Of a stretch of DNA of 64,000 nucleotides, positions 1 to 64,000 are shown piece by piece. Source of the DNA: Kordiimonas sp. SCSIO 12610 (GTDB lineage: Bacteria; Pseudomonadota; Alphaproteobacteria; Sphingomonadales; Kordiimonadaceae); assembly GCF_024398015.1 (NCBI RefSeq), contig NZ_CP073747.1, forward strand, positions 1,684,501-1,748,500. The letters are read 5' to 3'. The position numbers and the translations under genes are program-made. The notes beneath the pieces are model-generated. The model saw only the letters and a list, made by a program, of their open reading frames with translations, did not search any database and was not told where the DNA came from. How positions within the stretch are numbered: the first letter of the stretch is position 1; every line of letters starts with the position of its first letter.

Positions 1-1
1 T

Positions 2-109
2 CGCTATTATCATGGTCAGACCAAGAATAAAAACTTTGCTGGCTTTGCCATGCAGGTAAATGCCCTTGGTAATCGCGCTCGTGACCTGATTGCTCAGGCG
101 AATATTTAG
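2..109 (+). CDS. 3' end of an unidentified protein (partial)
   Basis: An open frame runs from the window edge to a TAG at 107-109 and encodes about 35 residues, ending in a stretch rich in Asn, Ala and Gln (reads RYYHGQTKNKNF and so on). The codon usage looks like that of the neighbours and the next gene follows after 32 bases, so it is probably the real C-terminus of an upstream gene on the same strand. The tail is faintly reminiscent of the C-termini of lytic transglycosylases, but too little is visible to name a family. Confidence 0.45.
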   Translation, partial: RYYHGQTKNKNFAGFAMQVNALGNRARDLIAQANI

Positions 110-141
110 CGTAAATTTGATAAAACAAATGGGGTAACGAT

Positions 142-795
142 ATGAATATTGTTTTTGCACTTTTCGATATGGTTACCCAGTTGGATTTTACGGGGCCTGC
201 GCAAATTCTAAGTAGGCTTCCAAATGCAACTGTTCATGTTGCTGCGAAGAAAGTCAGACCAATTCAAACGGACTCTGGTTTTTCCATAAACCCATCAACC
301 AGTTTCAATGAATGCCCGCAGGCAGACATATTATGTGTTCCAGGTGGCTTCGGGGTTCCTGACGCCATCGAAGAGGGCACTATTGTTGAATTCTTCAAAA
401 GGCAAGCAGGCGGTGCAAAATATATAACGTCTGTATGTACTGGCGCCTTTATTTTAGGGGCTGCTGGCCTATTGGAGGGCAAGCGAGCCACCACCCACTG
501 GGCTTATACTGATTTACTAAAGGACGTTGGTGCACGGTACACAGAGGGCCGTGTTGTTGTTGACGGTAATACCTACACAGGTGGCGGTGTAACGGCAGGG
601 ATTGATTTTGCGCTTATGCTTGCAAGCGAGGTGGCAGGCAAACAGGTTTCTGCAAGTCTTGAGTTAGGCTTTGAATATAATCCCATGCCACCGAACGGTT
701 CTGGTCACCCAAGCATTGCACCCGATGAAATAGCAGGCCCAATGAAAGACAGGTATGTGGAGAATGTCGGGATGATGGCAAAAGCCATCGCCTAG
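142..795 (+). CDS. DJ-1/PfpI family protein, isonitrile hydratase-like
   Basis: A 217-residue class I glutamine amidotransferase-like (DJ-1/PfpI) protein. The nucleophile-elbow cysteine is Cys99 in the SVCTGAF segment. Asp15 lies in LDFTGP, and the 84-residue spacing of Asp15 and Cys99 equals that of the two catalytic residues of Pseudomonas InhA (isonitrile hydratase), so hydration of an isonitrile or a related small-molecule activity is the best guess. No AraC-type DNA-binding domain follows, so it is not a GlxA-type regulator. It is predicted cytoplasmic, with no signal peptide. It converges with the thioesterase gene, leaving only 6 bases between them. The family assignment is secure; the substrate is inference. 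Confidence 0.88.
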   Translation: MNIVFALFDMVTQLDFTGPAQILSRLPNATVHVAAKKVRPIQTDSGFSINPSTSFNECPQADILCVPGGFGVPDAIEEGTIVEFFKRQAGGAKYITSVCTGAFILGAAGLLEGKRATTHWAYTDLLKDVGARYTEGRVVVDGNTYTGGGVTAGIDFALMLASEVAGKQVSASLELGFEYNPMPPNGSGHPSIAPDEIAGPMKDRYVENVGMMAKAIA

Positions 796-801
796 AATTA
801 T

Positions 802-1665
802 TTATTCTTCTGGCTTTAATCTTAACAGGCATTCCTGTGCCGTAGAGGCAATCAAACGACCATCCCGCGTATAGAGCGCACCGCGTGCAAGACCACGGCC
901 TTTTCCTGTCCAGTATCCTTCTGTTTTATAGTAAATCCACTCGTCTACTCTGAAGCTATTGCGGTGGAACCAAACGCTGTGGTCAAGGCTTGCAACGGTT
1001 TTAAGGCGTGGGTCACGTGGGATCATCGCATGAGGGCGTAAGTTGCTCGACAGAAAAGCAAAATCGGACGCATAGGCGAGAAGGCGTTGATGCAGTGTAG
1101 TATCACCTTCAATCGTATCCTTCCAACGCACCCAATATCCGGTAACCGGGTCTTTGGGGTGCGGATTTTCAAGGTCCATGCGGTCGATTGAACGCATTTC
1201 TGTTGGCATGTAAGCGCGTTTTTTAGGGTCGCTACCCACTGCACGCAGAATGCGGGCATAATATGCTTCATCATCGTCTAGATCTTCGGGTTGCGGCACG
1301 TCTGGCATATCGATTTGGTGGGCTACACCGTCTTCTCCGACATGGAAGGATACCGCCACCGTGAAAATGGCTTCACCGTCCTGTATGGCGACAACGCGGC
1401 GCGTTACAAAACTTCTGCCATCCCGGATCGGATCTACATCATAAATGATCGGGCGATCTGCCTTGCCGGGGCGCAGGAAATAGCTGTGAAGCGAGTGTGG
1501 CTTGTATTCAGGGTCAACAGTGAGGCAAGCCGCTTCCATGGCTTGTGCCACAACATGCCCACCGAACACATGGCGGTTTGGCCACTGGTTAGGCTCTCCT
1601 CTGAAAAGAAGTCTGTCGATCTGCTCAACCTTGAGGCCTTCAAGTATACTTGCCACACTTGTCAT
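802..1665 (-). CDS. tesB: Acyl-CoA thioesterase II
   Basis: A 287-residue double-hotdog thioesterase that hydrolyses acyl-CoA to free fatty acid and CoA. It has the same length and layout as Escherichia coli TesB. The N-terminal hotdog starts with RHVFGGHVVAQA near residues 31-41. The C-terminal hotdog carries the catalytic set Asp201, Ser226 (Thr in E. coli) and Gln277, in the contexts YASDF, ASLDHS and TAQE. An AGGA ribosome-binding site sits before the ATG. A plausible role is release of CoA during lipid turnover, fitting the beta-oxidation genes further along. The next gene upstream on this strand is a class II aldolase, 30 bases away, so the two may be co-transcribed. Confidence 0.95.
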   Translation of the reverse strand: MTSVASILEGLKVEQIDRLLFRGEPNQWPNRHVFGGHVVAQAMEAACLTVDPEYKPHSLHSYFLRPGKADRPIIYDVDPIRDGRSFVTRRVVAIQDGEAIFTVAVSFHVGEDGVAHQIDMPDVPQPEDLDDDEAYYARILRAVGSDPKKRAYMPTEMRSIDRMDLENPHPKDPVTGYWVRWKDTIEGDTTLHQRLLAYASDFAFLSSNLRPHAMIPRDPRLKTVASLDHSVWFHRNSFRVDEWIYYKTEGYWTGKGRGLARGALYTRDGRLIASTAQECLLRLKPEE

Positions 1666-1695
1666 AAAATATCCTGAGTTTTCTATTTATTATTG

Positions 1696-2475
1696 TTAGT
1701 CGCGGAAACTGCTGTCCATACGGTCCAGTTTACGCAGTAGCGCTGGCCAAACCAGTAGATCAGCACCGTTTGCGCCGGCAACAGCCTGTAAGTCATTAAT
1801 GGTATTTTGAATAGATTCTTCACTAGGATGCTGAATTTCAGCGCCAGCGGTTTGTGTAAGAATTTGAATTTTACAGGCCTTTTCAAGGAAATACATCAAT
1901 TCAAACGCCTGTGCGATAGATTTGCCCGCAGTTAGCGTGCCATGGTTTCTAAGCATAAGGGCATTTTTCTCACCCATATCAGCGACAAGGCGCTCTTTTT
2001 CGTCGTCACGAACTGCTAGCCCCTCGAAATCATGATAGGCAAGCGATAGCCAGCCCGGAATTGAGCTTTGTGCTAGAGGCAGAAGACCATCCTTCTGATT
2101 TGAGACAGCGATCCCATAATCAGTATGAAGATGAATAACGCAGCCAGCATCCTCGCGGGCGGCATGGATTGCGCTATGGATTACAAACCCGGCTTTGTTC
2201 GCGATATAAGGGCTGTCATTCAGTTTATTCCCTTCAAGGTCAACTTTAATCAGGCTGGATGCTGTGATTTCTTCGAACATTAGTCCAAGTGGATTGATCA
2301 GGAAATGATGATCACCGCCCGGTACACGCGCGGAAATATGGGTGTAAATCAGGTCATCCCATCCAAAGTGCGCAACAAGCCGGTACGCAGCAGCAAGGTT
2401 AACCCTAGCTTCCCATTCTTCAGGAGAAACCTGATCTTTTACAGATGGAATTTCAGCGATTTGAGCGGTTGCCAT
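1696..2475 (-). CDS. Class II aldolase/adducin family protein
   Basis: A 259-residue class II aldolase/adducin-domain protein of ordinary length. Zn-ligand histidines are visible in HLHTDYG and in the RNHGTLTAG segment. Proteins of this kind range from sugar-phosphate aldolases and epimerases to uncharacterised enzymes; without the phosphate-binding signature of fuculose- or ribulose-phosphate enzymes the substrate cannot be named. An AAGGAG ribosome-binding site precedes the ATG. It lies 30 bases upstream of tesB on the same strand. Confidence 0.88.
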   Translation of the reverse strand: MATAQIAEIPSVKDQVSPEEWEARVNLAAAYRLVAHFGWDDLIYTHISARVPGGDHHFLINPLGLMFEEITASSLIKVDLEGNKLNDSPYIANKAGFVIHSAIHAAREDAGCVIHLHTDYGIAVSNQKDGLLPLAQSSIPGWLSLAYHDFEGLAVRDDEKERLVADMGEKNALMLRNHGTLTAGKSIAQAFELMYFLEKACKIQILTQTAGAEIQHPSEESIQNTINDLQAVAGANGADLLVWPALLRKLDRMDSSFRD

Positions 2476-2553
2476 GATAAATTCTCCTTACTAGCTGGGT
2501 ACACGATATGTGAATATTGATGCTTTCTTCAATGATGACAATAGTTTTGTGAT

Positions 2554-3966
2554 TTACTCGGGTTCTTCATTATGGGTTTGATAATATGATCTAACGGCAA
2601 CGCGGCTTACCCCTGCAACGGATTGCACCGCAGCGGGTGCGTGTGTTGACGTGGCGTCGACCCATTTTGAACTGCGGAAGCGCGCCAATAGCAGAATGAT
2701 TTTAATCAAATAATCGAGAATGATGATTGCAAACATCGCCTCGATGGAGGCGCCAGCCTTAAAAATTATATATCCGATGACAAGGCGACCCAAAATCATG
2801 CCTGCAAAACTTACAAACAGGGGGTAGCGGGTGTCGCCAGCGCCTCTTAACGCACCGCCAATAGCAAATTCGATCGCCATCAGGGGTTGAATAAGCGCGA
2901 GGATCAGAATGAAATATTCTGTCAGTTCACGGGTTTCAGCGTCTGTGGACAGTAATGCAGCGAGAAAACCACGCATTAAATAGATAAGGCCTGCAATGAT
3001 GGTCATTAACCCAATTGCTAACCGCATGGCTGCCCAGCCGCTGGCTCTTGCTTCTGCTTCGTTTCCAGCCCCCAAACTTTGCCCGACGAGGGTAGAACTG
3101 GCCGCGCCGAACCCCAGGCCCACAACGATACATACGCTCAAGATCGTGATGCCAATGCCGTATGCTGCAAAGGGGGCTGTGCCATAAGCGCCAATAATGA
3201 CCATGAAGAGCACAAAGCTCATCTGTATAATGATCTGCTCCAGCGCTGCGGGAGTGCCAATTTTTATAAGCTGTGCCAAACGCTTGTTGTCAAAGGTTGC
3301 ACTTGCGACCGGGACCAGATCATATTTTTTCAGAAGCCAGCGCATCATAAAATACATGACGATAAGAAGTTGAGCCGCGCCAGTGCCAATTGGAATACCG
3401 GCAATTCCGATACCTTCATACGTAAAGACACCACGCGCTAAAATATATGACATGATGATACTAAGAACAGTGGCTGCCGCCGTAAAGCGAAGGGGCCTGA
3501 TGACATCGCTAATGGCGCGCATTGCGGTTGTCATGGTGACAGTCAGTGCAAAAGCGAAGTTAAAAATTGCTACAGGTCGAATATAATCAACGGCCATCTG
3601 TGTGGTCGTGGTGTCCAGTCCAAAAATACCAACAATTTGCGGCGCAAACACATAGGTTGGAACAGACAAAAATACTGCAACCATAATGCAAAGCGCAAGG
3701 GAGGTTGTTGTGGACGCCGAAGCCTCAAATTTTTCATCAGCGCCCCATGCCCGCGCGACGACCGCGGTTGTTGCAACCGAAAGCGCCATCGCTGCCGACA
3801 TCAATAAAAACTGCACTCGTGCACCTGTCACCACAGCGGCGCTCGCCTCGCGGCCCAGTGGTGCGACGATCCATAGATGCGCGAATGAGATCGAAACGAA
3901 TAAAATGTTGCTGATAATATTGGGGCCAGCTAGTCGCCAAACTGTCTGATATGAAAATTGAGCCAC
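2554..3966 (-). CDS. MATE family efflux transporter
   Basis: A 470-residue inner-membrane protein with about 12 hydrophobic segments arranged as two similar halves, matching the multidrug and toxic compound extrusion family (MATE), which exports cationic drugs or metabolites using Na+ or H+ gradients. The start is a GTG at 3964-3966 behind AAAGG. The C-terminal 40 residues are polar and presumably cytoplasmic. It reads away from the acyl-CoA dehydrogenase operon across a 363-base intergenic region. The substrate is not predictable. Confidence 0.9.
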   Translation of the reverse strand: MAQFSYQTVWRLAGPNIISNILFVSISFAHLWIVAPLGREASAAVVTGARVQFLLMSAAMALSVATTAVVARAWGADEKFEASASTTTSLALCIMVAVFLSVPTYVFAPQIVGIFGLDTTTTQMAVDYIRPVAIFNFAFALTVTMTTAMRAISDVIRPLRFTAAATVLSIIMSYILARGVFTYEGIGIAGIPIGTGAAQLLIVMYFMMRWLLKKYDLVPVASATFDNKRLAQLIKIGTPAALEQIIIQMSFVLFMVIIGAYGTAPFAAYGIGITILSVCIVVGLGFGAASSTLVGQSLGAGNEAEARASGWAAMRLAIGLMTIIAGLIYLMRGFLAALLSTDAETRELTEYFILILALIQPLMAIEFAIGGALRGAGDTRYPLFVSFAGMILGRLVIGYIIFKAGASIEAMFAIIILDYLIKIILLLARFRSSKWVDATSTHAPAAVQSVAGVSRVAVRSYYQTHNEEPE

Positions 3967-4329
3967 AATGTTCAGCCTTTAATAAGTGCACACCATACCG
4001 TGTGCCCACACATGTCTGTTAGGTTTGAATCAGTTTAATCAAAATCATTAGTTATCAAACCATGCAAATCATTTGAGTGCAAGATAATCTCTGGTCGGCA
4101 TTTAAATGTGGTGCTGATAGAGAGAATGTTATCGATATTTAAAATGAATAAATACAAAGGGTTATGGTCCTATTTTTTATGAGGACATTGTTTTTTTGGT
4201 GAAATTTAAAAGTAGCGCTTGCCAAGTCCTAAAAGCTCATTAATGATATTGATTAGATTTCGTTTGAGAGGACGAATACAATAAAAATTGAATCGATAAA
4301 GCGACGCTAATCATCCGGAGGGGATATTA
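3967..4329. other. 363-bp divergent intergenic region, no gene seen
   Basis: This AT-rich gap separates the MATE gene from the plus-strand lipid operon and must carry the promoters of both. I see no credible coding frame. It contains an inverted repeat GGTTTGA (4022-4028) / TCAAACC (4055-4061), a perfect 10-bp palindrome CATTTAAATG at 4099-4108, and a small GTCCT/AGGAC hairpin at 4167-4186 followed by a T-run. Any of these could be an operator, but none matches a consensus I know. A strong GGAGGGG ribosome-binding site ends the region. Confidence 0.6.
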
Positions 4330-5499
4330 ATGAGTGAGCTTGAAACATTTCGCCTTGAAGTAAGAGAATGGCTTGAGGCTAATTGCCCAGAAACTATGCG
4401 TACACCTGTGAAGGGTGAAAAAGATATTTGCTGGGGTGGGCGTAAGTTTGTTTTTGAATCGGATGATCAGCGTATTTGGCTGGAACGGATGGCTGAAAAG
4501 GGCTGGACTGTTCCCACTTGGCCTAAGGAATATGGCGGTGGTGGCCTCTCTAAAGCAGAGGCAAAGGTGCTCGCCAGTGAAATGCGCCGGATCAAAGCAC
4601 GCTCGCCCTTAAATTCATTTGGCATCTGGATGCTTGGCCCTGCGCTTCTGGAATTTGGAACGCATGAGCAAAAGCTTGAGCACCTACCACCGATTGCACG
4701 TGGTGAAATTCGCTGGTGTCAAGGATATTCAGAGCCTAACGCCGGGTCCGATCTTGCCAGCCTTGCGACCAAAGCCGAAGATAAAGGCGATCATTATGTA
4801 ATCAATGGTCAGAAGGTTTGGACATCCTATGCTGATAAGTCAGATTGGATATTCTGTCTGGTCAGAACTGATTTTGACGCCAAAAAGCATGAAGGTATTA
4901 GCTTTGTTCTGTTTGATATGGATCAAGCGGGTGTAACAACAAAACCAATTTTGTTGATTTCCGGTAATTCACCGTTCTGCGAAACGTTCTTTGATGACGC
5001 TGTTGCGGACAAGAAAAACCTTATCGGCGAAGCTGGCAAAGGCTGGACGATCGCTAAGTATCTCCTGACCCATGAACGCACTATGATCGGTGATATGGGC
5101 TTGCCTGTTCCATTAAGTTCGCTTGCACGCGACAAGTTGGAAGTCGTCGATGGTAAACTTGATGATGCCATGCTGAGAAGCGACATCGCTTCGCATGAAG
5201 TTGATGCCGCTGCATTCATGTTTACAATGGAGCGTGCGAAGGATGAAGCAAAGGCTGGTGCCAGTCTTGGTGCATTTTCTTCTATGCTTAAATACTATGG
5301 GACGGAATTGAACAAAGACCGTCATGAATTAATCCTGAAGGTGAACGGTTCGGATGCCTTTGAATGGGAAGGGCAGTTCTCCAACGATGGTGAAATCGCG
5401 AGGAACTGGTTGCGGACAAAAGCAAACTCCATCGAGGGTGGAACCAGCGAAGTTCAATTGAATATCATTTCAAAACGGATCATTGGATTGCCGGGCTAA
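4330..5499 (+). CDS. Acyl-CoA dehydrogenase, likely active subunit of a pair
   Basis: A 389-residue FAD-dependent acyl-CoA dehydrogenase catalysing alpha,beta-desaturation of an acyl-CoA thioester. The N-terminal helical domain is followed by the FAD-contact segment QGYSEPNAGSDLA around residues 137-149 and a C-terminal helical domain ending in IEGGTSEVQ with Glu369. It is first in a nine-gene operon and is followed by a second ACAD that lacks this C-terminal signature. Such unlike pairs form alpha2beta2 enzymes in actinobacterial cholesterol side-chain degradation (FadE28-FadE29, ChsE4-ChsE5). Pairing here is inference from gene order and motif loss; the dehydrogenase family call is firm. 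Confidence 0.92.
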   Translation: MSELETFRLEVREWLEANCPETMRTPVKGEKDICWGGRKFVFESDDQRIWLERMAEKGWTVPTWPKEYGGGGLSKAEAKVLASEMRRIKARSPLNSFGIWMLGPALLEFGTHEQKLEHLPPIARGEIRWCQGYSEPNAGSDLASLATKAEDKGDHYVINGQKVWTSYADKSDWIFCLVRTDFDAKKHEGISFVLFDMDQAGVTTKPILLISGNSPFCETFFDDAVADKKNLIGEAGKGWTIAKYLLTHERTMIGDMGLPVPLSSLARDKLEVVDGKLDDAMLRSDIASHEVDAAAFMFTMERAKDEAKAGASLGAFSSMLKYYGTELNKDRHELILKVNGSDAFEWEGQFSNDGEIARNWLRTKANSIEGGTSEVQLNIISKRIIGLPG

Positions 5500-5577
5500 T
5501 AGACAAAATTAGGCGTGGTGCTGGTTTTAACAAGCATCACAATTTTGTAGTTAGCAGGAATAACAGGATACTTAATA

Positions 5578-6711
5578 ATGGCACTTGTACTAAATGAAGA
5601 ACAACAACTTTTAAAGGAATCAGCGGAAGGTTTCTTTGCTGAAAAAGCTCCGGTTTCACAGCTTCGCCAGTTACGTGATGATAAAAGCGAACAGGGTTTT
5701 GCCCCAGAACTGTGGCAGGAAATGGCAGAAATGGGCTTCACTGGCCTGTTGGCTGACGAAGATATGGGCGGCACTGGGTTTGGATATGTTGGCGCAGGCA
5801 TCGTCGCTGAAGCTATGGGAACGACGCTTGCGGCTTCGCCCTTTTTATCAAGTTCAGTGATTGCACTTTCCGCCCTCAGTGGTTTTGAGGGTGATGCGGC
5901 AGAAACATTGGCTGCATCGGTTGCTGCGGGCGAAACGGTTGCAACACTTGCGCTTGATGAAACCAGTAAACACGCACCAGAAAAGACCGCGATGAAGGCT
6001 GTGAAATCTGATAGTGGTTATGTTTTGAACGGTATGAAGACTTTCGTGCCGGACGGGCATGTTGCCGATAAAATTATCGTACTGGCAAGAACATCGGAAG
6101 AAGCCGGCAACCCAATGGGATTAAGTGTTTTTGTTGTTGATCGTGGCACATCGGGGTTGATCGTTGATCGCACAAGTATGGCAGATAGTCGTAATTGGGC
6201 GAAGATTACATTTGAAAATGTATCTGTGAGCGCTGATAATCTTCTGGGTACAGAAGGTGAAGGCTGGAAAACGCTTGAACTTGCTATCGACAAAGCAAGA
6301 CTTGTGATTGCGGCTGAACTTCTTGGTATTTCACAGGAAGCTTACCGAACCACAATGGAATATTTGAAAGAGCGTAAGCAATTTGACACAATCATTGGCT
6401 CGTTTCAGGCGCTTCAACACCGCGCAGCGCACCTTTATAGTGAGATAGAGGTGACGAGGTCTGCGGTTCTTAAGGGATTGCAAGTTGCTGACGAAGGTCA
6501 GAATGTTGCCTGGTTTGCAAGCCTTGCAAAAGCGAAGGCCTCCAAAACAGCAGAGCTTGCGACCAACGAAGCTATTCAGATGCACGGTGGCATTGGTATG
6601 ACAGACGAATATGATATTGGTCTTTATATCAAGCGGGCGCGTGTGCTTCAGCACCTTTATGGGGATTTTAATTTTCATAGCGACAGGTTTGCTAGCTTAT
6701 CGGGGTATTAA
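5578..6711 (+). CDS. Acyl-CoA dehydrogenase, likely partner subunit
   Basis: A 377-residue acyl-CoA dehydrogenase-fold protein. The C-terminal domain has the MHGGIGMTDEYD segment typical of the family, but no EGT-type sequence follows: the protein ends about 30 residues after the helix carrying IKRARVLQHLYGD. The middle FAD-binding region is also divergent, lacking a clear TEPxxGSD motif. This matches the less conserved subunit of heteromeric ACADs, in which one chain supplies the catalytic base and the other part of the FAD site. It lies 78 bases after the first ACAD in the same operon. It could instead be an independent ACAD of unknown substrate. Confidence 0.9.
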   Translation: MALVLNEEQQLLKESAEGFFAEKAPVSQLRQLRDDKSEQGFAPELWQEMAEMGFTGLLADEDMGGTGFGYVGAGIVAEAMGTTLAASPFLSSSVIALSALSGFEGDAAETLAASVAAGETVATLALDETSKHAPEKTAMKAVKSDSGYVLNGMKTFVPDGHVADKIIVLARTSEEAGNPMGLSVFVVDRGTSGLIVDRTSMADSRNWAKITFENVSVSADNLLGTEGEGWKTLELAIDKARLVIAAELLGISQEAYRTTMEYLKERKQFDTIIGSFQALQHRAAHLYSEIEVTRSAVLKGLQVADEGQNVAWFASLAKAKASKTAELATNEAIQMHGGIGMTDEYDIGLYIKRARVLQHLYGDFNFHSDRFASLSGY

Positions 6712-6763
6712 GCAGCAGTTTAGAGGGTGAATACGGGGACGATCGTTCGAGAGGGAGATAATT

Positions 6764-8488
6764 ATGCTAGATGAGTTGGAACTGCCGCAGTTACCACCAG
6801 AAACACCAATCCATGACGCAATGGAAATGCTGTGTAAGGATGGTATGCCATTTGCGACGCATGAAACTGAAATTCATGGCATAACCCAAAGAGTATTCAC
6901 TAATCAACCTGCTACCCTTCGTGAAGTTCTTATGCTTATTCTCGGTCACGGTGATAAGGAATTCATCGTGTATGAAGACGAACGCTATACCTTTAAGGAT
7001 GCGATCGACAAAGCAGCACGTTTTGCCCAGGCACTCGTTAATGATTGCGGTGTTAAAAAAGGGGACTGTGTTGCGCTCGCAATGCGGAATTACCCTGAGT
7101 GGCCTATCGCCTACATGGGAATTGTTGCAAGTGGTGCTCGTGCCGTTTTGATGAATGCATGGTGGAAAACTGAGGAACTAAAATGGGCAATGGAAGATTG
7201 CGGTGCCAAGCTTTTGGTCGCGGATGCGCAGCGGGCAGGGTATTTACAGGACCATTTGGATGAACTTGACCTTCATGTAATTATCGCCCGTGATAGCTTT
7301 GAAGCCAATGACCGTATTAAATCGTTTGATAGTTTGTTAGATGGTAAAACACCGCTGACTTTCCCTGATGTAGACATTGCAAACGATGATGATGCGATGA
7401 TGCTTTATACATCAGGCTCAACAGGCTTTCCAAAAGGGGCAGTTTCATCGCACCGGGCTGTTATCAGTGTGCTCTTTAACTGGGTGGTGATTGCCCTTGC
7501 GCTAAAAATGGTGGGCCGCGCTAACCCGGACCCAGATTTCCAACCGATCATGCTGGTGGCAGTACCGTTTTTCCATGTGACGGGATTGGTGCCTGTAATG
7601 CTTGTCTCTGCTGTTATCGGCCGGAAAATAGTGATCATGCATAAGTGGGATGTGGAGAGAGCATATCAGCTGATTGAGGGCGAAGGTGTTACAAGCTTCA
7701 CTGGTGTTCCTACCATGTCGTACGAGCTAGCGGCTTCGCCGCTTCGTGAAAACTATGACCTTTCAAGCTTGGTTGATATTGGCGGCGGTGGTGCTGCACG
7801 CCCGCCAGAGCATGTGAAAATGATCCGCGATGTCTTTAAAGATTCGAGCCCGGGCATCGGCTATGGTTTGACGGAGACAAATTCTCTAACGTCTGTTCTA
7901 TCCGGTCCTGAGTATATCGATCGCCCTAACAGTGTGGGCAAGGCAGTCCATCCGATCGTTGATGTGAAAATCATGTCTGCTGACGGCATCGAAGAGCCTA
8001 CGTTTTCACGAGGTGAAATATGTATCAAAAGTGCCGTAAACTTCAGAGGGTATTGGAATAACGATGAAGCCACAGATGAGGCTTTTTACCCTGATGGGTG
8101 GTTCCGCTCGGGTGACGTTGGATATTTGGACGGTGAAGGCTATCTTTTCATTGTCGACCGGATGAAGGAAATCATCATTAGAGGCGGCGAAAATATTAGC
8201 TCTCAAGAAGTGGAAGGCGTCTTACACGCCCATCCATCGGTTGATGATATTATGGTTTTCTCACTCCCTGATGAACATCTGGGTGAAATCGTTGGAACGG
8301 TTATCGTGACAAATGATGATGCGATGAATGACGAGTTGATCAGAAGTTATGCCAGAGAGCATTTGGCAAACTATAAAATCCCCCAAAAGATCTGGTTCAC
8401 AGAAGCGCCTTTACCGTTGATTGCTTCAGGAAAAATCGACCGGAAGGGGATCAAGCAATATTACCAAAATTTATACGCTGGATCGTAA
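6764..8488 (+). CDS. Acyl-CoA synthetase (AMP-binding, class I adenylate-forming)
   Basis: A 574-residue ANL-superfamily ligase that activates a carboxylic acid to its CoA thioester via an acyl-adenylate. The P-loop-like motif YTSGSTGFPKGA lies near residues 210-221, YGLTETN near 367-373, and the hinge/C-domain region with GWFRSGDVGYLD and DRMKEIIIRGGENIS follows. The C-terminal catalytic lysine region is GKIDRKGIK. It sits between the ACAD pair and a third ACAD and presumably feeds the operon's own substrate into beta-oxidation. A GAGAGGGAG ribosome-binding site precedes the ATG. Substrate unknown; a medium or branched chain acid is more likely than acetate. Confidence 0.93.
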   Translation: MLDELELPQLPPETPIHDAMEMLCKDGMPFATHETEIHGITQRVFTNQPATLREVLMLILGHGDKEFIVYEDERYTFKDAIDKAARFAQALVNDCGVKKGDCVALAMRNYPEWPIAYMGIVASGARAVLMNAWWKTEELKWAMEDCGAKLLVADAQRAGYLQDHLDELDLHVIIARDSFEANDRIKSFDSLLDGKTPLTFPDVDIANDDDAMMLYTSGSTGFPKGAVSSHRAVISVLFNWVVIALALKMVGRANPDPDFQPIMLVAVPFFHVTGLVPVMLVSAVIGRKIVIMHKWDVERAYQLIEGEGVTSFTGVPTMSYELAASPLRENYDLSSLVDIGGGGAARPPEHVKMIRDVFKDSSPGIGYGLTETNSLTSVLSGPEYIDRPNSVGKAVHPIVDVKIMSADGIEEPTFSRGEICIKSAVNFRGYWNNDEATDEAFYPDGWFRSGDVGYLDGEGYLFIVDRMKEIIIRGGENISSQEVEGVLHAHPSVDDIMVFSLPDEHLGEIVGTVIVTNDDAMNDELIRSYAREHLANYKIPQKIWFTEAPLPLIASGKIDRKGIKQYYQNLYAGS

Positions 8489-8538
8489 ATATATTCAGCG
8501 ACAACAAATAAAAGATATTTGAGAGGAAAGGAATACAT

Positions 8539-9774
8539 ATGCCAATGGATTTGGGAATGAGTGACCGCATTCAGGATTTGCGCGATCGTGTGAAGGTTTT
8601 CATCGAGGAAAAGGTTTTACCTGTTGAGGATGAATATCATCAGGAGGTTGGTAAGAACGGCAATCGCTGGGAATTTACGGATCGCATGACAGAAATTCTG
8701 GAGACGCTCAAGTCCGCTGCCCGTGAAGAAGGGCTTTGGAATTTCTTCCTTACGGAAGGTGAGGGCGGTTATGGCCTTTCAACAGTTGAATATGCTTACC
8801 TCGCTGAGGAAATGGGACGCTCACAGCTTGCCTCAGAAGCCTTTAACTGTAGCGCACCTGATACAGGTAACATGGAAGTACTATCCCGCTATGGTACGCC
8901 GGAACAGCAGGAAAAATGGTTGAAGCCGCTATTGGCTGGTGAAATTCGCTCTGCTTACGTGATGACGGAACCTGATGTTGCCTCGTCAGATGCGACCAAT
9001 ATCTCCCTTTCTGCAGTTCTCGACGGTGATGAGTGGGTTTTGAACGGTGAGAAATACTGGGCGTCGGGTGCTGGTGATCCACGCGCGAAAATCTTTATCG
9101 TGATGACCAAAACCAATCCTGATGCTGCGCGCCATAACCAGCATAGTATGATTTTGGTTGAGCGCGGCACGCCGGGTGTTGATATTTTACGCCCGATGCA
9201 GGTGTTCGGCCATGACGATGCGCCGCACGGCCATATGCATATTCGCTTCACTGATGTTCGCGTACCTAAGGAAAATCTGATCCTCGGCGAAGGTCGTGGT
9301 TTTGAAGTGGCGCAGGGGCGGCTTGGCCCTGGACGTATTCACCACTGTATGCGATCAATCGGGTCCGCAGAGCGTGCGCTGGATCTTCTGTGTAAACGTG
9401 CCGTTAGCCGTGAAGCGTTTGGCCGGCCACTGGCAAAACTCGGTGCTAACTATGACATCATTGCAGAGTGCCGTATTGAGATTGAAATGACTCGCCTCTT
9501 GTGCCTGAAGGCCGCTTATATGATGGATGTGGCGGGTACTGAGGCTGCGCAGCCTTATATTTCACAGATTAAGGTTGCTGCACCACGTATGGCACTGAAG
9601 GTTATCGACGAATCCATGCAGATGCACGGCGGCGCTGGTATCAGCCAGGATTTCCCGCTCGCGCAGATGTGGACAGGAATGCGGACGCTTCGTTTCGCGG
9701 ATGGACCAGACGCAGTACACCGTATGGTTATTGCTCGCAAGGAACTGAAAAAATACCGTTCCAACAGCGTTTAG
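8539..9774 (+). CDS. Acyl-CoA dehydrogenase, ACAD10/ACAD11-like
   Basis: A 411-residue acyl-CoA dehydrogenase with the [16 protein letters not shown]/acyl segment near residues 138-150, a [13 protein letters not shown] segment and the C-terminal [11 protein letters not shown] motif. This last motif and the early EEVVLPxE-like start are typical of the ACAD10/ACAD11 branch, whose mammalian members act on hydroxylated or branched acyl-CoAs. It is the third ACAD of the operon, 50 bases after the ligase. Three ACADs in one operon suggest successive desaturation steps on a substrate that changes shape during degradation. The branch assignment is by motif memory and should be treated as probable. 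Confidence 0.92.
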
Positions 9775-9811
9775 GCCGTTAGTGCTGATAAAGAGTTCTG
9801 GGAATTGAGAA

Positions 9812-10600
9812 ATGGATATAGCTTCACTTTATAATATCAGCGGTAAGGTCGCGCTCGTTACAGGGGGTGGTTCCGGTATCGGAACTATGGCAACCGAAGC
9901 GCTCGTGAGAGCAGGCGCGAAAGTATACATCGCGTCACGCAAGTTATCGAACTGTGAAGCTGTAGCCGATGAATTGAACGCTATTGGCCCCGGACAGGTT
10001 ATCCCGATGGCGGCTGACCTTTCTACGAGCGAAGGCACCGAAGCCCTCGTTCAAGCGCTCTCTGACGCCGAGAGCAAGGTTGATATTCTGGTCAATAATT
10101 CTGGGACAACATGGGGTGCTCCTTTCGAGGAGTTCCCGAGGGATAAATGGGATCAGGTGCTTGCCCTTAATGTAACGGCGGTTGCTGATCTCACGCGTTT
10201 GATGCTACCGCTTTTGAAAAATGCGGCCAGTTCAGATGACCCGGCACGGATTGTAAATATTGGATCAATCGTTGGAACGCGGCCAATTGCGAACATGGCC
10301 TATAGTTACGGCGCCAGTAAAGCAGCAGTTCATCATATTACCAAAATGTTCTCGAACGAGCTTGCTGGCGACAATATCACCGTGAATGCAATTGCGCCGG
10401 GGCCGTTCCCGAGCCGGATGATGGCCTTTGTGACAGAGAACGAGAAAATGCGCAAAGCGGCAGAAGAAAATGTGCCGCTAGGCAGGTTAGGGCGCCCGGA
10501 GGATGTGGCGGGTGTGTTGTTGATGCTGACGTCCAAAGCAGGAAGTTATATCACAGGCGGTATCATCCCGCTTGATGGTGGCGGCTCAGCAAAACCATAA
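9812..10600 (+). CDS. Short-chain dehydrogenase/reductase
   Basis: A 262-residue classical SDR. It shows the nucleotide-binding TGGGSGIG near residues 17-24, NNSG in place of NNAG, and the catalytic YGASK motif. The C-terminus ITGGIIPLDGGGSAKP is typical. It oxidises or reduces an alcohol/ketone with NAD(P)H. In the operon it lies between the third ACAD and the MaoC hydratase; a role in oxidising a hydroxyacyl-CoA or a hydroxylated ring or side chain of the operon's substrate is likely but not provable from sequence. Confidence 0.9.
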   Translation: MDIASLYNISGKVALVTGGGSGIGTMATEALVRAGAKVYIASRKLSNCEAVADELNAIGPGQVIPMAADLSTSEGTEALVQALSDAESKVDILVNNSGTTWGAPFEEFPRDKWDQVLALNVTAVADLTRLMLPLLKNAASSDDPARIVNIGSIVGTRPIANMAYSYGASKAAVHHITKMFSNELAGDNITVNAIAPGPFPSRMMAFVTENEKMRKAAEENVPLGRLGRPEDVAGVLLMLTSKAGSYITGGIIPLDGGGSAKP

Positions 10601-10652
10601 AGCGCAAAGCATAGAAACTTTAATGACGTAATACGGATCAAGGAGAAGCAAG

Positions 10653-11114
10653 ATGGCGACTGTTGTATCTAAAGAAGAATTAGCGGATTATATTGGTAAG
10701 GAAACAGGCGTTTCTGACTGGATGAAAATCGATCAGGAACGGATCAATCAGTTTGCTGATGTGACAGAAGATCATCAGTTCATCCATATTGACCCGGAAG
10801 CCGCAGCCAAAACACCGTTTGGTACCACGATTGCCCACGGGTTTTTAACGCTTTCGCTTTTAACGCCGCTCGCGGCAGGTAGCACACTTGGTGTCAAGGG
10901 CACTATGATGGGCGTGAACTATGGCTGCGACAAAGTTCGTTTTATGAGCCCGGTGAAGGTAAACAGTGAAATTCGTGCGCGCGTTAAACTAGTAAGCGCG
11001 GATGAAAAACCAGGTAACCGTATCTTGCTTAAAAACGAGATTACAATTGAAATTAACGGTGAAGAGCGCCCGGCGCTAATCGCTGAATGGCTGACGATGG
11101 TTTTCCTCGGCTAA
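10653..11114 (+). CDS. MaoC family enoyl-CoA hydratase
   Basis: A 153-residue single-hotdog hydratase of the MaoC/PhaJ type. The hydratase-2 motif is visible as DVTEDHQFIHIDPEAA followed by FGTTIAHGFLTLSLL, with the catalytic Asp and His in the first part. Enzymes with this motif hydrate trans-2-enoyl-CoA to the (R)-3-hydroxyacyl-CoA. An AAGGAG ribosome-binding site precedes the ATG. Its place directly before an MFE-2-like SDR fits a hydration and dehydrogenation pair of the (R) stereochemistry. Confidence 0.92.
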   Translation: MATVVSKEELADYIGKETGVSDWMKIDQERINQFADVTEDHQFIHIDPEAAAKTPFGTTIAHGFLTLSLLTPLAAGSTLGVKGTMMGVNYGCDKVRFMSPVKVNSEIRARVKLVSADEKPGNRILLKNEITIEINGEERPALIAEWLTMVFLG

Positions 11115-11143
11115 AAGAAATAGAAAACTAGGAGAATAGTATA

Positions 11144-12064
11144 GTGTCTATCAGATTTGATGACCGTGTCGCGATTGTTACCGGCGCGGGTAATGGTTTG
11201 GGCCGATCCCACGCCCTCGCGCTTGCAGCACGCGGTGCCAAGGTTGTTGTGAATGACTTGGGCGGTGATGTGCACGGTGTTGGTGGCTCAACTAGTGCAG
11301 CACAAGCCGTGGTAGATGAGATTGTAGCCGCTGGCGGCGAAGCGATTGCCCACGGTGCTAACGTCTGTAAAATGGACGAAGTTGAGGACATGGTGAAAAC
11401 GGCTATGGATAAATGGGGCCGTGTTGACATCCTCGTTAACAATGCTGGTGTCCTCCGCGATAAAACGTTCTCAAAAATGGAACTGTCTGACTTTGAGTTT
11501 GTGCTTCAGGTACACCTTATGGGATCAGTCAATTGCACCAAAGCTGTTTGGGAAATTATGAAAGAACAGCAGTATGGCCGGATCGTTATGACCACATCTT
11601 CATCTGGTCTGTATGGTAACTTTGGCCAGACAAATTATGGTGCTGCCAAGCTCGGCCTTGTTGGTTTGATGAATACACTTTGTATTGAAGGTGCGAAATA
11701 TAATGTGAAAACAAACTGCCTCTCGCCAACAGCAGCAACACGGATGACCGAAGGCTTAATGCCTGATGAGGCGCTTGCGCTTCTAACGCCGGAATCTGTC
11801 ACGACAGGCCTGTTGACACTATGTGATGATGAAGCGCCGAACCGGACAATCTTGTGTGCGGGTGCGGGCGGTTTTGCAAGTGCGATTGTTTATGAAACTG
11901 ACGGTATTTGCTTGTCAGGCGACGATATGACGCCAGAGAATGTACGTGCGCAAATGGCAACAATCAGAAGCGCTGATGGCCAGGAAGAATATACGCAGGG
12001 CGGTCAACAAACTATGAAATTTGTCAGCAAGGCTGCGGCCGCCGCTGGCGTGAAAATGGGTTAA
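11144..12064 (+). CDS. SDR, multifunctional-enzyme-2-like (R)-3-hydroxyacyl-CoA dehydrogenase
   Basis: A 306-residue SDR that begins with GTG behind GGAG. The segment [12 protein letters not shown] followed by [11 protein letters not shown] with an insert before NNAG is the hallmark of the dehydrogenase domain of peroxisomal multifunctional enzyme 2 (HSD17B4) and its bacterial relatives such as Hsd4B. The catalytic YGAAK is present. The partner hydratase domain is not fused but encoded just upstream by the MaoC gene. It likely oxidises (R)-3-hydroxyacyl-CoA to 3-ketoacyl-CoA. Gap to the thiolase is 11 bases, so the genes are co-transcribed. Confidence 0.92.
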
Positions 12065-12075
12065 GGAGAAATAGA

Positions 12076-13257
12076 ATGCGTGAAGCAGTAATCGTATCAA
12101 CCGCACGGTCCCCAATCGGAAGAGCATACCGTGGTTCACTAAATGCAACGCTTGGCCCAACACTTGGCGCCCATGCGATTTCAAACGCTGTTGAGCGTGC
12201 GGGTATCGAAGGCGGTGAAGTTGAAGATGTGATCATGGGATGTGCGCTTACACAGGGTACTACGGGCGGTAACATTGGCCGTACAGCAGCCCTTCGTGCG
12301 GGCCTTCCGACAACCGTTTCCGGTATGACAATGGACCGTCAGTGTTCAAGTGGTATGATGGCGATCGCAACAGCCGCGAAACAAATTGTCCATGACGGTA
12401 TGGACGTTGCGATTGGTGCAGGCATCGACAGCATTTCTGTTGTGCAAAACGAGCATATGAACCGTTTTCAGGCGGTCGATAAAAGCCTTGTTGCGATGCA
12501 TAAAGATATTTATATGCCGATGCTTCAAACTGCCGAGGTTGTTGCAGAGCGCTATGGTATCACTCGTGAACAAATGGACGAATATGGTCTTCAGTCGCAG
12601 CAGCGTACAGCCGCAGCGCAGCAAGCTGGTAAATTCGATGACGAAATCGTCCCGATCACAACAAATATGGCGGTTGTAAATAAAGAAACGAAGGAAATGA
12701 CTTTCCATGAAGTCACACTTTCCAAGGATGAAGGTAATCGCCCCGAAACTACACTAGAGGGCCTTGCTGGTCTGAAGACGGTTGTTGAAGGCGGGACGAT
12801 CACAGCAGGTAATGCAAGTCAGCTATCTGACGGTGCATCAGCAAGTGTATTGATGGATGCAAAAACGGCTTCGAGTAAAGGCTTGAACCCACTTGGTATC
12901 TACCGCGGTATTGCGGTTGCCGGCCTTGAGCCCGATGAGATGGGGATTGGCCCGATTTACGCTATTCCAAAGCTTCTTGAGAAAAATGGCCTTAAAATGG
13001 ATGACATTGGCCTTTGGGAACTTAATGAAGCGTTCGCAGTTCAGGTTCTTTACTGCCGCGATAAGCTTGGTATTCCAAATGAGCTGCTTAACGTGAATGG
13101 CGGCGCCATTTCTATTGGTCACCCATATGGTATGTCGGGTGCGCGGATGGTTGGCCACGCGCTTATCGAAGGCAAACGCCGCGGTGCCAAGTATGTTGTC
13201 TGCACAATGTGTGTTGGCGGCGGCATGGGCGCGGCCGGACTTTTCGAAGTCGCATAA
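12076..13257 (+). CDS. Acetyl-CoA acetyltransferase / 3-ketoacyl-CoA thiolase
   Basis: A 393-residue thiolase, the last step of the beta-oxidation cycle: thiolytic release of acetyl- or propionyl-CoA. The three catalytic residues are in place: Cys90 in DRQCSSG, His349 in ISIGHPYG, and Cys379 in CTMCVGGG. The length is normal for a degradative or biosynthetic thiolase. It follows the MFE-2-like SDR by 11 bases with an AAGGAG ribosome-binding site, and is followed by a strong terminator, so it is probably the last gene of the main operon. Confidence 0.95.
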
Positions 13258-13270
13258 GCAAAGATACAAT

Positions 13271-13299
13271 AAGGGGTAGATTTATCTGCCCCTTTTTCA
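13271..13299 (+). terminator. Rho-independent terminator after the lipid operon
   Basis: A 10-bp stem (13271-13280 with 13285-13294, one G-T wobble, four G-C pairs) closes a TTTA loop and runs straight into a T-tract. It lies 13 bases after the thiolase stop and before the quinone oxidoreductase-like gene. Confidence 0.9.
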
Positions 13300-13338
13300 T
13301 GAATAGATATAGTTAGTTTCAGATAAGGGAATAGGCAG

Positions 13339-14313
13339 ATGAAGGCAGTGCTTTGCAAAGAGCTTGGGTTAGCAGATAAATTGGTTGTCGAGGATGTCGC
13401 TGATCCAACACCGGGTAAAGGCATGGTCGTTGTTGATGTAAAGGCCGCAGGCCTGAATTTCCCTGATACGTTGATTATTCAAGGCAAATATCAGTTCAAA
13501 CCCAATTTACCTTTCACACCAGGCGGTGAAGGCGCGGGCGTCGTCTCTGCCGTGGGTGAGGGCGTTAGTCATCTGAATGTCGGCGACAAAATTATCTTTA
13601 TGTGCCAGACGGGAGCATTTGCAGAAAAGGTTATCGTGCCTGCAATTACAGCCATTCCAATGCCTGAGGGGCTTCCGTTTGAAAAGGCGGCTGGCATTAC
13701 GCTGACCTACGGCACAAGCTATCACGCAATTAAGGACCGTGCGAACCTGCAAGCGGGTGAAACCATTTTGGTTCTCGGCGCTGCTGGCGGCGTTGGGATT
13801 GCGACGGTTGAGCTTGCGAAGGCGATGGGCGCAAAGGTTATCGCGGCTGCGAGCACAGACGAGAAGCTTGAGTTTTGTAAGGCGTCTGGCGCTGATGAGC
13901 TAATTAACTATGAAACGGAAGACTTGAAAGCACGCCTCAAGGAAATTACAGGCGGCAAGGGTGTAGATGTGATCTACGATCCTGTGGGTGATCATTATAC
14001 GGAAACAGCGTTCCGCAACATGGCGCCTGGCGGTCGGCATCTGGTGATTGGGTTCGCAGCTGGCGATATTCCAAAAGTTCCGATTAACTTGTGCCTTCTC
14101 AAGCAGGCATCGCTTGTGGGTGTATTCTGGGGCGCATGGGCAACGGCCAACCCCGCGATGCAGATCCAGAATATGAAGGATATTCTGGGTATGGTCGCAA
14201 CCGGCGAAGTGAAAGCAAGCGTGAATGATATTTTCCCGCTTGAGGACGTGGAAGCAGCCTATGCCTGCCTTACGGAGCGCCGCGCCAAAGGTAAGGTGAT
14301 TTTAACACCGTAA
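13339..14313 (+). CDS. NADPH:quinone oxidoreductase family protein (zinc-free MDR)
   Basis: A 324-residue medium-chain dehydrogenase/reductase. The N-terminal GroES-like domain lacks the cysteine cluster of zinc alcohol dehydrogenases. The Rossmann motif LGAAGGVGIATVELAKAMGA starts near residue 146. These features fit the quinone oxidoreductase/crotonyl-reductase branch, which reduces quinones or alpha,beta-unsaturated carbonyls with NADPH. It starts 42 bases after the terminator of the thiolase operon, so it depends on read-through or on a promoter squeezed into that gap. In such lipid clusters it might act as an enoyl reductase; that is inference. Confidence 0.9.
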   Translation: MKAVLCKELGLADKLVVEDVADPTPGKGMVVVDVKAAGLNFPDTLIIQGKYQFKPNLPFTPGGEGAGVVSAVGEGVSHLNVGDKIIFMCQTGAFAEKVIVPAITAIPMPEGLPFEKAAGITLTYGTSYHAIKDRANLQAGETILVLGAAGGVGIATVELAKAMGAKVIAAASTDEKLEFCKASGADELINYETEDLKARLKEITGGKGVDVIYDPVGDHYTETAFRNMAPGGRHLVIGFAAGDIPKVPINLCLLKQASLVGVFWGAWATANPAMQIQNMKDILGMVATGEVKASVNDIFPLEDVEAAYACLTERRAKGKVILTP

Positions 14314-14331
14314 GGTAAATTGCCAGAAATA

Positions 14332-14409
14332 GTCACTCCGGTACTTGATACCGGAGTCCAGCATCATTGCTTAGTGCCAATGGATACCTTGGTCAAACCA
14401 CGTTATGAC
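14332..14409. repeat. 78-bp composite palindromic repeat element (REP-like)
   Basis: Two 29-bp arms (14332-14360 and 14381-14409) lie in opposite orientation around a 20-base spacer. Both arms begin GTCA and end TCCA when read towards the spacer, and each arm is itself palindromic: arm one contains ACTCCGGTA-CTTGA-TACCGGAGT. The arm sequence matches the widespread bacterial palindrome family of the type TGGATTCCGG...CCGGAATGAC. No open frame makes sense here. Confidence 0.75.
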
Positions 14410-14459
14410 ATTTCTTATCCTTTCTTGACTAACAAAAACGATAATGTGCTGTTCCCGTT

Positions 14460-15833
14460 ATGGGAGAATTTTTCAAAAATATTGCAGGATTGGTTGACCT
14501 TGTTAAGGCGGCTGGTGCGGGGCGCCTGAGTTTGGCGGCGTTAATCGCTGTTTTAGTAGTTGGCCTTTTTGTAACTGATTTTTTCAGTGTATTACCAATA
14601 TACATGAAAGGTATTTTGGCCGCGGCTGTTGTAATCGCGCTGTTGCTTGCTGTCTTACTATTGATCAAGCCACAAGGTGGCAAAAAAGAGCAAAACAATT
14701 CTCAGTTTATGGAATTTCTCGCTGAACGTAACCCTGAACTTTTAGCAGAATGGGTTTTGTATCAAAGCGCTAATAAGGATGCCGCTCGTGACCTTGAGAA
14801 CGATAATAACAAGGCTGAATTGGCTGGGGCAATTGCCGCTGTTTCTGAAATCGAAGATGCACCACCACACCTTATGCAGCTTGCACTTCAGAGCTTGGAA
14901 GAAGGTAAGACTGATGGCGCTGAAAGGCTATTTGAAGCGTTATTGGAACGTGATAATTTGCCCGATGAACAACGTTTTGATGCTTTGGTTCATTTAGGAG
15001 CGCTGAGGTATAACCATGATACTCAAGGAGCAATGAAAGCATATACAAAAGCTCAAGAGTTAAAACCGGATGACCTAAATAGTATTAATAGATGTGGGCA
15101 TTTGTTCGAACGATGTGGCGAGTTTGATAAGGCTACGGAGTGTTATGAAAAAATACTGTTGAATGCTCAGAATGTCGATGATGTTGAGGCTGAGGCGATT
15201 GCATACGGAAATCTTGGGATAGTGCATCGGGCACGAGGTAACTTGGATAAGGCTGAAGATTATTACCTTAAGGCCTTGGCTATAAATGAAAGTCAAGATC
15301 GTAAAAAGGGAGTTGCAATTCAATATGGCAATCTTGGCGTTATATCTCAGATACGCGGTAATTTGGAAGAGGCAAAAGACTATTTTTTGAAATCTTTAAA
15401 TATTAACAAAAGTCTTAGTCGCCAGAAAGGAATAGCAAGTCAGTACGGTAATCTTGGTAATTTATATTATGAGTTGAATGACTTAGATGAAGCAAGAAAT
15501 TATCATTTGAAGTCATTAGCTATAAATGAAAACCTTAATCGTAAGGAAAACATCGGAAGTGACTATACAAACCTCGGTAATACATATTTGCAGCTGGGTG
15601 AGTTAGTTCAGGCGGAAGACTATCATCGAAAAGCCTTGACGATAAATGAGGAACTGGGCCGTAAAGAAGGTATTGCAAAAACATATGGCAACTTAGGGAC
15701 ATTATATAAGGCAAATGGGGATAAGAGCAAAGCGAAAGAGTATTGGGAGCTTGCTCATACTTTGTTCAAAGAAATGGGAATGAAGGCAGACATTAAAAAA
15801 ATTAAAAAACTTCTCAAAGAGTTAGACGATTAA
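14460..15833 (+). CDS. Membrane-anchored tetratricopeptide repeat protein
   Basis: A 457-residue protein with two N-terminal hydrophobic segments (about residues 24-42 and 50-69), then a polar linker and TPR modules. Residues about 166-230 form ordinary 34-residue-type TPRs; residues 246-445 are five consecutive 40-residue repeats, each starting with a variant of xYGNLG and containing a conserved AxxYxxKALxIN helix. This is the kinesin-light-chain/TPR_12 style and suggests a scaffold for protein-protein contacts on the cytoplasmic side of the membrane. No ribosome-binding site is obvious before the ATG. No partner is evident among neighbours. Confidence 0.85.
   Translation: MGEFFKNIAGLVDLVKAAGAGRLSLAALIAVLVVGLFVTDFFSVLPIYMKGILAAAVVIALLLAVLLLIKPQGGKKEQNNSQFMEFLAERNPELLAEWVLYQSANKDAARDLENDNNKAELAGAIAAVSEIEDAPPHLMQLALQSLEEGKTDGAERLFEALLERDNLPDEQRFDALVHLGALRYNHDTQGAMKAYTKAQELKPDDLNSINRCGHLFERCGEFDKATECYEKILLNAQNVDDVEAEAIAYGNLGIVHRARGNLDKAEDYYLKALAINESQDRKKGVAIQYGNLGVISQIRGNLEEAKDYFLKSLNINKSLSRQKGIASQYGNLGNLYYELNDLDEARNYHLKSLAINENLNRKENIGSDYTNLGNTYLQLGELVQAEDYHRKALTINEELGRKEGIAKTYGNLGTLYKANGDKSKAKEYWELAHTLFKEMGMKADIKKIKKLLKELDD
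15195..15794 (+). repeat. Five in-frame 120-bp repeats encoding 40-residue TPRs
   Basis: Within the TPR gene, five units of 120 bp follow one another. At protein level the units share the YGNLG start, the GNLDKAEDY-like helix and the ALAINE-like end; the last unit is the most divergent. Divergence at DNA level is enough that recent expansion is not evident. Confidence 0.8.
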
Positions 15834-15936
15834 TTCATTTAAATATTATCATCGATAGTTTTTATCGACAAAAATGTAAATAATTGACTATCAGCACCAT
15901 TCCACGCTTGCAAAACTAATGCGTTTCATTATGATC

Positions 15937-15952
15937 TTTACCTTAACGTAAA
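15937..15952. promoter_or_regulatory. Candidate MerR-type operator (TTTAC-N6-GTAAA)
   Basis: A 16-bp near-palindrome with arms TTTAC and GTAAA lies 45 bases before the patatin gene. It resembles operators of MerR-family regulators of fatty-acid and branched-chain acid catabolism (LiuR type). No MerR gene is in the window, so the link is inference. Confidence 0.4.
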
Positions 15953-15996
15953 CCTGCGGCTGAGGGGCCGTGTAAAACCAGCGTTTTAGGGAAGTG

Positions 15997-17061
15997 ATGC
16001 GCGCTTTACGCTTGATTGCGGGTGAAACTGCAAGACAAAGAATTGAAAACGATGGCCTTTCGCCCGAATTGGTGCGGATGGTTGTTGGTGCGTCTGGTGG
16101 CCCCAAGTGGTTAATATTAAACGGTCTTGATAAGTTCGTTTTTGGTGATTGGCTTTTGAACGCTAATCATAAGATTGATTTAATCGGCTCTTCCATCGGG
16201 GCGTGGCGTATGTCCTGTGCGGCGCACCCGAGCGCAGATAAAATGTTTGAAACCTTCACAGAAGGGTATTTCAAATACAGATATTCCAAAAGCGATAAAG
16301 CTGAGGATATCACCCGCGAAAGCTACCGGATTCTCGATAGTATTTTCACCGACGAAGATCGGATTAAAATCACGAATAATCCTAATCGTCCGCTTCATAT
16401 TGTTGCGGTGAAATGCAAGGGGTTGCTCGCGAGCCCAAACAAGGTTTTGGAAGCCATTGGCTTGCTTGTATCGGCTGGGGCCAACGCGTTATCTCGCGAT
16501 AACCTTGTAAATTTCTTTGAGCGTGCGGTCTTTCATTCTGATCAAACGGTTGCGCTTTCTGATCAGTGGGGCGGTTATAATCGCCATGATATCAGGTTGC
16601 TGCCCGAAGCACTTGCGGATGCCTTGATGGCTTCTGGGTCCATCCCATTTGTTGTATCCGCCATCAAGGATATCGCAGGTGGCCCAAAAGGGGTTTACCG
16701 CGACGGCGGCGTGATCGATTATCACTTTGACATTCCGTGGCAATTGAATGAAGGGATCATTCTCTATCCACATTTCTATAGCCATCTGGTTCCTGGATGG
16801 TTCGACAAATCAATTAAAACAAGAAGGGCAACAGCCGAAACGCTTGATCATCAACTTTTGCTCGCACCGAGTGATGATTTTGTGGCTAGCTTGCCGAATG
16901 GGGCAATACCAGACCGTAAGAATTTTCAGGATTTTTCCGATGAAGAACGCTTGAAAATTTGGACAACGGTTATCAGGGAAAGCGAGCGAATGGCACATGA
17001 ATTTTCAGACTTGCTGCAAGATCATGGTGCCTTAATGGACCGTCTGGAAATGCCTCAATGA
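15997..17061 (+). CDS. Patatin-like phospholipase
   Basis: A 354-residue patatin-domain lipid acyl hydrolase. The oxyanion-hole segment GASGGPKW lies at residues 31-38, the nucleophile Ser66 in GSSIG, and the catalytic-dyad Asp in VYRDGGVIDY near residue 230. I chose the ATG at 15997 rather than the GTG immediately before it, because AGGGA then has a workable distance. No signal peptide is seen, so it probably acts on intracellular lipids. It is followed after 43 bases by an acyl-CoA ligase, which would activate the released fatty acid. Confidence 0.9.
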   Translation: MRALRLIAGETARQRIENDGLSPELVRMVVGASGGPKWLILNGLDKFVFGDWLLNANHKIDLIGSSIGAWRMSCAAHPSADKMFETFTEGYFKYRYSKSDKAEDITRESYRILDSIFTDEDRIKITNNPNRPLHIVAVKCKGLLASPNKVLEAIGLLVSAGANALSRDNLVNFFERAVFHSDQTVALSDQWGGYNRHDIRLLPEALADALMASGSIPFVVSAIKDIAGGPKGVYRDGGVIDYHFDIPWQLNEGIILYPHFYSHLVPGWFDKSIKTRRATAETLDHQLLLAPSDDFVASLPNGAIPDRKNFQDFSDEERLKIWTTVIRESERMAHEFSDLLQDHGALMDRLEMPQ

Positions 17062-17104
17062 CATTTCGGATTTTCGCAATTTATTTTTATGAGTAGGCCC
17101 GGTT

Positions 17105-18853
17105 ATGGATGATAAAAATACAATGTCTGACGCAACTGAAACTGTTGTTGATGATGCCCTGATTTACCAAAGCTCGACTTTTTCTGACGAGGATATGCTG
17201 GCAATACACGTTAGTGGTTTGGTCGATAATTCAGTAAACGAGTATGGTGACAAACCTGCCTTTAGCTGTGCTTTGCCTACAGGACATAGTGCAACCATTT
17301 CCTTCAATGACTTAGGGAAATATTCGGATGCCATTGCTGTTTACCTGCGTGAAGAGCTTGGACTTAAGAAGGGTGATGTTGTTGCCATTCAGTGTCTAAA
17401 CACGCTTGCCTATCCCATTCTTGCATTTGGAATTTTGAAAGCTGGTTTAATTGTAACCAATCTAAACCCTTTATACACGGCTGAGGAAAGCCAACATCAA
17501 TTGAAGGATAGCGGCGCTAAAATCCTGTTTTTGATCGATGTGTTTGGGGACCGCGCCGCAGAGGCAACTGAGGGAACCGGGGTTGAAAAAATATACAAAC
17601 TCTCCCTCTTGGATTTATTCCCGGCTGTGCAAAAATCGCTGCTCGGTTTTGCGATGAAATATATCAAAAAATCTGTCCCGAATTTTGCCCTTAAACCCGA
17701 TGGAACCTTTCAGGATGTGTTGAACGCGGGTCTAAAACTATTGAATGCCGGGCATAGTGTTGCGGGGTATCTGGATGATGTTGATGTTCATGATCCAGCT
17801 ATTTTCCAATATACCGGGGGCACAACGGGCCGCAGTAAAGGGGCAGAGTTAACCCATAATAATGTGGTCGCGAATGTTTCGCAGGGCACCAAAGTCAATG
17901 ACGGTGCATACGAAAAAGGCGAAGAAACAATGATGCTTCTTCTGCCGCTTTATCATGTTTATGCGCTCGCGGTTGGTGCGCTGGCCAGCATGTATTCTGG
18001 TGTTCATATCGTTCTTGTGCCGGTGCCGCGCCCATTATCGAACCTCAAGATTGTTTTCGACAAGTTTGATATCTCTATCCTTCCGGGAATCAATACGCTG
18101 TATTTAGGATTGTTGCAGGAAGAATGGTTTACGAGTAACCCACCAAAGACGCTTCAATTCTGTTATTCGGGTGCTGCACCGTTGCAGCCCGCTACAATGG
18201 AAGCATGGGAAAAGCTTGTTAATACCAAAATCTATGAAGGGTACGGCCTGACCGAGGGAACCTGCGCAGTTGCGACGATGCCGCTCGGTGAAAAACGCAG
18301 GCCGGCCTCTGTTGGTTTGCCACTGCCGGGTGTTAAAATCAGGACAGTTATGGATGGCAAGGACGTGCCCAAGGGTAAAAACGGCGAGATATGGATACAG
18401 GGCCCGCAGGTTATGAAAGGATATTTGAACCGCCCTGAAGCAACCGCAGAAACCATCGAAAATGGCTGGCTAAAAACGGGTGATATTGGATATGTAGATG
18501 ACGATGGGTATTTATACATTGTTGACAGGATGAAAGATATGGTCATCGTTTCCGGCTTTAATGTGTACCCAACTGATATCGAGGATGTTCTAAGCCGAAT
18601 GGACGGTGTCGCTGAAGCAACAGTTGTTGGCGTGCCAAGTGCTGCAACGGGTGAAAAAGTTGTGGCTTATGTGGTCAAAGCTGCTGATGGATTAAATGAA
18701 AAAGCCGTGATTGATTATTGTAAGGAACATCTTACAAATTACAAATGTCCGAAGATCGTAAAGTTTGTTGATGAGCTTCCGAAATCACCAGTTGGCAAGG
18801 TCCTTCGGCGTGAGCTTCGTGATATTGCCCATAAAGAGATCGATCATGCCTGA
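17105..18853 (+). CDS. fadD: Long-chain fatty acid-CoA ligase
   Basis: A 582-residue adenylate-forming ligase of FadD length. The AMP-binding motif YTGGTTGRSKGAELTH lies near residues 238-253, YGLTEGT near 379, and the fatty-acyl-CoA synthetase signature with GWLKTGDIGYVDDDG and DRMKDMVIVSGFNVYP follows. The C-terminal lysine region is SPVGKVLRRELR. It converts free long-chain fatty acids to acyl-CoA with ATP. Its position between a patatin lipase and an SDR suggests a membrane-lipid recycling operon. Confidence 0.93.
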   Translation: MDDKNTMSDATETVVDDALIYQSSTFSDEDMLAIHVSGLVDNSVNEYGDKPAFSCALPTGHSATISFNDLGKYSDAIAVYLREELGLKKGDVVAIQCLNTLAYPILAFGILKAGLIVTNLNPLYTAEESQHQLKDSGAKILFLIDVFGDRAAEATEGTGVEKIYKLSLLDLFPAVQKSLLGFAMKYIKKSVPNFALKPDGTFQDVLNAGLKLLNAGHSVAGYLDDVDVHDPAIFQYTGGTTGRSKGAELTHNNVVANVSQGTKVNDGAYEKGEETMMLLLPLYHVYALAVGALASMYSGVHIVLVPVPRPLSNLKIVFDKFDISILPGINTLYLGLLQEEWFTSNPPKTLQFCYSGAAPLQPATMEAWEKLVNTKIYEGYGLTEGTCAVATMPLGEKRRPASVGLPLPGVKIRTVMDGKDVPKGKNGEIWIQGPQVMKGYLNRPEATAETIENGWLKTGDIGYVDDDGYLYIVDRMKDMVIVSGFNVYPTDIEDVLSRMDGVAEATVVGVPSAATGEKVVAYVVKAADGLNEKAVIDYCKEHLTNYKCPKIVKFVDELPKSPVGKVLRRELRDIAHKEIDHA

Positions 18854-18903
18854 TAATCCTGTTAGGGTTTGGACGATTTAAGTTTAAGGGAAGGGTGTCG
18901 ATT

Positions 18904-19662
18904 ATGGATTTGGGTCTAAAGGAAAAGCGAGTTCTCATCACTGGGGGGACGCGTGGAATTGGAGCCTCGATTGTCGACACCTTGTTAGATGAAGGCGCTT
19001 CGGTTGCTTACTGCGCCCGAAACTCTGATGAGATCGCGACTACGCTTGCGGTTTATAAAGCGAAAGGCGCTAACGTTTGGGCGAAGGCCTGTGACGTTGG
19101 AAATCCTGCCGAGTATCAAGCATGGCTGGCTGAGGCGGTATCGGCCCTTGGTGGTGCGGACATTTTTATCCCGAATGTGAGCGCTGGTGCGAACGCAGGT
19201 GAAGAAGGGTGGCAAGCCGCCTTTAACGTTGATTTAATGGCAACTGTGCGCGGCTGTGAGGCCATGCTGGGTGAGCTCGTGAAAGGCGTTGATCCCTCAA
19301 TTGTTGTTATTACTAGTATTGCCGGACTTGAAATTATGGGGGAACCTGGTCCCTATAATACCATAAAAGCCGGTTTGATCACATATGCCAGCCAATTGGG
19401 GGATATTGCAGCACAACATGGCATAAGGGTAAATTGTGTATCACCAGGCCCTATTCATGTGGATGATGGATTTTGGGGAAAGGTTCAAAGCGCTCAGCCA
19501 GGGACCTATAATCAAGTTGCAGAACGCCATCCGATGAACCGCCTTGGGACCACAGCAGAAGTTGCGAAGACGGTTGCGTTTCTGGTCAGCCCAGCTGCAT
19601 CATGGATAACGCGTACCAACGTAATTGTAGATGGTGGCTTTTCAAGGCGGATACAGTTCTAA
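18904..19662 (+). CDS. Short-chain dehydrogenase/reductase
   Basis: A 252-residue classical SDR with TGGTRGIG near residue 14 and the catalytic YxxxK as YNTIK after GEPGP. The usual NNAG is replaced by PNVSAG. The C-terminal TNVIVDGGFSRRIQF is family-typical. Start: the ATG at 18904 follows AGGGAAGGG by 8 bases, whereas the in-frame GTG at 18895 overlaps that site. It is the last gene of the patatin-fadD-SDR group. Substrate unknown. Confidence 0.9.
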   Translation: MDLGLKEKRVLITGGTRGIGASIVDTLLDEGASVAYCARNSDEIATTLAVYKAKGANVWAKACDVGNPAEYQAWLAEAVSALGGADIFIPNVSAGANAGEEGWQAAFNVDLMATVRGCEAMLGELVKGVDPSIVVITSIAGLEIMGEPGPYNTIKAGLITYASQLGDIAAQHGIRVNCVSPGPIHVDDGFWGKVQSAQPGTYNQVAERHPMNRLGTTAEVAKTVAFLVSPAASWITRTNVIVDGGFSRRIQF

Positions 19663-19833
19663 AGCCACCCCGTCAGATTAGTTATTAAATTGCCTGTAAA
19701 CCGACGTGTTGATGAGCTTTGATCATTCAGTCAAACCCATGTCTTATCGTTGACAATTATTTAAGATTTTAGAGGTTATAGTTATTATTAGAAATTTCAA
19801 TAATCTAATTTTAATATAGTTGGGGCAAAAGCG

Positions 19834-21576
19834 ATGAAGATAACCAGGTTTATTCCTATAGTCTTTACCGTGTTTTGTACATTTTCGTCCATCATGTCAT
19901 TTTACCTTACGACGGGTGAATGGCTTGGGTATTTACCATTTTTAGGGTCCGCACTTTTTGGGGCCCTGGCCGGTGTTATCGTAAGATTATTGATCGAAAC
20001 CAACGAAATTGTTCCTGCACGAAAACTCAATGAATTATTGGCACTTGTTGCTGATAAAAAACTGACTCAAAGCGATGCTGTTTTAAATGAACTGGCAATC
20101 GATCAAGACCTTCAGGAAGCGGTTCGATCGATCATTGAAAATATGCGTGTAGCCGAAGAAACGGGAAGTGAATTTGACAATGTTCGTGCCAGCCTGAATA
20201 AAGTTATCAGAGAAAAACAAAGCAATGAAACTGTTCTGCGTGACCAAAGGGAGGCGTTTGCGAAGCTTGCATCCGAACTTTCTAAAGCACGTGACGCAGC
20301 CGAGTCAGCAAGTGTAGCCAAGTCAGAATTTCTTGCCACAATGAGCCATGAAATACGCACACCACTGAACGGTGTTATCGGTATGATTGATTTGTTGCTC
20401 GATTCTGACCTCAGTACAGAACAGTTGTCGTATGCTTCTACTTTGAAACAGTCAGCACAATCATTATTGACTGTTATCAATGATATTCTGGATATTTCAA
20501 AGCTGGAAGCAGGCAAGGTTGAATTAGAATCTCAAACACTTAATCTGCTTTCCGTGGTTGAGCGTTCTATTGAGGTTCTTTCATCAAAAGCCAATGAAAA
20601 AGGCCTGAATATATCATGCGATATTGCGGATGATATTCCTGAAGCTATCGTTAGTGATCCAACCCGTATTCGGCAAATTCTATTTAACCTTCTTGGAAAT
20701 GCGATCAAATTTACAGATGTTGGGTCCGTTACAGTAACGGCGAATTTGCTTGGCGATAAATCAGGCGACAATGGTTATATTGAAATTGCGGTGAAGGATA
20801 CTGGGATTGGAATTCCAAGGCCAGCACAAGAGAAATTGTTTTCTAAATTTTCCCAGGCTGATGCATCAACGACTAGAAAGTACGGTGGTACTGGACTTGG
20901 GCTTGCCATATGCAAACAGCTTTCTGAGCTTTTGGGGGGCGGAATTTCTCTTGAAAGCAGCGAAGGTGAGGGGTCTGAATTTAAATTCCACTTCCCATTC
21001 ACGAAAGGCAATATAGAGGACATTGCGCCCGAAGACCTCTTGATTTGTCAGGTCCCCATTGAGCAACAATCGGTTACACGTTCGCTCAATATTCTTGTTG
21101 TTGATGATAATGAGATTAATCTGACAATCCTCAATAATATTCTTTTAAAAGTGGGCCATCAGGTAACGAACGCATCGGACGGTGCTATCGCATGCAGTTT
21201 GGTCGAGCAGCAAGAATTTGATCTGATATTGATGGATATTCAAATGCCAGTACTCGGTGGTGTGGATGCGACCAAATGGATAAGAGCTATGGACGAACCC
21301 TATGCGTCCATACCTATTATTGCCTGTACAGCAGATGCCTTCCCAGAGCAAATAGAGCGCTTCAAGTCTGCTGGAATGCAGGATGTTGTTACAAAACCTA
21401 TCAATCGACAACAGCTTTTGATCACAATGAATTCCGTTTTGGGTGATGTAATACACACGGTGGATACAGATTTGTCGGCGCAAGTGAACGTAAAAACGGC
21501 TTCAAAGCCTGAAGTGCCTAATGAGCCTAAATTAGATGTAGATCCCCTTGATGCCTTGCTTGATGAACTTGGCTGA
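19834..21576 (+). CDS. Membrane hybrid histidine kinase with receiver domain
   Basis: A 580-residue sensor kinase. Two N-terminal transmembrane helices (about 5-24 and 32-54) enclose a very short periplasmic loop. A coiled region leads to the HisKA dimerisation helix with phospho-acceptor His172 in [11 protein letters not shown]; the ATPase domain has N289, the G1 box DTGIGIP at 322-328 and GGTGLGLAI at 351-359. A receiver domain follows at about 419-540 with phospho-acceptor Asp468 in LILMDIQMP. No HPt domain is present, so phosphate probably passes to a separate histidine phosphotransferase. No cognate response regulator lies beside it. With so little periplasmic sequence, the signal is likely in the membrane or the cytoplasm. 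Confidence 0.93.
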
Positions 21577-21690
21577 TATTGCGGATAATTTTATCTCCAC
21601 CGTTGATGTGAAATCCTTGGCAGCCCCCTGATATTATAATAGCATATATCAACCACCTATCGATATTACTAAGCTTGAGCGAGAAATATT

Positions 21691-23457
21691 ATGCGGTTTG
21701 CTATCACTACTTTGATTATCCTTTTATTTTCTTTTGAATATGTATCCGCAAATGATGCTGAAGAAGCATTGACAAAACTTTTTCAAGAAGAGCGGGCGGC
21801 ATATTATAAGGAAAATCCTGGAACTGGCCCGATCGGCGCCGACATGCCCATTGGTCGAAAATTTCAAGGTGTAAGCGAAGCAGACCATCAGCGCCGCGCT
21901 AAATTTGCCGCTAATCTCAGAAACAAACTGTATGCAATTGATAGAAATGCGTTATCTGCCACCTCTCAGTTAAATTACGACATGTTCGATTATCTTCTTA
22001 GTCGGACAATTGTGTTTGCAAAACACCGGACATGGAGGATCCCGTTCTATAGCGATAGTGGATTTCATACCGCTCCAACTAGAATATGGCAGAGCATCAG
22101 ATTTAACAGCAAAGACGATTATTACGCATACATTGATCGTTTGAATGACCTTCCGCGTTATTTCGACGAGCATATTGAAAATATGCGCGCTGGTGTTCGT
22201 GATGATTTCACAATGCCGAAAGTTGTTTTAGATGGCTTGATGCCAACATTCGGCGCTCATATCGTGTCAAAGCCCGAAGATAGTGTTTTCTTCGGGGCTT
22301 TTCGTGAATTCAACAGCGATATTCCTGAGGGAGATCAAAATGCAATTCTGACAGCTGCGAAAGCAGCGATTTTGAACAGTGTTGTGCCTGCGTATCAGAA
22401 ATTAAATGATTTTATGCAGAATGAATATTATCCCGCTGCACGCACTGATCTCGCTGCTTCAAACACGCCGAACGGCAAAGCCTATTATGAAGCTATGGTG
22501 AAATTCTATACCACCTTGGATATCTCGCCGGATGAAGTTCATGAACTGGGTCTAAAAGAAGTTGCGCGTATTCGCAGTGAAATGGAAGATGTGATCAAAG
22601 ACGCTAAGTTTGAAGGCAGCTTTAACGAATTTACCAACTTTCTTCGGTCAGACCCTCAGTTTTATGCAAAAACCGAGGAAGAGTTGCTTATGAATGCAAC
22701 TTTTATCGCCAAGGAAATTGATGGTAAAATGCCAGCCTTCTTTGGGAAATTACCAAGGCAACCGTATGGAGTAGAAGCTGTTCCTGCCTCGCTTGCACCG
22801 AATTATACAACGGGTCGGTATTCGGGTTCTCCTTTGAATGCACCAAGAGGGGGGTATTACTGGGTTAATACATATGCTTTGCATAATCGGCCTCTATATA
22901 ATCTGAGGGCTTTGACACTTCATGAAGCTGTCCCTGGACACCATCATCAAAGTGCGCTTTCAAAGGAGCTGGAAAATGTTCCTGAATTTCGGTTAGGGCT
23001 TTATCCGCATGCTTTTGGTGAGGGTTGGGGGCTTTATAGCGAAAAACTTGGTATCGAAATGGGTATCTACAAAACGCCTTATGATCATTTTGGTCGGCTG
23101 AGTTATGAAATGTGGCGCGCCTGCAGGTTGGTTATTGATACAGGTATTCATTACAAGGGCTGGAGCCGCGATCAGGCGATAAAACTGTTGGAAGAAAATT
23201 CCGCACTTTCAAAGTTGAATATCAGAACAGAGGTTGACCGATATATCTCATGGCCAGGCCAAGCCCTTGCTTATAAAATGGGTGAGCTAAAAATACTTGA
23301 ATTACGTAAAAGGGCCAAGGACGCTTTAGAAAATGCATTTGATATTCGAGAATTTCACGATCAGGTTTTGTCTGCGGGTGGTGTTCCACTGAACGTTTTA
23401 GAGCGAAGAATTGTTGAATGGATTGAGCGGAAGGTATCAGATTCCGGGCAAGACTGA
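21691..23457 (+). CDS. DUF885 family metallopeptidase-like protein, exported
   Basis: A 588-residue protein beginning with a signal peptide (hydrophobic core about 4-15, likely cleavage after VSA near residue 20). The C-terminal half contains LHEAVPGHHHQ followed 30 residues later by HAFGEGWGLYSE, the two-part zinc-binding pattern of the DUF885 family, a relative of gluzincin peptidases. Function in the family is poorly known; a periplasmic peptidase is likely. Its TGA stop overlaps the ATG of the first PAS_5 gene by one base (TGATG), so the two are translationally coupled. Confidence 0.88.
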   Translation: MRFAITTLIILLFSFEYVSANDAEEALTKLFQEERAAYYKENPGTGPIGADMPIGRKFQGVSEADHQRRAKFAANLRNKLYAIDRNALSATSQLNYDMFDYLLSRTIVFAKHRTWRIPFYSDSGFHTAPTRIWQSIRFNSKDDYYAYIDRLNDLPRYFDEHIENMRAGVRDDFTMPKVVLDGLMPTFGAHIVSKPEDSVFFGAFREFNSDIPEGDQNAILTAAKAAILNSVVPAYQKLNDFMQNEYYPAARTDLAASNTPNGKAYYEAMVKFYTTLDISPDEVHELGLKEVARIRSEMEDVIKDAKFEGSFNEFTNFLRSDPQFYAKTEEELLMNATFIAKEIDGKMPAFFGKLPRQPYGVEAVPASLAPNYTTGRYSGSPLNAPRGGYYWVNTYALHNRPLYNLRALTLHEAVPGHHHQSALSKELENVPEFRLGLYPHAFGEGWGLYSEKLGIEMGIYKTPYDHFGRLSYEMWRACRLVIDTGIHYKGWSRDQAIKLLEENSALSKLNIRTEVDRYISWPGQALAYKMGELKILELRKRAKDALENAFDIREFHDQVLSAGGVPLNVLERRIVEWIERKVSDSGQD

Positions 23458-23951
23458 TGAGCATTGATCATTTGGAAACCATAAAGAAAAATGCCCTGCC
23501 AGGGAAGGTGTTCGTCGGTGGCGACTGTGTGCCTAATTTATGGAGTGATGCTAAGTATTTATATGATCTTTGGAACAAAAAGAAGGCGAAAAATAAGGCG
23601 CCGCAGCGGAAGGATTTTACACCGCAAGAAATGAAACAGTGTCTGGCTTTAATTGCACTGCACGATATTTCCTATGACCCCCTGCGCAGCAAGGTCCGCC
23701 TAATTGGAACGGGAGTTGTCGAAGCCACGGGAATGGAAGCGACCGGTTGGTATGTTGATGAAGTTCAAGGGACAGAGTTTTTATTACAACGGGCCAAATG
23801 GATTGTAGAAAATTGTTGCCCTATGCTGTGCGTTGATTTGCCTCTTATATGGTCACATCTTGATTATAAGCACTATGATGTTTTGGCGCTCCCTTTGATA
23901 GATGAGGCCGATAGAGTTGCAATGATTATGTATTTAGCAAAATATTATTAA
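23457..23951 (+). CDS. PAS_5-domain protein, copy 1
   Basis: A 164-residue protein made almost entirely of one PAS_5-type domain, a family common in alphaproteobacteria. Features are the YLYDLWNKKK start helix, the KVRLIGTGVVEATGMEATGWYVDE core around residues 79-102, and a C-terminal beta strand pair DVLALPLID...IMYL. No kinase, cyclase or DNA-binding output domain is attached. It overlaps the DUF885 stop codon by one base and is the first of three paralogues. PAS domains usually bind ligands or partner proteins; the role here is unknown. Confidence 0.87.
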   Translation: MSIDHLETIKKNALPGKVFVGGDCVPNLWSDAKYLYDLWNKKKAKNKAPQRKDFTPQEMKQCLALIALHDISYDPLRSKVRLIGTGVVEATGMEATGWYVDEVQGTEFLLQRAKWIVENCCPMLCVDLPLIWSHLDYKHYDVLALPLIDEADRVAMIMYLAKYY

Positions 23952-24006
23952 TTTGTATCTGCTATCAATGTTTGAAATGGGGTCGAGAAGAAAGTTGAAT
24001 TGAATT

Positions 24007-24501
24007 ATGAGCACCAAGTCTTTTGATGTGCTTGAAGATGTAAACAAGCCTGCTCAACTCTATAACCTGCCAGAGTTGCCTGACCATCTATGGCCTGATG
24101 CCATCGAGCTCTATGAATTATGGCATAGTAAAAAAAATAATCGAGCCGCCTGTAGTCGTCAGGATTTAACGCCGCGTGATATGATAAAGCAACTACCGCT
24201 TATCTCGCTTCATGATATTGAGCGAGATCCGTTCAGGTTGAAGGTACGCCTAATGGGGACGCAATTCGCGGCTGCTATTGGTATGGACGCCACGGATAAA
24301 TATGTCGATGAGTTGGATAAGACGCAAGATGTTATACACAGAGCACAATGGGTTGCTGAGAATTGCGAACCAATTTTATGTATAGGCCTTGAGCTTGTAT
24401 GGTCACCATTTGATTACAAAAAATATGATAGTCTTGTGCTGCCCTTGATCAACGACGAGCAATCGGTTGATATGATCTTGTATTTGAATAGATTTTATTG
24501 A
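24007..24501 (+). CDS. PAS_5-domain protein, copy 2
   Basis: A 164-residue paralogue of the preceding gene. It keeps the same segments: LYELWHSKK, CSRQDLTPRDM, LHDIERDPFRLKVRLMGTQF, GMDATDKYVDEL, and the final SLVLPLIN...ILYLNRFY. By eye the copies share somewhat under half of their residues, so the duplication is old. A GAGAAGAAAG site precedes the start. It contains only the sensory-type domain. Confidence 0.87.
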   Translation: MSTKSFDVLEDVNKPAQLYNLPELPDHLWPDAIELYELWHSKKNNRAACSRQDLTPRDMIKQLPLISLHDIERDPFRLKVRLMGTQFAAAIGMDATDKYVDELDKTQDVIHRAQWVAENCEPILCIGLELVWSPFDYKKYDSLVLPLINDEQSVDMILYLNRFY

Positions 24502-24535
24502 TAAAAACCCATATATTGTCGGCATGGGGGCTGAA

Positions 24536-25042
24536 ATGGGTAATTTATCAAACTTGAAAAGTTTAGATCGCTTGCGCGCGGAACATCCTGATTGTTCGCT
24601 CTATGTTGGCGATGATGTTAAAGATCATGCATGGCCACTTGCGCTTGACCTTTATAACAATTGGGATAGCCATAAAAAGGGTAGACCTGCCTGCTCGAGG
24701 CAGGATCTTTCTGTCATTAGCATGAAACAACAACTGCCGTTAATTGTTTTACACGATGTTATTGGGCCGAATAAACGCTTGAAGGTACGTGTGATAGGCA
24801 CAGAGTTTGTCGATGCAATCGGTTTTGATACAACAGGGCAGTATGTTGATGAAGTTCCAAATGCTGAACGGGTTGTTGACCGCTGTAATTGGTCAATACA
24901 CCATTGCCTGCCATTTCTTAGTATTGGTGTGAAGCTCACATTTTCGCATTATGATTATAAGGTTTACGATTCCATTCTTTTACCGTTGATCGATGACGAA
25001 GGTGAAGTCAACATGCTTTTAACCTATTCTCACTTTCATTAA
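24536..25042 (+). CDS. PAS_5-domain protein, copy 3
   Basis: A 168-residue third paralogue with LYNNWDSHKK, CSRQDLSVISM, LHDVIGPNKRLKVRVIGTEF, GFDTTGQYVDEV and SILLPLIDD. I prefer the ATG at 24536, which has GGGGG five bases upstream; an ATG at 24524 in the same frame would add four residues but has no ribosome-binding site. It ends the tandem array. CysK begins 79 bases later and may have its own promoter. Confidence 0.86.
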   Translation: MGNLSNLKSLDRLRAEHPDCSLYVGDDVKDHAWPLALDLYNNWDSHKKGRPACSRQDLSVISMKQQLPLIVLHDVIGPNKRLKVRVIGTEFVDAIGFDTTGQYVDEVPNAERVVDRCNWSIHHCLPFLSIGVKLTFSHYDYKVYDSILLPLIDDEGEVNMLLTYSHFH

Positions 25043-25121
25043 AACGATCCCTCACAAATAAGTGGCTTGCGAAATTATTCATGTTAAGTCTATAGAACTG
25101 TCCGGTTTTAGGAGGTTCTTT

Positions 25122-26120
25122 ATGACTGATTACGCAGGCACTTTAAGTGCAATTGGCAATACCCCGCTCATTAAGTTGAAATATGCATCTGAATTAACAG
25201 GATGTACCATTCTTGGTAAGGCCGAGTATGCGAACCCCGGTGGGTCTGTTAAGGATCGCCCTGCGCTTGGTATTATCGAAGACGCAGAGAAAAAAGGTCT
25301 TTTGGAACCGGGTGGTTTGGTTGTGGAAGGTACTGCTGGAAATACCGGTATCGGCCTTACTGTGGTTGCGAATGCAAAAGGGTATAAAACGCTTATTGTA
25401 ATGCCTGAAACACAAAGTCAGGAAAAAATAGATACGCTTCGTATTTTGGGCGCGGAACTGAAATTAGTACCGGCAGCTCCTTTTTCAAATCCAAATAACT
25501 TCCAGCATGTTGCGCGCCGACTTGCAGAAGAATTGTCATCGACCGCCGAGCACGGAGCCATTTGGGCAGGGCAATTTGAAAATGTTGCCAATCGTGAATC
25601 GCACATTCGAACAACTGCGCGCGAATTGTGGGACGAAACAAACGGAACTCTTGATGGCTTTATTTGTGCTGTGGGTACTGGAGGGACTTTGGCAGGCACA
25701 GGGATTGGCCTAAAGGAGTTTAACAAAGATATCGTTATCGGTATTGCCGACCCTATGGGGGCTTCGCTCTATAATTATTATACAAACGGTGAATTAAAGG
25801 CTGAAGGTAGTTCTATTGCCGAAGGGATTGGTCAGTCACGGATTACACCAAACCTTGAAGGGGCTCCTGTTGATGAAGCCTTCCAGATCACTGATGAGGA
25901 AGCTCTTCCACTTGCATTCGAGCTTCTTCAAAAGGAAGGGTTGTGTGTTGGTGCATCCACCGGTGTTAACCTGGCTGGTGCAATTCGCCTCGCTAAAAAA
26001 ATGGGGCCTGGGCATACGATTGCAACAATCATTTGCGACAGTGGCCTACGGTATCAGTCGCGCTTGTTTAACCCTGAATTCTTAAAAGAAAAAGGCTTGC
26101 CCGTACCTGATTGGTTATAG
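25122..26120 (+). CDS. cysK: Cysteine synthase A (O-acetylserine sulfhydrylase)
   Basis: A 332-residue PLP enzyme making cysteine from O-acetylserine and sulfide. The PLP lysine is Lys44 in GGSVKDR; the substrate loop is EGTAGNTGIG and the phosphate-binding glycine loop is GTGGTLAGTG. The start is fixed by a strong AGGAGG site at 25110-25115 before ATG 25122; a frame extension from a GTG at 25062 lacks both a ribosome-binding site and homology. It is slightly longer than classical CysK and could also be a cystathionine-beta-synthase-like relative, but no CBS or other extra domain is present. Confidence 0.9.
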   Translation: MTDYAGTLSAIGNTPLIKLKYASELTGCTILGKAEYANPGGSVKDRPALGIIEDAEKKGLLEPGGLVVEGTAGNTGIGLTVVANAKGYKTLIVMPETQSQEKIDTLRILGAELKLVPAAPFSNPNNFQHVARRLAEELSSTAEHGAIWAGQFENVANRESHIRTTARELWDETNGTLDGFICAVGTGGTLAGTGIGLKEFNKDIVIGIADPMGASLYNYYTNGELKAEGSSIAEGIGQSRITPNLEGAPVDEAFQITDEEALPLAFELLQKEGLCVGASTGVNLAGAIRLAKKMGPGHTIATIICDSGLRYQSRLFNPEFLKEKGLPVPDWL

Positions 26121-26133
26121 AACCGCATACCTT

Positions 26134-26589
26134 TTATACAGGCAAATTTGTTTTCTTTAAAACTGTTCTGATGGCAAAGCTTGTATGAATACGAGCAACA
26201 GCGGGTAGGGCAGATAAAATATTATGGATGCGCTCATAATCGGGGGCATCCTTAACCGCCACACGTAGCATATAATCTACATCTCCGCTCATCAGATAGC
26301 ATTCCATTACTTCTTCAACATCCTGAACCGCGACCTCAAATTGCGCTAACTTGCTTTGTTGCTGGTGATCAAGTGAAACACGAACAAATACAGACCCGGG
26401 GACACCAATAATATTTGGGTTCAGCAGGGCTACATAATTCTGGATAATTTTGTTTTCGTGTAGGTTTTTCACGCGGCGCAAACATGCGGACTCTGACAGG
26501 CCAACTTTATTGGCAAGATCAACATTAGATATCTTGCCGTCGATTTGAAGGATTCGTAAAATGGAGCGATCAATCTTATCTAGTTCCAT
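26134..26589 (-). CDS. Lrp/AsnC family transcriptional regulator
   Basis: A 151-residue regulator with an N-terminal winged helix (residues 1-60, with SNVDLANKVGLSESACLRRVKNL as recognition region) and a C-terminal RAM ligand-binding domain. It is divergent from alanine dehydrogenase, the classic arrangement for an alanine- or amino-acid-responsive Lrp activator of ald (AldR/BkdR type). Palindromic TTGCAA sites lie in the shared promoter region. It converges with cysK, 13 bases between stops. Confidence 0.94.
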   Translation of the reverse strand: MELDKIDRSILRILQIDGKISNVDLANKVGLSESACLRRVKNLHENKIIQNYVALLNPNIIGVPGSVFVRVSLDHQQQSKLAQFEVAVQDVEEVMECYLMSGDVDYMLRVAVKDAPDYERIHNILSALPAVARIHTSFAIRTVLKKTNLPV

Positions 26590-26638
26590 AAGTCGAACTT
26601 TCTGCGAATAAATACTATATATTTGATATTATATGCCA

Positions 26639-26669
26639 TTTATTGCAATAAAATTCAATCTATTTGCAA
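26639..26669. promoter_or_regulatory. Candidate Lrp-family operators between regulator and ald
   Basis: A perfect 14-bp palindrome TTTATTGCAATAAA (26639-26652) is followed by a second TTGCAA core at 26664-26669. The two centres are 21 bp apart, i.e. two helical turns, as expected for Lrp-type dimers binding side by side. Confidence 0.6.
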
Positions 26670-26709
26670 GGACGCATCAGCCATTTTCGCTTATATATGG
26701 CTCGTGTCG

Positions 26710-26727
26710 CTGCCTTAGAAAAGGCAG
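26710..26727 (+). promoter_or_regulatory. Leader hairpin before ald
   Basis: A 7-bp perfect stem CTGCCTT/AAGGCAG with an AGAA loop lies 36 bases before the ald start. It is followed by a T-rich stretch but no clean T-run, so it might be a weak attenuator or a stability element. Its function is not known. Confidence 0.35.
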
Positions 26728-26762
26728 TCATGATTTTGAATTTGTTATTTTGGAGTGAGGGT

Positions 26763-27881
26763 ATGTTAGTAGGGGTTCCTAAGGAAATCAAAAATCGTGA
26801 GTACCGCGTCGGTTTAACGCCTGCATCGGTTCGTGAACTTATTGTCAATGGCCATGATGTTATTGTGCAAAAAAACGCCGGAGCAGAAATTGGTTTCAGC
26901 GATGAAATGTATGTGACAGCGGGTGCTGCGATCAAGGGAACAGCAGCAGAAATCTTTGCCGCTGCCGACATGATTGTTAAAGTGAAAGAACCGCAGGCTG
27001 TTGAGTGTGAAATGCTCCGTGAAGGTCAAATCCTCTATACGTACCTGCATTTGGCGCCAGATCCCGAGCAAACACAGGGTTTGATAAAATCAGGTGCAAT
27101 CGCGATTGCTTATGAGACTGTAACCGATAATTTTGGTGGCTTACCGCTATTGGCGCCGATGTCAGAAGTTGCTGGCCGGATGTCTATTCAGGCTGGTGCG
27201 CATGCGTTAGAGATGAGCCAGGGTGGTCGTGGTATGCTATTGGGTGGTGTGCCGGGTGTTGCACCTGCGAAAGTAACTATTATTGGCGGCGGCGTTGTCG
27301 GGACAAATGCTGCTCGGATGGCTGTTGGTATGGGCGCCGATGTGGTCATTCTTGATCGTTCAATCCGCCGTATGCAGCAACTGGATGACATTTTCCAGGG
27401 ACGTGTGAAAACGATTTACTCAACACAGGATGCGGTTGAAGAATATGTTCTTTCGGCTGATCTGACCGTTGGCGCGGTTCTAATTCCGGGCGCGGCTGCA
27501 CCAAAGCTTGTCACGCGAGAAATGATTTCTAAAATGCCGCGCGGTTCTGTGCTCGTTGATGTGGCAATTGATCAGGGCGGTTGCTTTGAGACTTCTAAAG
27601 CCACGACGCACGAAAACCCAACCTATATTGTTGATGAAGTTGTGCATTACTGTGTTGCCAACATGCCTGGCGGTGTGGCGCGAACATCTACGCTTGCGCT
27701 TAATAATGCGACGCTTAGGCATGCGGTTGCAATTGCAAACAAAGGTTGGAAGCAAGCATTGAAAGATGACAAGCATCTGCTTGAAGGGCTGAATGTATGC
27801 GAAGGTAAAATCACATACGAAGCGGTTGCCCGTGATCAAAATCTTACTTATGTTGCAGCACAGGATGTGATTGCAAACTAA
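26763..27881 (+). CDS. ald: Alanine dehydrogenase
   Basis: A 372-residue NAD-dependent L-alanine dehydrogenase interconverting alanine and pyruvate plus ammonia. Substrate and catalytic residues known from the family fall at the expected positions: Arg15 (NREYR), Lys75 (VKVKEP) and His96 (YLHLAP). The Rossmann motif [11 protein letters not shown] follows. The start is the ATG at 26763 with GGAGTGAGGG upstream; upstream in-frame codons would add a 33-residue tail absent from the family. It probably forms an operon with asparaginase, 15 bases downstream, and is likely controlled by the divergent Lrp protein. Confidence 0.96.
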
Positions 27882-27896
27882 GTCGAGGATACCAGA

Positions 27897-28904
27897 ATGA
27901 ACGATTTGCCTTTGATTGATGTTTATGCTCTTGGAGGTACAATCGCAATGACCCCTGATCAGCTTTCGGCTGGTCAGGATAAAGGTGTTAGCCCAACCTT
28001 AACCGCCGAAGATTTGGTGAATTCTGTTCCCGGGTTGGATCAGATTGCCAGCGTGCGCGCTGAAACTATTTCTAATGTTGCCAGTGCAAACCTTGATTTC
28101 GCAACCATCAAAAACCTCTCTGAAAAAGCGCGCATGAGCGATGCCGATGCCATCATCGTAACGCAGGGCACGGACACAATGGAGGAAACATCTTTTCTGA
28201 TGAAGCTTATTTATCAGGGGGATAAGCCTATTATTTTTACGGGCGCTATGCGCTCTCCCAACCAGCTGAGTAGTGATGGACCAGCGAATTTATATGCTGC
28301 TATTTTAACGGCGATCAGTATAAGCACTGCATCCGTGTATGTGGTGATGAATAATGAAATTCATGATCCTGTTTTAGTACAGAAATCCCATACATGGGCG
28401 CTTGATGCGTTCCAATCTGATGGGGGGGCTTGCGGCTATGTTTCAGAACAGCAAGTTTTCTGGCATAAGCAAGGCATAAAAATAGACGATGTTCTTCGTG
28501 AAGATTTAATTTTCGTTGATGATATTGCACCAGTCGCTTGCTTGCCAATTTGTCTGGACGATGGTGGTTTATTACTTGATGACGTTGGTAAAAATTATCA
28601 AGGTCTAGTCATAGACACGTATGGGGCGGGGCATGTTTCTGAATTGTGGGCGACTAAACTTAAAGAATTGGCTCGTCAGATACCGGTTGTGATTGCAAGC
28701 CAAGCCTATAATGGTCGTGTGTTAGAGAATACATATGGCTATGTAGGGGCAGAGATTGATCTTTTCTCTAACGGTATGATTTCAGCGGGTATTTTGAATG
28801 CAAAGAAGGCTCGTATCCTGATTTCTTTAATAATTTCAAAAAAAACTGAAAATGTTAATAAGTCCTTTACCCAAATCGTGGAAACATTAGTCACAATAAG
28901 ATGA
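27897..28904 (+). CDS. L-asparaginase
   Basis: A 335-residue asparaginase/glutaminase hydrolysing asparagine to aspartate and ammonia. The first active-site threonine is Thr15 in YALGGTIAM; the second motif QGTDTMEE holds Thr92 and Asp93. A lysine in VQKSHTWALDAF corresponds to the third catalytic position. No signal peptide is present, so it is cytoplasmic. It begins 15 bases after ald with a GAGG ribosome-binding site, making an amino-acid catabolic pair that yields ammonia and central intermediates. Confidence 0.92.
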   Translation: MNDLPLIDVYALGGTIAMTPDQLSAGQDKGVSPTLTAEDLVNSVPGLDQIASVRAETISNVASANLDFATIKNLSEKARMSDADAIIVTQGTDTMEETSFLMKLIYQGDKPIIFTGAMRSPNQLSSDGPANLYAAILTAISISTASVYVVMNNEIHDPVLVQKSHTWALDAFQSDGGACGYVSEQQVFWHKQGIKIDDVLREDLIFVDDIAPVACLPICLDDGGLLLDDVGKNYQGLVIDTYGAGHVSELWATKLKELARQIPVVIASQAYNGRVLENTYGYVGAEIDLFSNGMISAGILNAKKARILISLIISKKTENVNKSFTQIVETLVTIR

Positions 28905-28934
28905 TTATTAATTACACGACACGAGGGTTTTTGG

Positions 28935-29981
28935 GTGGAAGCTTCTGTTTCAAACATAAATGAAGATAAAGGGTATATTTTTTTCTGGTGTAAAAGCCGC
29001 GAACTATACAGAAAAATAAATACCCGTTTCGATGAAAGCACCCGTGTTCATAGTGAAAACTTTTTTGCGTCCGTTCGCTGCTACGCAGTTGAGGATCATG
29101 AAACTAAAATCACGCAGTTGAGTGAAATCCTGAGCGAAGAAGAACAGCAAAAGATAAAAATTCTTTTTTCCTATTCACTGACCCCGTCCATGAATGAATT
29201 TGGCTTCATTCGTACCATCGAACAATTTAATATGGAAGCATCAGCCCGTTGGTTGTGTGAGCTATTGGTTGATCGTAGGTATAAGCCATTGATGCAGCCT
29301 ATTGTGAATGCACATGATACACAGGACGTGATGGGCTATGAATTCCTATTCAGGGGGTTATATCCTGATGGGCGGGTGATATCAGCACCCTATATGTTCG
29401 GCACGGCGGAAAAGTTGGGAATGCTTTACCCGCTAGATCTGGCTGCAGGCGAAGTTGCAGCAATATATGCAAAGAAGTTTGATATCAAAGAACGTGTGTT
29501 CATTAACGTTTTGCCAGAGTCCATCAAGTCGGAAGAGGCCTTTACGGCTTGGCTATCGACGGTTACCAAAAATTTCCAATATGAAAAAAATCAATTGGTT
29601 TTTGAATTGGTTGAAAGCCAGGAAATTCCTGATGTGGATACTATGCAAAAGGTAGTCGAGTTGTTGCACGATCATGGTGTTCAGTTTGCGCTCGATGATT
29701 TTGGAACAGGTTTCAATAACCTTGTTACCCTCACACAAGTAAGGCCCGATTACGTAAAAATTGATAAGTCGCTTACTGATAATATCATGCGCGATCCGTT
29801 CAAATGGAACTTGCTCGCCAATATTGTCGATGCGGCGAAGCAGGTTGGGACAAAGGTCATAGCGGAAGGCGTGGAAGACGAAGAAACCTACGCTATCCTA
29901 AAGGACGTAGACGTGGATTACATGCAGGGATATTATTTCGGGTATCCTAGCGAAAGACCAATTGGGTATAACGAAGATTAG
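28935..29981 (+). CDS. EAL domain protein (putative c-di-GMP phosphodiesterase)
   Basis: A 348-residue protein starting at GTG with CGAGGG seven bases upstream. Residues 1-110 are of no recognised family. The EAL domain (about 115-345) has EFLFR with Glu136 instead of EALLR, then INVLP, FELVES, the ALDDFGTG metal motif, YVKIDK, AEGVE and MQGYYFG. All glutamate, aspartate, lysine and glutamine positions needed for metal binding and hydrolysis seem retained, so the enzyme may be active despite the altered signature. No GGDEF domain. It likely lowers c-di-GMP, which fits a motile cell. It converges with the MarR gene, 9 bases between. Confidence 0.88.
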   Translation: MEASVSNINEDKGYIFFWCKSRELYRKINTRFDESTRVHSENFFASVRCYAVEDHETKITQLSEILSEEEQQKIKILFSYSLTPSMNEFGFIRTIEQFNMEASARWLCELLVDRRYKPLMQPIVNAHDTQDVMGYEFLFRGLYPDGRVISAPYMFGTAEKLGMLYPLDLAAGEVAAIYAKKFDIKERVFINVLPESIKSEEAFTAWLSTVTKNFQYEKNQLVFELVESQEIPDVDTMQKVVELLHDHGVQFALDDFGTGFNNLVTLTQVRPDYVKIDKSLTDNIMRDPFKWNLLANIVDAAKQVGTKVIAEGVEDEETYAILKDVDVDYMQGYYFGYPSERPIGYNED

Positions 29982-29990
29982 ACTTAAAAA

Positions 29991-30437
29991 CTAAAGCTCA
30001 ATCTTTTCCAGTTTGTTAAGCAGGTCTTCGAGTTGCGTGCGGTCTTCGTCGCTCAATTGCTCCAAAAGTTTGTTTTCATAATCAATCGCTAGCGGAGCTA
30101 CCTGACCATAAATTTCAGCACCTTTTTCCGAAAGCGATAGTATTGAGCGGCGCTTGTCTTCATTTGACATTTTTCGGATCAACAGGCCAGATTCTAAAAG
30201 TTTGTTTACGGCCCTTGATACGGCAACTTTATCCATCGCTGTTTTTTGGGCGACAGAACCCGCCGAGATATCAGGTGTGTCGCCAAGAACAGCGACAACC
30301 CGCCATTCTGGAAGTGATATCTGAAACTGCTCTTCATACCGATCTGCAATCGCCCTGCTGATGCGATTGGACAGCACAGAAAGGCGGTATGGCAAGAAAG
30401 CCTGTAGCTTGAGTTTGTTTTTAACAAAACTATTCAT
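29991..30437 (-). CDS. MarR family transcriptional regulator
   Basis: A 148-residue MarR-type winged-helix protein. The recognition helix region is KTAMDKVAVSRAVNKLLESGL and the wing is MSNEDKRRSILSLSEKG. I chose ATG 30437 rather than the TTG directly before it. It is divergent from hppD, like HmgR/HpaR-type repressors of aromatic catabolism. A 26-bp near-perfect palindrome sits 21 bases upstream of its start and is the obvious operator. The ligand may be homogentisate or 4-hydroxyphenylpyruvate; this is inference. Confidence 0.92.
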   Translation of the reverse strand: MNSFVKNKLKLQAFLPYRLSVLSNRISRAIADRYEEQFQISLPEWRVVAVLGDTPDISAGSVAQKTAMDKVAVSRAVNKLLESGLLIRKMSNEDKRRSILSLSEKGAEIYGQVAPLAIDYENKLLEQLSDEDRTQLEDLLNKLEKIEL

Positions 30438-30458
30438 CAATTTCTTTCTTTTATCTTG

Positions 30459-30484
30459 ATATTAGTTACATATGAAACTAATAT
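30459..30484. promoter_or_regulatory. Near-perfect 26-bp palindrome, likely MarR operator
   Basis: Arms ATATTAGTT (30459-30467) and AACTAATAT (30476-30484) are perfect inverted repeats, and the centre contains the palindrome CATATG, so only one base pair of 13 breaks the symmetry. It lies between the divergent MarR gene and hppD, where a repressor would control both. Confidence 0.75.
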
Positions 30485-30552
30485 ATTTCTCAAGCAAACA
30501 CAAATTTCATATAGCCGTCGTGCTATATTTTGACAAGTTTAAGGAAATCGTT

Positions 30553-31641
30553 ATGGCTGATCTATTCGAAAATCCAATGGGATTATGTGGATTTGAATTT
30601 GTTGAATTTACAGCACCGGAAAAAGGTATTGTAGAACCTGTTTTTGAAGCAATGGGTTTCACGGCTGTTGCGAAACATCGCTCTAAGGACGTAACTTTGT
30701 GGCGTCAGGGTGCCATCAATTTCATCATTAACTATGAACCTAAAAGTCCTGCGGCCTTTTATGCTGAAGAGCACGGGCCAAGCGCATGCGGCCTTGCATT
30801 CCGCGTTAAGGATGCTCAGTTTGCGTATAACAAACTCTTGGAAATGGGCGCACAGCCAGTGAACGTGCCAACAGGCCCGATGGAACTCCGTCTGCCTGCC
30901 ATCAAAGGGATCGGTGGTGCACCGCTTTACCTTATTGATCGTTTTGAAGAAGGTAGCAGCATTTATGATATCGATTTTGAATGGTTTGAGGGCGTTGACC
31001 GTAATCCGGTAGGATGTGGTTTCAATATTGTCGATCACTTAACGCATAATGTTTATCGTGGCCGGATGGATTACTGGGCAGAATTTTATGAAAAATTCTT
31101 CAACTTTAAGGAAATCCGTTTCTTCGATATCAAGGGTGAATACACAGGCCTTAAATCAAAGGCATTAACTGCCCCGGATGGTATGATCCGTATTCCATTA
31201 AATGAAGAAGCACAAGGCGGTAAGGGCCAAATTGAAGAGTTCCTGATGGCCTATAACGGCGAAGGTATTCAGCATATTGCCTTCTCGTGTGATGATCTGA
31301 TTGCTTGTTGGGATCGCCTGAAGGAAAAAGGTGTTAAATTCATGACACCACCACCAGACACATATTATGAAATGCTTGACGAACGCCTTCCTGGTCACGG
31401 TGAACCTGCGGATGAGTTGAAGGCTCGTGGTATCCTTCTTGATGGTACTACAGAGGGCGATGAGCCACGCTTGTTATTGCAAATCTTCTCTGAGAATGCG
31501 CTTGGGCCAGTATTCTTTGAATTTATTCAGCGTAAAGAAGATGATGGTTTCGGTGAAGGAAACTTTAAAGCGCTATTTGAATCGATCGAGCGTGATCAGA
31601 TCGCTCGTGGTGTGCTTGAGGTAGACGAGAGCGCGGCATAA
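30553..31641 (+). CDS. hppD: 4-hydroxyphenylpyruvate dioxygenase
   Basis: A 362-residue Fe(II) dioxygenase converting 4-hydroxyphenylpyruvate to homogentisate, the second step of tyrosine breakdown. The three iron ligands are His162 (VDHLTHN), His241 (IQHIAF) and Glu323 (FFEFIQR), each one residue from the Pseudomonas positions 161, 240 and 322. The start is ATG 30553 behind AAGGA; an in-frame ATG at 30472 lies inside the operator palindrome and would add a non-homologous tail. It heads an operon with a VOC protein, fahA, maiA and phhA. Confidence 0.97.
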
Positions 31642-31691
31642 TTTAAGTCATCAAGAGTATTAGGCTAGGGCGATTGTAAGAGGAAATTTCA

Positions 31692-32234
31692 ATGGAACTA
31701 AAAGGTATTCATCATGTTGCCTATCGGTGCAAGGATGCGAAGGAAACTGTAGAGTTTTACCAAAAGCACCTGAATATGGATTTCCAACTTGCAATTGCCG
31801 AAGACCATGTGCCTTCTACTGGAGCCTACGACCCCTATATGCATCTGTTTCTGGATGCAGGGAACGGTAATGTTCTGGCGTTTTTTGAACTGCCTGAACA
31901 GCCAACCATGGGGCGTGACGGTAACACGCCAGAGTGGGTCCAGCATATCGCTTTTCAGGTTGAAGACCTTGATGCGCTATTGGCTGCAAAAGAAAGCCTG
32001 GAAGCCGCAGGAATTGATGTTCTTGGCCCGACAGAACATACGATTTTTAAATCAATTTATTTCTTCGACCCAAATGGTCACCGCCTTGAACTTGCGGCAA
32101 ATACCGCGAAGCCGGGAATGTTGGAAGAATTGAAACGTGTAGCGCCCGAAATGCTTGATGAATGGTCGAAAACCAAGAAAGCACCGCGTCATGCTGATTG
32201 GCTGCATGGCAGGGGCGAATTTAAACCGCAATAA
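31692..32234 (+). CDS. VOC superfamily protein within the tyrosine operon
   Basis: A 180-residue vicinal oxygen chelate protein (glyoxalase/extradiol dioxygenase fold) with two beta-alpha-beta-beta-beta modules. Candidate metal ligands are a His in GIHHVAYR at the first strand, a His in WVQHIAFQ and a Glu in HRLELAAN. It lies between hppD and fumarylacetoacetase, where homogentisate dioxygenase would be expected, but it is not related to the cupin-type HmgA. Possible roles are an auxiliary lyase or a ring-cleavage enzyme; the family gives no firm answer. Confidence 0.85.
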   Translation: MELKGIHHVAYRCKDAKETVEFYQKHLNMDFQLAIAEDHVPSTGAYDPYMHLFLDAGNGNVLAFFELPEQPTMGRDGNTPEWVQHIAFQVEDLDALLAAKESLEAAGIDVLGPTEHTIFKSIYFFDPNGHRLELAANTAKPGMLEELKRVAPEMLDEWSKTKKAPRHADWLHGRGEFKPQ

Positions 32235-32285
32235 CGATGGAAATGATCCCGATATTTATAGCGATCAGTATTTAGGAATATATCT

Positions 32286-33293
32286 ATGAAATTAGCATCA
32301 TTGAAACATGGCCGTGACGGCAAATTGGTTGTTGTATCACGTGATTTGTCGAAAATGGTTATCGCGGGTTATATCGCCCCAACGCTTCAAATTGCCATTG
32401 ATGATTGGGATGCGAAGGCACCTGCATTAAAGTTACTTTATGATCAGTTGAATGCCGGTGAAATCGAAGGCGAAGCCTTTGAGGAAGCAAAATGCGCGTC
32501 GCCGCTACCGCGTGCATATCAGTGGGCTGACGGTTCTGCTTATGTTAATCATGTAGAATTGGTTCGCAAGGCGCGTAACGCTGAAATGCCGGATAGTTTC
32601 TGGCATGATCCGTTGATGTATCAGGGTGGTTCTGACACATTCCTTGGCCCGAAAGAAGATATCGTATTCCCAACAACAGACGGTTGGGGTGTGGATTTTG
32701 AAGCTGAGATCGCTGTCATCACTGATGATGTGCCGTTGGGGGTAAGCGCTTCTGACGCAGCATCTCACATTAAACTCTTGATGCTCGTGAATGATGTTTC
32801 ACTTCGTGGATTGATCCCTGGCGAACTTGCAAAAGGATTTGGTTTTTTCCAGTCTAAACCTTCTAGCGCGTTTAGCCCTGTGTGTGTCACGCCTGACGAG
32901 CTTGGTGATGCCTGGTCGGATAACAAGGTGCATCTGCCAATTATTTCCCACTATAACGGTGCTGTGTTCGGTAAACCGGAAGCAGGCATCGACATGACGT
33001 TTGATTTTGCGACACTTGTTGCCCACGCAGCGAAAACCCGTCCACTTGGGGCAGGGGCAGTTGTTGGATCAGGAACAATTTCCAACAAACTTGATGGTGG
33101 ACCAGGTAAACCAGTCAGCGATGGTGGCGTCGGATATAGTTGTATTGCGGAAATCCGCATGATTGAAACCATTCAAAATGGCTCACCATTGACGAACTTT
33201 ATGCAGTTTGGGGATACAATAAAAATAGAAATGTTTGATGGTGATGGGCAGTCAATATTTGGTTCTATTGATCAAGCTGTAAAACAAGGTTAG
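32286..33293 (+). CDS. fahA: Fumarylacetoacetase (FAH family)
   Basis: A 335-residue FAH-domain hydrolase splitting 4-fumarylacetoacetate to fumarate and acetoacetate. The divalent-metal region DFEAEIAVITDDVP lies near residues 137-150, and the C-terminal GSGTISNK segment is characteristic. It belongs to the bacterial single-chain type without the eukaryotic SH3-like N-terminal domain. It is followed after 7 bases by maiA, so the two are tightly coupled. Context makes the tyrosine role more likely than other FAH-family activities such as acylpyruvase. Confidence 0.93.
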   Translation: MKLASLKHGRDGKLVVVSRDLSKMVIAGYIAPTLQIAIDDWDAKAPALKLLYDQLNAGEIEGEAFEEAKCASPLPRAYQWADGSAYVNHVELVRKARNAEMPDSFWHDPLMYQGGSDTFLGPKEDIVFPTTDGWGVDFEAEIAVITDDVPLGVSASDAASHIKLLMLVNDVSLRGLIPGELAKGFGFFQSKPSSAFSPVCVTPDELGDAWSDNKVHLPIISHYNGAVFGKPEAGIDMTFDFATLVAHAAKTRPLGAGAVVGSGTISNKLDGGPGKPVSDGGVGYSCIAEIRMIETIQNGSPLTNFMQFGDTIKIEMFDGDGQSIFGSIDQAVKQG

Positions 33294-33300
33294 GTGCGTT

Positions 33301-33960
33301 ATGAGCGAGCGAATTTTATACGGTTATTACCGATCATCTGCTGCATTTCGTGTGCGGATTGCGCTCGCTTTAAAAGGGCTTGATTATCAATATAAAGCAG
33401 TTGATTTGAAACCATCGGCCAATGATCACAAGGCGCCGGATTATCTTGCAATGAACCCGCAGGGACGCGTGCCTTTTTTTGTTGATAATGGCCTTGGAAT
33501 TTCTCAGTCACCGGCCATTCTTGAATATCTTGATGAAGTGTATCCTGATGTGCCATTGCTGCCTTCGCACGCAAATGAGCGTGCGTGGGTTCGCCAACTT
33601 GTGAATGTGATTGGGTGCGATATTCACCCCTTAAATAATCTTTCAGTATTGCAAAAACTGAAGTCGGAATTTGACGCCGATCAGGATGCAGTGAATTCAT
33701 GGTATAGTCATTGGATAGTCGAGGGCTTCACGGCTCTTGAGGCGATGCTTACTTCAAGCAAGTATCGTGGTGATTTTTGTTTTGGCAATTTACCAAGTAT
33801 GGCCGATGTCTATCTAGTGCCACAAGTATGGAATGCCATGCGCTTTCAGGTGAATTTAGAGAAATTCCCTGTGATTAAGAGAATTTATGCGTCTTGTGCA
33901 GAGCATCCGGCCTTTATGAAGTCAATGCCGGAAAATCAGCCGGACGCTCCAGCAGATTAG
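33301..33960 (+). CDS. maiA: Maleylacetoacetate isomerase (zeta-class GST)
   Basis: A 219-residue glutathione S-transferase of the zeta class, which isomerises maleylacetoacetate to fumarylacetoacetate with glutathione. The N-terminal motif YYRSSAAFRVRIAL (residues 9-22) corresponds to the SSCSxRVRIAL signature, with Ala in the cysteine position. The C-terminal helix has PSMADVYLVPQV. The position between fahA and phhA confirms the pathway. Confidence 0.94.
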   Translation: MSERILYGYYRSSAAFRVRIALALKGLDYQYKAVDLKPSANDHKAPDYLAMNPQGRVPFFVDNGLGISQSPAILEYLDEVYPDVPLLPSHANERAWVRQLVNVIGCDIHPLNNLSVLQKLKSEFDADQDAVNSWYSHWIVEGFTALEAMLTSSKYRGDFCFGNLPSMADVYLVPQVWNAMRFQVNLEKFPVIKRIYASCAEHPAFMKSMPENQPDAPAD

Positions 33961-34016
33961 TAGAAATTTAGTAATGAGGTAGACCATCTGGGGGTGGTGA
34001 ATAAGAGAGGTATGGT

Positions 34017-34895
34017 ATGTTAATCACAACACGTTTAGGCAGAACCGTCGAGGTGCGTGAAGATTATACAGTTGACCAAAACTGGGAAGACTTTTCAGCA
34101 GAAGAGCACGACCGCTGGGACAGGCTTTATGCGCGCCAAGGTAAAATCCTACAAGGCCGCGCATGCAAGGAATTTATGGACGGCCTAGAGTTGCTGAGTT
34201 TATCTGATGGCGGTATTCCGAACTTTGAGAAACTTTCTGAAAAGCTGATGAAGGCTACGGGTTGGCAGGTTGTAGCAGTTCCTGATTTGGTGCCGGATGA
34301 AGTATTTTTTGATCATCTCGCTAACCGTCGTTTTCCCGCTGGTAATTTTATCAGAAGCGAAGAACAGCTTGATTATTTGCAAGAACCTGATGTGTTCCAT
34401 GATGTTTATGGCCATGTTCCCATGCTTGCGAACCCGGTTTTCGCGGATTACATGGCGGCGTACGGTAAAGGCGGTCAACGCGCAGCAGGGCGCGGGGTGT
34501 TGCCTAATTTAGCGCGCTTGTATTGGTATACGGTTGAGTTTGGCCTAATTAAAACTGATGAAGGAATGCGTATTTACGGCGCTGGTATCGTAAGCTCGAA
34601 ATCAGAGAGTATATTCTGTTTGGAAGACGATAGCCCCAACCGTATTCATTTCGACCTCGAGCGTTTAATGAAGACCGACTATCGAATTGATGACTTCCAA
34701 CAGACTTATTGGGTGATCGAAAGTTTCGAAGAATTACTGCAGGCAACCTATCAGGACTTTGGTCCGCTTTATGATCGCCTGGAGCAGGCAGGTAAACCCA
34801 TCAGACCCGCAGATATTCTTGAAGGTGACACGGTTTATACGAATGGCACTCAGGAATATGCCGACAAAGGTGGTAGGTTGGCTAATGCCAGTTAA
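34017..34895 (+). CDS. phhA: Phenylalanine 4-monooxygenase
   Basis: A 292-residue monomeric bacterial phenylalanine hydroxylase producing tyrosine from phenylalanine with O2 and a reduced pterin. The iron ligands are His128 and His133 in PDVFHDVYGHVP and Glu174 in YWYTVEFGL. No N-terminal ACT regulatory domain is present, as usual in bacteria. It is the last gene of the operon and feeds tyrosine into the hppD pathway. No phhB (pterin carbinolamine dehydratase) or tyrosine aminotransferase is nearby. A terminator hairpin follows. Confidence 0.97.
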   Translation: MLITTRLGRTVEVREDYTVDQNWEDFSAEEHDRWDRLYARQGKILQGRACKEFMDGLELLSLSDGGIPNFEKLSEKLMKATGWQVVAVPDLVPDEVFFDHLANRRFPAGNFIRSEEQLDYLQEPDVFHDVYGHVPMLANPVFADYMAAYGKGGQRAAGRGVLPNLARLYWYTVEFGLIKTDEGMRIYGAGIVSSKSESIFCLEDDSPNRIHFDLERLMKTDYRIDDFQQTYWVIESFEELLQATYQDFGPLYDRLEQAGKPIRPADILEGDTVYTNGTQEYADKGGRLANAS

Positions 34896-34916
34896 AATAT
34901 TTTAAAGTAATGTATT

Positions 34917-34953
34917 AAAAAAGCCCTGTTATCAATTGACAACAGGGCTTTTG
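34917..34953. terminator. Bidirectional Rho-independent terminator
   Basis: A perfect 10-bp stem AAGCCCTGTT (34921-34930) / AACAGGGCTT (34941-34950) with a 10-base loop. A-runs on the left and T's on the right let it serve both phhA and the convergent leucine dehydrogenase gene. Confidence 0.9.
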
Positions 34954-34970
34954 ATTATAATTTAGCTTGC

Positions 34971-36086
34971 TTATTCAGCAGCAAGTTTTGCTTCGCTTGC
35001 GCGCGCAATAATGTCTTCTGCCATTTCGTTCGCGATAATACCTGTTGGGCGTTCTTCGCGGTCGCTTGTCTCAAAGATACGTTTAAGTGTATCGCCGATA
35101 CGAAGGACTTTGGCTTCGCGCGCTGCATCATCAAGGCGTTCTTTGTAAACTTCTGACTCAACAGAAATAATACCGCCCGCATTGATTACATAATCAGGCG
35201 CGTAAAGAATACCACGCTTGCGAAGATCTTCGTCTTCTACACCTTCGCGCTCAAGTTGGTTGTTAGCAGCACCAGCAACGATAGTCGCTTTGATGTCTGG
35301 AATTGTCGCCGGATTGATACCACCGCCAAGTGCGCACGGAGCAAATACATCACAGTCTACAGCATGAATAGCATCTGGCTTAACAACTGTTGCAGCACCG
35401 CCGTCAAGAACAGCCTGGATATTTGCATCAACGATATCGGTTACAATAATTTCAGCGCCAGCACCGCGAAGATGATTGACGAGATATTGACCAACATGAC
35501 CAAGGCCCTGAACAGCAACTTTAATTCCATTCAGGTCAGTTTTGCCAAGACGGTGCTCGACAGCGGCCTTAATACCTTCAAAGACACCGAGTGCAGTATG
35601 AGGTGATGGATCACCAGTACCGAATTCACCACCTTCAAGGCCACAAACATAGTCTGTTTCGCTTGCAGCAGCCTGAAGCATGTCAGGGGACGTTCCAACG
35701 TCCTCAGCAGCGTAATATGAACCACCAAGACGATTAATGTAGCGTCCAAAAGCATGCATGAGTTCGGCATTTCCCAGTTTTTTCGGGTCGCCAATAATTA
35801 CAGACTTACCGCCGCCAAGTCTTAGGCCTGCCATAGCATTTTTATAACTCATGCCACGTGATAAGCGGAGTACGTCATAAACAGCATCCTGTTCGCCGCG
35901 CGAGATAGCAACATCTGTTGGGGCACCGCTGTGCGTTGCAGCATAATCCCAAAAACGGGTGCCGCCTGTGGCAGGGCCGAGTGCTGTTGAATGAACTGCA
36001 ATGATAGCTTTAAGGCCTGTTGCCTGATCACTACAAAAGACCACTTGTTCGTGGTTCATGAAGCTTCTTGAATCAAAGACGGGCAT
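34971..36086 (-). CDS. Leucine dehydrogenase (Glu/Leu/Phe/Val dehydrogenase family)
   Basis: A 371-residue NAD-dependent amino-acid dehydrogenase deaminating branched-chain or aromatic amino acids. The conserved lysines are Lys82 (MSYKNAMAG) and Lys94 (GGGKSVI), and the Rossmann motif is VQGLGHVGQYL. An insertion of about 15 residues (around 50-65, THSGAPTDVAISRG) lies before the usual helix and seems unusual. It is close to the leucine operon on the same strand, so leucine, valine and isoleucine are likely substrates. The neighbouring phhA operon leaves phenylalanine possible. Confidence 0.9.
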   Translation of the reverse strand: MPVFDSRSFMNHEQVVFCSDQATGLKAIIAVHSTALGPATGGTRFWDYAATHSGAPTDVAISRGEQDAVYDVLRLSRGMSYKNAMAGLRLGGGKSVIIGDPKKLGNAELMHAFGRYINRLGGSYYAAEDVGTSPDMLQAAASETDYVCGLEGGEFGTGDPSPHTALGVFEGIKAAVEHRLGKTDLNGIKVAVQGLGHVGQYLVNHLRGAGAEIIVTDIVDANIQAVLDGGAATVVKPDAIHAVDCDVFAPCALGGGINPATIPDIKATIVAGAANNQLEREGVEDEDLRKRGILYAPDYVINAGGIISVESEVYKERLDDAAREAKVLRIGDTLKRIFETSDREERPTGIIANEMAEDIIARASEAKLAAE

Positions 36087-36311
36087 GAAATTTCCTCTCT
36101 TACTGTCCCGTTGACACGCTAATCAAATTATTACGTCCCCATTTGCGTTCGGTTTGATTTCGAACAGTATGCATATAATCTGATAAGATGCTGGCGAGTA
36201 TCTCAGAAAATGTGCGAAATGAGCTTTCGAATATTGCGCAATTTAGTAATATAATTACAAAATTTGAAAAAAAATATTCATGTAATTGTTTGAGGGCATG
36301 TTGAACGAATG

Positions 36312-36343
36312 TGACGAGAGGGGATTTGGTAAATTCTCTCGTC
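36312..36343 (-). terminator. Stable hairpin at the 3' end of the liu operon
   Basis: A 9-bp perfect stem (36312-36320 with 36335-36343, arms TGACGAGAG/CTCTCGTCA) with further pairing in the loop lies 36 bases past the ivd stop. There is no T-run on the minus strand, so it may be a processing or Rho-linked 3' end rather than an intrinsic terminator. Confidence 0.5.
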
Positions 36344-36378
36344 AAAATCCGGTATGTTTTCGTGTAATTTCTGAGTCT

Positions 36379-37545
36379 CTATGCGGTTTCTTTGAAAAGT
36401 TCGCGTCCAATTAGCATACGGCGAATTTCGCTCGTACCTGCACCGATTTCATAGAGTTTTGCATCGCGCCAGAAGCGACCAGTATCATATTCGTTGATAT
36501 ATCCATTGCCGCCAAGCGCTTGAATGGATTCGCCGGCCATCCACGTTGCTTTTTCAGCCGAGTATAAAATACAGCCGGCCGCATCCTTGCGTGTTGTTTC
36601 ACCGCGGTCAGCCGCTTCTGCAACCGAGTAAACATAAGACCGGCAAGCGCCCCATGTTGCATACATGTCAGCAAGTTTGCCCTGCATGAGTTGGAAAGTG
36701 CCGATCGATTTACCGAATTGCTTGCGCTCATGAACGTAAGGGATAACCGTATCAAGGCACGCACGCATAATTCCTAGCGGACCACCGCAGAGCACAAGAC
36801 GTTCATAATCAAGGCCAGACATCAGAATACGAACACCATCGCCTTCTTCGCCCATCATATTTTCAAAAGGAACAAAGCAATCTTCGAAAACAAGCTCACA
36901 TGTGTTGGAGCCACGCATGCCAAGTTTATCTAGCTTTTGAGCGGTAGAGAAACCCTTCATGCCTTTTTCTATAAGGAATGCGGTAATGCCGTGCTGGTGT
37001 GCTTCCATGTTCGTTTTGGCATAAACAACGAGAACATCAGCGTCAGGGCCGTTCGTGATCCACATTTTGTTACCGTTAAGAACGAAGCCGTCATTGCGTT
37101 TTTCTGCGCGAAGTTTCATCGAAACAACATCAGATCCAGCCCCAGGCTCCGACATGGCGAGCGCACCCACGTGTTCGCCGCTGATCAATTTTGGCAGGTA
37201 TTTCTCTTTTTGCTCGTGGCTTGCATTGCGATAAATCTGGTTCACGCAGAGATTAGAGTGCGCGCCGTAACTAAGAGCGACAGACGCAGAAGCGCGGCTG
37301 ATTTCCTCAATCGCGATTGTGTGTGCAAGGTAGCCCATGCCCGCACCGCCGTATTCCTCTGCAACTGTGAGGCCGAGAAGGCCAAGTTCACCCATTTTCT
37401 GCCATAGGTCCATAGGGAATACATTCGTGGCATCAATCTCGGCCGCGCGAGGTGCAATTTCTTCTGCGGCAAATTTTGATACCATATCACGGAGCATATC
37501 AATTTCTTCGCCGTGATTAAATTTTAGATGAGGAAACTCCAGCAT
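36379..37545 (-). CDS. liuA: Isovaleryl-CoA dehydrogenase
   Basis: A 388-residue flavoprotein converting isovaleryl-CoA to 3-methylcrotonyl-CoA in leucine breakdown. The catalytic Glu248 sits in [16 protein letters not shown], the position diagnostic of IVD rather than MCAD-type enzymes. MSEPGAGSD and the C-terminal [17 protein letters not shown] are typical. Start: ATG at 37545 after GGAGAGAGAAG; a 12-residue upstream extension has no support. It is last in the liuB-liuC-liuD-liuA order, 59 bases after liuD. Confidence 0.96.
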
Positions 37546-37604
37546 TCTTCTCTCTCCAATAGTGCTGCATATCATGCCCAAAATCCATGCAGCGTTATTA
37601 CTCT

Positions 37605-39608
37605 TTACTCTTCTGTGACGTCATTAATTGTCAGCAAGATTGCTCCGTCGCTGACTTGATCATTTGCTTTCATGTTCAGGCCTTCAACAATGCCTGCACG
37701 CGGTGCCTTTAATGTTTGTTCCATTTTCATGGCTTCCATCACAATAAGTGCGTCGCCTTTTTCTACGGATGCACCATTTGATGTTTTGATCTCTAAAATT
37801 TTGCCCGGCATTGGTGCCGTGATTGCACCTGGTCCATCAGCGTCATCACTACCAGCGGTTTCTGCGAGGAAACGTTTGATAGTTTGTGTGTACCTGCCGA
37901 CTAAAGTAACCTGATCATTTTGCACATCTGCGAAAATAGATGAGCGAAGACCATCAAGCTCAAAGGTGAGCAGGTTATCTTCAAAACTGAGAACAGATAC
38001 GTTCGATGTGTGTTCATCAACTGTTATTTTAAAGGCATCACCAACCGCTTCAATCGACGCGGTTTTAATGTCTTCACCGTCAATAAAGGTGAGGGTTTCA
38101 GTCTTAGGTAGGTTAACCCTGAAACTATCCTGAATTGACCAAGGATCGTCAGTCATGATCGAGCGGCTTGCAAGGGTACTTAGGGCCGCCAGCAAATAAT
38201 CATTTGATGAGGGTGCAGGTTTACTGAGGAGTGTATCACTGAAATCCTCGATAAAACCTGTATAAAGATCACCCGCTCTAAAACTATCGTGGTCAAGGGC
38301 GCTGATCAGGAAATCACGATTTGTCGTCAGCCCAGTAACAGGGGTCGTGTTAATCAGCGAAATCAGATTATCGATCGCGCTCTCGCGGTCGTCGCCGTAA
38401 GCGATCAATTTGGCAATCATTGGATCATAATGAATGCTCACGTCATCACCAGCAATAACGCCTGTATCAATCCGCTGGTCTTCGTTTTCTAACGCATATG
38501 GATCGAAAACCGAAAGCGTACCAATGGCAGGGCTAAAGTTATTGTAAGGATCTTCTGCGTATAAACGCACTTCCACCGCATGACCAGAAACGAAACTATT
38601 GATATCATCCTGATCAAAGGGAATTTCATGACCTTCCGCGATGCGGATTTGCCAGTCGACCAGGTCCTGATGCGTAATTAATTCGGTTACTGGGTGTTCG
38701 ACCTGCAAACGCGTATTCATTTCCATGAAATAGAAGGGGGCATTATCAAGACCGTTCGCAACATCAACGATAAACTCGACGGTACCCGCACCCACATAAT
38801 TGATCGCTTTCGCAGCCTTAACTGCTGCTTCACCCATCGCTTGGCGCATTTCGTCGCTCATGCCAGGGGCAGGGGCTTCCTCAACAACCTTTTGGTGACG
38901 ACGCTGTAGTGAGCAATCGCGTTCAAACAAGTGAACGGCGTTACCATGGCTGTCTCCAAACACCTGCAGTTCGATATGACGTGGCTTTTGAATGAGTTTT
39001 TCAATCAGAATATCTGCGTTACCGAATGAATTTTGGCCCTCGCGTTTTGCTGCTTCAATCGCTGCTTCAAGCTCGTCGGCTGCATAAACCATACGCATGC
39101 CTTTACCGCCGCCGCCAGCAACCGCTTTAATAAGGATCGGGTATCCAATCCGTTCTGCCTCTTTCGTCATTGTCTCCAACGACTGATCATTGCCGTGATA
39201 GCCGGGAACAACGGGCACATCCGCGTCTTCCATTAGTTTCTTGGCAGCACCCTTAAGCGCCATCGCCCGCATGGAAGCGGCTGATGGTCCGGTAAAGATA
39301 ATGCCTTCTCTTTCGCAGCGTTCAGCAAATTCGGGATTCTCAGAAAGGAAACCATAACCCGGATGAATGGCATCCGCGCCCGTACGTTTTGCGGCATCAA
39401 TGATTTTGTCATGGACCAAGTAGCTCTCGCTAGCGGCCGCAGCGCCAATCATGACAGCTTCATCAGCCTGTATTACATGCTGTGCGTTCGCATCAACTTC
39501 CGAATAAACAGCAACGGTTTTAATGCCCTGGTTGCGGCAGGTTCTGATAACCCGGCATGCGATTTCACCGCGGTTGGCAATAAGGACTTTACGAATAGGT
39601 TTGTTCAT
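37605..39608 (-). CDS. liuD: 3-methylcrotonyl-CoA carboxylase, biotin-containing alpha subunit
   Basis: A 667-residue protein with an N-terminal biotin carboxylase ([14 protein letters not shown] at the start, ATP-grasp loop with GGGGKGMR near 165-172), a middle BT-type linker, and a C-terminal biotinyl domain with the biotin-accepting lysine in VMEAMKMEQ. It carboxylates biotin with ATP and bicarbonate and works with the beta subunit. The start is the ATG at 39606-39608, which overlaps the liuC stop as TAATG, indicating translational coupling. Confidence 0.95.
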
Positions 39609-40402
39609 TATCCGATACTCCACTTTGGGCGGCGTTTTTCCAGGAATGCAGTCAATCCCTCTTTGGCTTCAACGCTTGCACGGCGTTCTGCAATCCGGCG
39701 AGCGGTATCAGCACGAAGGTCGTCGGTGATTTCTTTGCCCGAAACAGCGAAAATCAGGTCCTTGGCTTCTGCTTGCGCTTCTGGTGCGTTCGCAAGCATT
39801 GTAGTCACAAGGCCATCAACAAGGGCTGAGGCTTCTTCGATCGAAGGTGCGGTTTCATGCACCAGACCAATACGTTTTGCTTCTAAGCCGTCAAACCGTT
39901 CTGCGGTCAGGAAATACCTGCGGGCGGCGCGTTCGCCGATCGCTGCAATCACATAAGGGGAAATGGTTGCTGGTGTCAGGCCAAGTTTCACTTCCGAGAG
40001 TGAGAATTTTGCGCCTCCAACTGCAATCGCGATATCACAGCATGACACGAGCCCAACCCCGCCGCCAAACGCCGCACCGTTCACGAGCGCGATCGTTGGT
40101 TTTGGGCAGAAATTCAATGTGGCGAGCATACCCGAGAGACCATTGGCATCAGCGATGTTTTCTTCGCGTGAAAACTCGGCAGCTGCCTTCATCCAGTTCA
40201 GGTCCGCACCCGCCGAAAAGCTTTTACCTGCACCTGTAATCACAATAACCCTTACCGCCTCATTATCACCGAGTGATTTGAAAGCGTTATCAAGTGCCGA
40301 GATTACATGTTCGTTAAAGGCATTATGAACGTCAGGGCGGTTGATGGTAACGGTTGCAACACCATTCTCGTCAATATCTGTTAAAATGATAGGATCAGTC
40401 AT
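39608..40402 (-). CDS. liuC: Methylglutaconyl-CoA hydratase (enoyl-CoA hydratase family)
   Basis: A 264-residue crotonase-fold protein. The oxyanion-hole segments are FSAGADLNWM near residues 62-71 and NGAAFGGGVGLVSCCDIA near 108-125. The SADLNWM-type segment and the liu context identify it as the 3-methylglutaconyl-CoA hydratase yielding HMG-CoA. A GAGGACAG site precedes the ATG. It lies 11 bases after liuB and overlaps liuD. Confidence 0.93.
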   Translation of the reverse strand: MTDPIILTDIDENGVATVTINRPDVHNAFNEHVISALDNAFKSLGDNEAVRVIVITGAGKSFSAGADLNWMKAAAEFSREENIADANGLSGMLATLNFCPKPTIALVNGAAFGGGVGLVSCCDIAIAVGGAKFSLSEVKLGLTPATISPYVIAAIGERAARRYFLTAERFDGLEAKRIGLVHETAPSIEEASALVDGLVTTMLANAPEAQAEAKDLIFAVSGKEITDDLRADTARRIAERRASVEAKEGLTAFLEKRRPKWSIG

Positions 40403-40413
40403 GGTTCTGTCCT

Positions 40414-42021
40414 CTACATTCTAAAGACGCCGAACTTCGTCGGCTCGATTGGGGCGTTCATTGTTGCTGATAGCGCGAGGCCGAGTACCCGTCGGGTGTC
40501 AGCAGGGTCGATCACACCGTCATCCCACAGGCGCGCACTCGCATAATATGGGTGGCCTTGATGTTCGTACATTTCACGGATTGGTGCCTTGAATTTTTCT
40601 TCATCTTCAACGCTCCAATCTTCGCCGCGCGCTTCCATCCCGTCACGCTTAACGGTAGAGAGAACACCTGCTGCCTGCTCGCCGCCCATTACTGAAATAC
40701 GGGCGTTTGGCCACATCCATAAGAAACGTGGCTGATAAGCACGACCACACATGCCGTAGTTACCAGCACCGAAGCTACCGCCAATAAGAATAGTGAATTT
40801 GGGAACGTTTGCGCAGGCGACGGCCGTTACCATTTTGGCACCATCGCGGGCGATACCGCCGTTTTCATATTTGCGGCCTACCATAAACCCAGTGATGTTC
40901 TGGAGGAAGACAAGCGGAATACCGCGCTGTGCACAAAGCTCGACGAAATGAGCGCCCTTAAGCGCGCTCTCGGAGAATAGGACACCATTGTTCGCGACAA
41001 TCCCAACAGGGAAGCCATGAATATGGGCGAAGCCGCAGACAAGCGTTTCACCGTATAGTTTCTTAAACTCTTCAAACTCGCTGCCATCAACGATCCGAGC
41101 GATGATCTCACGCACATCGTAGGGCTGGCGAACGTCAGCAGGGATAACACCTGCGATGTCCTCTGGTGCATACTTTGGCGCTATGCTTTCACGCACTTTA
41201 ACCGGGAATTTCTTATTGCGGTTCAGGTTTGCAACGATGTCGCGCGCGATTGAAAGTGCATGTGCGTCGTCGCGTGCCAAGTGGTCCACAACGCCTGAGG
41301 TGCGGGCATGCACGTCACCGCCGCCGAGGTCTTCTGCGCTAACAACCTCACCTGTTGCTGCTTTCACAAGTGGCGGTCCACCGAGGAAGATTGTTCCCTG
41401 GTTTTGAACAATGATACTCTCATCAGCCATTGCGGGTACATAGGCGCCGCCCGCGGTGCAGCTTCCCATAACAACAGCGATTTGAGGAATGCCTTTGGCA
41501 GACATATTTGCTTGGTTATAGAAAATGCGACCAAAATGATCCCTGTCAGGAAAAACATCATCCTGATTGGGAAGGTTCGCGCCGCCACTGTCGACGAGGT
41601 ATATACAAGGCAGATTATTTTCTTCTGCTATTTCCTGTGCGCGAAGGTGCTTCTTCACCGTGACAGGATAATAGGTGCCACCCTTTACCGTTGCATCATT
41701 ACATACGATCATACACTCAATGCCGGAAACGCGGCCAATGCCAGTGATGACGCCGCCGGCTGCGATATCGGCGTCATACATATCGTAAGCTGCCAGTTGG
41801 GATAATTCCAGAAATGCTGTTCCGGGATCAAGCAGTTGCGTTACACGATCACGTGGTAAAAGCTTGCCGCGGCTGAGGTGTTTTTCGCGGGCGCGTTCTG
41901 GTCCGCCCTTTGAAATGTCGCGAATTTTCGACTTTAAGTCGTCAACAACAGAATCGATTTGCGCTTTGTTCGCCGCAAACTCATCACTTGAACTATCAAT
42001 CGATGTTGAAAGAACTGGCAT
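40414..42021 (-). CDS. liuB: 3-methylcrotonyl-CoA carboxylase beta subunit
   Basis: A 535-residue carboxyltransferase with two crotonase-like halves, transferring CO2 from biotin to 3-methylcrotonyl-CoA. Segments such as [34 protein letters not shown] and [15 protein letters not shown] are characteristic of MccB. Start: ATG 42021 has AAGGTGA seven bases upstream; the GTG at 42033 is part of that same site. First gene of the liu operon. HMG-CoA lyase (liuE) is not in the window. Confidence 0.95.
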
Positions 42022-42125
42022 AAAGAAGATCACCTTTCCGTAGCGTTCAACAGCATTAATGAAAATTTGATCGCATAATATTCGCTAATTTGCTATTGGT
42101 AAAATCGAAGTCAAAAATACAAATG

Positions 42126-42140
42126 ATAGATATTGTCTAT
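42126..42140. promoter_or_regulatory. LysR-type box at the start of the regulator gene
   Basis: ATAGATATTGTCTAT has ATA-N9-TAT symmetry and the T-N11-A core of LysR operators. It overlaps the regulator start codon and lies about 105 bases from liuB, so it could serve autorepression. Chance occurrence in AT-rich DNA is possible. Confidence 0.4.
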
Positions 42141-43011
42141 GATAGATTTATACCTCCTTCGCTATTTCATTGCTGTTGTAGAAACAGGCAATTTCACCCG
42201 CGCGGCAGAGCGTGCGTTCGTAACGCAGCCAACCTTGTCCGCCGGTATCAAAAAGTTGGAAAGCCAAATTGGGCAGCCTCTTTTTGAGCGGACAAATCGC
42301 CGTGTTTTTCTAACCGATGCGGGAACGCGGTTTTTGCCGCGTGCCAAGGCGATTATGCATGAATGTAACCTAGCCATGCAGGCCATCGAAGGTAGCGAAG
42401 ACAAACCGGTTTTAAGGCTAGGGTTGCTAATAACCTTAGCGCACAGACGGGTCGGTGAATTTTTGCTCGAATACAAAAAGTTTGAACCCGATATTACGAT
42501 TGAAGTTTTTGATGGTACCGAGCAAGAGCTTTTAAACCGCTTGGACGAGCGAAGCATAGATTATGCTTTGTCACTAAAGCGTAGTGACAACCTTGAAGAG
42601 GCGATCCCGTTACGACGTGAAAATTATGTCTTTATTTTACCTAAAGAGCATACATTGAACGGACGTTCTGAATTGTCTGCGAGTGACTTACGCGAAGAAA
42701 ATATGATTGTTCGTAGTCGGTGCGAGGTCCTAAGCGAAACCAGTAGATATTTTACGGACAGTAATATTCGCCCACGTCTGGTGTACCGAACAGCAAATGA
42801 CGCTCGTGCTGTGGCAATGGTAGCGGCTGGGCTTGGGGGCACGCTGGTTCCAGAGAGCTTTGTTGATGACCGCGTAACGGCTTTCGACCTAACGGGATTT
42901 AATAACAGCCGTGAACTGGCACTTTTACGACCAAGATATCAGTTGGCCGATAAATCGCAGGAAGTTGCAGCACGACTTGAACGCTTTACAACCGAATTTT
43001 GGGGAAATTAA
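42139..43011 (+). CDS. LysR family transcriptional regulator
   Basis: A 290-residue LysR regulator. The N-terminal winged helix has FIAVVETGNFTRAAERAFVTQPTLSAGIKKLE, and a periplasmic-binding-like effector domain follows. I chose ATG 42139; a TTG at 42133 would add two residues. It is divergent from liuB and 247 bases upstream of the RND pump genes, so it may control either. Leucine operons in many gammaproteobacteria use a MerR regulator (LiuR) instead. Confidence 0.93.
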   Translation: MIDLYLLRYFIAVVETGNFTRAAERAFVTQPTLSAGIKKLESQIGQPLFERTNRRVFLTDAGTRFLPRAKAIMHECNLAMQAIEGSEDKPVLRLGLLITLAHRRVGEFLLEYKKFEPDITIEVFDGTEQELLNRLDERSIDYALSLKRSDNLEEAIPLRRENYVFILPKEHTLNGRSELSASDLREENMIVRSRCEVLSETSRYFTDSNIRPRLVYRTANDARAVAMVAAGLGGTLVPESFVDDRVTAFDLTGFNNSRELALLRPRYQLADKSQEVAARLERFTTEFWGN

Positions 43012-43258
43012 TCTAAACCTGCGTTTAGACGTAATAAATACAAAGGTTTAGATGGGGTTGGGTCGTATCAATGACTCGCTGCGGTCTAAAAATAGGGAAA
43101 GTGTCACGTATTTTTGATCGCTTGTGACGCACATTCTGCCGATTATTTATTGTTTATAAAAGCTTATTCGGTAAAGAGAGCGCAATTGTTAGTGCCGTGC
43201 AAAGCTTGTGTCAGTACACTAAGTTGCCGGGTACAGTTGATTTGAAAAGGAAAGCCTA
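43012..43258. promoter_or_regulatory. Leader region of the RND operon with repeated TTTAGA motifs
   Basis: No gene is seen in these 247 bases. TCTAAAC (43012-43018) pairs with GTTTAGA (43023-43029), and TCTAAACCT (43012-43020) also pairs perfectly with AGGTTTAGA (43044-43052), giving two alternative hairpins or overlapping operator half-sites 23 bases apart; another TCTAAA is at 43085-43090. The promoter of the efflux pair presumably lies after them. Confidence 0.5.
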
Positions 43259-44347
43259 ATGGGTCGAGGGCGAATAATAATAATTATAGTTCTATTTTCA
43301 TTGATCGGAGCGTCCGCATGGTTGCTCTATGGTGGTGAAGAACAATCAGGGCGTGGCCGGTTTGGACGCGGTGCGGTAACTGTCGGTGTAGAGGCAATTG
43401 GCCTTAGAACCTTCAGTGATATTGTTGAAGCGTTAGGTACCGCGAATGCCCGCGAGTCCATCACGCTATCCTCGCCTGTTTCAGAAATTGTTCGTGAAGT
43501 CCACTTTGATGATGGGCAAATCGTTAAGCGGGGTGATATTCTTGTCACCCTTGTGAGCGAGGAAGAAAACGCGCAACTCAGGGAAGCTCAGGCAAATGTT
43601 CTTGAAGCGCGACAGCAATATATAAGAACGAAAGAATTGGTTGACCGCGGTAACGCGTCAGGAGCGACTTTGGATACTCAGCAACGCCGCGTTGATGAAG
43701 TTCAATCGCGCTTGGAGGCTTTACAGGCCAGAATGGCTGATCGCTTGATCAGGGCGCCGTTCGATGGCGTTCTTGGCCTTCGTCAAATCAGTGCTGGATC
43801 TTTGATTTCACCAACCACAGAAATTACAACACTTGACGATATCGATAGCATCAATCTCGACTTTGCAGTTCCAGAGCGCTTTGTTGCGACACTTGGCGTT
43901 GGACAATCTGTTACGGCTACAGTGGAAGCATACCCGGGCCGTATGTTCGAAGGAACGGTAAAATCAATTGATAGTCGTATCGACCCAGCAACGCGTTCGG
44001 TAATTGTGCGCGCGGAAGTGCCAAACAATGATCACGCGATCAAACCTGGCATGCTTATGGAAGTTGAGGTTGTTAGCCGGGTTTGGCAAGGTCTGTCCTT
44101 GCCGGAAGAAGCTGTTATTCCAACAGGCGGCGAGAATTTTGTTTTCGTTGTTGAAAATGGCACATCAGTCAGGAAAAAAGTGGAACTCGGCCTCAGACGC
44201 CCAGGATATGTTGAGGTCCTAAGCGGTGTTAACGAAGGCGACCGTGTCGTGACAGAGGGTACACTGCGCCTAGGGCGGCAAGGTATCAAGGTCCGTGTCC
44301 TCGGTGAAACTGATGAACAGCAACCATCTGCAAGTCGGGGGAACTAA
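43259..44347 (+). CDS. RND efflux periplasmic adaptor (membrane fusion protein)
   Basis: A 362-residue HlyD/MFP-family adaptor. One N-terminal hydrophobic helix (about residues 5-22) anchors or exports it; no lipobox cysteine is seen. Barrel-sandwich hybrid halves flank a short alpha-hairpin (about 105-160), followed by a beta-barrel and a membrane-proximal domain ending near GRQGIKVRVLGE. It links the inner-membrane pump to an outer-membrane channel. The pump gene begins two bases after its stop. No outer-membrane factor gene is adjacent, so a shared TolC-like channel is likely. Confidence 0.93.
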   Translation: MGRGRIIIIIVLFSLIGASAWLLYGGEEQSGRGRFGRGAVTVGVEAIGLRTFSDIVEALGTANARESITLSSPVSEIVREVHFDDGQIVKRGDILVTLVSEEENAQLREAQANVLEARQQYIRTKELVDRGNASGATLDTQQRRVDEVQSRLEALQARMADRLIRAPFDGVLGLRQISAGSLISPTTEITTLDDIDSINLDFAVPERFVATLGVGQSVTATVEAYPGRMFEGTVKSIDSRIDPATRSVIVRAEVPNNDHAIKPGMLMEVEVVSRVWQGLSLPEEAVIPTGGENFVFVVENGTSVRKKVELGLRRPGYVEVLSGVNEGDRVVTEGTLRLGRQGIKVRVLGETDEQQPSASRGN

Positions 44348-44349
44348 GC

Positions 44350-47300
44350 ATGTTATTATCTGATGTTTCCGTAAAACGCCCGGTTTTCGCGACAGTCCTT
44401 AGCCTCCTTCTTATTGCTTTCGGGCTTATCTCATTTCAGGAACTGTCGGTAAGAGAATTGCCAGACGTTGATCCGCCGGTGGTTTCTATTCAAACCAATT
44501 ACCCAGGCGCGAACGCAGCTATTGTTGAAACACGCATAACGCAAATTGTTGAAGGCAGTATCGCTGGTGTCCCGGGTATTAAAACGATCGATTCAACAAG
44601 TAGCGATGGCCGCTCTAACGTAAATATTGAATTTACATTAGAACGGGATATTGATGCCGCAGCAAATGACGTTCGTGACCGTGTCAGCAGGATTTTGAAC
44701 AACCTCCCGGAAGAGGTAGATCCGCCCGAGGTTTCCAAGGCAGACGGGGACACGCGCCCCATTATGTTTTTTGTCCTAACCAGCCCGGTTATGGATTTGT
44801 TGCAGCTAACTGATTTTGCTGAACGAAATATTGTAGACCGGGTGTCGGTGGTTGATGGTGTAGCTGGTGTTCGTATTTTTGGCCGCCAACGCTATGCTAT
44901 TCGTATTCATCTTGACCGTCAGGCGATGGCAGCGCGGGGTGTTGCTGTTGCGGATATCGAACGGGCGCTTCGTGCTGAAAATATTGAGCTACCGGCGGGT
45001 CGGATCGAATCTATAAAACGTGACACAATTGTTCGGGTAAACCGTGAATACACACAGCCGCAAGAATTTAATGAAATTGTGATCCGCGAAGATAGCGACG
45101 GCAATTTTGTTCGCCTTGGTGATGTTGGTCGTGTTGAACTGGGTGCAGAGCGCGAGCAAACTCAGTTCCGTGGTAACGGCGTCCCGGTGATAGGGATTGG
45201 GATTGTGAAACAATCAACAGCGAATACCTTATCGGTTGCGCAGGGCGCGAAAGCTGAGATTGAAAAGATCAAGCAAACACTACCGGAAAGTATGACGATT
45301 GAAACGTCCTTCGACAGTTCAATCTTTATCGAAAAAGCGATTGATGAAGTATATTTCACACTCGCTGTCGCGATGGGGCTTGTTGTCCTTGTTTTATACT
45401 TATTCCTCGGCAATCTGAAAACCGTATTGGTTCCTGCTGTCACGGTACCCGTATGCATCATTGCAAGCTTTTGGGTTTTAAACCTTGCTGGTGTCAGCAT
45501 TAACTTGATTACGCTTTTAGCCCTCGTTTTGGCGATTGGCTTGGTCGTTGATGATGCGATTGTGGTTCTGGAGAATATTTACCGCCGTGTTGAGGAAGGC
45601 GAGCCTGGCCTCGTTGCAGCCTACAGGGGCGCTAAGCAGGTTGGATTTGCTGTTATCGCGACAACACTTGTATTGATCGGTGTTTTTGTGCCGATTTCAT
45701 TCCTATCTGGTAATATTGGCCGCATCTTTGGTGAACTAGCCGTGACGATGACAGCGGCGATTGCCTTTTCAAGCCTAGTTGCGCTTAGCCTTAGCCCGAT
45801 GATGTGTTCTATTCTGGTTCGTCGTCGTAACAAGAAACCTGAGTTTTCGAAGAAACTGGATCGCGGATTCACCCGACTACAAGATGGGTATGGCCGCTTG
45901 TTGGAAGTTTGTATCGACAATAAGCTTTTGATTTCCGCATGTTTCCTTGTGTTCTTTGTGCTTATTTACGGCATTCAGTCAAAAATCCCTCAGGAACTTG
46001 CACCAACAGAAGATCGCAGTAGCTTCATTATGCGCGTGCAGGGGCCACAGGGCGCTAGCTTTGAATTTATGCGCGAGCAAGCACTGATCGCGGAACAACA
46101 GGTCTTGCCACTTGTTGAATCTGGTGAGGTAGAGCGTGTTCTCCTGCGTGTTGATGGAAGTGGTGGCTTTGGCTTTGTTATACTTCCCCCTTGGGAGGAG
46201 CGTGAACGTTCTGCTGGTGAAATTGCAAATGAACTGCGCGGTAAGTTCTCGCAGAATGTTCCTGGTATGCGCGTTATTCCATTCCAACGGTCTGGTCTTG
46301 GTCAGCGGGGCGGGGGCTCGGAAGCGTTTCAGTTCGTAATTGGTGGTGATACCTATGACGACCTTGGTCGCTACAAGCAAGTGATGCTTGAAGAACTTGG
46401 GAATTATCCAGGCCTTGTTAACGTTGATGCGGATTACCGTGAAACCCAGCCTCAATTTAATGTAAAAATTGATCGCAAGCGTGCGTCTGATATTGGTGTC
46501 TCTATCCAGACAATTGGTAGTACGCTCGAGACGATGATGGGCGGACGTCGCGTAACAACGTTTGAGCGTGGCGGCGAGGAATATGATGTTATTCTTCAAG
46601 CTGAAAAGGAAGATCGTCAGCAACCGCTAGATATGACGAATATTCATGTGACGTCTTCGGTGACTGGTCAGTTAATTCCGCTGAGTAACCTTGTTACAGT
46701 AGAAGAAGTTTCCGGTGCTGGTGCGCTGCGCCGCTTTAACCGTGTTCGTGCACTGACGATCAGTGGTAATGTTGCCCCTGGTTACACACTCGGACAAGTG
46801 ATTGCTGATGTTGAGCAAATGACACGGGATGCGATACCGGATGTCACAACAATTGATTATAAGGGTGCGACGCGCGAATTTTTAGAAGCCGGCGATGATA
46901 TTTACTTCATCTTTGCACTTGCGCTTGTGGTTGTGTTCCTGATTTTGGCAGCACAATTCGAAAGCTTCATCCACCCGTTTGTTATCATGTTAACGGTACC
47001 ACTTGCAGTATTCGGTGGGTTGCTTGGTCTGTATATGTGGGGCAGCACGCTTAATATCTATAGTCAGCTTGGGATGATCATGTTGATCGGTTTGGCTGCC
47101 AAAAACGGCATTTTGATTGTCGAGTTTGCAAACCAGCTCCGCGATGAAGGCATGGATGTAAGAACGGCCTTAATGGATGCTTCAAAAACACGGCTGCGCC
47201 CGATTATGATGACGGGTATTTCAACAGCGATTGGCGCACTTCCATTGATGTTGGCATCTGGTGCAGGGTCTGCGAGCCGTCAGACAATTGGCGTTGTCGT

Positions 47301-47454
47301 GTTCGGCGGTGTGATTGTTGCGACCTTCTTTACGTTGTTTATCGTGCCCGTTTTCTACGATATGCTAGCGAAATATACGAAATCTCCTGGTCATGTAGCG
47401 TCTCAGCTAGAAGACTTTGAAGAGAAGGAAAAAGCAGGTGTACCTGCTGAATAA
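44350..47454 (+). CDS. RND efflux transporter permease (AcrB/MdtB-like)
   Basis: A 1034-residue resistance-nodulation-division pump with the expected 12 transmembrane helices and two large periplasmic loops. The proton-relay aspartates sit in the GLVVDDAIVVLENIYRR helix near residue 400. The C-terminal half repeats the first. It is of hydrophobe/amphiphile efflux type (HAE-1), exporting drugs or detergents by proton antiport. Substrate unknown. A bidirectional terminator follows. Confidence 0.95.
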   Translation: MLLSDVSVKRPVFATVLSLLLIAFGLISFQELSVRELPDVDPPVVSIQTNYPGANAAIVETRITQIVEGSIAGVPGIKTIDSTSSDGRSNVNIEFTLERDIDAAANDVRDRVSRILNNLPEEVDPPEVSKADGDTRPIMFFVLTSPVMDLLQLTDFAERNIVDRVSVVDGVAGVRIFGRQRYAIRIHLDRQAMAARGVAVADIERALRAENIELPAGRIESIKRDTIVRVNREYTQPQEFNEIVIREDSDGNFVRLGDVGRVELGAEREQTQFRGNGVPVIGIGIVKQSTANTLSVAQGAKAEIEKIKQTLPESMTIETSFDSSIFIEKAIDEVYFTLAVAMGLVVLVLYLFLGNLKTVLVPAVTVPVCIIASFWVLNLAGVSINLITLLALVLAIGLVVDDAIVVLENIYRRVEEGEPGLVAAYRGAKQVGFAVIATTLVLIGVFVPISFLSGNIGRIFGELAVTMTAAIAFSSLVALSLSPMMCSILVRRRNKKPEFSKKLDRGFTRLQDGYGRLLEVCIDNKLLISACFLVFFVLIYGIQSKIPQELAPTEDRSSFIMRVQGPQGASFEFMREQALIAEQQVLPLVESGEVERVLLRVDGSGGFGFVILPPWEERERSAGEIANELRGKFSQNVPGMRVIPFQRSGLGQRGGGSEAFQFVIGGDTYDDLGRYKQVMLEELGNYPGLVNVDADYRETQPQFNVKIDRKRASDIGVSIQTIGSTLETMMGGRRVTTFERGGEEYDVILQAEKEDRQQPLDMTNIHVTSSVTGQLIPLSNLVTVEEVSGAGALRRFNRVRALTISGNVAPGYTLGQVIADVEQMTRDAIPDVTTIDYKGATREFLEAGDDIYFIFALALVVVFLILAAQFESFIHPFVIMLTVPLAVFGGLLGLYMWGSTLNIYSQLGMIMLIGLAAKNGILIVEFANQLRDEGMDVRTALMDASKTRLRPIMMTGISTAIGALPLMLASGAGSASRQTIGVVVFGGVIVATFFTLFIVPVFYDMLAKYTKSPGHVASQLEDFEEKEKAGVPAE

Positions 47455-47477
47455 TTCGGTAGTGTATTTATAATATT

Positions 47478-47519
47478 AAAAGGTCCCGCAGTTTGTATTC
47501 TGCGGGGCCTTTTGTTTTT
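47478..47519. terminator. Bidirectional Rho-independent terminator
   Basis: An 11-bp G-C-rich stem (47481-47491 with 47500-47510, one T-G wobble) with an 8-base loop, flanked by AAA and TTTTGTTTTT. It separates the RND operon from the convergent threonine dehydratase gene. Confidence 0.92.
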
Positions 47520-47545
47520 GTGCCAATATTTTATCTGTGCCTCGC

Positions 47546-48772
47546 TTACACCGTTTGTGCAAAGGAAACGGTGAAGCCTTCTGCCTCTAGCGCGTTCAGC
47601 AGTTTGTTTGCATGAGCATCATCTTTGCTTTCAACCACCAGTTCCATTTCTGTTTGTTTCAGCGATAGGGCGCCGAATTCGCGCTGGTGGCGCATTTCAA
47701 TGACATTGTTACCGATTTTAGCAACAATTTCGGTTACTTTCGCCAGGCTGCCAGGCACATCAACCATGGAGATACGAAGCCGTGATAACCTGCCGTCACG
47801 GGCCATACCGCGCATGATCGCGCTTGCAAGTAGTCGAGAGTCGATATTACCACCGGTAAGCACAATACCGACCTTTTTGCCTTTGAAGCGATCAGGATAT
47901 TCCATCAATGCAGCGAGGCTGATCGCCGCCGCTCCTTCGATGACAACTTTTTCGACTTCCATCATCAGAACAAGCGCAGATTCAATTCGTCGTTCGCTTA
48001 CAATCAGAATATCATCAACCAGCTCTTTAACAATTTCCTGCGTTTTAGCGCCGGGGGTTTTGACGGCAATGCCTTCTGCGACTGTGATGTTGTTGCCTTG
48101 AAGGTTCGTGCCGTCCATGGCTTCCTTCATGGATGGGAAGGCCTCGGTCTGGACGCCAATGATTTCAATATTGGGCTTCATATCCTTCGCAATCGTCGAG
48201 ATACCGGAAATTAAACCGCCACCACCGATCGGCACGATTAAGGTATCAAGGTCTGGAACGTCTTCCAGCATTTCAAGGCCAACGGTGCCTTGGCCTGCAA
48301 TGACGAGGGGGTCATCAAAGGGGTGAACGAAAGTCAGTGACTTTTCTTCTGCAAGGTTAAGGGCTGCGGCTGTGGACTCCTCAAGCGTCGTTCCCGTTAA
48401 AACAACCTCAGCCCCCAGTTCTTCTGTGCGTTTGACCTTATTGAAGGGGGTTCCTTCTGGCATGATAATCGTCGCGGGGATACCGAGGCGGCTGGCGTGA
48501 TAGCTTACCCCTTGCGCGTGATTGCCCGCAGACATTGCAATAATGCCGTTTGTATCATCCTTGATGGCAAGTAGCCTGTTTAAGGCACCACGTTCCTTGT
48601 AGGCCGCCGTGAACTGGAAAATCTCAAATTTTAGATAGCATTCAGTACCGGTAATTTCACTGAGTGTGCGTGAAAGCGTCATCGGGGTGCGGGATACCGA
48701 CCCTTTTATATTTTCGGCAGCTTGCCTGACATCATCAGGGCTAACGATTGTATTGTTTTTTTCTTTAAGCAT
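47546..48772 (-). CDS. ilvA: Threonine ammonia-lyase (dehydratase) with one ACT domain
   Basis: A 408-residue PLP enzyme deaminating threonine (and serine) to 2-oxobutanoate. The PLP lysine is Lys59 in AAYKERGALN and the glycine-rich phosphate loop is PIGGGGLISG. A single C-terminal ACT domain (about 330-405) suggests amino-acid feedback; classical E. coli IlvA is about 514 residues with a longer regulatory part, so this is the shorter type. Start: ATG 48772, although no good ribosome-binding site is seen. An 18-bp inverted repeat covers the bases directly upstream. Confidence 0.92.
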   Translation of the reverse strand: MLKEKNNTIVSPDDVRQAAENIKGSVSRTPMTLSRTLSEITGTECYLKFEIFQFTAAYKERGALNRLLAIKDDTNGIIAMSAGNHAQGVSYHASRLGIPATIIMPEGTPFNKVKRTEELGAEVVLTGTTLEESTAAALNLAEEKSLTFVHPFDDPLVIAGQGTVGLEMLEDVPDLDTLIVPIGGGGLISGISTIAKDMKPNIEIIGVQTEAFPSMKEAMDGTNLQGNNITVAEGIAVKTPGAKTQEIVKELVDDILIVSERRIESALVLMMEVEKVVIEGAAAISLAALMEYPDRFKGKKVGIVLTGGNIDSRLLASAIMRGMARDGRLSRLRISMVDVPGSLAKVTEIVAKIGNNVIEMRHQREFGALSLKQTEMELVVESKDDAHANKLLNALEAEGFTVSFAQTV

Positions 48773-48779
48773 TCTGCGA

Positions 48780-48893
48780 CCAAATAATATTATTACCAAA
48801 ATTATCGCTTAATTGGCATATAAGAACGATAATGTCCATATTTCATTTCATATATTATGAATAAATATGAAAAATGGTAATAATATTACCTGG
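48780..48893. promoter_or_regulatory. Pair of 18-bp inverted repeats flanking the ilvA promoter
   Basis: GGTAATAATATTATTTGG on the minus strand (48797 to 48780) and GGTAATAATATTACCTGG on the plus strand (48876-48893) match at 16 of 18 positions in opposite orientation, 78 bases apart. Each is itself close to palindromic. They bracket the space where the ilvA promoter must be. Confidence 0.55.
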
Positions 48894-48906
48894 TGTGCAT
48901 ATAATA

Positions 48907-49770
48907 TTACGTGTAATTCTTGTTGGCAAAGCTTGCAATTGCGTCAGCGGCTTCCTTTTCATGCAGCATAGGGGCGTGACCAGCTTGGGGTACGGTTACA
49001 CCGGTCAGTAAGGGATATTCGCTTTCCATACGCTCCAATGTTGATTGCATTAGGAGGTCCGAAGTTTCACCGCGGATGATTAACACAGGAACAGACTTTA
49101 GCCCTTCAAATACAGGCCACATATCTGGCATTGATTGTTCTGCCGAAACACTATTAAAATTCTGCGTAATGGCTGGATCATAGTTGGATTTTATCTGGCC
49201 GTCTTCTTCAATATAAGTAATGCGGGTAAACCATTTCCAGTCATCATCATTAAAGTAAGGGAAAATATGCTTTGCCGTTTTCTCCACATACTGTTCCGCA
49301 TCTTCCCATGTCTTTAATTCAGGCGTGGTACCAATATTGTTCTGGATACGTTTGATGCCTTCCGGGTCAACCTCTGGGCCGATATCATTGATCACGGCTG
49401 ATTTAATTACACCGGGTTGTGCCGCTTGCATCAGGATTGTCATCAATCCCCCCATGGAAGTTCCGATTGCATGGACACTTTTTTGGCCAAGATGGTTCAG
49501 CAATTCAAGCGCGTCAGCGACATACGTTCCGGGGTGATAACGCGCGGGATCGCTATCCCATTCAGAGAGGCCTCTGCCGCGCTTGTCGAGGCAGATAACC
49601 CTGCATTTGGCCTTCAGGCTATCTGCGACATGTGCAAAGTCATTGGATGTGCGCGTTAGGCCCGGCATACACAAAACAACAGGGGCGTCGCCGCCGGCTG
49701 TATTATAGTCCCGGTAATGAAGTTTCAGGCCATCACTGTTTGTGAAATACTCGTGTGTAAAGTCTGGCAT
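48907..49770 (-). CDS. Alpha/beta hydrolase
   Basis: A 287-residue alpha/beta-hydrolase-fold enzyme. The nucleophile Ser105 is in GTSMGG, the oxyanion region is CMPGLTRTSNDF, the acid is likely Asp in GETSDLL near residue 238, and the base His is in PQAGHAPM. No signal peptide. An AGAGGAT site precedes the ATG. The substrate (ester, lactone or haloalkane) cannot be told. It lies 26 bases downstream of a DoxX-like gene on the same strand. Confidence 0.9.
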   Translation of the reverse strand: MPDFTHEYFTNSDGLKLHYRDYNTAGGDAPVVLCMPGLTRTSNDFAHVADSLKAKCRVICLDKRGRGLSEWDSDPARYHPGTYVADALELLNHLGQKSVHAIGTSMGGLMTILMQAAQPGVIKSAVINDIGPEVDPEGIKRIQNNIGTTPELKTWEDAEQYVEKTAKHIFPYFNDDDWKWFTRITYIEEDGQIKSNYDPAITQNFNSVSAEQSMPDMWPVFEGLKSVPVLIIRGETSDLLMQSTLERMESEYPLLTGVTVPQAGHAPMLHEKEAADAIASFANKNYT

Positions 49771-49796
49771 AATATCCTCTTATCAATTGTATAATG

Positions 49797-50204
49797 TTAT
49801 GATTTTTCTAAAACGCGTGTGTCATCTGATTTAAATGCGATCATGACCAGACTTGCAAAAAAGAGTGTTGTTGATGGGTAAAAGGTAACTTTTTGCTCAC
49901 TGGCGATATAAAAACCAAATGGGTCGATAATATAGGGTGCGATAGCAGCTAAGCCGACAAAATAGATCAGTGCTTGTAATGGATACGTATATTTGCGGAA
50001 TAGGCCCAATACAACCAAAAGGCCGATTAGCATTTCCAGAATACCAAGACCATAGTTCGCGATGTCACCGTTGATAATGCCGTCATAATATTTATTGGAA
50101 ACGCCAACCGCTTTGTCCTTGGCAGCAAGTTTTATTAGCCCCCATATTATAAGGTACGACCCCGTCGAAAACCTCAGCAGTAACAGTGACCATGCTTTCA
50201 TCAT
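49797..50204 (-). CDS. DoxX-like small membrane protein
   Basis: A 135-residue protein with four hydrophobic helices (about 5-25, 50-68, 73-95, 108-125) and a polar C-terminus, in the pattern of DoxX/DoxD-like membrane proteins. Function in the family is mostly unknown; some members take part in thiol or oxidative-stress redox complexes. AAGGGG precedes two consecutive ATG codons; either may start translation. Confidence 0.75.
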   Translation of the reverse strand: MMKAWSLLLLRFSTGSYLIIWGLIKLAAKDKAVGVSNKYYDGIINGDIANYGLGILEMLIGLLVVLGLFRKYTYPLQALIYFVGLAAIAPYIIDPFGFYIASEQKVTFYPSTTLFFASLVMIAFKSDDTRVLEKS

Positions 50205-50380
50205 TTTTCCCCTTAGTGATCTGATTTAATCCTATCAATTAAAATGAACCCTATGGGGTGCTAAATCGTGCGTCAATCTTTTAACAGAGTTGTGATTCAA
50301 GTCTTTTTGGTCTACACACAGCGCAATTTTACTAACTATGTTTCATCACTACGAATGAAACAGATTGAAAAGGTGAACGA

Positions 50381-51967
50381 GTGGCTTCCCTCGACGAAGA
50401 AATCAACAGACGGCGTACTTTCGCGATTATCTCGCACCCGGATGCCGGTAAAACAACATTGACCGAAAAACTGCTTTTGTTTGGCGGCGCCATTCAAATG
50501 GCCGGTGAGGTGAAAGCACGCGGTGACCGCAGGCGCGCACGCTCTGACTGGATGAAGGTGGAGCAAGAACGGGGTATTTCGGTTGCGTCGTCAGTGATGA
50601 CTTTCGATTTTGAGGGACGCACGTTTAACTTGCTTGACACCCCAGGCCACGAAGATTTTTCTGAAGATACGTATCGCACGCTTTCTGCTGTTGATAGCGC
50701 GGTAATGGTGCTTGATGCGGCTAAGGGTATTGAAACCCAAACCCGTAAACTTTTCGAGGTTTGCCGTCTGCGCGATATGCCCATAACAACCTTCATCAAT
50801 AAAATGGACCGTGAAACCAAGGACCCATTTGAATTATTGGATGAGGTGGAGCAAACCCTTGCGCTTGATGTGTCGCCAGCAAGTTGGCCAATCGGTATGG
50901 GCCGAGATTTCAAAGGATGTTATGACCTCATTCATGATCAACTTATTCTGTTTGATCGCGGGAAAGGGGATGCGCTCACTGATGGGATTAAGTGTTCTGG
51001 CCTTGATGATCCAAAGCTGGATGAATTGCTTCCTGATTATGCAGTTGAGAAGCTTCGTGAAGATGTTGAGATGGTGCGTGAACTTTGCCCCGAATTTGAC
51101 CTTCAGGCCTATCTCGAGGGAACGATGACACCCGTGTTTTTTGGTTCTGCAATCAATAATTTCGGCGTTCAGGAACTTCTTGAGGGGGTTGGTAGCTTCG
51201 CACCAAAACCGCGTGTTGGCAAAGCCCTAGAGCGCGAAGTTGAACCAGATGAGAAAAAGCTAACGGCGCTTGTGTTTAAAATTCAGGCTAATATGGACCC
51301 CAAGCACAGGGACCGTATTGCCTTTGTTCGCATTGTTTCGGGTAAATTCAAAAAAGGTATTAAGCTCAAGCACGTCAGAAGCGGTAAGATTATGGCGGTC
51401 CATAATGCGCAGCTTTTCCTTGCGCAAGACCGTGAAATTGCCGAAGAGGCGTTTGCTGGCGATATTATTGGAATACCGAACCACGGGAACCTTCGGATCG
51501 GCGATACGCTAACGGAAGGTGAAGAAATTCGCTTCACGGGTGTTCCTTCGTTCGCACCAGAAATTTTGCAGAAAGTACGCTCCGAAGATCCAATGAAGGC
51601 AAAACATTTGGGCCGTGCGCTCGAGCAGCTTGCGGAAGAGGGGGCCGCGCGGGTGTTCAAACCAAATCTGGGGAGTGACTGGGTCGTGGGTGTTGTTGGT
51701 CCGCTTCAGTTTGATGTTTTGGCTGATCGGATTAGAACCGAATATCAAATTCCGGCAAACTTTGAACCTACAGCCTTGATGACGGCGGAATGGATTGAAG
51801 GCGACGCGAGGGAAGTGAAGCAGTTTTCCGATCAAAACAGGGCTTCGATGGCACTTGATCATGCAGGTGCACCTGTTTATCTGGCCCGCAATAACTGGCA
51901 CCTTGATAAAGCCAAGGATGATTTTCCCAGCCTTCGTTTCTTGAAAACGAAGGAAGAAGTTGCTTAA
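50381..51967 (+). CDS. prfC: Peptide chain release factor 3
   Basis: A 528-residue translational GTPase that removes RF1/RF2 from ribosomes after termination; E. coli RF3 has 529 residues. G1 is SHPDAGKTT at about 18-26, G3 DTPGHEDF and G4 NKMDRE. The start is a GTG with AAGGTGA upstream. Its 3' end overlaps the convergent PhyH-like gene by four bases. Confidence 0.96.
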   Translation: MASLDEEINRRRTFAIISHPDAGKTTLTEKLLLFGGAIQMAGEVKARGDRRRARSDWMKVEQERGISVASSVMTFDFEGRTFNLLDTPGHEDFSEDTYRTLSAVDSAVMVLDAAKGIETQTRKLFEVCRLRDMPITTFINKMDRETKDPFELLDEVEQTLALDVSPASWPIGMGRDFKGCYDLIHDQLILFDRGKGDALTDGIKCSGLDDPKLDELLPDYAVEKLREDVEMVRELCPEFDLQAYLEGTMTPVFFGSAINNFGVQELLEGVGSFAPKPRVGKALEREVEPDEKKLTALVFKIQANMDPKHRDRIAFVRIVSGKFKKGIKLKHVRSGKIMAVHNAQLFLAQDREIAEEAFAGDIIGIPNHGNLRIGDTLTEGEEIRFTGVPSFAPEILQKVRSEDPMKAKHLGRALEQLAEEGAARVFKPNLGSDWVVGVVGPLQFDVLADRIRTEYQIPANFEPTALMTAEWIEGDAREVKQFSDQNRASMALDHAGAPVYLARNNWHLDKAKDDFPSLRFLKTKEEVA

Positions 51968-52575
51968 TTAGAAAAAAGCGCGAAGGGGTGAGGGCGTAGA
52001 TTGCCATACAAGGCAAGTCGCTCCCGCCCTTTTTCCGCGAAACTACGATGGTGGAACCCTAAGGTATCTGCAATCACAAGCGTATTTTCCGGGACGGTAA
52101 TGACGTCTGGTTTCTCTATATTTAATCCGCTTAGTTCTTGTTCATTAATACGGAATGAGCCATCGCTGTCTTCTGCGTTATTGTGAATAGCAGCGAGTGC
52201 CTTTTTCTGTTCCCAATCTAGTCGCTTTTTGGTGAGTTTATGGCTTCCTCTTGCATACGCAAACGGGTCATCCTTGATCGTAACAGGCCTTAGGAAAAAC
52301 CAAAATTTCATGCTGCTAAAAAACGTATCTCTGTGAATATTTTTCTGTAAATCTTCACCAGTTTCTTCATCGCCGTGGACTGTCAGGTATATCCATAAAG
52401 AAGATGATTTGCAGGCCTTATTTTCCCGTAGGCCAGTTTGTCTGAACCGAATGGTATTGCAAGCTTTGGCAAGGCGCATTCTAAAAGTATGAAGGCCCAA
52501 GGCATTGAGCATTGGATGACCAACCCATTTATCGGCAAAGTTTTTCTCTCGACTGAATAAAGTTCGCACCGGCAT
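51964..52575 (-). CDS. PhyH-like Fe(II)/2-oxoglutarate dioxygenase, short
   Basis: A 203-residue protein resembling phytanoyl-CoA dioxygenase-family oxygenases. The HxD pair is His81 and Asp83 in NIHRDTFF, the distal His is 175 or 176 in LGFHHRSF, and Arg184 or Arg186 could bind 2-oxoglutarate. FLRPVTIKDDPFAYARGSHKLT is the family's typical mid-segment. An in-frame stop lies just 5 codons upstream of the ATG, so the short length is real unless a frameshift exists. Substrate unknown. It overlaps prfC tail to tail by four bases. Confidence 0.75.
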   Translation of the reverse strand: MPVRTLFSREKNFADKWVGHPMLNALGLHTFRMRLAKACNTIRFRQTGLRENKACKSSSLWIYLTVHGDEETGEDLQKNIHRDTFFSSMKFWFFLRPVTIKDDPFAYARGSHKLTKKRLDWEQKKALAAIHNNAEDSDGSFRINEQELSGLNIEKPDVITVPENTLVIADTLGFHHRSFAEKGRERLALYGNLRPHPFALFSN

Positions 52576-52665
52576 TAACTGATATTTTCAAATGAAACCC
52601 CAAAAGTGTATAATTCACATATTCGATGTTTGAAGTTTATGCAAGCAAAGGTTGAGGAGGGAAGG

Positions 52666-53085
52666 ATGTCTGGAAATAAGAGTGGTCGGATAACCGGATT
52701 AGGGGGCGTTTTTGTTAAATGCAAAAACAGGGATGATCTTGTTAAATGGTATCGTGACGATCTTGGTCTGTCTTATGATGGGTACGGGATTAATTTTTTG
52801 TTCCGCGAACATCATGAACCAGACCGAGAGGGCTATAACGTTTGGGGGCCTTTTAAAGAAGATACGGATTATTTTAAACCGTCTGATAAAGACTTTATGT
52901 TGAACCTGCGGGTAGAAAACCTCGAGGGTTTTCTGAAAACATTGAAAGAAAAGGGTATCGAGCAAATTGGGGAAATGGTGGTTGAGGAATATGGGAAGTT
53001 CGCCTGGATTGTGGACCCAGAGGGCACAAAAATAGAATTATGGGAACAGATAGGCCCTGTACCCGAAATACCGACAGAAACCTAA
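52666..53085 (+). CDS. VOC family protein (glyoxalase/bleomycin resistance-like)
   Basis: A 139-residue single-chain VOC protein with LGGVFVKCKNRDDLVKWYRDDLGL at the front and WIVDPEGTKIELWEQ at the end. The Glu in IELWEQ is the usual metal ligand; the first-strand His is replaced by Val (GGVFVKC), so metal binding may be altered. The start at 52666 has a strong GAGGAGGGAAGG site; 20 additional upstream codons are not supported. Function unknown. Confidence 0.85.
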   Translation: MSGNKSGRITGLGGVFVKCKNRDDLVKWYRDDLGLSYDGYGINFLFREHHEPDREGYNVWGPFKEDTDYFKPSDKDFMLNLRVENLEGFLKTLKEKGIEQIGEMVVEEYGKFAWIVDPEGTKIELWEQIGPVPEIPTET

Positions 53086-53217
53086 GCTGAACGCTTAAGT
53101 GATTTCGTGACTTTCTATTCAAGAAGGGAACCTAAACCATCTTTCGGACTATTCATATGAATTGATATTATGTCTGATGTTCTTCATAGTGATGGCTTGG
53201 GTTAGGGGAGACATGAA

Positions 53218-54288
53218 ATGAAAAAAACACTGCTTGGTATTGTTGCGCTTATTCTTGTTGGCATAGTGATATTCGTCCTTATTCCAGCGCCTATTGATCC
53301 AGTGGCATATAATCCGCCCGCCTCAAAAGGGTTTGTTGATGGTTACGCCCAAAACGATGGGCTTGCGGACGCTGAGGTCATATCACTTGGGGAAGGTATG
53401 TATGGCCCAGAAGATGTTGCCGTAGATGAAAGCGGGCGCATATACGGCGGCCTTCATGATGGCAGAATAGTTCGAATTTTACCCGACGGTACGCAGGAAG
53501 TTTTCGCAGACACCAAGGGGAGACCATTAGGGTTACATTTTGACCAAACCGGAAACCTGATTGTTGCGGATAGCTGGAAGGGGCTGTTGTCGATTGATCC
53601 TGCTGGCGAAATAACGGTTTTAACGACTGAAGCAGATGGTTTGCCGTTCGCATTTACTGATGATCTTGATATCGCCAGTGACGGTAAAATTTATTTCTCG
53701 GATGCCAGCAGCAAATATACCCAACCGGATTATGTTCTTGATTTACTGGAGGCACGTGGTCACGGGCGACTGTTGGTTTTTGATCCTGCGACGGGCGAAA
53801 CAAAATCACTTCTCGATAATCTATATTTTGCGAATGGCATCGCGCTCTCAAAAAACGAAGATTTTGTGCTGGTGAATGAAACAGGCCGGTACCGGATCAC
53901 ACGCTATTGGCTGAAGGGTGAAAAGGCTGGCAGCAGTGATATATTCGTTGATAACCTGCCAGGATTCCCGGACGGTGTTTCTTCCAACAGAAATGGTGTG
54001 TTTTGGGTAGCAATGCCAACGCCGCGTAGCGCAGATGTGGATAACGCACACCCAAGTCCGTTTACGAAAAAGCTTTTGTCTAAATTGCCTAAATTTATGC
54101 AACCAGCGGCGATTAAGTATGGGCTTGTTCTTGCCTTTGATGAAGAGGGAAATTTGCTCGGTAGCTATCATGATACCGACGGGAATCCGACCTATATGGT
54201 GACATCGGTTGAACAAGTGGGGGATCAGATTTATCTCGGTAGCCTAGAGGCTCCCCAAATTGTTCGGCTCAATAAGCCTATTGATTAA
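53218..54288 (+). CDS. SMP-30/strictosidine synthase-like beta-propeller protein
   Basis: A 356-residue protein with an N-terminal membrane anchor or signal (about residues 4-22) and a six-bladed beta-propeller of the SMP-30/gluconolactonase/strictosidine synthase-like group. Segments such as GPEDVAVDESGRIYGG, GRPLGLHFDQTGNLIVAD, FANGIALSKNEDFVLVNET and FPDGVSSNRNGVFWVAM are blade signatures with candidate Ca2+-binding Asn and Asp. It is likely a periplasmic hydrolase or lactonase similar to APMAP. Convergent with the GPP34 gene (10 bases). Confidence 0.88.
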   Translation: MKKTLLGIVALILVGIVIFVLIPAPIDPVAYNPPASKGFVDGYAQNDGLADAEVISLGEGMYGPEDVAVDESGRIYGGLHDGRIVRILPDGTQEVFADTKGRPLGLHFDQTGNLIVADSWKGLLSIDPAGEITVLTTEADGLPFAFTDDLDIASDGKIYFSDASSKYTQPDYVLDLLEARGHGRLLVFDPATGETKSLLDNLYFANGIALSKNEDFVLVNETGRYRITRYWLKGEKAGSSDIFVDNLPGFPDGVSSNRNGVFWVAMPTPRSADVDNAHPSPFTKKLLSKLPKFMQPAAIKYGLVLAFDEEGNLLGSYHDTDGNPTYMVTSVEQVGDQIYLGSLEAPQIVRLNKPID

Positions 54289-54298
54289 AAGCACGCTA

Positions 54299-55021
54299 TT
54301 AACCACTTGTTGCTGCAACGGCCCCTGCTGATATAGCAACCATTGCAGCAGCATTGGCAGCCTCGATAGCCTTCTTTGCGGCTTTGCCCGCAAAAGTGCC
54401 TTCGGTTATATCCTGAATACGTTTTTTGTGCGCCTTTAATGCCTTCCTATCGAAAAACATTTTTAGCATTTCTGCTTCTTTCAGTAGGGCAATTAAAATT
54501 GATGTTCGCTCATCCACGGTTTCTGTGTTTGTGAAAATAGCCTGCTCAATTTGATGAAGGATCGCCTGACGCTCCTCAAACGATATCGTTGGATAATATG
54601 TTTTGTTAAACAGAAAGAATATTTTGCGCTCTTGCGCGTCTAATATTCCTTTTTCAACAAGGGGTAATGCGCTTTTCTTGATCAGGTTTCGAATGTTTCC
54701 GAACGACTGAACCCAGTGGCTTGTTGAGCGCTCTTTCGCAGAGTTTGATATTTTCGAAAGACACTCATCCATCACTGGGTTGCCAGTTAATTTTGACGAT
54801 AAAAGCGATACCTTGGGTTCTGATTTCATCCCTAAAAAGCCCCGAGTGCTCTCACCGATATGAATGCGTTCTTTTAAGAACAAATCGGTTAAAACAGCAG
54901 CGCCCATGATTGTGCTATAATAGCAGGATGCTTGATGTGCGATGGCGCCAGTATCTGTCTTCAGGGCCAACAGCAGAATAATTTCATGAAGATGAAGGTC
55001 AGGCGTATTGGTATCAACCAT
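54299..55021 (-). CDS. GPP34 (GOLPH3/Vps74-like) domain protein
   Basis: A 240-residue protein whose first 200 residues follow the GPP34 pattern: LHLHEIILLLALKTDTGAI at the start, GAAVLTDLFLKERI, a central helical bundle, and FDRKALKAHKKRIQDI late. The C-terminal 35 residues are Ala-rich and possibly membrane-associated. In eukaryotes GOLPH3/Vps74 bind PI4P and Golgi enzymes; the bacterial role is unknown. Start: ATG 55021 follows GGGGAG; 18 upstream codons are unsupported. It lies 91 bases after fliP on the same strand and could be co-transcribed with it. Confidence 0.78.
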   Translation of the reverse strand: MVDTNTPDLHLHEIILLLALKTDTGAIAHQASCYYSTIMGAAVLTDLFLKERIHIGESTRGFLGMKSEPKVSLLSSKLTGNPVMDECLSKISNSAKERSTSHWVQSFGNIRNLIKKSALPLVEKGILDAQERKIFFLFNKTYYPTISFEERQAILHQIEQAIFTNTETVDERTSILIALLKEAEMLKMFFDRKALKAHKKRIQDITEGTFAGKAAKKAIEAANAAAMVAISAGAVAATSG

Positions 55022-55112
55022 AAAAATCTCCCCATAATGTTTGGTATATATGGGAAGGTTTTTAAGAGTTTTCAAGGTTTCGAACAGATGTTGCGCAGTC
55101 TATTTGTCAAAT

Positions 55113-56000
55113 CTAGCCACTTGCAATTGGAGGAATTGGGACGCCGAAACTTTGCACAAGTGACCCTGCGACAAGCCCCCAGCCATCAACGAGAACAAAG
55201 AAAATAAGCTTAAAGGGAAGGGCAATCATAACGGGTGGTAACATCATCATCCCCATGGACATCAAAATGGACGCCACTACCATATCGATAATGATAAACG
55301 GGATATAGACAAGGAACCCAATTTCGAAGGCACGGCGAAGTTCGCTAATCATAAAGGCGGGAACAAGCGTAGTGATTGGAATTGCAGCAGGGTCCTCTGC
55401 CTGAGGTTGGCCTGCCAAATCCTGAAACAAAACAAGATCTGCCTCGCGTACCTGCGCCATCATGAAATTCCGCATGGGAACGATCCCGCGGTTGTAGGCT
55501 TCAATCTCGTCAATTTCTTCATTCACGAGTGGTTCAATGCCCGCGTCCCAAACTTGGGTAAGGGTAGGGGCCATAACATAGGCCGTAAGAAATAAAGCGA
55601 GCGAAATAAGAACAATATTTGGCGGGGTTTGCTGCGTACCAAGTGCGCTTCTAAGTAGCGAAAATACAATAACAATGCGGGTGAAACTTGTCATCATCAC
55701 AAGAATACCGGGTGCTAAACTCAGAACAGTCATCAACAGGATTAATTGAACGACACGCCCTGTTAATGTCCCCCCTTCGCCGAGGTCAATATTGACGGAC
55801 TGTGCAACTGCATCAGGTGAAATAAAAAGTATCGCTGCGAGCAATATAGGCAGAGACAGTAGTATCAAATATAGAAACGAATTGCGTTTACCCACTTTGA
55901 CGCTGGCGTGTGCACCAGAATGATTTTTACCATCGAGGAACTTAGCTTTGGATGAGCCAGCTTTAGGCGCATTATTTCTGGGTAAACTCAAGTCTCGCAT
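55113..56000 (-). CDS. fliP: Flagellar type III export protein FliP
   Basis: A 295-residue core component of the flagellar export gate. Signature segments are SFTRIVIVFSLLRSALGTQQTPPNIVLISLALFLT and AFEIGFLVYIPFIIIDMVVAS. FliP is usually about 245 residues; here a polar tail of about 40 residues precedes the signal-peptide-like helix (about 41-66, ending AVAQ). ATG 56000 has GAGGT upstream and directly follows the fliO stop, which supports this start. Confidence 0.95.
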   Translation of the reverse strand: MRDLSLPRNNAPKAGSSKAKFLDGKNHSGAHASVKVGKRNSFLYLILLSLPILLAAILFISPDAVAQSVNIDLGEGGTLTGRVVQLILLMTVLSLAPGILVMMTSFTRIVIVFSLLRSALGTQQTPPNIVLISLALFLTAYVMAPTLTQVWDAGIEPLVNEEIDEIEAYNRGIVPMRNFMMAQVREADLVLFQDLAGQPQAEDPAAIPITTLVPAFMISELRRAFEIGFLVYIPFIIIDMVVASILMSMGMMMLPPVMIALPFKLIFFVLVDGWGLVAGSLVQSFGVPIPPIASG

Positions 56001-56010
56001 TGCTGTGACC

Positions 56011-56319
56011 TCACACTTCAGTGTCCGTATCAGAACTGTTTTCAGAGCTTTTTTCAGGGCTTTGATCTTTTTTGTCAATGACTGTAACCCCGTTTGGGCC
56101 TGAACCAAGAAAATATTCATTACGTCCCCACCGAACAACCATCAGCCTGTTGCGGGCATCCAGCATGCGGGTTTCAACCATTTCGATTTTATTTTTTCCT
56201 GATTTTGCCGGCAAATGTCCGGGTAGAAGGCCAAATCGTTTTACCGCCCATGATAATCCTACGAGTAACGCCAAAACAAAAATAAGGGCGACCAAAGCCG
56301 TAAGGATTTCAACTGTCAT
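56011..56319 (-). CDS. fliO: Flagellar biosynthesis protein FliO
   Basis: A 102-residue protein with one N-terminal transmembrane helix (about residues 5-27) and a cytoplasmic domain containing KIEMVETRMLDARNRLMVVRWGRNEYFLG, the FliO pattern. It assists FliP assembly into the export gate. It overlaps the preceding FlhB-domain gene by 11 bases and ends 10 bases before fliP, so the three form one transcription unit. Confidence 0.9.
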   Translation of the reverse strand: MTVEILTALVALIFVLALLVGLSWAVKRFGLLPGHLPAKSGKNKIEMVETRMLDARNRLMVVRWGRNEYFLGSGPNGVTVIDKKDQSPEKSSENSSDTDTEV

Positions 56320-56683
56320 TCTCTGTCCTCTCGATAGCCTTTATGTCTTCAGTTAGGTGGCTAGCGTTTGTTTTGTTTGACGATTTCTCGCCGCCGTCCA
56401 GGCGTTTTTCATGTTCATATACTTTTTCCAAGATTAAAGAAACAGTATGCAATGCCTCCAGTGGGATAGGGCTATCGATTTCAAATTGATCAAGGATATC
56501 AGTTAGTTCTGAATCTTGGCGAACCTTTACGCCCTCTGCAAAGGCAATATCGAGTATTTTTTCGGCGTTATAGCCTTTGCCCTTGGCGGTAATGCGCGGA
56601 GTGAGGGAGTTGTCATTTTTTTTAACCGCAACCGCTTTGGTTTTTAAAATGTCTGTATGTTCAGGTTTATTGTTCATATCCAT
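56309..56683 (-). CDS. Stand-alone FlhB C-terminal-domain protein (FhlB-like)
   Basis: A 124-residue protein. Residues about 28-90 match the cytoplasmic switch domain of FlhB after its NPTH site: ITAKGKGYNAEKILDIA, then VRQDSELTDILDQFEIDSPIPLEAL and ILEKVYEHE. The NPTH autocleavage motif and all transmembrane helices are missing. Such free domains (FhlB, Bacillus YlqH) occur in some flagellar systems and may replace or modulate the cleaved C-terminus of FlhB. It overlaps fliO by 11 bases. The start codon is uncertain (56683 or 56677). Confidence 0.85.
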   Translation of the reverse strand: MDMNNKPEHTDILKTKAVAVKKNDNSLTPRITAKGKGYNAEKILDIAFAEGVKVRQDSELTDILDQFEIDSPIPLEALHTVSLILEKVYEHEKRLDGGEKSSNKTNASHLTEDIKAIERTENDS

Positions 56684-56744
56684 ATATCAACGTGATCTGG
56701 CCTAGAGATCAAGAATAATTAAAATTTGCCCAATATTTAACATA

Positions 56745-56752
56745 TTAACCAT
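56745..56752. promoter_or_regulatory. CtrA-type half site in the flagellar divergent promoter
   Basis: TTAACCAT, the short CtrA-binding motif described for alphaproteobacteria, lies between the divergent fliO-fliP and flgB operons. Two further TTAA tetramers lie nearby but not at N7 spacing. CckA, encoded 3.6 kb away, is the kinase of the CtrA pathway. Confidence 0.45.
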
Positions 56753-56851
56753 TTTTGTTTAGAACTTGTTAAAATTATATATGTCATGTTAAGATGTTGA
56801 TAACTATATATAGTACGCTTGTTCAGAAAAAGAAAAGGTTGGCACACAGTT

Positions 56852-57286
56852 ATGGAAACAAATGCTCTACCTATCATGGCTGCACTTAAAAAGCGCTTGA
56901 AATGGCTCAATGCCAATCAAAGCGTCGTCAGTCAGAATATCGCGAATGCTGACACGCCGGGCTACCGTGCGAAAAAACTTGCTGAACAGGATTTTTCAAG
57001 CTTGGTAGACGGGCTGACTAATACCCAGTCCAGAATGTCTGCAACGAGCACTTTGGCGCTGAAAACAAGTGACGCGAGGCATTTGAGTGCTGGTGGGACG
57101 ACACAGGGTATCGCTTCCGCATCAGAAGACAAAAGCGTAGAAGAAACACCAGATGGTAACGCTGTTGTTCTCGAAGAAGAGATGCTAAAGCTTGCAGATA
57201 ATCAAATGCAATATGGTTTAGCAATTAATTTATACCGCAAGAATGCGGGGCTGTTGAAGTCAGCCATTGGTCAGAATGAGGGCTAG
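56852..57286 (+). CDS. flgB: Flagellar proximal rod protein FlgB
   Basis: A 144-residue rod protein with the N-terminal NQSVVSQNIANADTPGYRAKKL signature and a C-terminal helix LADNQMQYGLAINLYRKNAGLLKSAIG. Rod proteins are exported by the flagellar type III apparatus without a cleaved signal. ATG 56852 has AAGG upstream; in-frame upstream codons are unsupported. First of flgB-flgC-fliE-fliQ-fliR-flhB. Confidence 0.95.
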   Translation: METNALPIMAALKKRLKWLNANQSVVSQNIANADTPGYRAKKLAEQDFSSLVDGLTNTQSRMSATSTLALKTSDARHLSAGGTTQGIASASEDKSVEETPDGNAVVLEEEMLKLADNQMQYGLAINLYRKNAGLLKSAIGQNEG

Positions 57287-57328
57287 AATAGCACCAGATT
57301 TCTAAAACGATTAAGTTGGATACGAACA

Positions 57329-57736
57329 ATGGATCTTCAAAAAGCAATGATGACATCTGCGTCTGGGCTCAGGGCTCAGTCGATACGCATGCGTGTTATC
57401 TCGGAAAATATTGCAAACTCTGATTCTGTTGCAACTGGACCGGGTGCTGACCCTTATCGGAGAAAGCTCGTCACTTTTAAAAGTGAGCTTGATCGGGAAC
57501 TGGGTGTCGAGACGGTAGAAGCCAATGATATCCAATTTGACAGGTCTGATTTTGGCCAGCGCTATGATCCAGGTAATCCTGCCGCAGACGCTGCTGGTTA
57601 CATAAAAACAACAAATGTTAATGGCCTTATTGAAGCGATGGATATGCAGCAGGCGCAGCGGACTTATCAGTCAAATCTGAATGCGTTAGAGGGCTCGCGC
57701 AGAATGGCGACCTTAACGCTTGAATTGCTAAGATAG
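57329..57736 (+). CDS. flgC: Flagellar proximal rod protein FlgC
   Basis: A 135-residue rod protein: RVISENIANSDSVATGPGADPYRRKLVTF near the N-terminus and MDMQQAQRTYQSNLNALEGSRRMATLTLELLR at the end are FlgC signatures. Gap to flgB 42 bases and to fliE 10 bases. Confidence 0.96.
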   Translation: MDLQKAMMTSASGLRAQSIRMRVISENIANSDSVATGPGADPYRRKLVTFKSELDRELGVETVEANDIQFDRSDFGQRYDPGNPAADAAGYIKTTNVNGLIEAMDMQQAQRTYQSNLNALEGSRRMATLTLELLR

Positions 57737-57746
57737 GAGGTCATTC

Positions 57747-58067
57747 ATGAATGTGAAACAATTGGATGCCGTTAATGCCTATTCACAGGCATCACAGAAT
57801 TTTCAAAATTTGGCCACCTCAGGCGATGACGGTGATGTTGTAAAAACCGGGTCAGCATTCGCCGACCTCGTGAGCGATCAAATTGGGCAGGTTCGTGAAG
57901 CAACCGCAACCGCTGAGATAACAAGCGCTCAATCCCTAACTGGGCAGGCTGATCTTGTTGACGTTGTAACATCGGTTTCTAACGCCGAATTAGTCGTTGA
58001 TACAGTGGTTGCCGTGCGCGACCGCGTGATTTCTGCCTATAATGATATTTTAAAAATGCCGATATGA
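57747..58067 (+). CDS. fliE: Flagellar hook-basal body complex protein FliE
   Basis: A 106-residue protein joining the MS ring and rod. SAFADLVSDQIGQVREATATAE and the C-terminal NAELVVDTVVAVRDRVISAYNDILKMPI match FliE. An AGGAGG ribosome-binding site precedes the ATG. Confidence 0.95.
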   Translation: MNVKQLDAVNAYSQASQNFQNLATSGDDGDVVKTGSAFADLVSDQIGQVREATATAEITSAQSLTGQADLVDVVTSVSNAELVVDTVVAVRDRVISAYNDILKMPI

Positions 58068-58117
58068 TTGCCGTGCAATTTTATCATGTCTGTTTAATCT
58101 CTTTGTGAGTAAGCCAT

Positions 58118-58384
58118 ATGAATGGTGCTGAAGTCCTCGATATCGCGAGAGACGCAATTTATGTGTTGTTGGTCATGTCTGGGCCTTTACTCGGAATTGG
58201 ATTGGTTGTCGGACTTGTCATTGCTTTTTTCCAGGCGCTTACACAAATTCAGGAAATGACGCTGACATTTGTACCCAAAATCATCGCTGTATTTTTGACA
58301 TTGTTATTGCTTTTGCCTTTCCTTGGTCAGACCATGAATAGCTTTATGGGCCGATTGATGGAACGTGCCGTTAGTGGTGGCTAA
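58118..58384 (+). CDS. fliQ: Flagellar export protein FliQ
   Basis: An 88-residue protein with two transmembrane helices; GLVVGLVIAFFQALTQIQEMTLTFVPKI is the family core. Part of the export gate with FliP and FliR. fliR starts two bases after its stop codon. Confidence 0.96.
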   Translation: MNGAEVLDIARDAIYVLLVMSGPLLGIGLVVGLVIAFFQALTQIQEMTLTFVPKIIAVFLTLLLLLPFLGQTMNSFMGRLMERAVSGG

Positions 58385-58386
58385 CG

Positions 58387-59145
58387 GTGCTTGATAGCTT
58401 TCTACCGCAGGAAATTTTTGGTGTTCTTTTGGTAATGACGCGTTTTGCGCCGTTGGTAATGGTGATGCCGGTTTTGGGGGAACAATCTATCCCGCGGCGT
58501 GTGCGGGTTAGTTTTTCTTTTCTATTGTCGATTGTTATATATAGTGCTGTGCGTGATCAGCTCGTTGCCTTACCCCCAACGGTTTTTGAATTGCTGACAC
58601 TCATTGTTCGTGAGTTCATGGTGGGCCTGATTATAGGGCTAATGGCTCGTGTTTTAATGGCTTCCACGCATGTTGCGGGAACAGTTATTGCATTTCAGAC
58701 GGGCTTAGCGTCCGCGCAGCAATTTGATCCGAACCAGGGCGGGCAAAGTGCAATTGTTGCGTCTTTTATGACCGTAACAGCGATAACATTGATTGTCGTC
58801 ACTGATCTACATCATTTGATGATTATGGGGTTGGTAAATAGCTATAATCGCTTTCCTGTCGACGATGTTATCCAATTTGCCGATTTTGCTGGGGTGGCTA
58901 TATATTATGTTGTAGAAGCTTTCGAACTTGGAATTCGCCTCTCGGCTCCGTTCTTGATATATGCCTTGGTTTATAACTTGGGCTTAGGTTTGATTGCCCG
59001 CTTGATGCCGCAGTTTCAGGTATTTTTTGTTGGTATGCCGGCCAATGTGTATATGGGTTTTTTGTTACTCATGTTGTTAATCGGTTCGATAATGACATTG
59101 TTCCTGGAAAGGGTTCAGGAATATCTTTTGCAGTTTTTAGGGTAA
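58387..59145 (+). CDS. fliR: Flagellar export protein FliR
   Basis: A 252-residue protein with about six transmembrane helices, starting at GTG. REFMVGLIIGLMARVLMASTHVAGTVIAFQTGLASAQQFDP is a FliR signature. It completes the FliP5Q4R1 gate. Typical length. Confidence 0.95.
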   Translation: MLDSFLPQEIFGVLLVMTRFAPLVMVMPVLGEQSIPRRVRVSFSFLLSIVIYSAVRDQLVALPPTVFELLTLIVREFMVGLIIGLMARVLMASTHVAGTVIAFQTGLASAQQFDPNQGGQSAIVASFMTVTAITLIVVTDLHHLMIMGLVNSYNRFPVDDVIQFADFAGVAIYYVVEAFELGIRLSAPFLIYALVYNLGLGLIARLMPQFQVFFVGMPANVYMGFLLLMLLIGSIMTLFLERVQEYLLQFLG

Positions 59146-59154
59146 GGACACGCT

Positions 59155-60261
59155 ATGGCTGATGAAGATGATGCTCAGAAAACCGAAGAGCCCACGCCCA
59201 AAAAATTACAGGACGCCCTTGAAAAAGGGGATGTGCCCACGAGCCAGGAATTTAAAACCTGGTTCATTCTACTGGCTGCAACAATTCTGATTTTTTCTGC
59301 GTCTTCGTTAATTGCCTCAAATATTGTTGGTTACCTCGGTAATTTCCTAACGCAAATCCATGAAATTCAGGCGGATACTGGTGGCTTACAAGGCCCACTA
59401 ATGGATATGATGTGGGAAGTTTTTCTTATTCTTATGATCCCAATGGGCGCCTTTATTATTGCAGGCCTCGCGGGCAATATGACACAGCATAAATTCATTT
59501 TTACCTTTGAAAAAATGAAGCCAAAGCTAAGTAAAATTTCACCACTGAGTGGCTTTAAGCGTATTTTTGGTATGCGCATTTTGGTAGAGTTCGGAAAAAT
59601 AACAGGCAAGCTTCTAACCGTCGGCGGCGCAGTTGTTATTGTTGTATGGCCAGAGCGTGATCGCTTGGATACGTTAATGTATGTGCCAATTCCTGAACTT
59701 ATGGAGTTTATGCAGGTTATTTCGTTGCGCTTGTTTGTTGGCGTTTTGGTGGTTTTAACGATTATCGCTGCATTGGATTACAGCTACCAAAAATTCGAAC
59801 ACACCAAGAAGCTGAAAATGACTAAGCAAGAAGTGAAAGATGAGCATAAACAAACAGATGGTGATCCTCAGGTTAAAGCGCGCTTGCGTCAAATTCGGCA
59901 GGAGAGAGCGCGGCAAAGAATGATGTCAGCAGTTCCTGATGCTGATGTGGTGATTACAAACCCCACACATTATGCTGTTGCGATCGAATATAAGCATGGT
60001 CAAATGGATGTTCCAAGGTTACTTGCGAAGGGAATTGACGAAGTTGCTATGCGCATTCGGGAAGTTGCTGATGAACATAATATTCCGATTGTAGAGAACC
60101 CGCCGCTAGCGCGCGCGTTGCATGCTGGTGTCGAACTTGAGCAAGAGGTACCGCCAGAGCATTATAAAGCTGTTGCTGAAGTGATCGGATATATTATGAA
60201 ATTGGAGAAGGCTGGGGTTAGGGCACGCAAAAAGGTTGTTACCTCTATGCCTGGTGTCTAA
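59155..60261 (+). CDS. flhB: Flagellar export switch protein FlhB
   Basis: A 368-residue export-gate protein: four transmembrane helices, then a cytoplasmic domain. The autocleavage motif NPTH is intact, with Asn269 at the same number as in Salmonella FlhB. The full C-terminal switch domain is present, so the extra FlhB-like domain encoded by the divergent operon is additional rather than a detached part. Confidence 0.96.
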   Translation: MADEDDAQKTEEPTPKKLQDALEKGDVPTSQEFKTWFILLAATILIFSASSLIASNIVGYLGNFLTQIHEIQADTGGLQGPLMDMMWEVFLILMIPMGAFIIAGLAGNMTQHKFIFTFEKMKPKLSKISPLSGFKRIFGMRILVEFGKITGKLLTVGGAVVIVVWPERDRLDTLMYVPIPELMEFMQVISLRLFVGVLVVLTIIAALDYSYQKFEHTKKLKMTKQEVKDEHKQTDGDPQVKARLRQIRQERARQRMMSAVPDADVVITNPTHYAVAIEYKHGQMDVPRLLAKGIDEVAMRIREVADEHNIPIVENPPLARALHAGVELEQEVPPEHYKAVAEVIGYIMKLEKAGVRARKKVVTSMPGV

Positions 60262-60370
60262 GGCGTATTTTCTCTTGAAGATCAATAGACTTGCTTTTGA
60301 AAAGCGAGTGCGTAATGTCTAGGCTTTGATATATTTATTGTCATGCTTTTATACTGTTAGGGTATTGAAT

Positions 60371-62773
60371 ATGGAAACACGGTTACCGCAGCCAAAATTA
60401 GAGAATATCTCTAACGGACCTATTCGGACCGAGACAAAATTGCTCTTGTGGGTGTTTGTTGGGTTTTCGAGCGGTACTGGGGTTGCGTTGTTGGCGCTAT
60501 TGGTTTCTGGTTGGGAAACGGCATCGGTTGTTGCTGGGATTTGTCTGATTGCTACAGCTTTAAGTCTGGTTCAATATCTTCACCGTATCGACAAACCGTC
60601 GGTGAAAGCCATTCTACATAATGCTAATCTTGTTCGCAGTTTATCAGGCATGCATGACAAGGCTATTGTCGTTGCGAGCCTGGAAGGGGATTGTTTGGCG
60701 TCTAATGACGCCTTTGATGCACTTTTCTCAACAAAAATCTGGAACCTGCGTGACGTTGTTGATGATGAAATTGAAGACGGTGACTGGGTGGGTTTTTTAG
60801 ATGAAGCGAGCAAAGGCGGGCACGCAGAAATCCGATTGTCGATTGATAACGAAAAGCACGATGCATTTGTTGTTAAGGCACAACGAATTGATTCCGCAGT
60901 TATCTTTGAATTTCTGCCAATCGATACTGATGCACCAATAAAAGAAGCAATTGAGAGTATTACACCTGCGGTAACGCAATGGCTAACGGAAAGCGGCCAT
61001 GGGGTACTTGTATCTGATATTACTGGTAATGTTCGCTATTCAGGCGGCGCTATTTCGAATTGGTTCGATTATGCGGACCAGGATATCTCCTCTGATTTAT
61101 CCCTCGAAAGTAATGGTAGAAAGCTTGTTTTTGCTGGCAATGATCATAAAAAGAATTCAGTAGATATTGAAACTGTGACGGGGCCAATATCAAATGATGG
61201 CCAAGATGTTGGTTTTATACATTTTCTGACGCGTCTTGATGCTGCCCTAAAGCATGTAGTTCAGGTTGATTCTGAATTTATTATTGATGCTATTTTTGAT
61301 GAAGCCCCGCTTTCGGTCGCGATTGTATCTGAAGATTGTTCGATAAAAGAATTAAATGCCAGCCTGAAATCTCATATGGCGGGCGCAGACCTTGATACAG
61401 GGGATTCAATCTTATCCTTAATCCATAAGGATGATCGGGACGAATTCACCTCAATAATTTCAGATATATACAAAGGGCGTAGTCCAGCGCTGCCATTGGA
61501 TGTTCGTTTTAATGTACACCCACAAAGGGTGGGGCAGGTCTTTTTCTCTTCGATATTGAATAACGGAGAGAAATATGTGGTGCTCTATATTAATGATACT
61601 ACTCAGGAAAAAAGCTTAGAACGCCAATTTGTACAAGCGCAGAAAATGCAGGCTGTGGGGCAACTGGCTGGTGGTGTTGCCCACGACTTTAATAACCTTC
61701 TGACAGCGATCATTGGGTTCTGTGATTTATTGTTGGTGCGCCATGATGCTGGGGACCAAAGTTTTTCTGATATTATTCAAATCAAACAGAATGCCAACCG
61801 CGCGGCCAACCTCGTTCGGCAATTGTTAGCCTTTTCAAGGCAACAGACTTTGAGGCCAAAAGTTCTGATGATAACTGATATTTTGGCGGAGCTATCTAAC
61901 CTTCTTCGTCGCTTAATCGGTGAGAGGATAAACCTGAAAGTCATCCATGGGCGTGATTTAAAGCCTGTGAAGGTTGATCAGGGCCAGTTAGAGCAGGTTA
62001 TTATCAACCTGGCTGTTAATGCCCGGGATGCGATGGACGAAAGCGGCGAGCTTGAAATCAGGACTAGTTTAATCGGCCCAGACCATGAGATTGTGAATAA
62101 GTATGATATCGTTACACCTGACGAATATATAATGGTGCAGGTCATCGATGACGGCTGCGGTATCAGCAAAGATAATCTTGGAAAAATCTTTGAGCCTTTC
62201 TTTACAACCAAAGAGGTAGGGCAGGGCACAGGCCTTGGACTTGCAACAGTCTATGGTATCGTCAAGCAAACTGGCGGTTATGTATTTGCCGAATCTGAAG
62301 TTGGAAAAGGCACAACCTTCTTCCTGCTATTGAAGGCACACACCCCGTCTGAGCAGGAAGCCATAGAGGCTAATCAAAAAATTGAAGAAGCACCTGCGCG
62401 TGATCTCACCGGCAAGGGCACAATCTTGATTGTTGAGGATGAGGACCCCGTGCGAATGTTTGCATCCCGCGCTTTAACAAACAAAGGCTATACCGTTTTA
62501 GAGGCAGTGAGCGGCGAACACGGCCTTGAAGTTCTAATTGAACATGAAGGTGAAGTTGACCTTCTTATTTCTGATGTCGTTATGCCCCAAATGGATGGTC
62601 CAGCCCTTGTTGCAGAGGCGCGTAAACGCTTACCGAATTTACCGGTCATTTTTGTTTCCGGTTATGCTGAGGATATGGTTCGTAAAGATTTAGAAGATGA
62701 AGATTTTCATTTCTTACCAAAGCCATTTTCGCTAAAAGAACTAGCAGAAAATGTAAAAACTATTCTTCAATAA
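60371..62773 (+). CDS. cckA: Hybrid histidine kinase CckA
   Basis: An 800-residue cell-cycle kinase. Two N-terminal transmembrane helices (about 22-46 and 50-68), two PAS-like regions (about 95-185 and 305-410), HisKA with phospho-acceptor His438 in [14 protein letters not shown], ATPase domain with DDGCGIS and [13 protein letters not shown], and a C-terminal receiver with Asp735 in [12 protein letters not shown]. In alphaproteobacteria CckA passes phosphate through ChpT to CtrA and CpdR. ATG 60371 is chosen; 15 upstream codons lack support. Between flhB and recA. Confidence 0.93.
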
Positions 62774-62813
62774 CAACACGTTAGCGTGATATTGTTCTTG
62801 TGATAAAGAAAAA

Positions 62814-62828
62814 GAACAAAAATAGAAC
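62814..62828. promoter_or_regulatory. LexA binding site (SOS box) of recA
   Basis: GAAC-AAAAATA-GAAC, the reverse complement of the alphaproteobacterial LexA consensus GTTC-N7-GTTC, lies 84 bases before the recA start. A degenerate second copy (GAAC-N7-GTAC) begins at 62848. Confidence 0.85.
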
Positions 62829-62912
62829 AATTTATATTGCTATATAAGAACAAATAGAGTACATAACAGTCATTGCAACTTCCAACAGCCTGTGGAATAA
62901 GGAGTGATATTT

Positions 62913-63980
62913 ATGTCTATGCCCGAACTACAATTGGTAAAAGGATCTTCAATGGATAAGACAAAGGCCTTAGAGGCTGCACTCAGTCAGATTGATCGAG
63001 CTTTTGGAAAAGGCTCCGTAATGAAGCTTGGTCAAGGGGGAATGAACGCCGAAATTGAAGCCATATCTACGGGTTCCCTGAATTTGGATATCGCGCTCGG
63101 AATAGGTGGTTTTCCAAAAGGCCGCATCATTGAAATCTACGGCCCTGAAAGTTCCGGTAAGACGACATTGGCGTTGCACGCTGTAGCGGAATGTCAAAAG
63201 GCTGGTGGTATTGCCGCATTCGTTGATGCCGAGCATGCATTAGACCCTGTATACGCGAAGAAAATTGGCGTTGATGTGAATGAATTACTGGTCAGTCAAC
63301 CAGATGCTGGTGAACAAGCGCTCGAAATTGCTGATACCTTGGTACGCTCTGGTGCTGTTGATATTTTGGTTGTGGACTCTGTTGCAGCCCTAACGCCGCG
63401 TGCTGAACTGGAAGGCGAAATGGGGGATAGCCATGTTGGCCTGCAAGCACGTTTGATGAGTCAGGCCTTGAGAAAACTCACTGGGTCAATTTCTCGTTCA
63501 AATACGATTGTTATTTTCATTAACCAGATCAGAATGAAAATCGGCGTTATGTATGGTAGCCCGGAAACGACAACAGGTGGTAATGCACTGAAGTTCTATG
63601 CTTCTGTTCGTTTGGATATCCGCAGAATTGGTCAGATTAAAGACAAAGACGAGATTGTCGGTAATTCAACCCGGGTGAAGGTTGTGAAGAATAAAGTCGC
63701 ACCACCGTTTAAGCAGGTTGAGTTCGATATTATGTACGGCGAGGGCGTTTCCAAAACCGGTGAGATACTAGACCTTGGTGTCAAGGCTGGCGTGGTTGAG
63801 AAATCGGGTTCCTGGTATAGTTACTCGAGCCAGCGTATCGGACAAGGCCGTGAAAACGCGAAACGTTTCCTTACCGAAAATGTCGATATTGCGAATGAAA
63901 TCGAAAATGCGATCCGTGCGAATGCGGGCCTCGTTAACGAAGCAATGTTAACGAAGCCTGGTGATGAGGGCGATGATTAA
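62913..63980 (+). CDS. recA: Recombinase RecA
   Basis: A 355-residue RecA: recombination, LexA co-protease. Walker A is GPESSGKTT, and [30 protein letters not shown] covers the L2 loop and surrounding strand. Start: ATG 62913 with AAGGAG eight bases upstream; GTG 62904 and ATG 62919 are alternatives. The acidic tail ends GDEGDD. Under SOS control by the upstream LexA box. Confidence 0.98.
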
Positions 63981-64000
63981 ACACATCCAAAACGGGTAGA

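What the first reader, a model, noticed from the sequence alone, without database searches (positions are those of the whole stretch)
21691..25042. Three tandem output-less PAS_5 proteins coupled to a DUF885 peptidase
Three diverged paralogues consisting of a single PAS_5 domain follow one another; the first overlaps the stop codon of an exported DUF885 protein by one base. A hybrid histidine kinase gene lies just upstream. PAS-only proteins must act through partners, and an old triplication kept intact suggests different ligands or partners. This is the part of the window least explained by known pathways.
Basis: partly seen in the sequence, partly recalled or inferred. Interest (0 to 1): 0.5.

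Follow-up and report, generated by a model that had tools for sequence, protein, structure and literature searches.

The report
Tandem PAS genes behind a peptidase
Three small sensor-fold proteins lie in a row behind a peptidase gene in a marine bacterium; they look like a local expansion of an abundant and partly studied protein family, tied to the peptidase but not clearly to the nearby kinase.

Summary
In detail: DUF885 (21691-23457), PASa (23457-23951), PASb (24007-24501) and PASc (24524-25042) are intact, co-directional genes; PASa starts inside the DUF885 stop codon; PASb is confidently predicted as a PAS fold. The genome is Kordiimonadaceae. In 29 family genomes, DUF885 lies at this site, before cysK, in 18; PAS genes of this clade follow it in 4 of the 18 (three here, two in the sister genome, one each in Kordiimonas marina and G025). 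In three of these four the DUF885-PAS junction overlaps or nearly touches, so the peptidase link is real but patchy. The kinase link is not specific: in both single-PAS genomes a divergent asparaginase-family gene separates kinase from DUF885, and in 10 genomes the kinase precedes cysK with neither DUF885 nor PAS. PAS-only proteins are ordinary here (median 15 PAS_5 matches per family genome, tandem arrays of up to six). Caulobacter MopJ, a single PAS_5 protein that binds the DivJ kinase, is the working precedent, but these proteins miss NCBI's MopJ cut-off by far. Best reading: MopJ-like cytoplasmic adaptors made together with the peptidase; partners and ligands unknown. A new member of a known kind, of modest interest.

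The parts
19834..21576 (+). Hybrid histidine kinase (HisKA, HATPase_c, receiver); no sensor domain found by Pfam
21691..23457 (+). DUF885 protein, probably exported (signal peptide judged by eye); H-E-A-V-P-G-H-H and G-E-G-W-G motifs read in the translation
   Evidence: PDB 3o0y, E 4.1e-78
23457..23951 (+). PASa, single PAS_5 domain, 164 aa; start overlaps the DUF885 stop by one base
24007..24501 (+). PASb, single PAS_5 domain, 164 aa; 66% identical to its sister-genome orthologue; predicted PAS fold, mean pLDDT 92.6
24524..25042 (+). PASc, diverged PAS_5 paralogue, 172 aa (below the Pfam cut-off); 58% identical to its sister-genome orthologue; PAS-like order of elements, mean pLDDT 80.6
25122..26120 (+). 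Cysteine synthase gene (ATG start judged by eye), right border of the insert site

Best explanation
The three genes are a lineage-specific tandem expansion of one PAS_5 gene that sits directly behind, and is probably translated together with, a periplasmic DUF885 peptidase gene. The DUF885(+PAS) block is itself an optional insert before cysK in Kordiimonadaceae. The products are cytoplasmic single-domain PAS proteins that work like Caulobacter MopJ: each binds a partner, most likely the HisKA region of a histidine kinase, and tunes its activity or its place in the cell in response to a small ligand or simply to its own abundance, which here follows expression of the peptidase. Shown: genes, gene order, common descent, purifying selection on b and c, PAS fold by prediction. 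Inferred from the junctions: joint transcription and translational coupling. Inferred by analogy only: kinase-adaptor action. Unknown: which partner, which ligand.
For: Gene order in 29 family genomes: PAS genes of this clade only behind DUF885, in 4 of 18 genomes with DUF885 at the site and 0 of 11 without. Junctions: 1-base overlap here, 11-base overlap in G025, 2-nt gap in K. marina. One clade of seven, support 100/99, among 66 PAS_5 rows. Purifying selection on b and c. Predicted PAS fold. The only NCBIfam model matched is MopJ, at 39-47 bits (cut-off 200); MopJ is a single PAS_5 protein pulled down with the DivJ kinase, whose residues 329-392 (HisKA region) are needed to place it (passages of PMC4432633).
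Against: No partner or ligand was tested. The sister genome has about 200 nt between DUF885 and its first PAS gene, so tight coupling is not universal. 14 of 18 family genomes have DUF885 at the site without PAS. PASc is below the Pfam cut-off. The genome has no protein over the MopJ cut-off (0 of 17 matches), so the analogy crosses a large sequence distance. Promoter-like matches are somewhat more than in shuffles (20 found, 13.7 +/- 3.3, over 19600-25300) and some lie inside the block, so internal promoters are not excluded; no terminator-like site was listed in the PASc-cysK gap, so the end of the operon is not shown.
Confidence: 0.5

Rival explanations
1. The PAS proteins are trans-acting sensors for the neighbouring hybrid kinase, which lacks a recognised sensor domain of its own.
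For: No Pfam sensor domain in the kinase; it lies directly upstream of DUF885-PAS here and in the sister genome; MopJ binds a HisKA-type kinase.
Against: The kinase precedes cysK without DUF885 or PAS in 10 of 29 family genomes; in both single-PAS genomes a divergent Asparaginase_2 gene separates it from DUF885-PAS; most family genomes with the kinase have no PAS gene of this clade.
Confidence: 0.15
2. The PAS genes are linked to DUF885 by function: they sense peptide or amino-acid status that the peptidase affects and pass it to other regulators of peptide use.
For: The clade's block lies directly behind DUF885 in all four genomes that have it; the surroundings hold amino-acid genes (cysK, an Lrp-type regulator, alanine dehydrogenase, asparaginase-family genes; some names from the sequence by eye).
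Against: 14 of 18 family genomes have DUF885 at this site without PAS; among the 80 named DUF885 loci (the best 80 of 296), outside this gene order none has a PAS_5 gene next to DUF885. DUF885 is probably exported and the PAS proteins show no signal peptide by eye, so contact is unlikely.
Confidence: 0.2
3. The array is a near-neutral by-product of an expanding gene family that landed in a variable slot.
For: PAS_5 is abundant (29 of 29 family genomes, median 15 matches) and found in tandem elsewhere; the same slot holds other genes in two genomes (receiver-EAL gene in G027, an opposite-strand gene in G008); distribution is patchy.
Against: Protein sequence of b and c is held while synonymous sites are at or near saturation; all three frames are intact.
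Confidence: 0.15

Closest known systems
MopJ (CCNA_00999) of Caulobacter crescentus, NCBIfam NF051868
   Same: About 165 aa, one PAS_5 domain, no output domain; the only NCBIfam model matched by the three
   Different: 39-47 bits against a cut-off of 200. MopJ expression depends on GcrA and rises with ppGpp (passages of PMC4432633); here a tandem array behind a peptidase gene
Other tandem single-PAS_5 arrays in the family and order (L185, L186, L187, L188)
   Same: Two to six co-directional PAS_5 genes (Pfam checked for both of L185 and one each of L187 and L188)
   Different: Rows of these arrays on the tree fall outside the clade of this site; no DUF885 was noticed beside them, though it was not searched for
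PAS domain of kinase ThkA (3a0s) and photoactive yellow protein (fold only)
   Same: ThkA PAS Z 10.1, 1.9 A over 90 residues; photoactive yellow protein (1gsv) Z 9.8, 3.0 A over 114 residues
   Different: 13% and 7% identity; a shared fold says nothing on ligand

Membership tests
PAS_5 (PF07310) | Score over the Pfam cut-off of 22 bits, PASa and PASb | tested here: met
   28.8 and 27.5 bits
PAS_5 (PF07310) | Score over the Pfam cut-off of 22 bits, PASc | tested here: not met
   15.6 bits; placed with a and b by alignment and tree only
PAS fold | Five-stranded sheet with helices between strands 2 and 3 | tested here: met
   Predicted model of PASb, mean pLDDT 92.6, order of elements and PDB matches; PASc model weaker, 80.6; PASa not modelled
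MopJ equivalog (NF051868) | Score over 200 bits | tested here: not met
   46.3, 47.1, 39.0 bits; none of 17 matches in the genome over the cut-off
MopJ equivalog (NF051868) | Single PAS_5 domain, about 165 residues, no output domain | tested here: met
   164, 164, 172 aa; no other Pfam domain over its cut-off
MopJ equivalog (NF051868) | Binds DivJ, polar localisation, supports CtrA | not testable with these tools
   Needs experiments
DUF885 (PF05960) | Score over 32.4 bits along the domain | tested here: met
   543.5 bits, profile 15-532 of 532

The most novel reading that the evidence does not exclude
DUF885 and its PAS_5 companions form a small peptide-status module in which paralogous PAS proteins, made in step with a periplasmic peptidase, act as interchangeable soluble input units for sensor-less hybrid kinases.
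Probability: 0.08. Interest if true: 0.5.

Novelty: new member of a known kind. Interest (0 to 1): 0.2.

Why it matters
It shows that the MopJ-type single PAS_5 protein has many relatives in Kordiimonadaceae, a median of 15 matches per genome, with repeated tandem arrays. How PAS proteins without an output domain choose partners and ligands is an open question that close paralogues such as PASa, b and c would make testable side by side. The locus itself is otherwise ordinary.

Tried and rejected
Considered and rejected: (1) the three as MopJ orthologues: cut-off missed by far. (2) A conserved kinase-peptidase-PAS system: gene order varies. (3) Recent lateral arrival of the PAS genes: their GC is near that of the host stretch in each genome (0.42-0.43 vs 0.46 here; 0.57 vs 0.60 in K. 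marina; 0.52 vs 0.52 in G025; 0.39 and 0.41 vs 0.43 in the sister). This does not exclude old transfer. (4) Decayed PAS genes in the short DUF885-cysK spacers: none in the 11 genomes searched; outside the PAS-bearing loci the best match had E 5 (G028 was not in that search). (5) A solved relative by sequence: the PDB search with alignment A2 gave three short matches to proteins of other kinds (best E 0.0015, a transposase), judged chance.

Led nowhere: paper searches for 'PAS_5' (63 papers, 20 listed, one title clearly on this domain), 'DUF885' (13 papers, 12 listed, none with the term in title or abstract), 'PAS domain' with 'Kordiimonas' (0 papers), MopJ (7 and 8 papers). Of all these only passages of PMC4432633 were read; the rest were seen as listings. 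Gain or loss of the PAS genes was not settled: on the DUF885 tree the four genomes need three changes (well-supported branches force two); G017 pairs with PAS-less G021 and G025 with PAS-less G022. One origin at the site with several losses fits the single PAS clade; transfer is not excluded.

Limits of the counts: the PAS_5 tree used 66 of the 83 rows; six named rows (copies, fragments, weak matches) and rows under 55 bits were dropped, so some of the genome's own weaker PAS_5 proteins are not on it, and two of its rows are flagged as long. The order search scored at most nine candidates per genome and drew its 396 genomes from a larger group. One search gave counts for all 59 genomes but only part of the matches as rows. 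One search showed neighbours only at 45% identity or more (PAS_5 at E 1e-6 or better), within flanks of up to 6 kb.

Full report
What is there. The window lies in a 3.50 Mb single-contig genome. The genes of the finding are intact at the stated places. DUF885 is a full-length member of PF05960 with solved relatives (3o0y, 3iuk, 3u24). The three small proteins carry no domain other than PAS_5 over its cut-off; the third scores 15.6 bits for PAS_5, below the cut-off of 22, but aligns with the other two along its length.

Fold. AlphaFold2 with six sequences gives PASb a mean pLDDT of 92.6 with the usual PAS order of helices and strands, and PASc 80.6. Foldseek and VIA-align place PASb among PAS domains: ThkA PAS, Z 10.1, 1.9 A over 90 residues; photoactive yellow protein, Z 9.8, 3.0 A over 114 residues. 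This shows a shared fold, not a shared ligand.

How common such proteins are. PF07310 matches occur in all 29 family genomes held, 1 to 28 per genome, median 15 (counted from the table), and in 24 of the other 30 genomes of that call, 0 to 11 each. In the window's genome the union is 19 places, five of them in tandem (the three here and a pair near 961-962 kb). Elsewhere I saw arrays of three (L186), six (L187) and five (L188) co-directional PAS_5 genes. A tandem set of single PAS_5 genes is therefore not unusual in this group.

Gene order. The site was placed in 28 of the 29 family genomes. In 18 of them DUF885 lies before cysK: G000, G001, G002, G003, G004, G005, G008, G009, G010, G011, G014, G017, G021, G022, G024, G025, G027, G028 (in G028 the gene is split over two contigs). 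In 10 the kinase is followed by cysK with neither DUF885 nor PAS: G006, G012, G013, G015, G016, G018, G019, G020, G023, G026. In G007 cysK and DUF885 lie apart. PAS genes of the window's kind follow DUF885 in 4 of the 18: three here, two in G001 (orthologues of b and c, 66% and 58% identical), one in G017 (Kordiimonas marina by its contig) and one in G025. With the seven-row profile these seven score above 240 bits; the next best PAS_5 protein in the 396 order genomes searched scores 136.6. In 12 of the other 14 genomes the slot holds only a spacer of 93 to 246 nt; in G027 it holds a receiver-EAL gene on the same strand and in G008 an unrelated gene on the other strand. Among the 80 named DUF885 loci kept (of 296), eight show this gene order, all on contigs of family genomes; the rest show none of the tested neighbours, and one of them (L084, itself from Kordiimonadaceae) has a PAS_5 gene about 4 kb away with a weak score of 44 bits.

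Link to the peptidase. Here the PASa start overlaps the DUF885 stop by one base; in G025 the overlap is 11 bases; in K. marina the likely GTG start is 2 nt behind the stop; in G001 about 200 nt separate DUF885 from its first PAS gene. Tight junctions in three genomes speak for joint translation. This is an inference from sequence.

Link to the kinase. The kinase has HisKA, HATPase_c and receiver domains and no sensor domain known to Pfam. It precedes DUF885 on the same strand, with no Asparaginase_2 gene between, in 7 of the 18 genomes (G000, G001, G002, G004, G024, G027, G028). In 6 (G009, G011, G017, G021, G022, G025) a divergent Asparaginase_2 gene lies between the two; these include both genomes with a single PAS gene. 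In G005 and G010 no kinase was found before DUF885; in G003, G008 and G014 the stretch I held did not reach far enough. Together with the 10 genomes with kinase and cysK alone, this argues against a dedicated kinase-PAS pair.

History. On a tree of 66 PAS_5 proteins the seven proteins of this site form one clade (100/99); c pairs with c of G001 (100/100), b with b of G001 (95/58, weaker), K. marina with G025 (99/93), and PASa branches beside the other six (95/92). So b and c split before the two genomes of the genus did. On the DUF885 tree the four PAS-bearing genomes are not one clade; three changes are needed, of which well-supported branches force two. Between this genome and G001, b and c show pN 0.22 and 0.28 with pS 0.90 and 0.74, comparable to DUF885 (0.19 and 0.78). 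The genes are old, b and c are held by selection, and most relatives lack them.

Known counterpart. The nearest described protein I found is MopJ of Caulobacter: a single PAS_5 protein of 165 residues, recovered with the DivJ kinase by co-immunoprecipitation and tandem-affinity purification, placed through DivJ residues 329-392, and supporting CtrA accumulation (passages of PMC4432633). The three proteins match the MopJ model at 39-47 bits against a cut-off of 200, and no protein of this genome passes it. They may work like MopJ; they are not members of that equivalog.

Verdict. The peptidase link is real but limited to a few genomes. The kinase link is not supported as specific. The set is a new member of a known kind.

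Noticed in passing
L222:3983-5239: In G027 the slot between DUF885 and cysK holds a receiver-EAL gene about 40 nt behind DUF885, where other genomes have PAS_5 genes or only a spacer.
   Followed up: partly
L189:5821-6876, L221:5285-6316, L078:4815-5783: A divergent Asparaginase_2 gene lies next to DUF885 in 10 of 18 family genomes with DUF885 at this site; not seen there in the window's genus.
   Followed up: partly
L196-L198, L203, L205-L207, L209, L214, L219; window 19834-21576: A hybrid kinase gene directly before cysteine synthase in 10 family genomes without DUF885; the reason for this neighbourhood is not known to me.
   Followed up: no
L187:5090-9254 and L188:4743-8340: Tandem arrays of six and five single PAS_5 genes in G021 and G071.
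   Followed up: partly
L079:6001-7722: The record Candidatus Uabimicrobium amorphum carries a DUF885 gene 63% identical to this one, as close as within the family, although it belongs to another phylum (recalled, not looked up); none of the other tested neighbours is near it.
   Followed up: no
L221:2619-3317: Opposite-strand gene in the slot of G008 whose C-terminus looks, by eye, like a PEP-CTERM sorting signal; no Pfam match.
   Followed up: no
window 28935-29981: EAL-domain protein downstream, behind a gene that reads like an L-asparaginase by eye.
   Followed up: no
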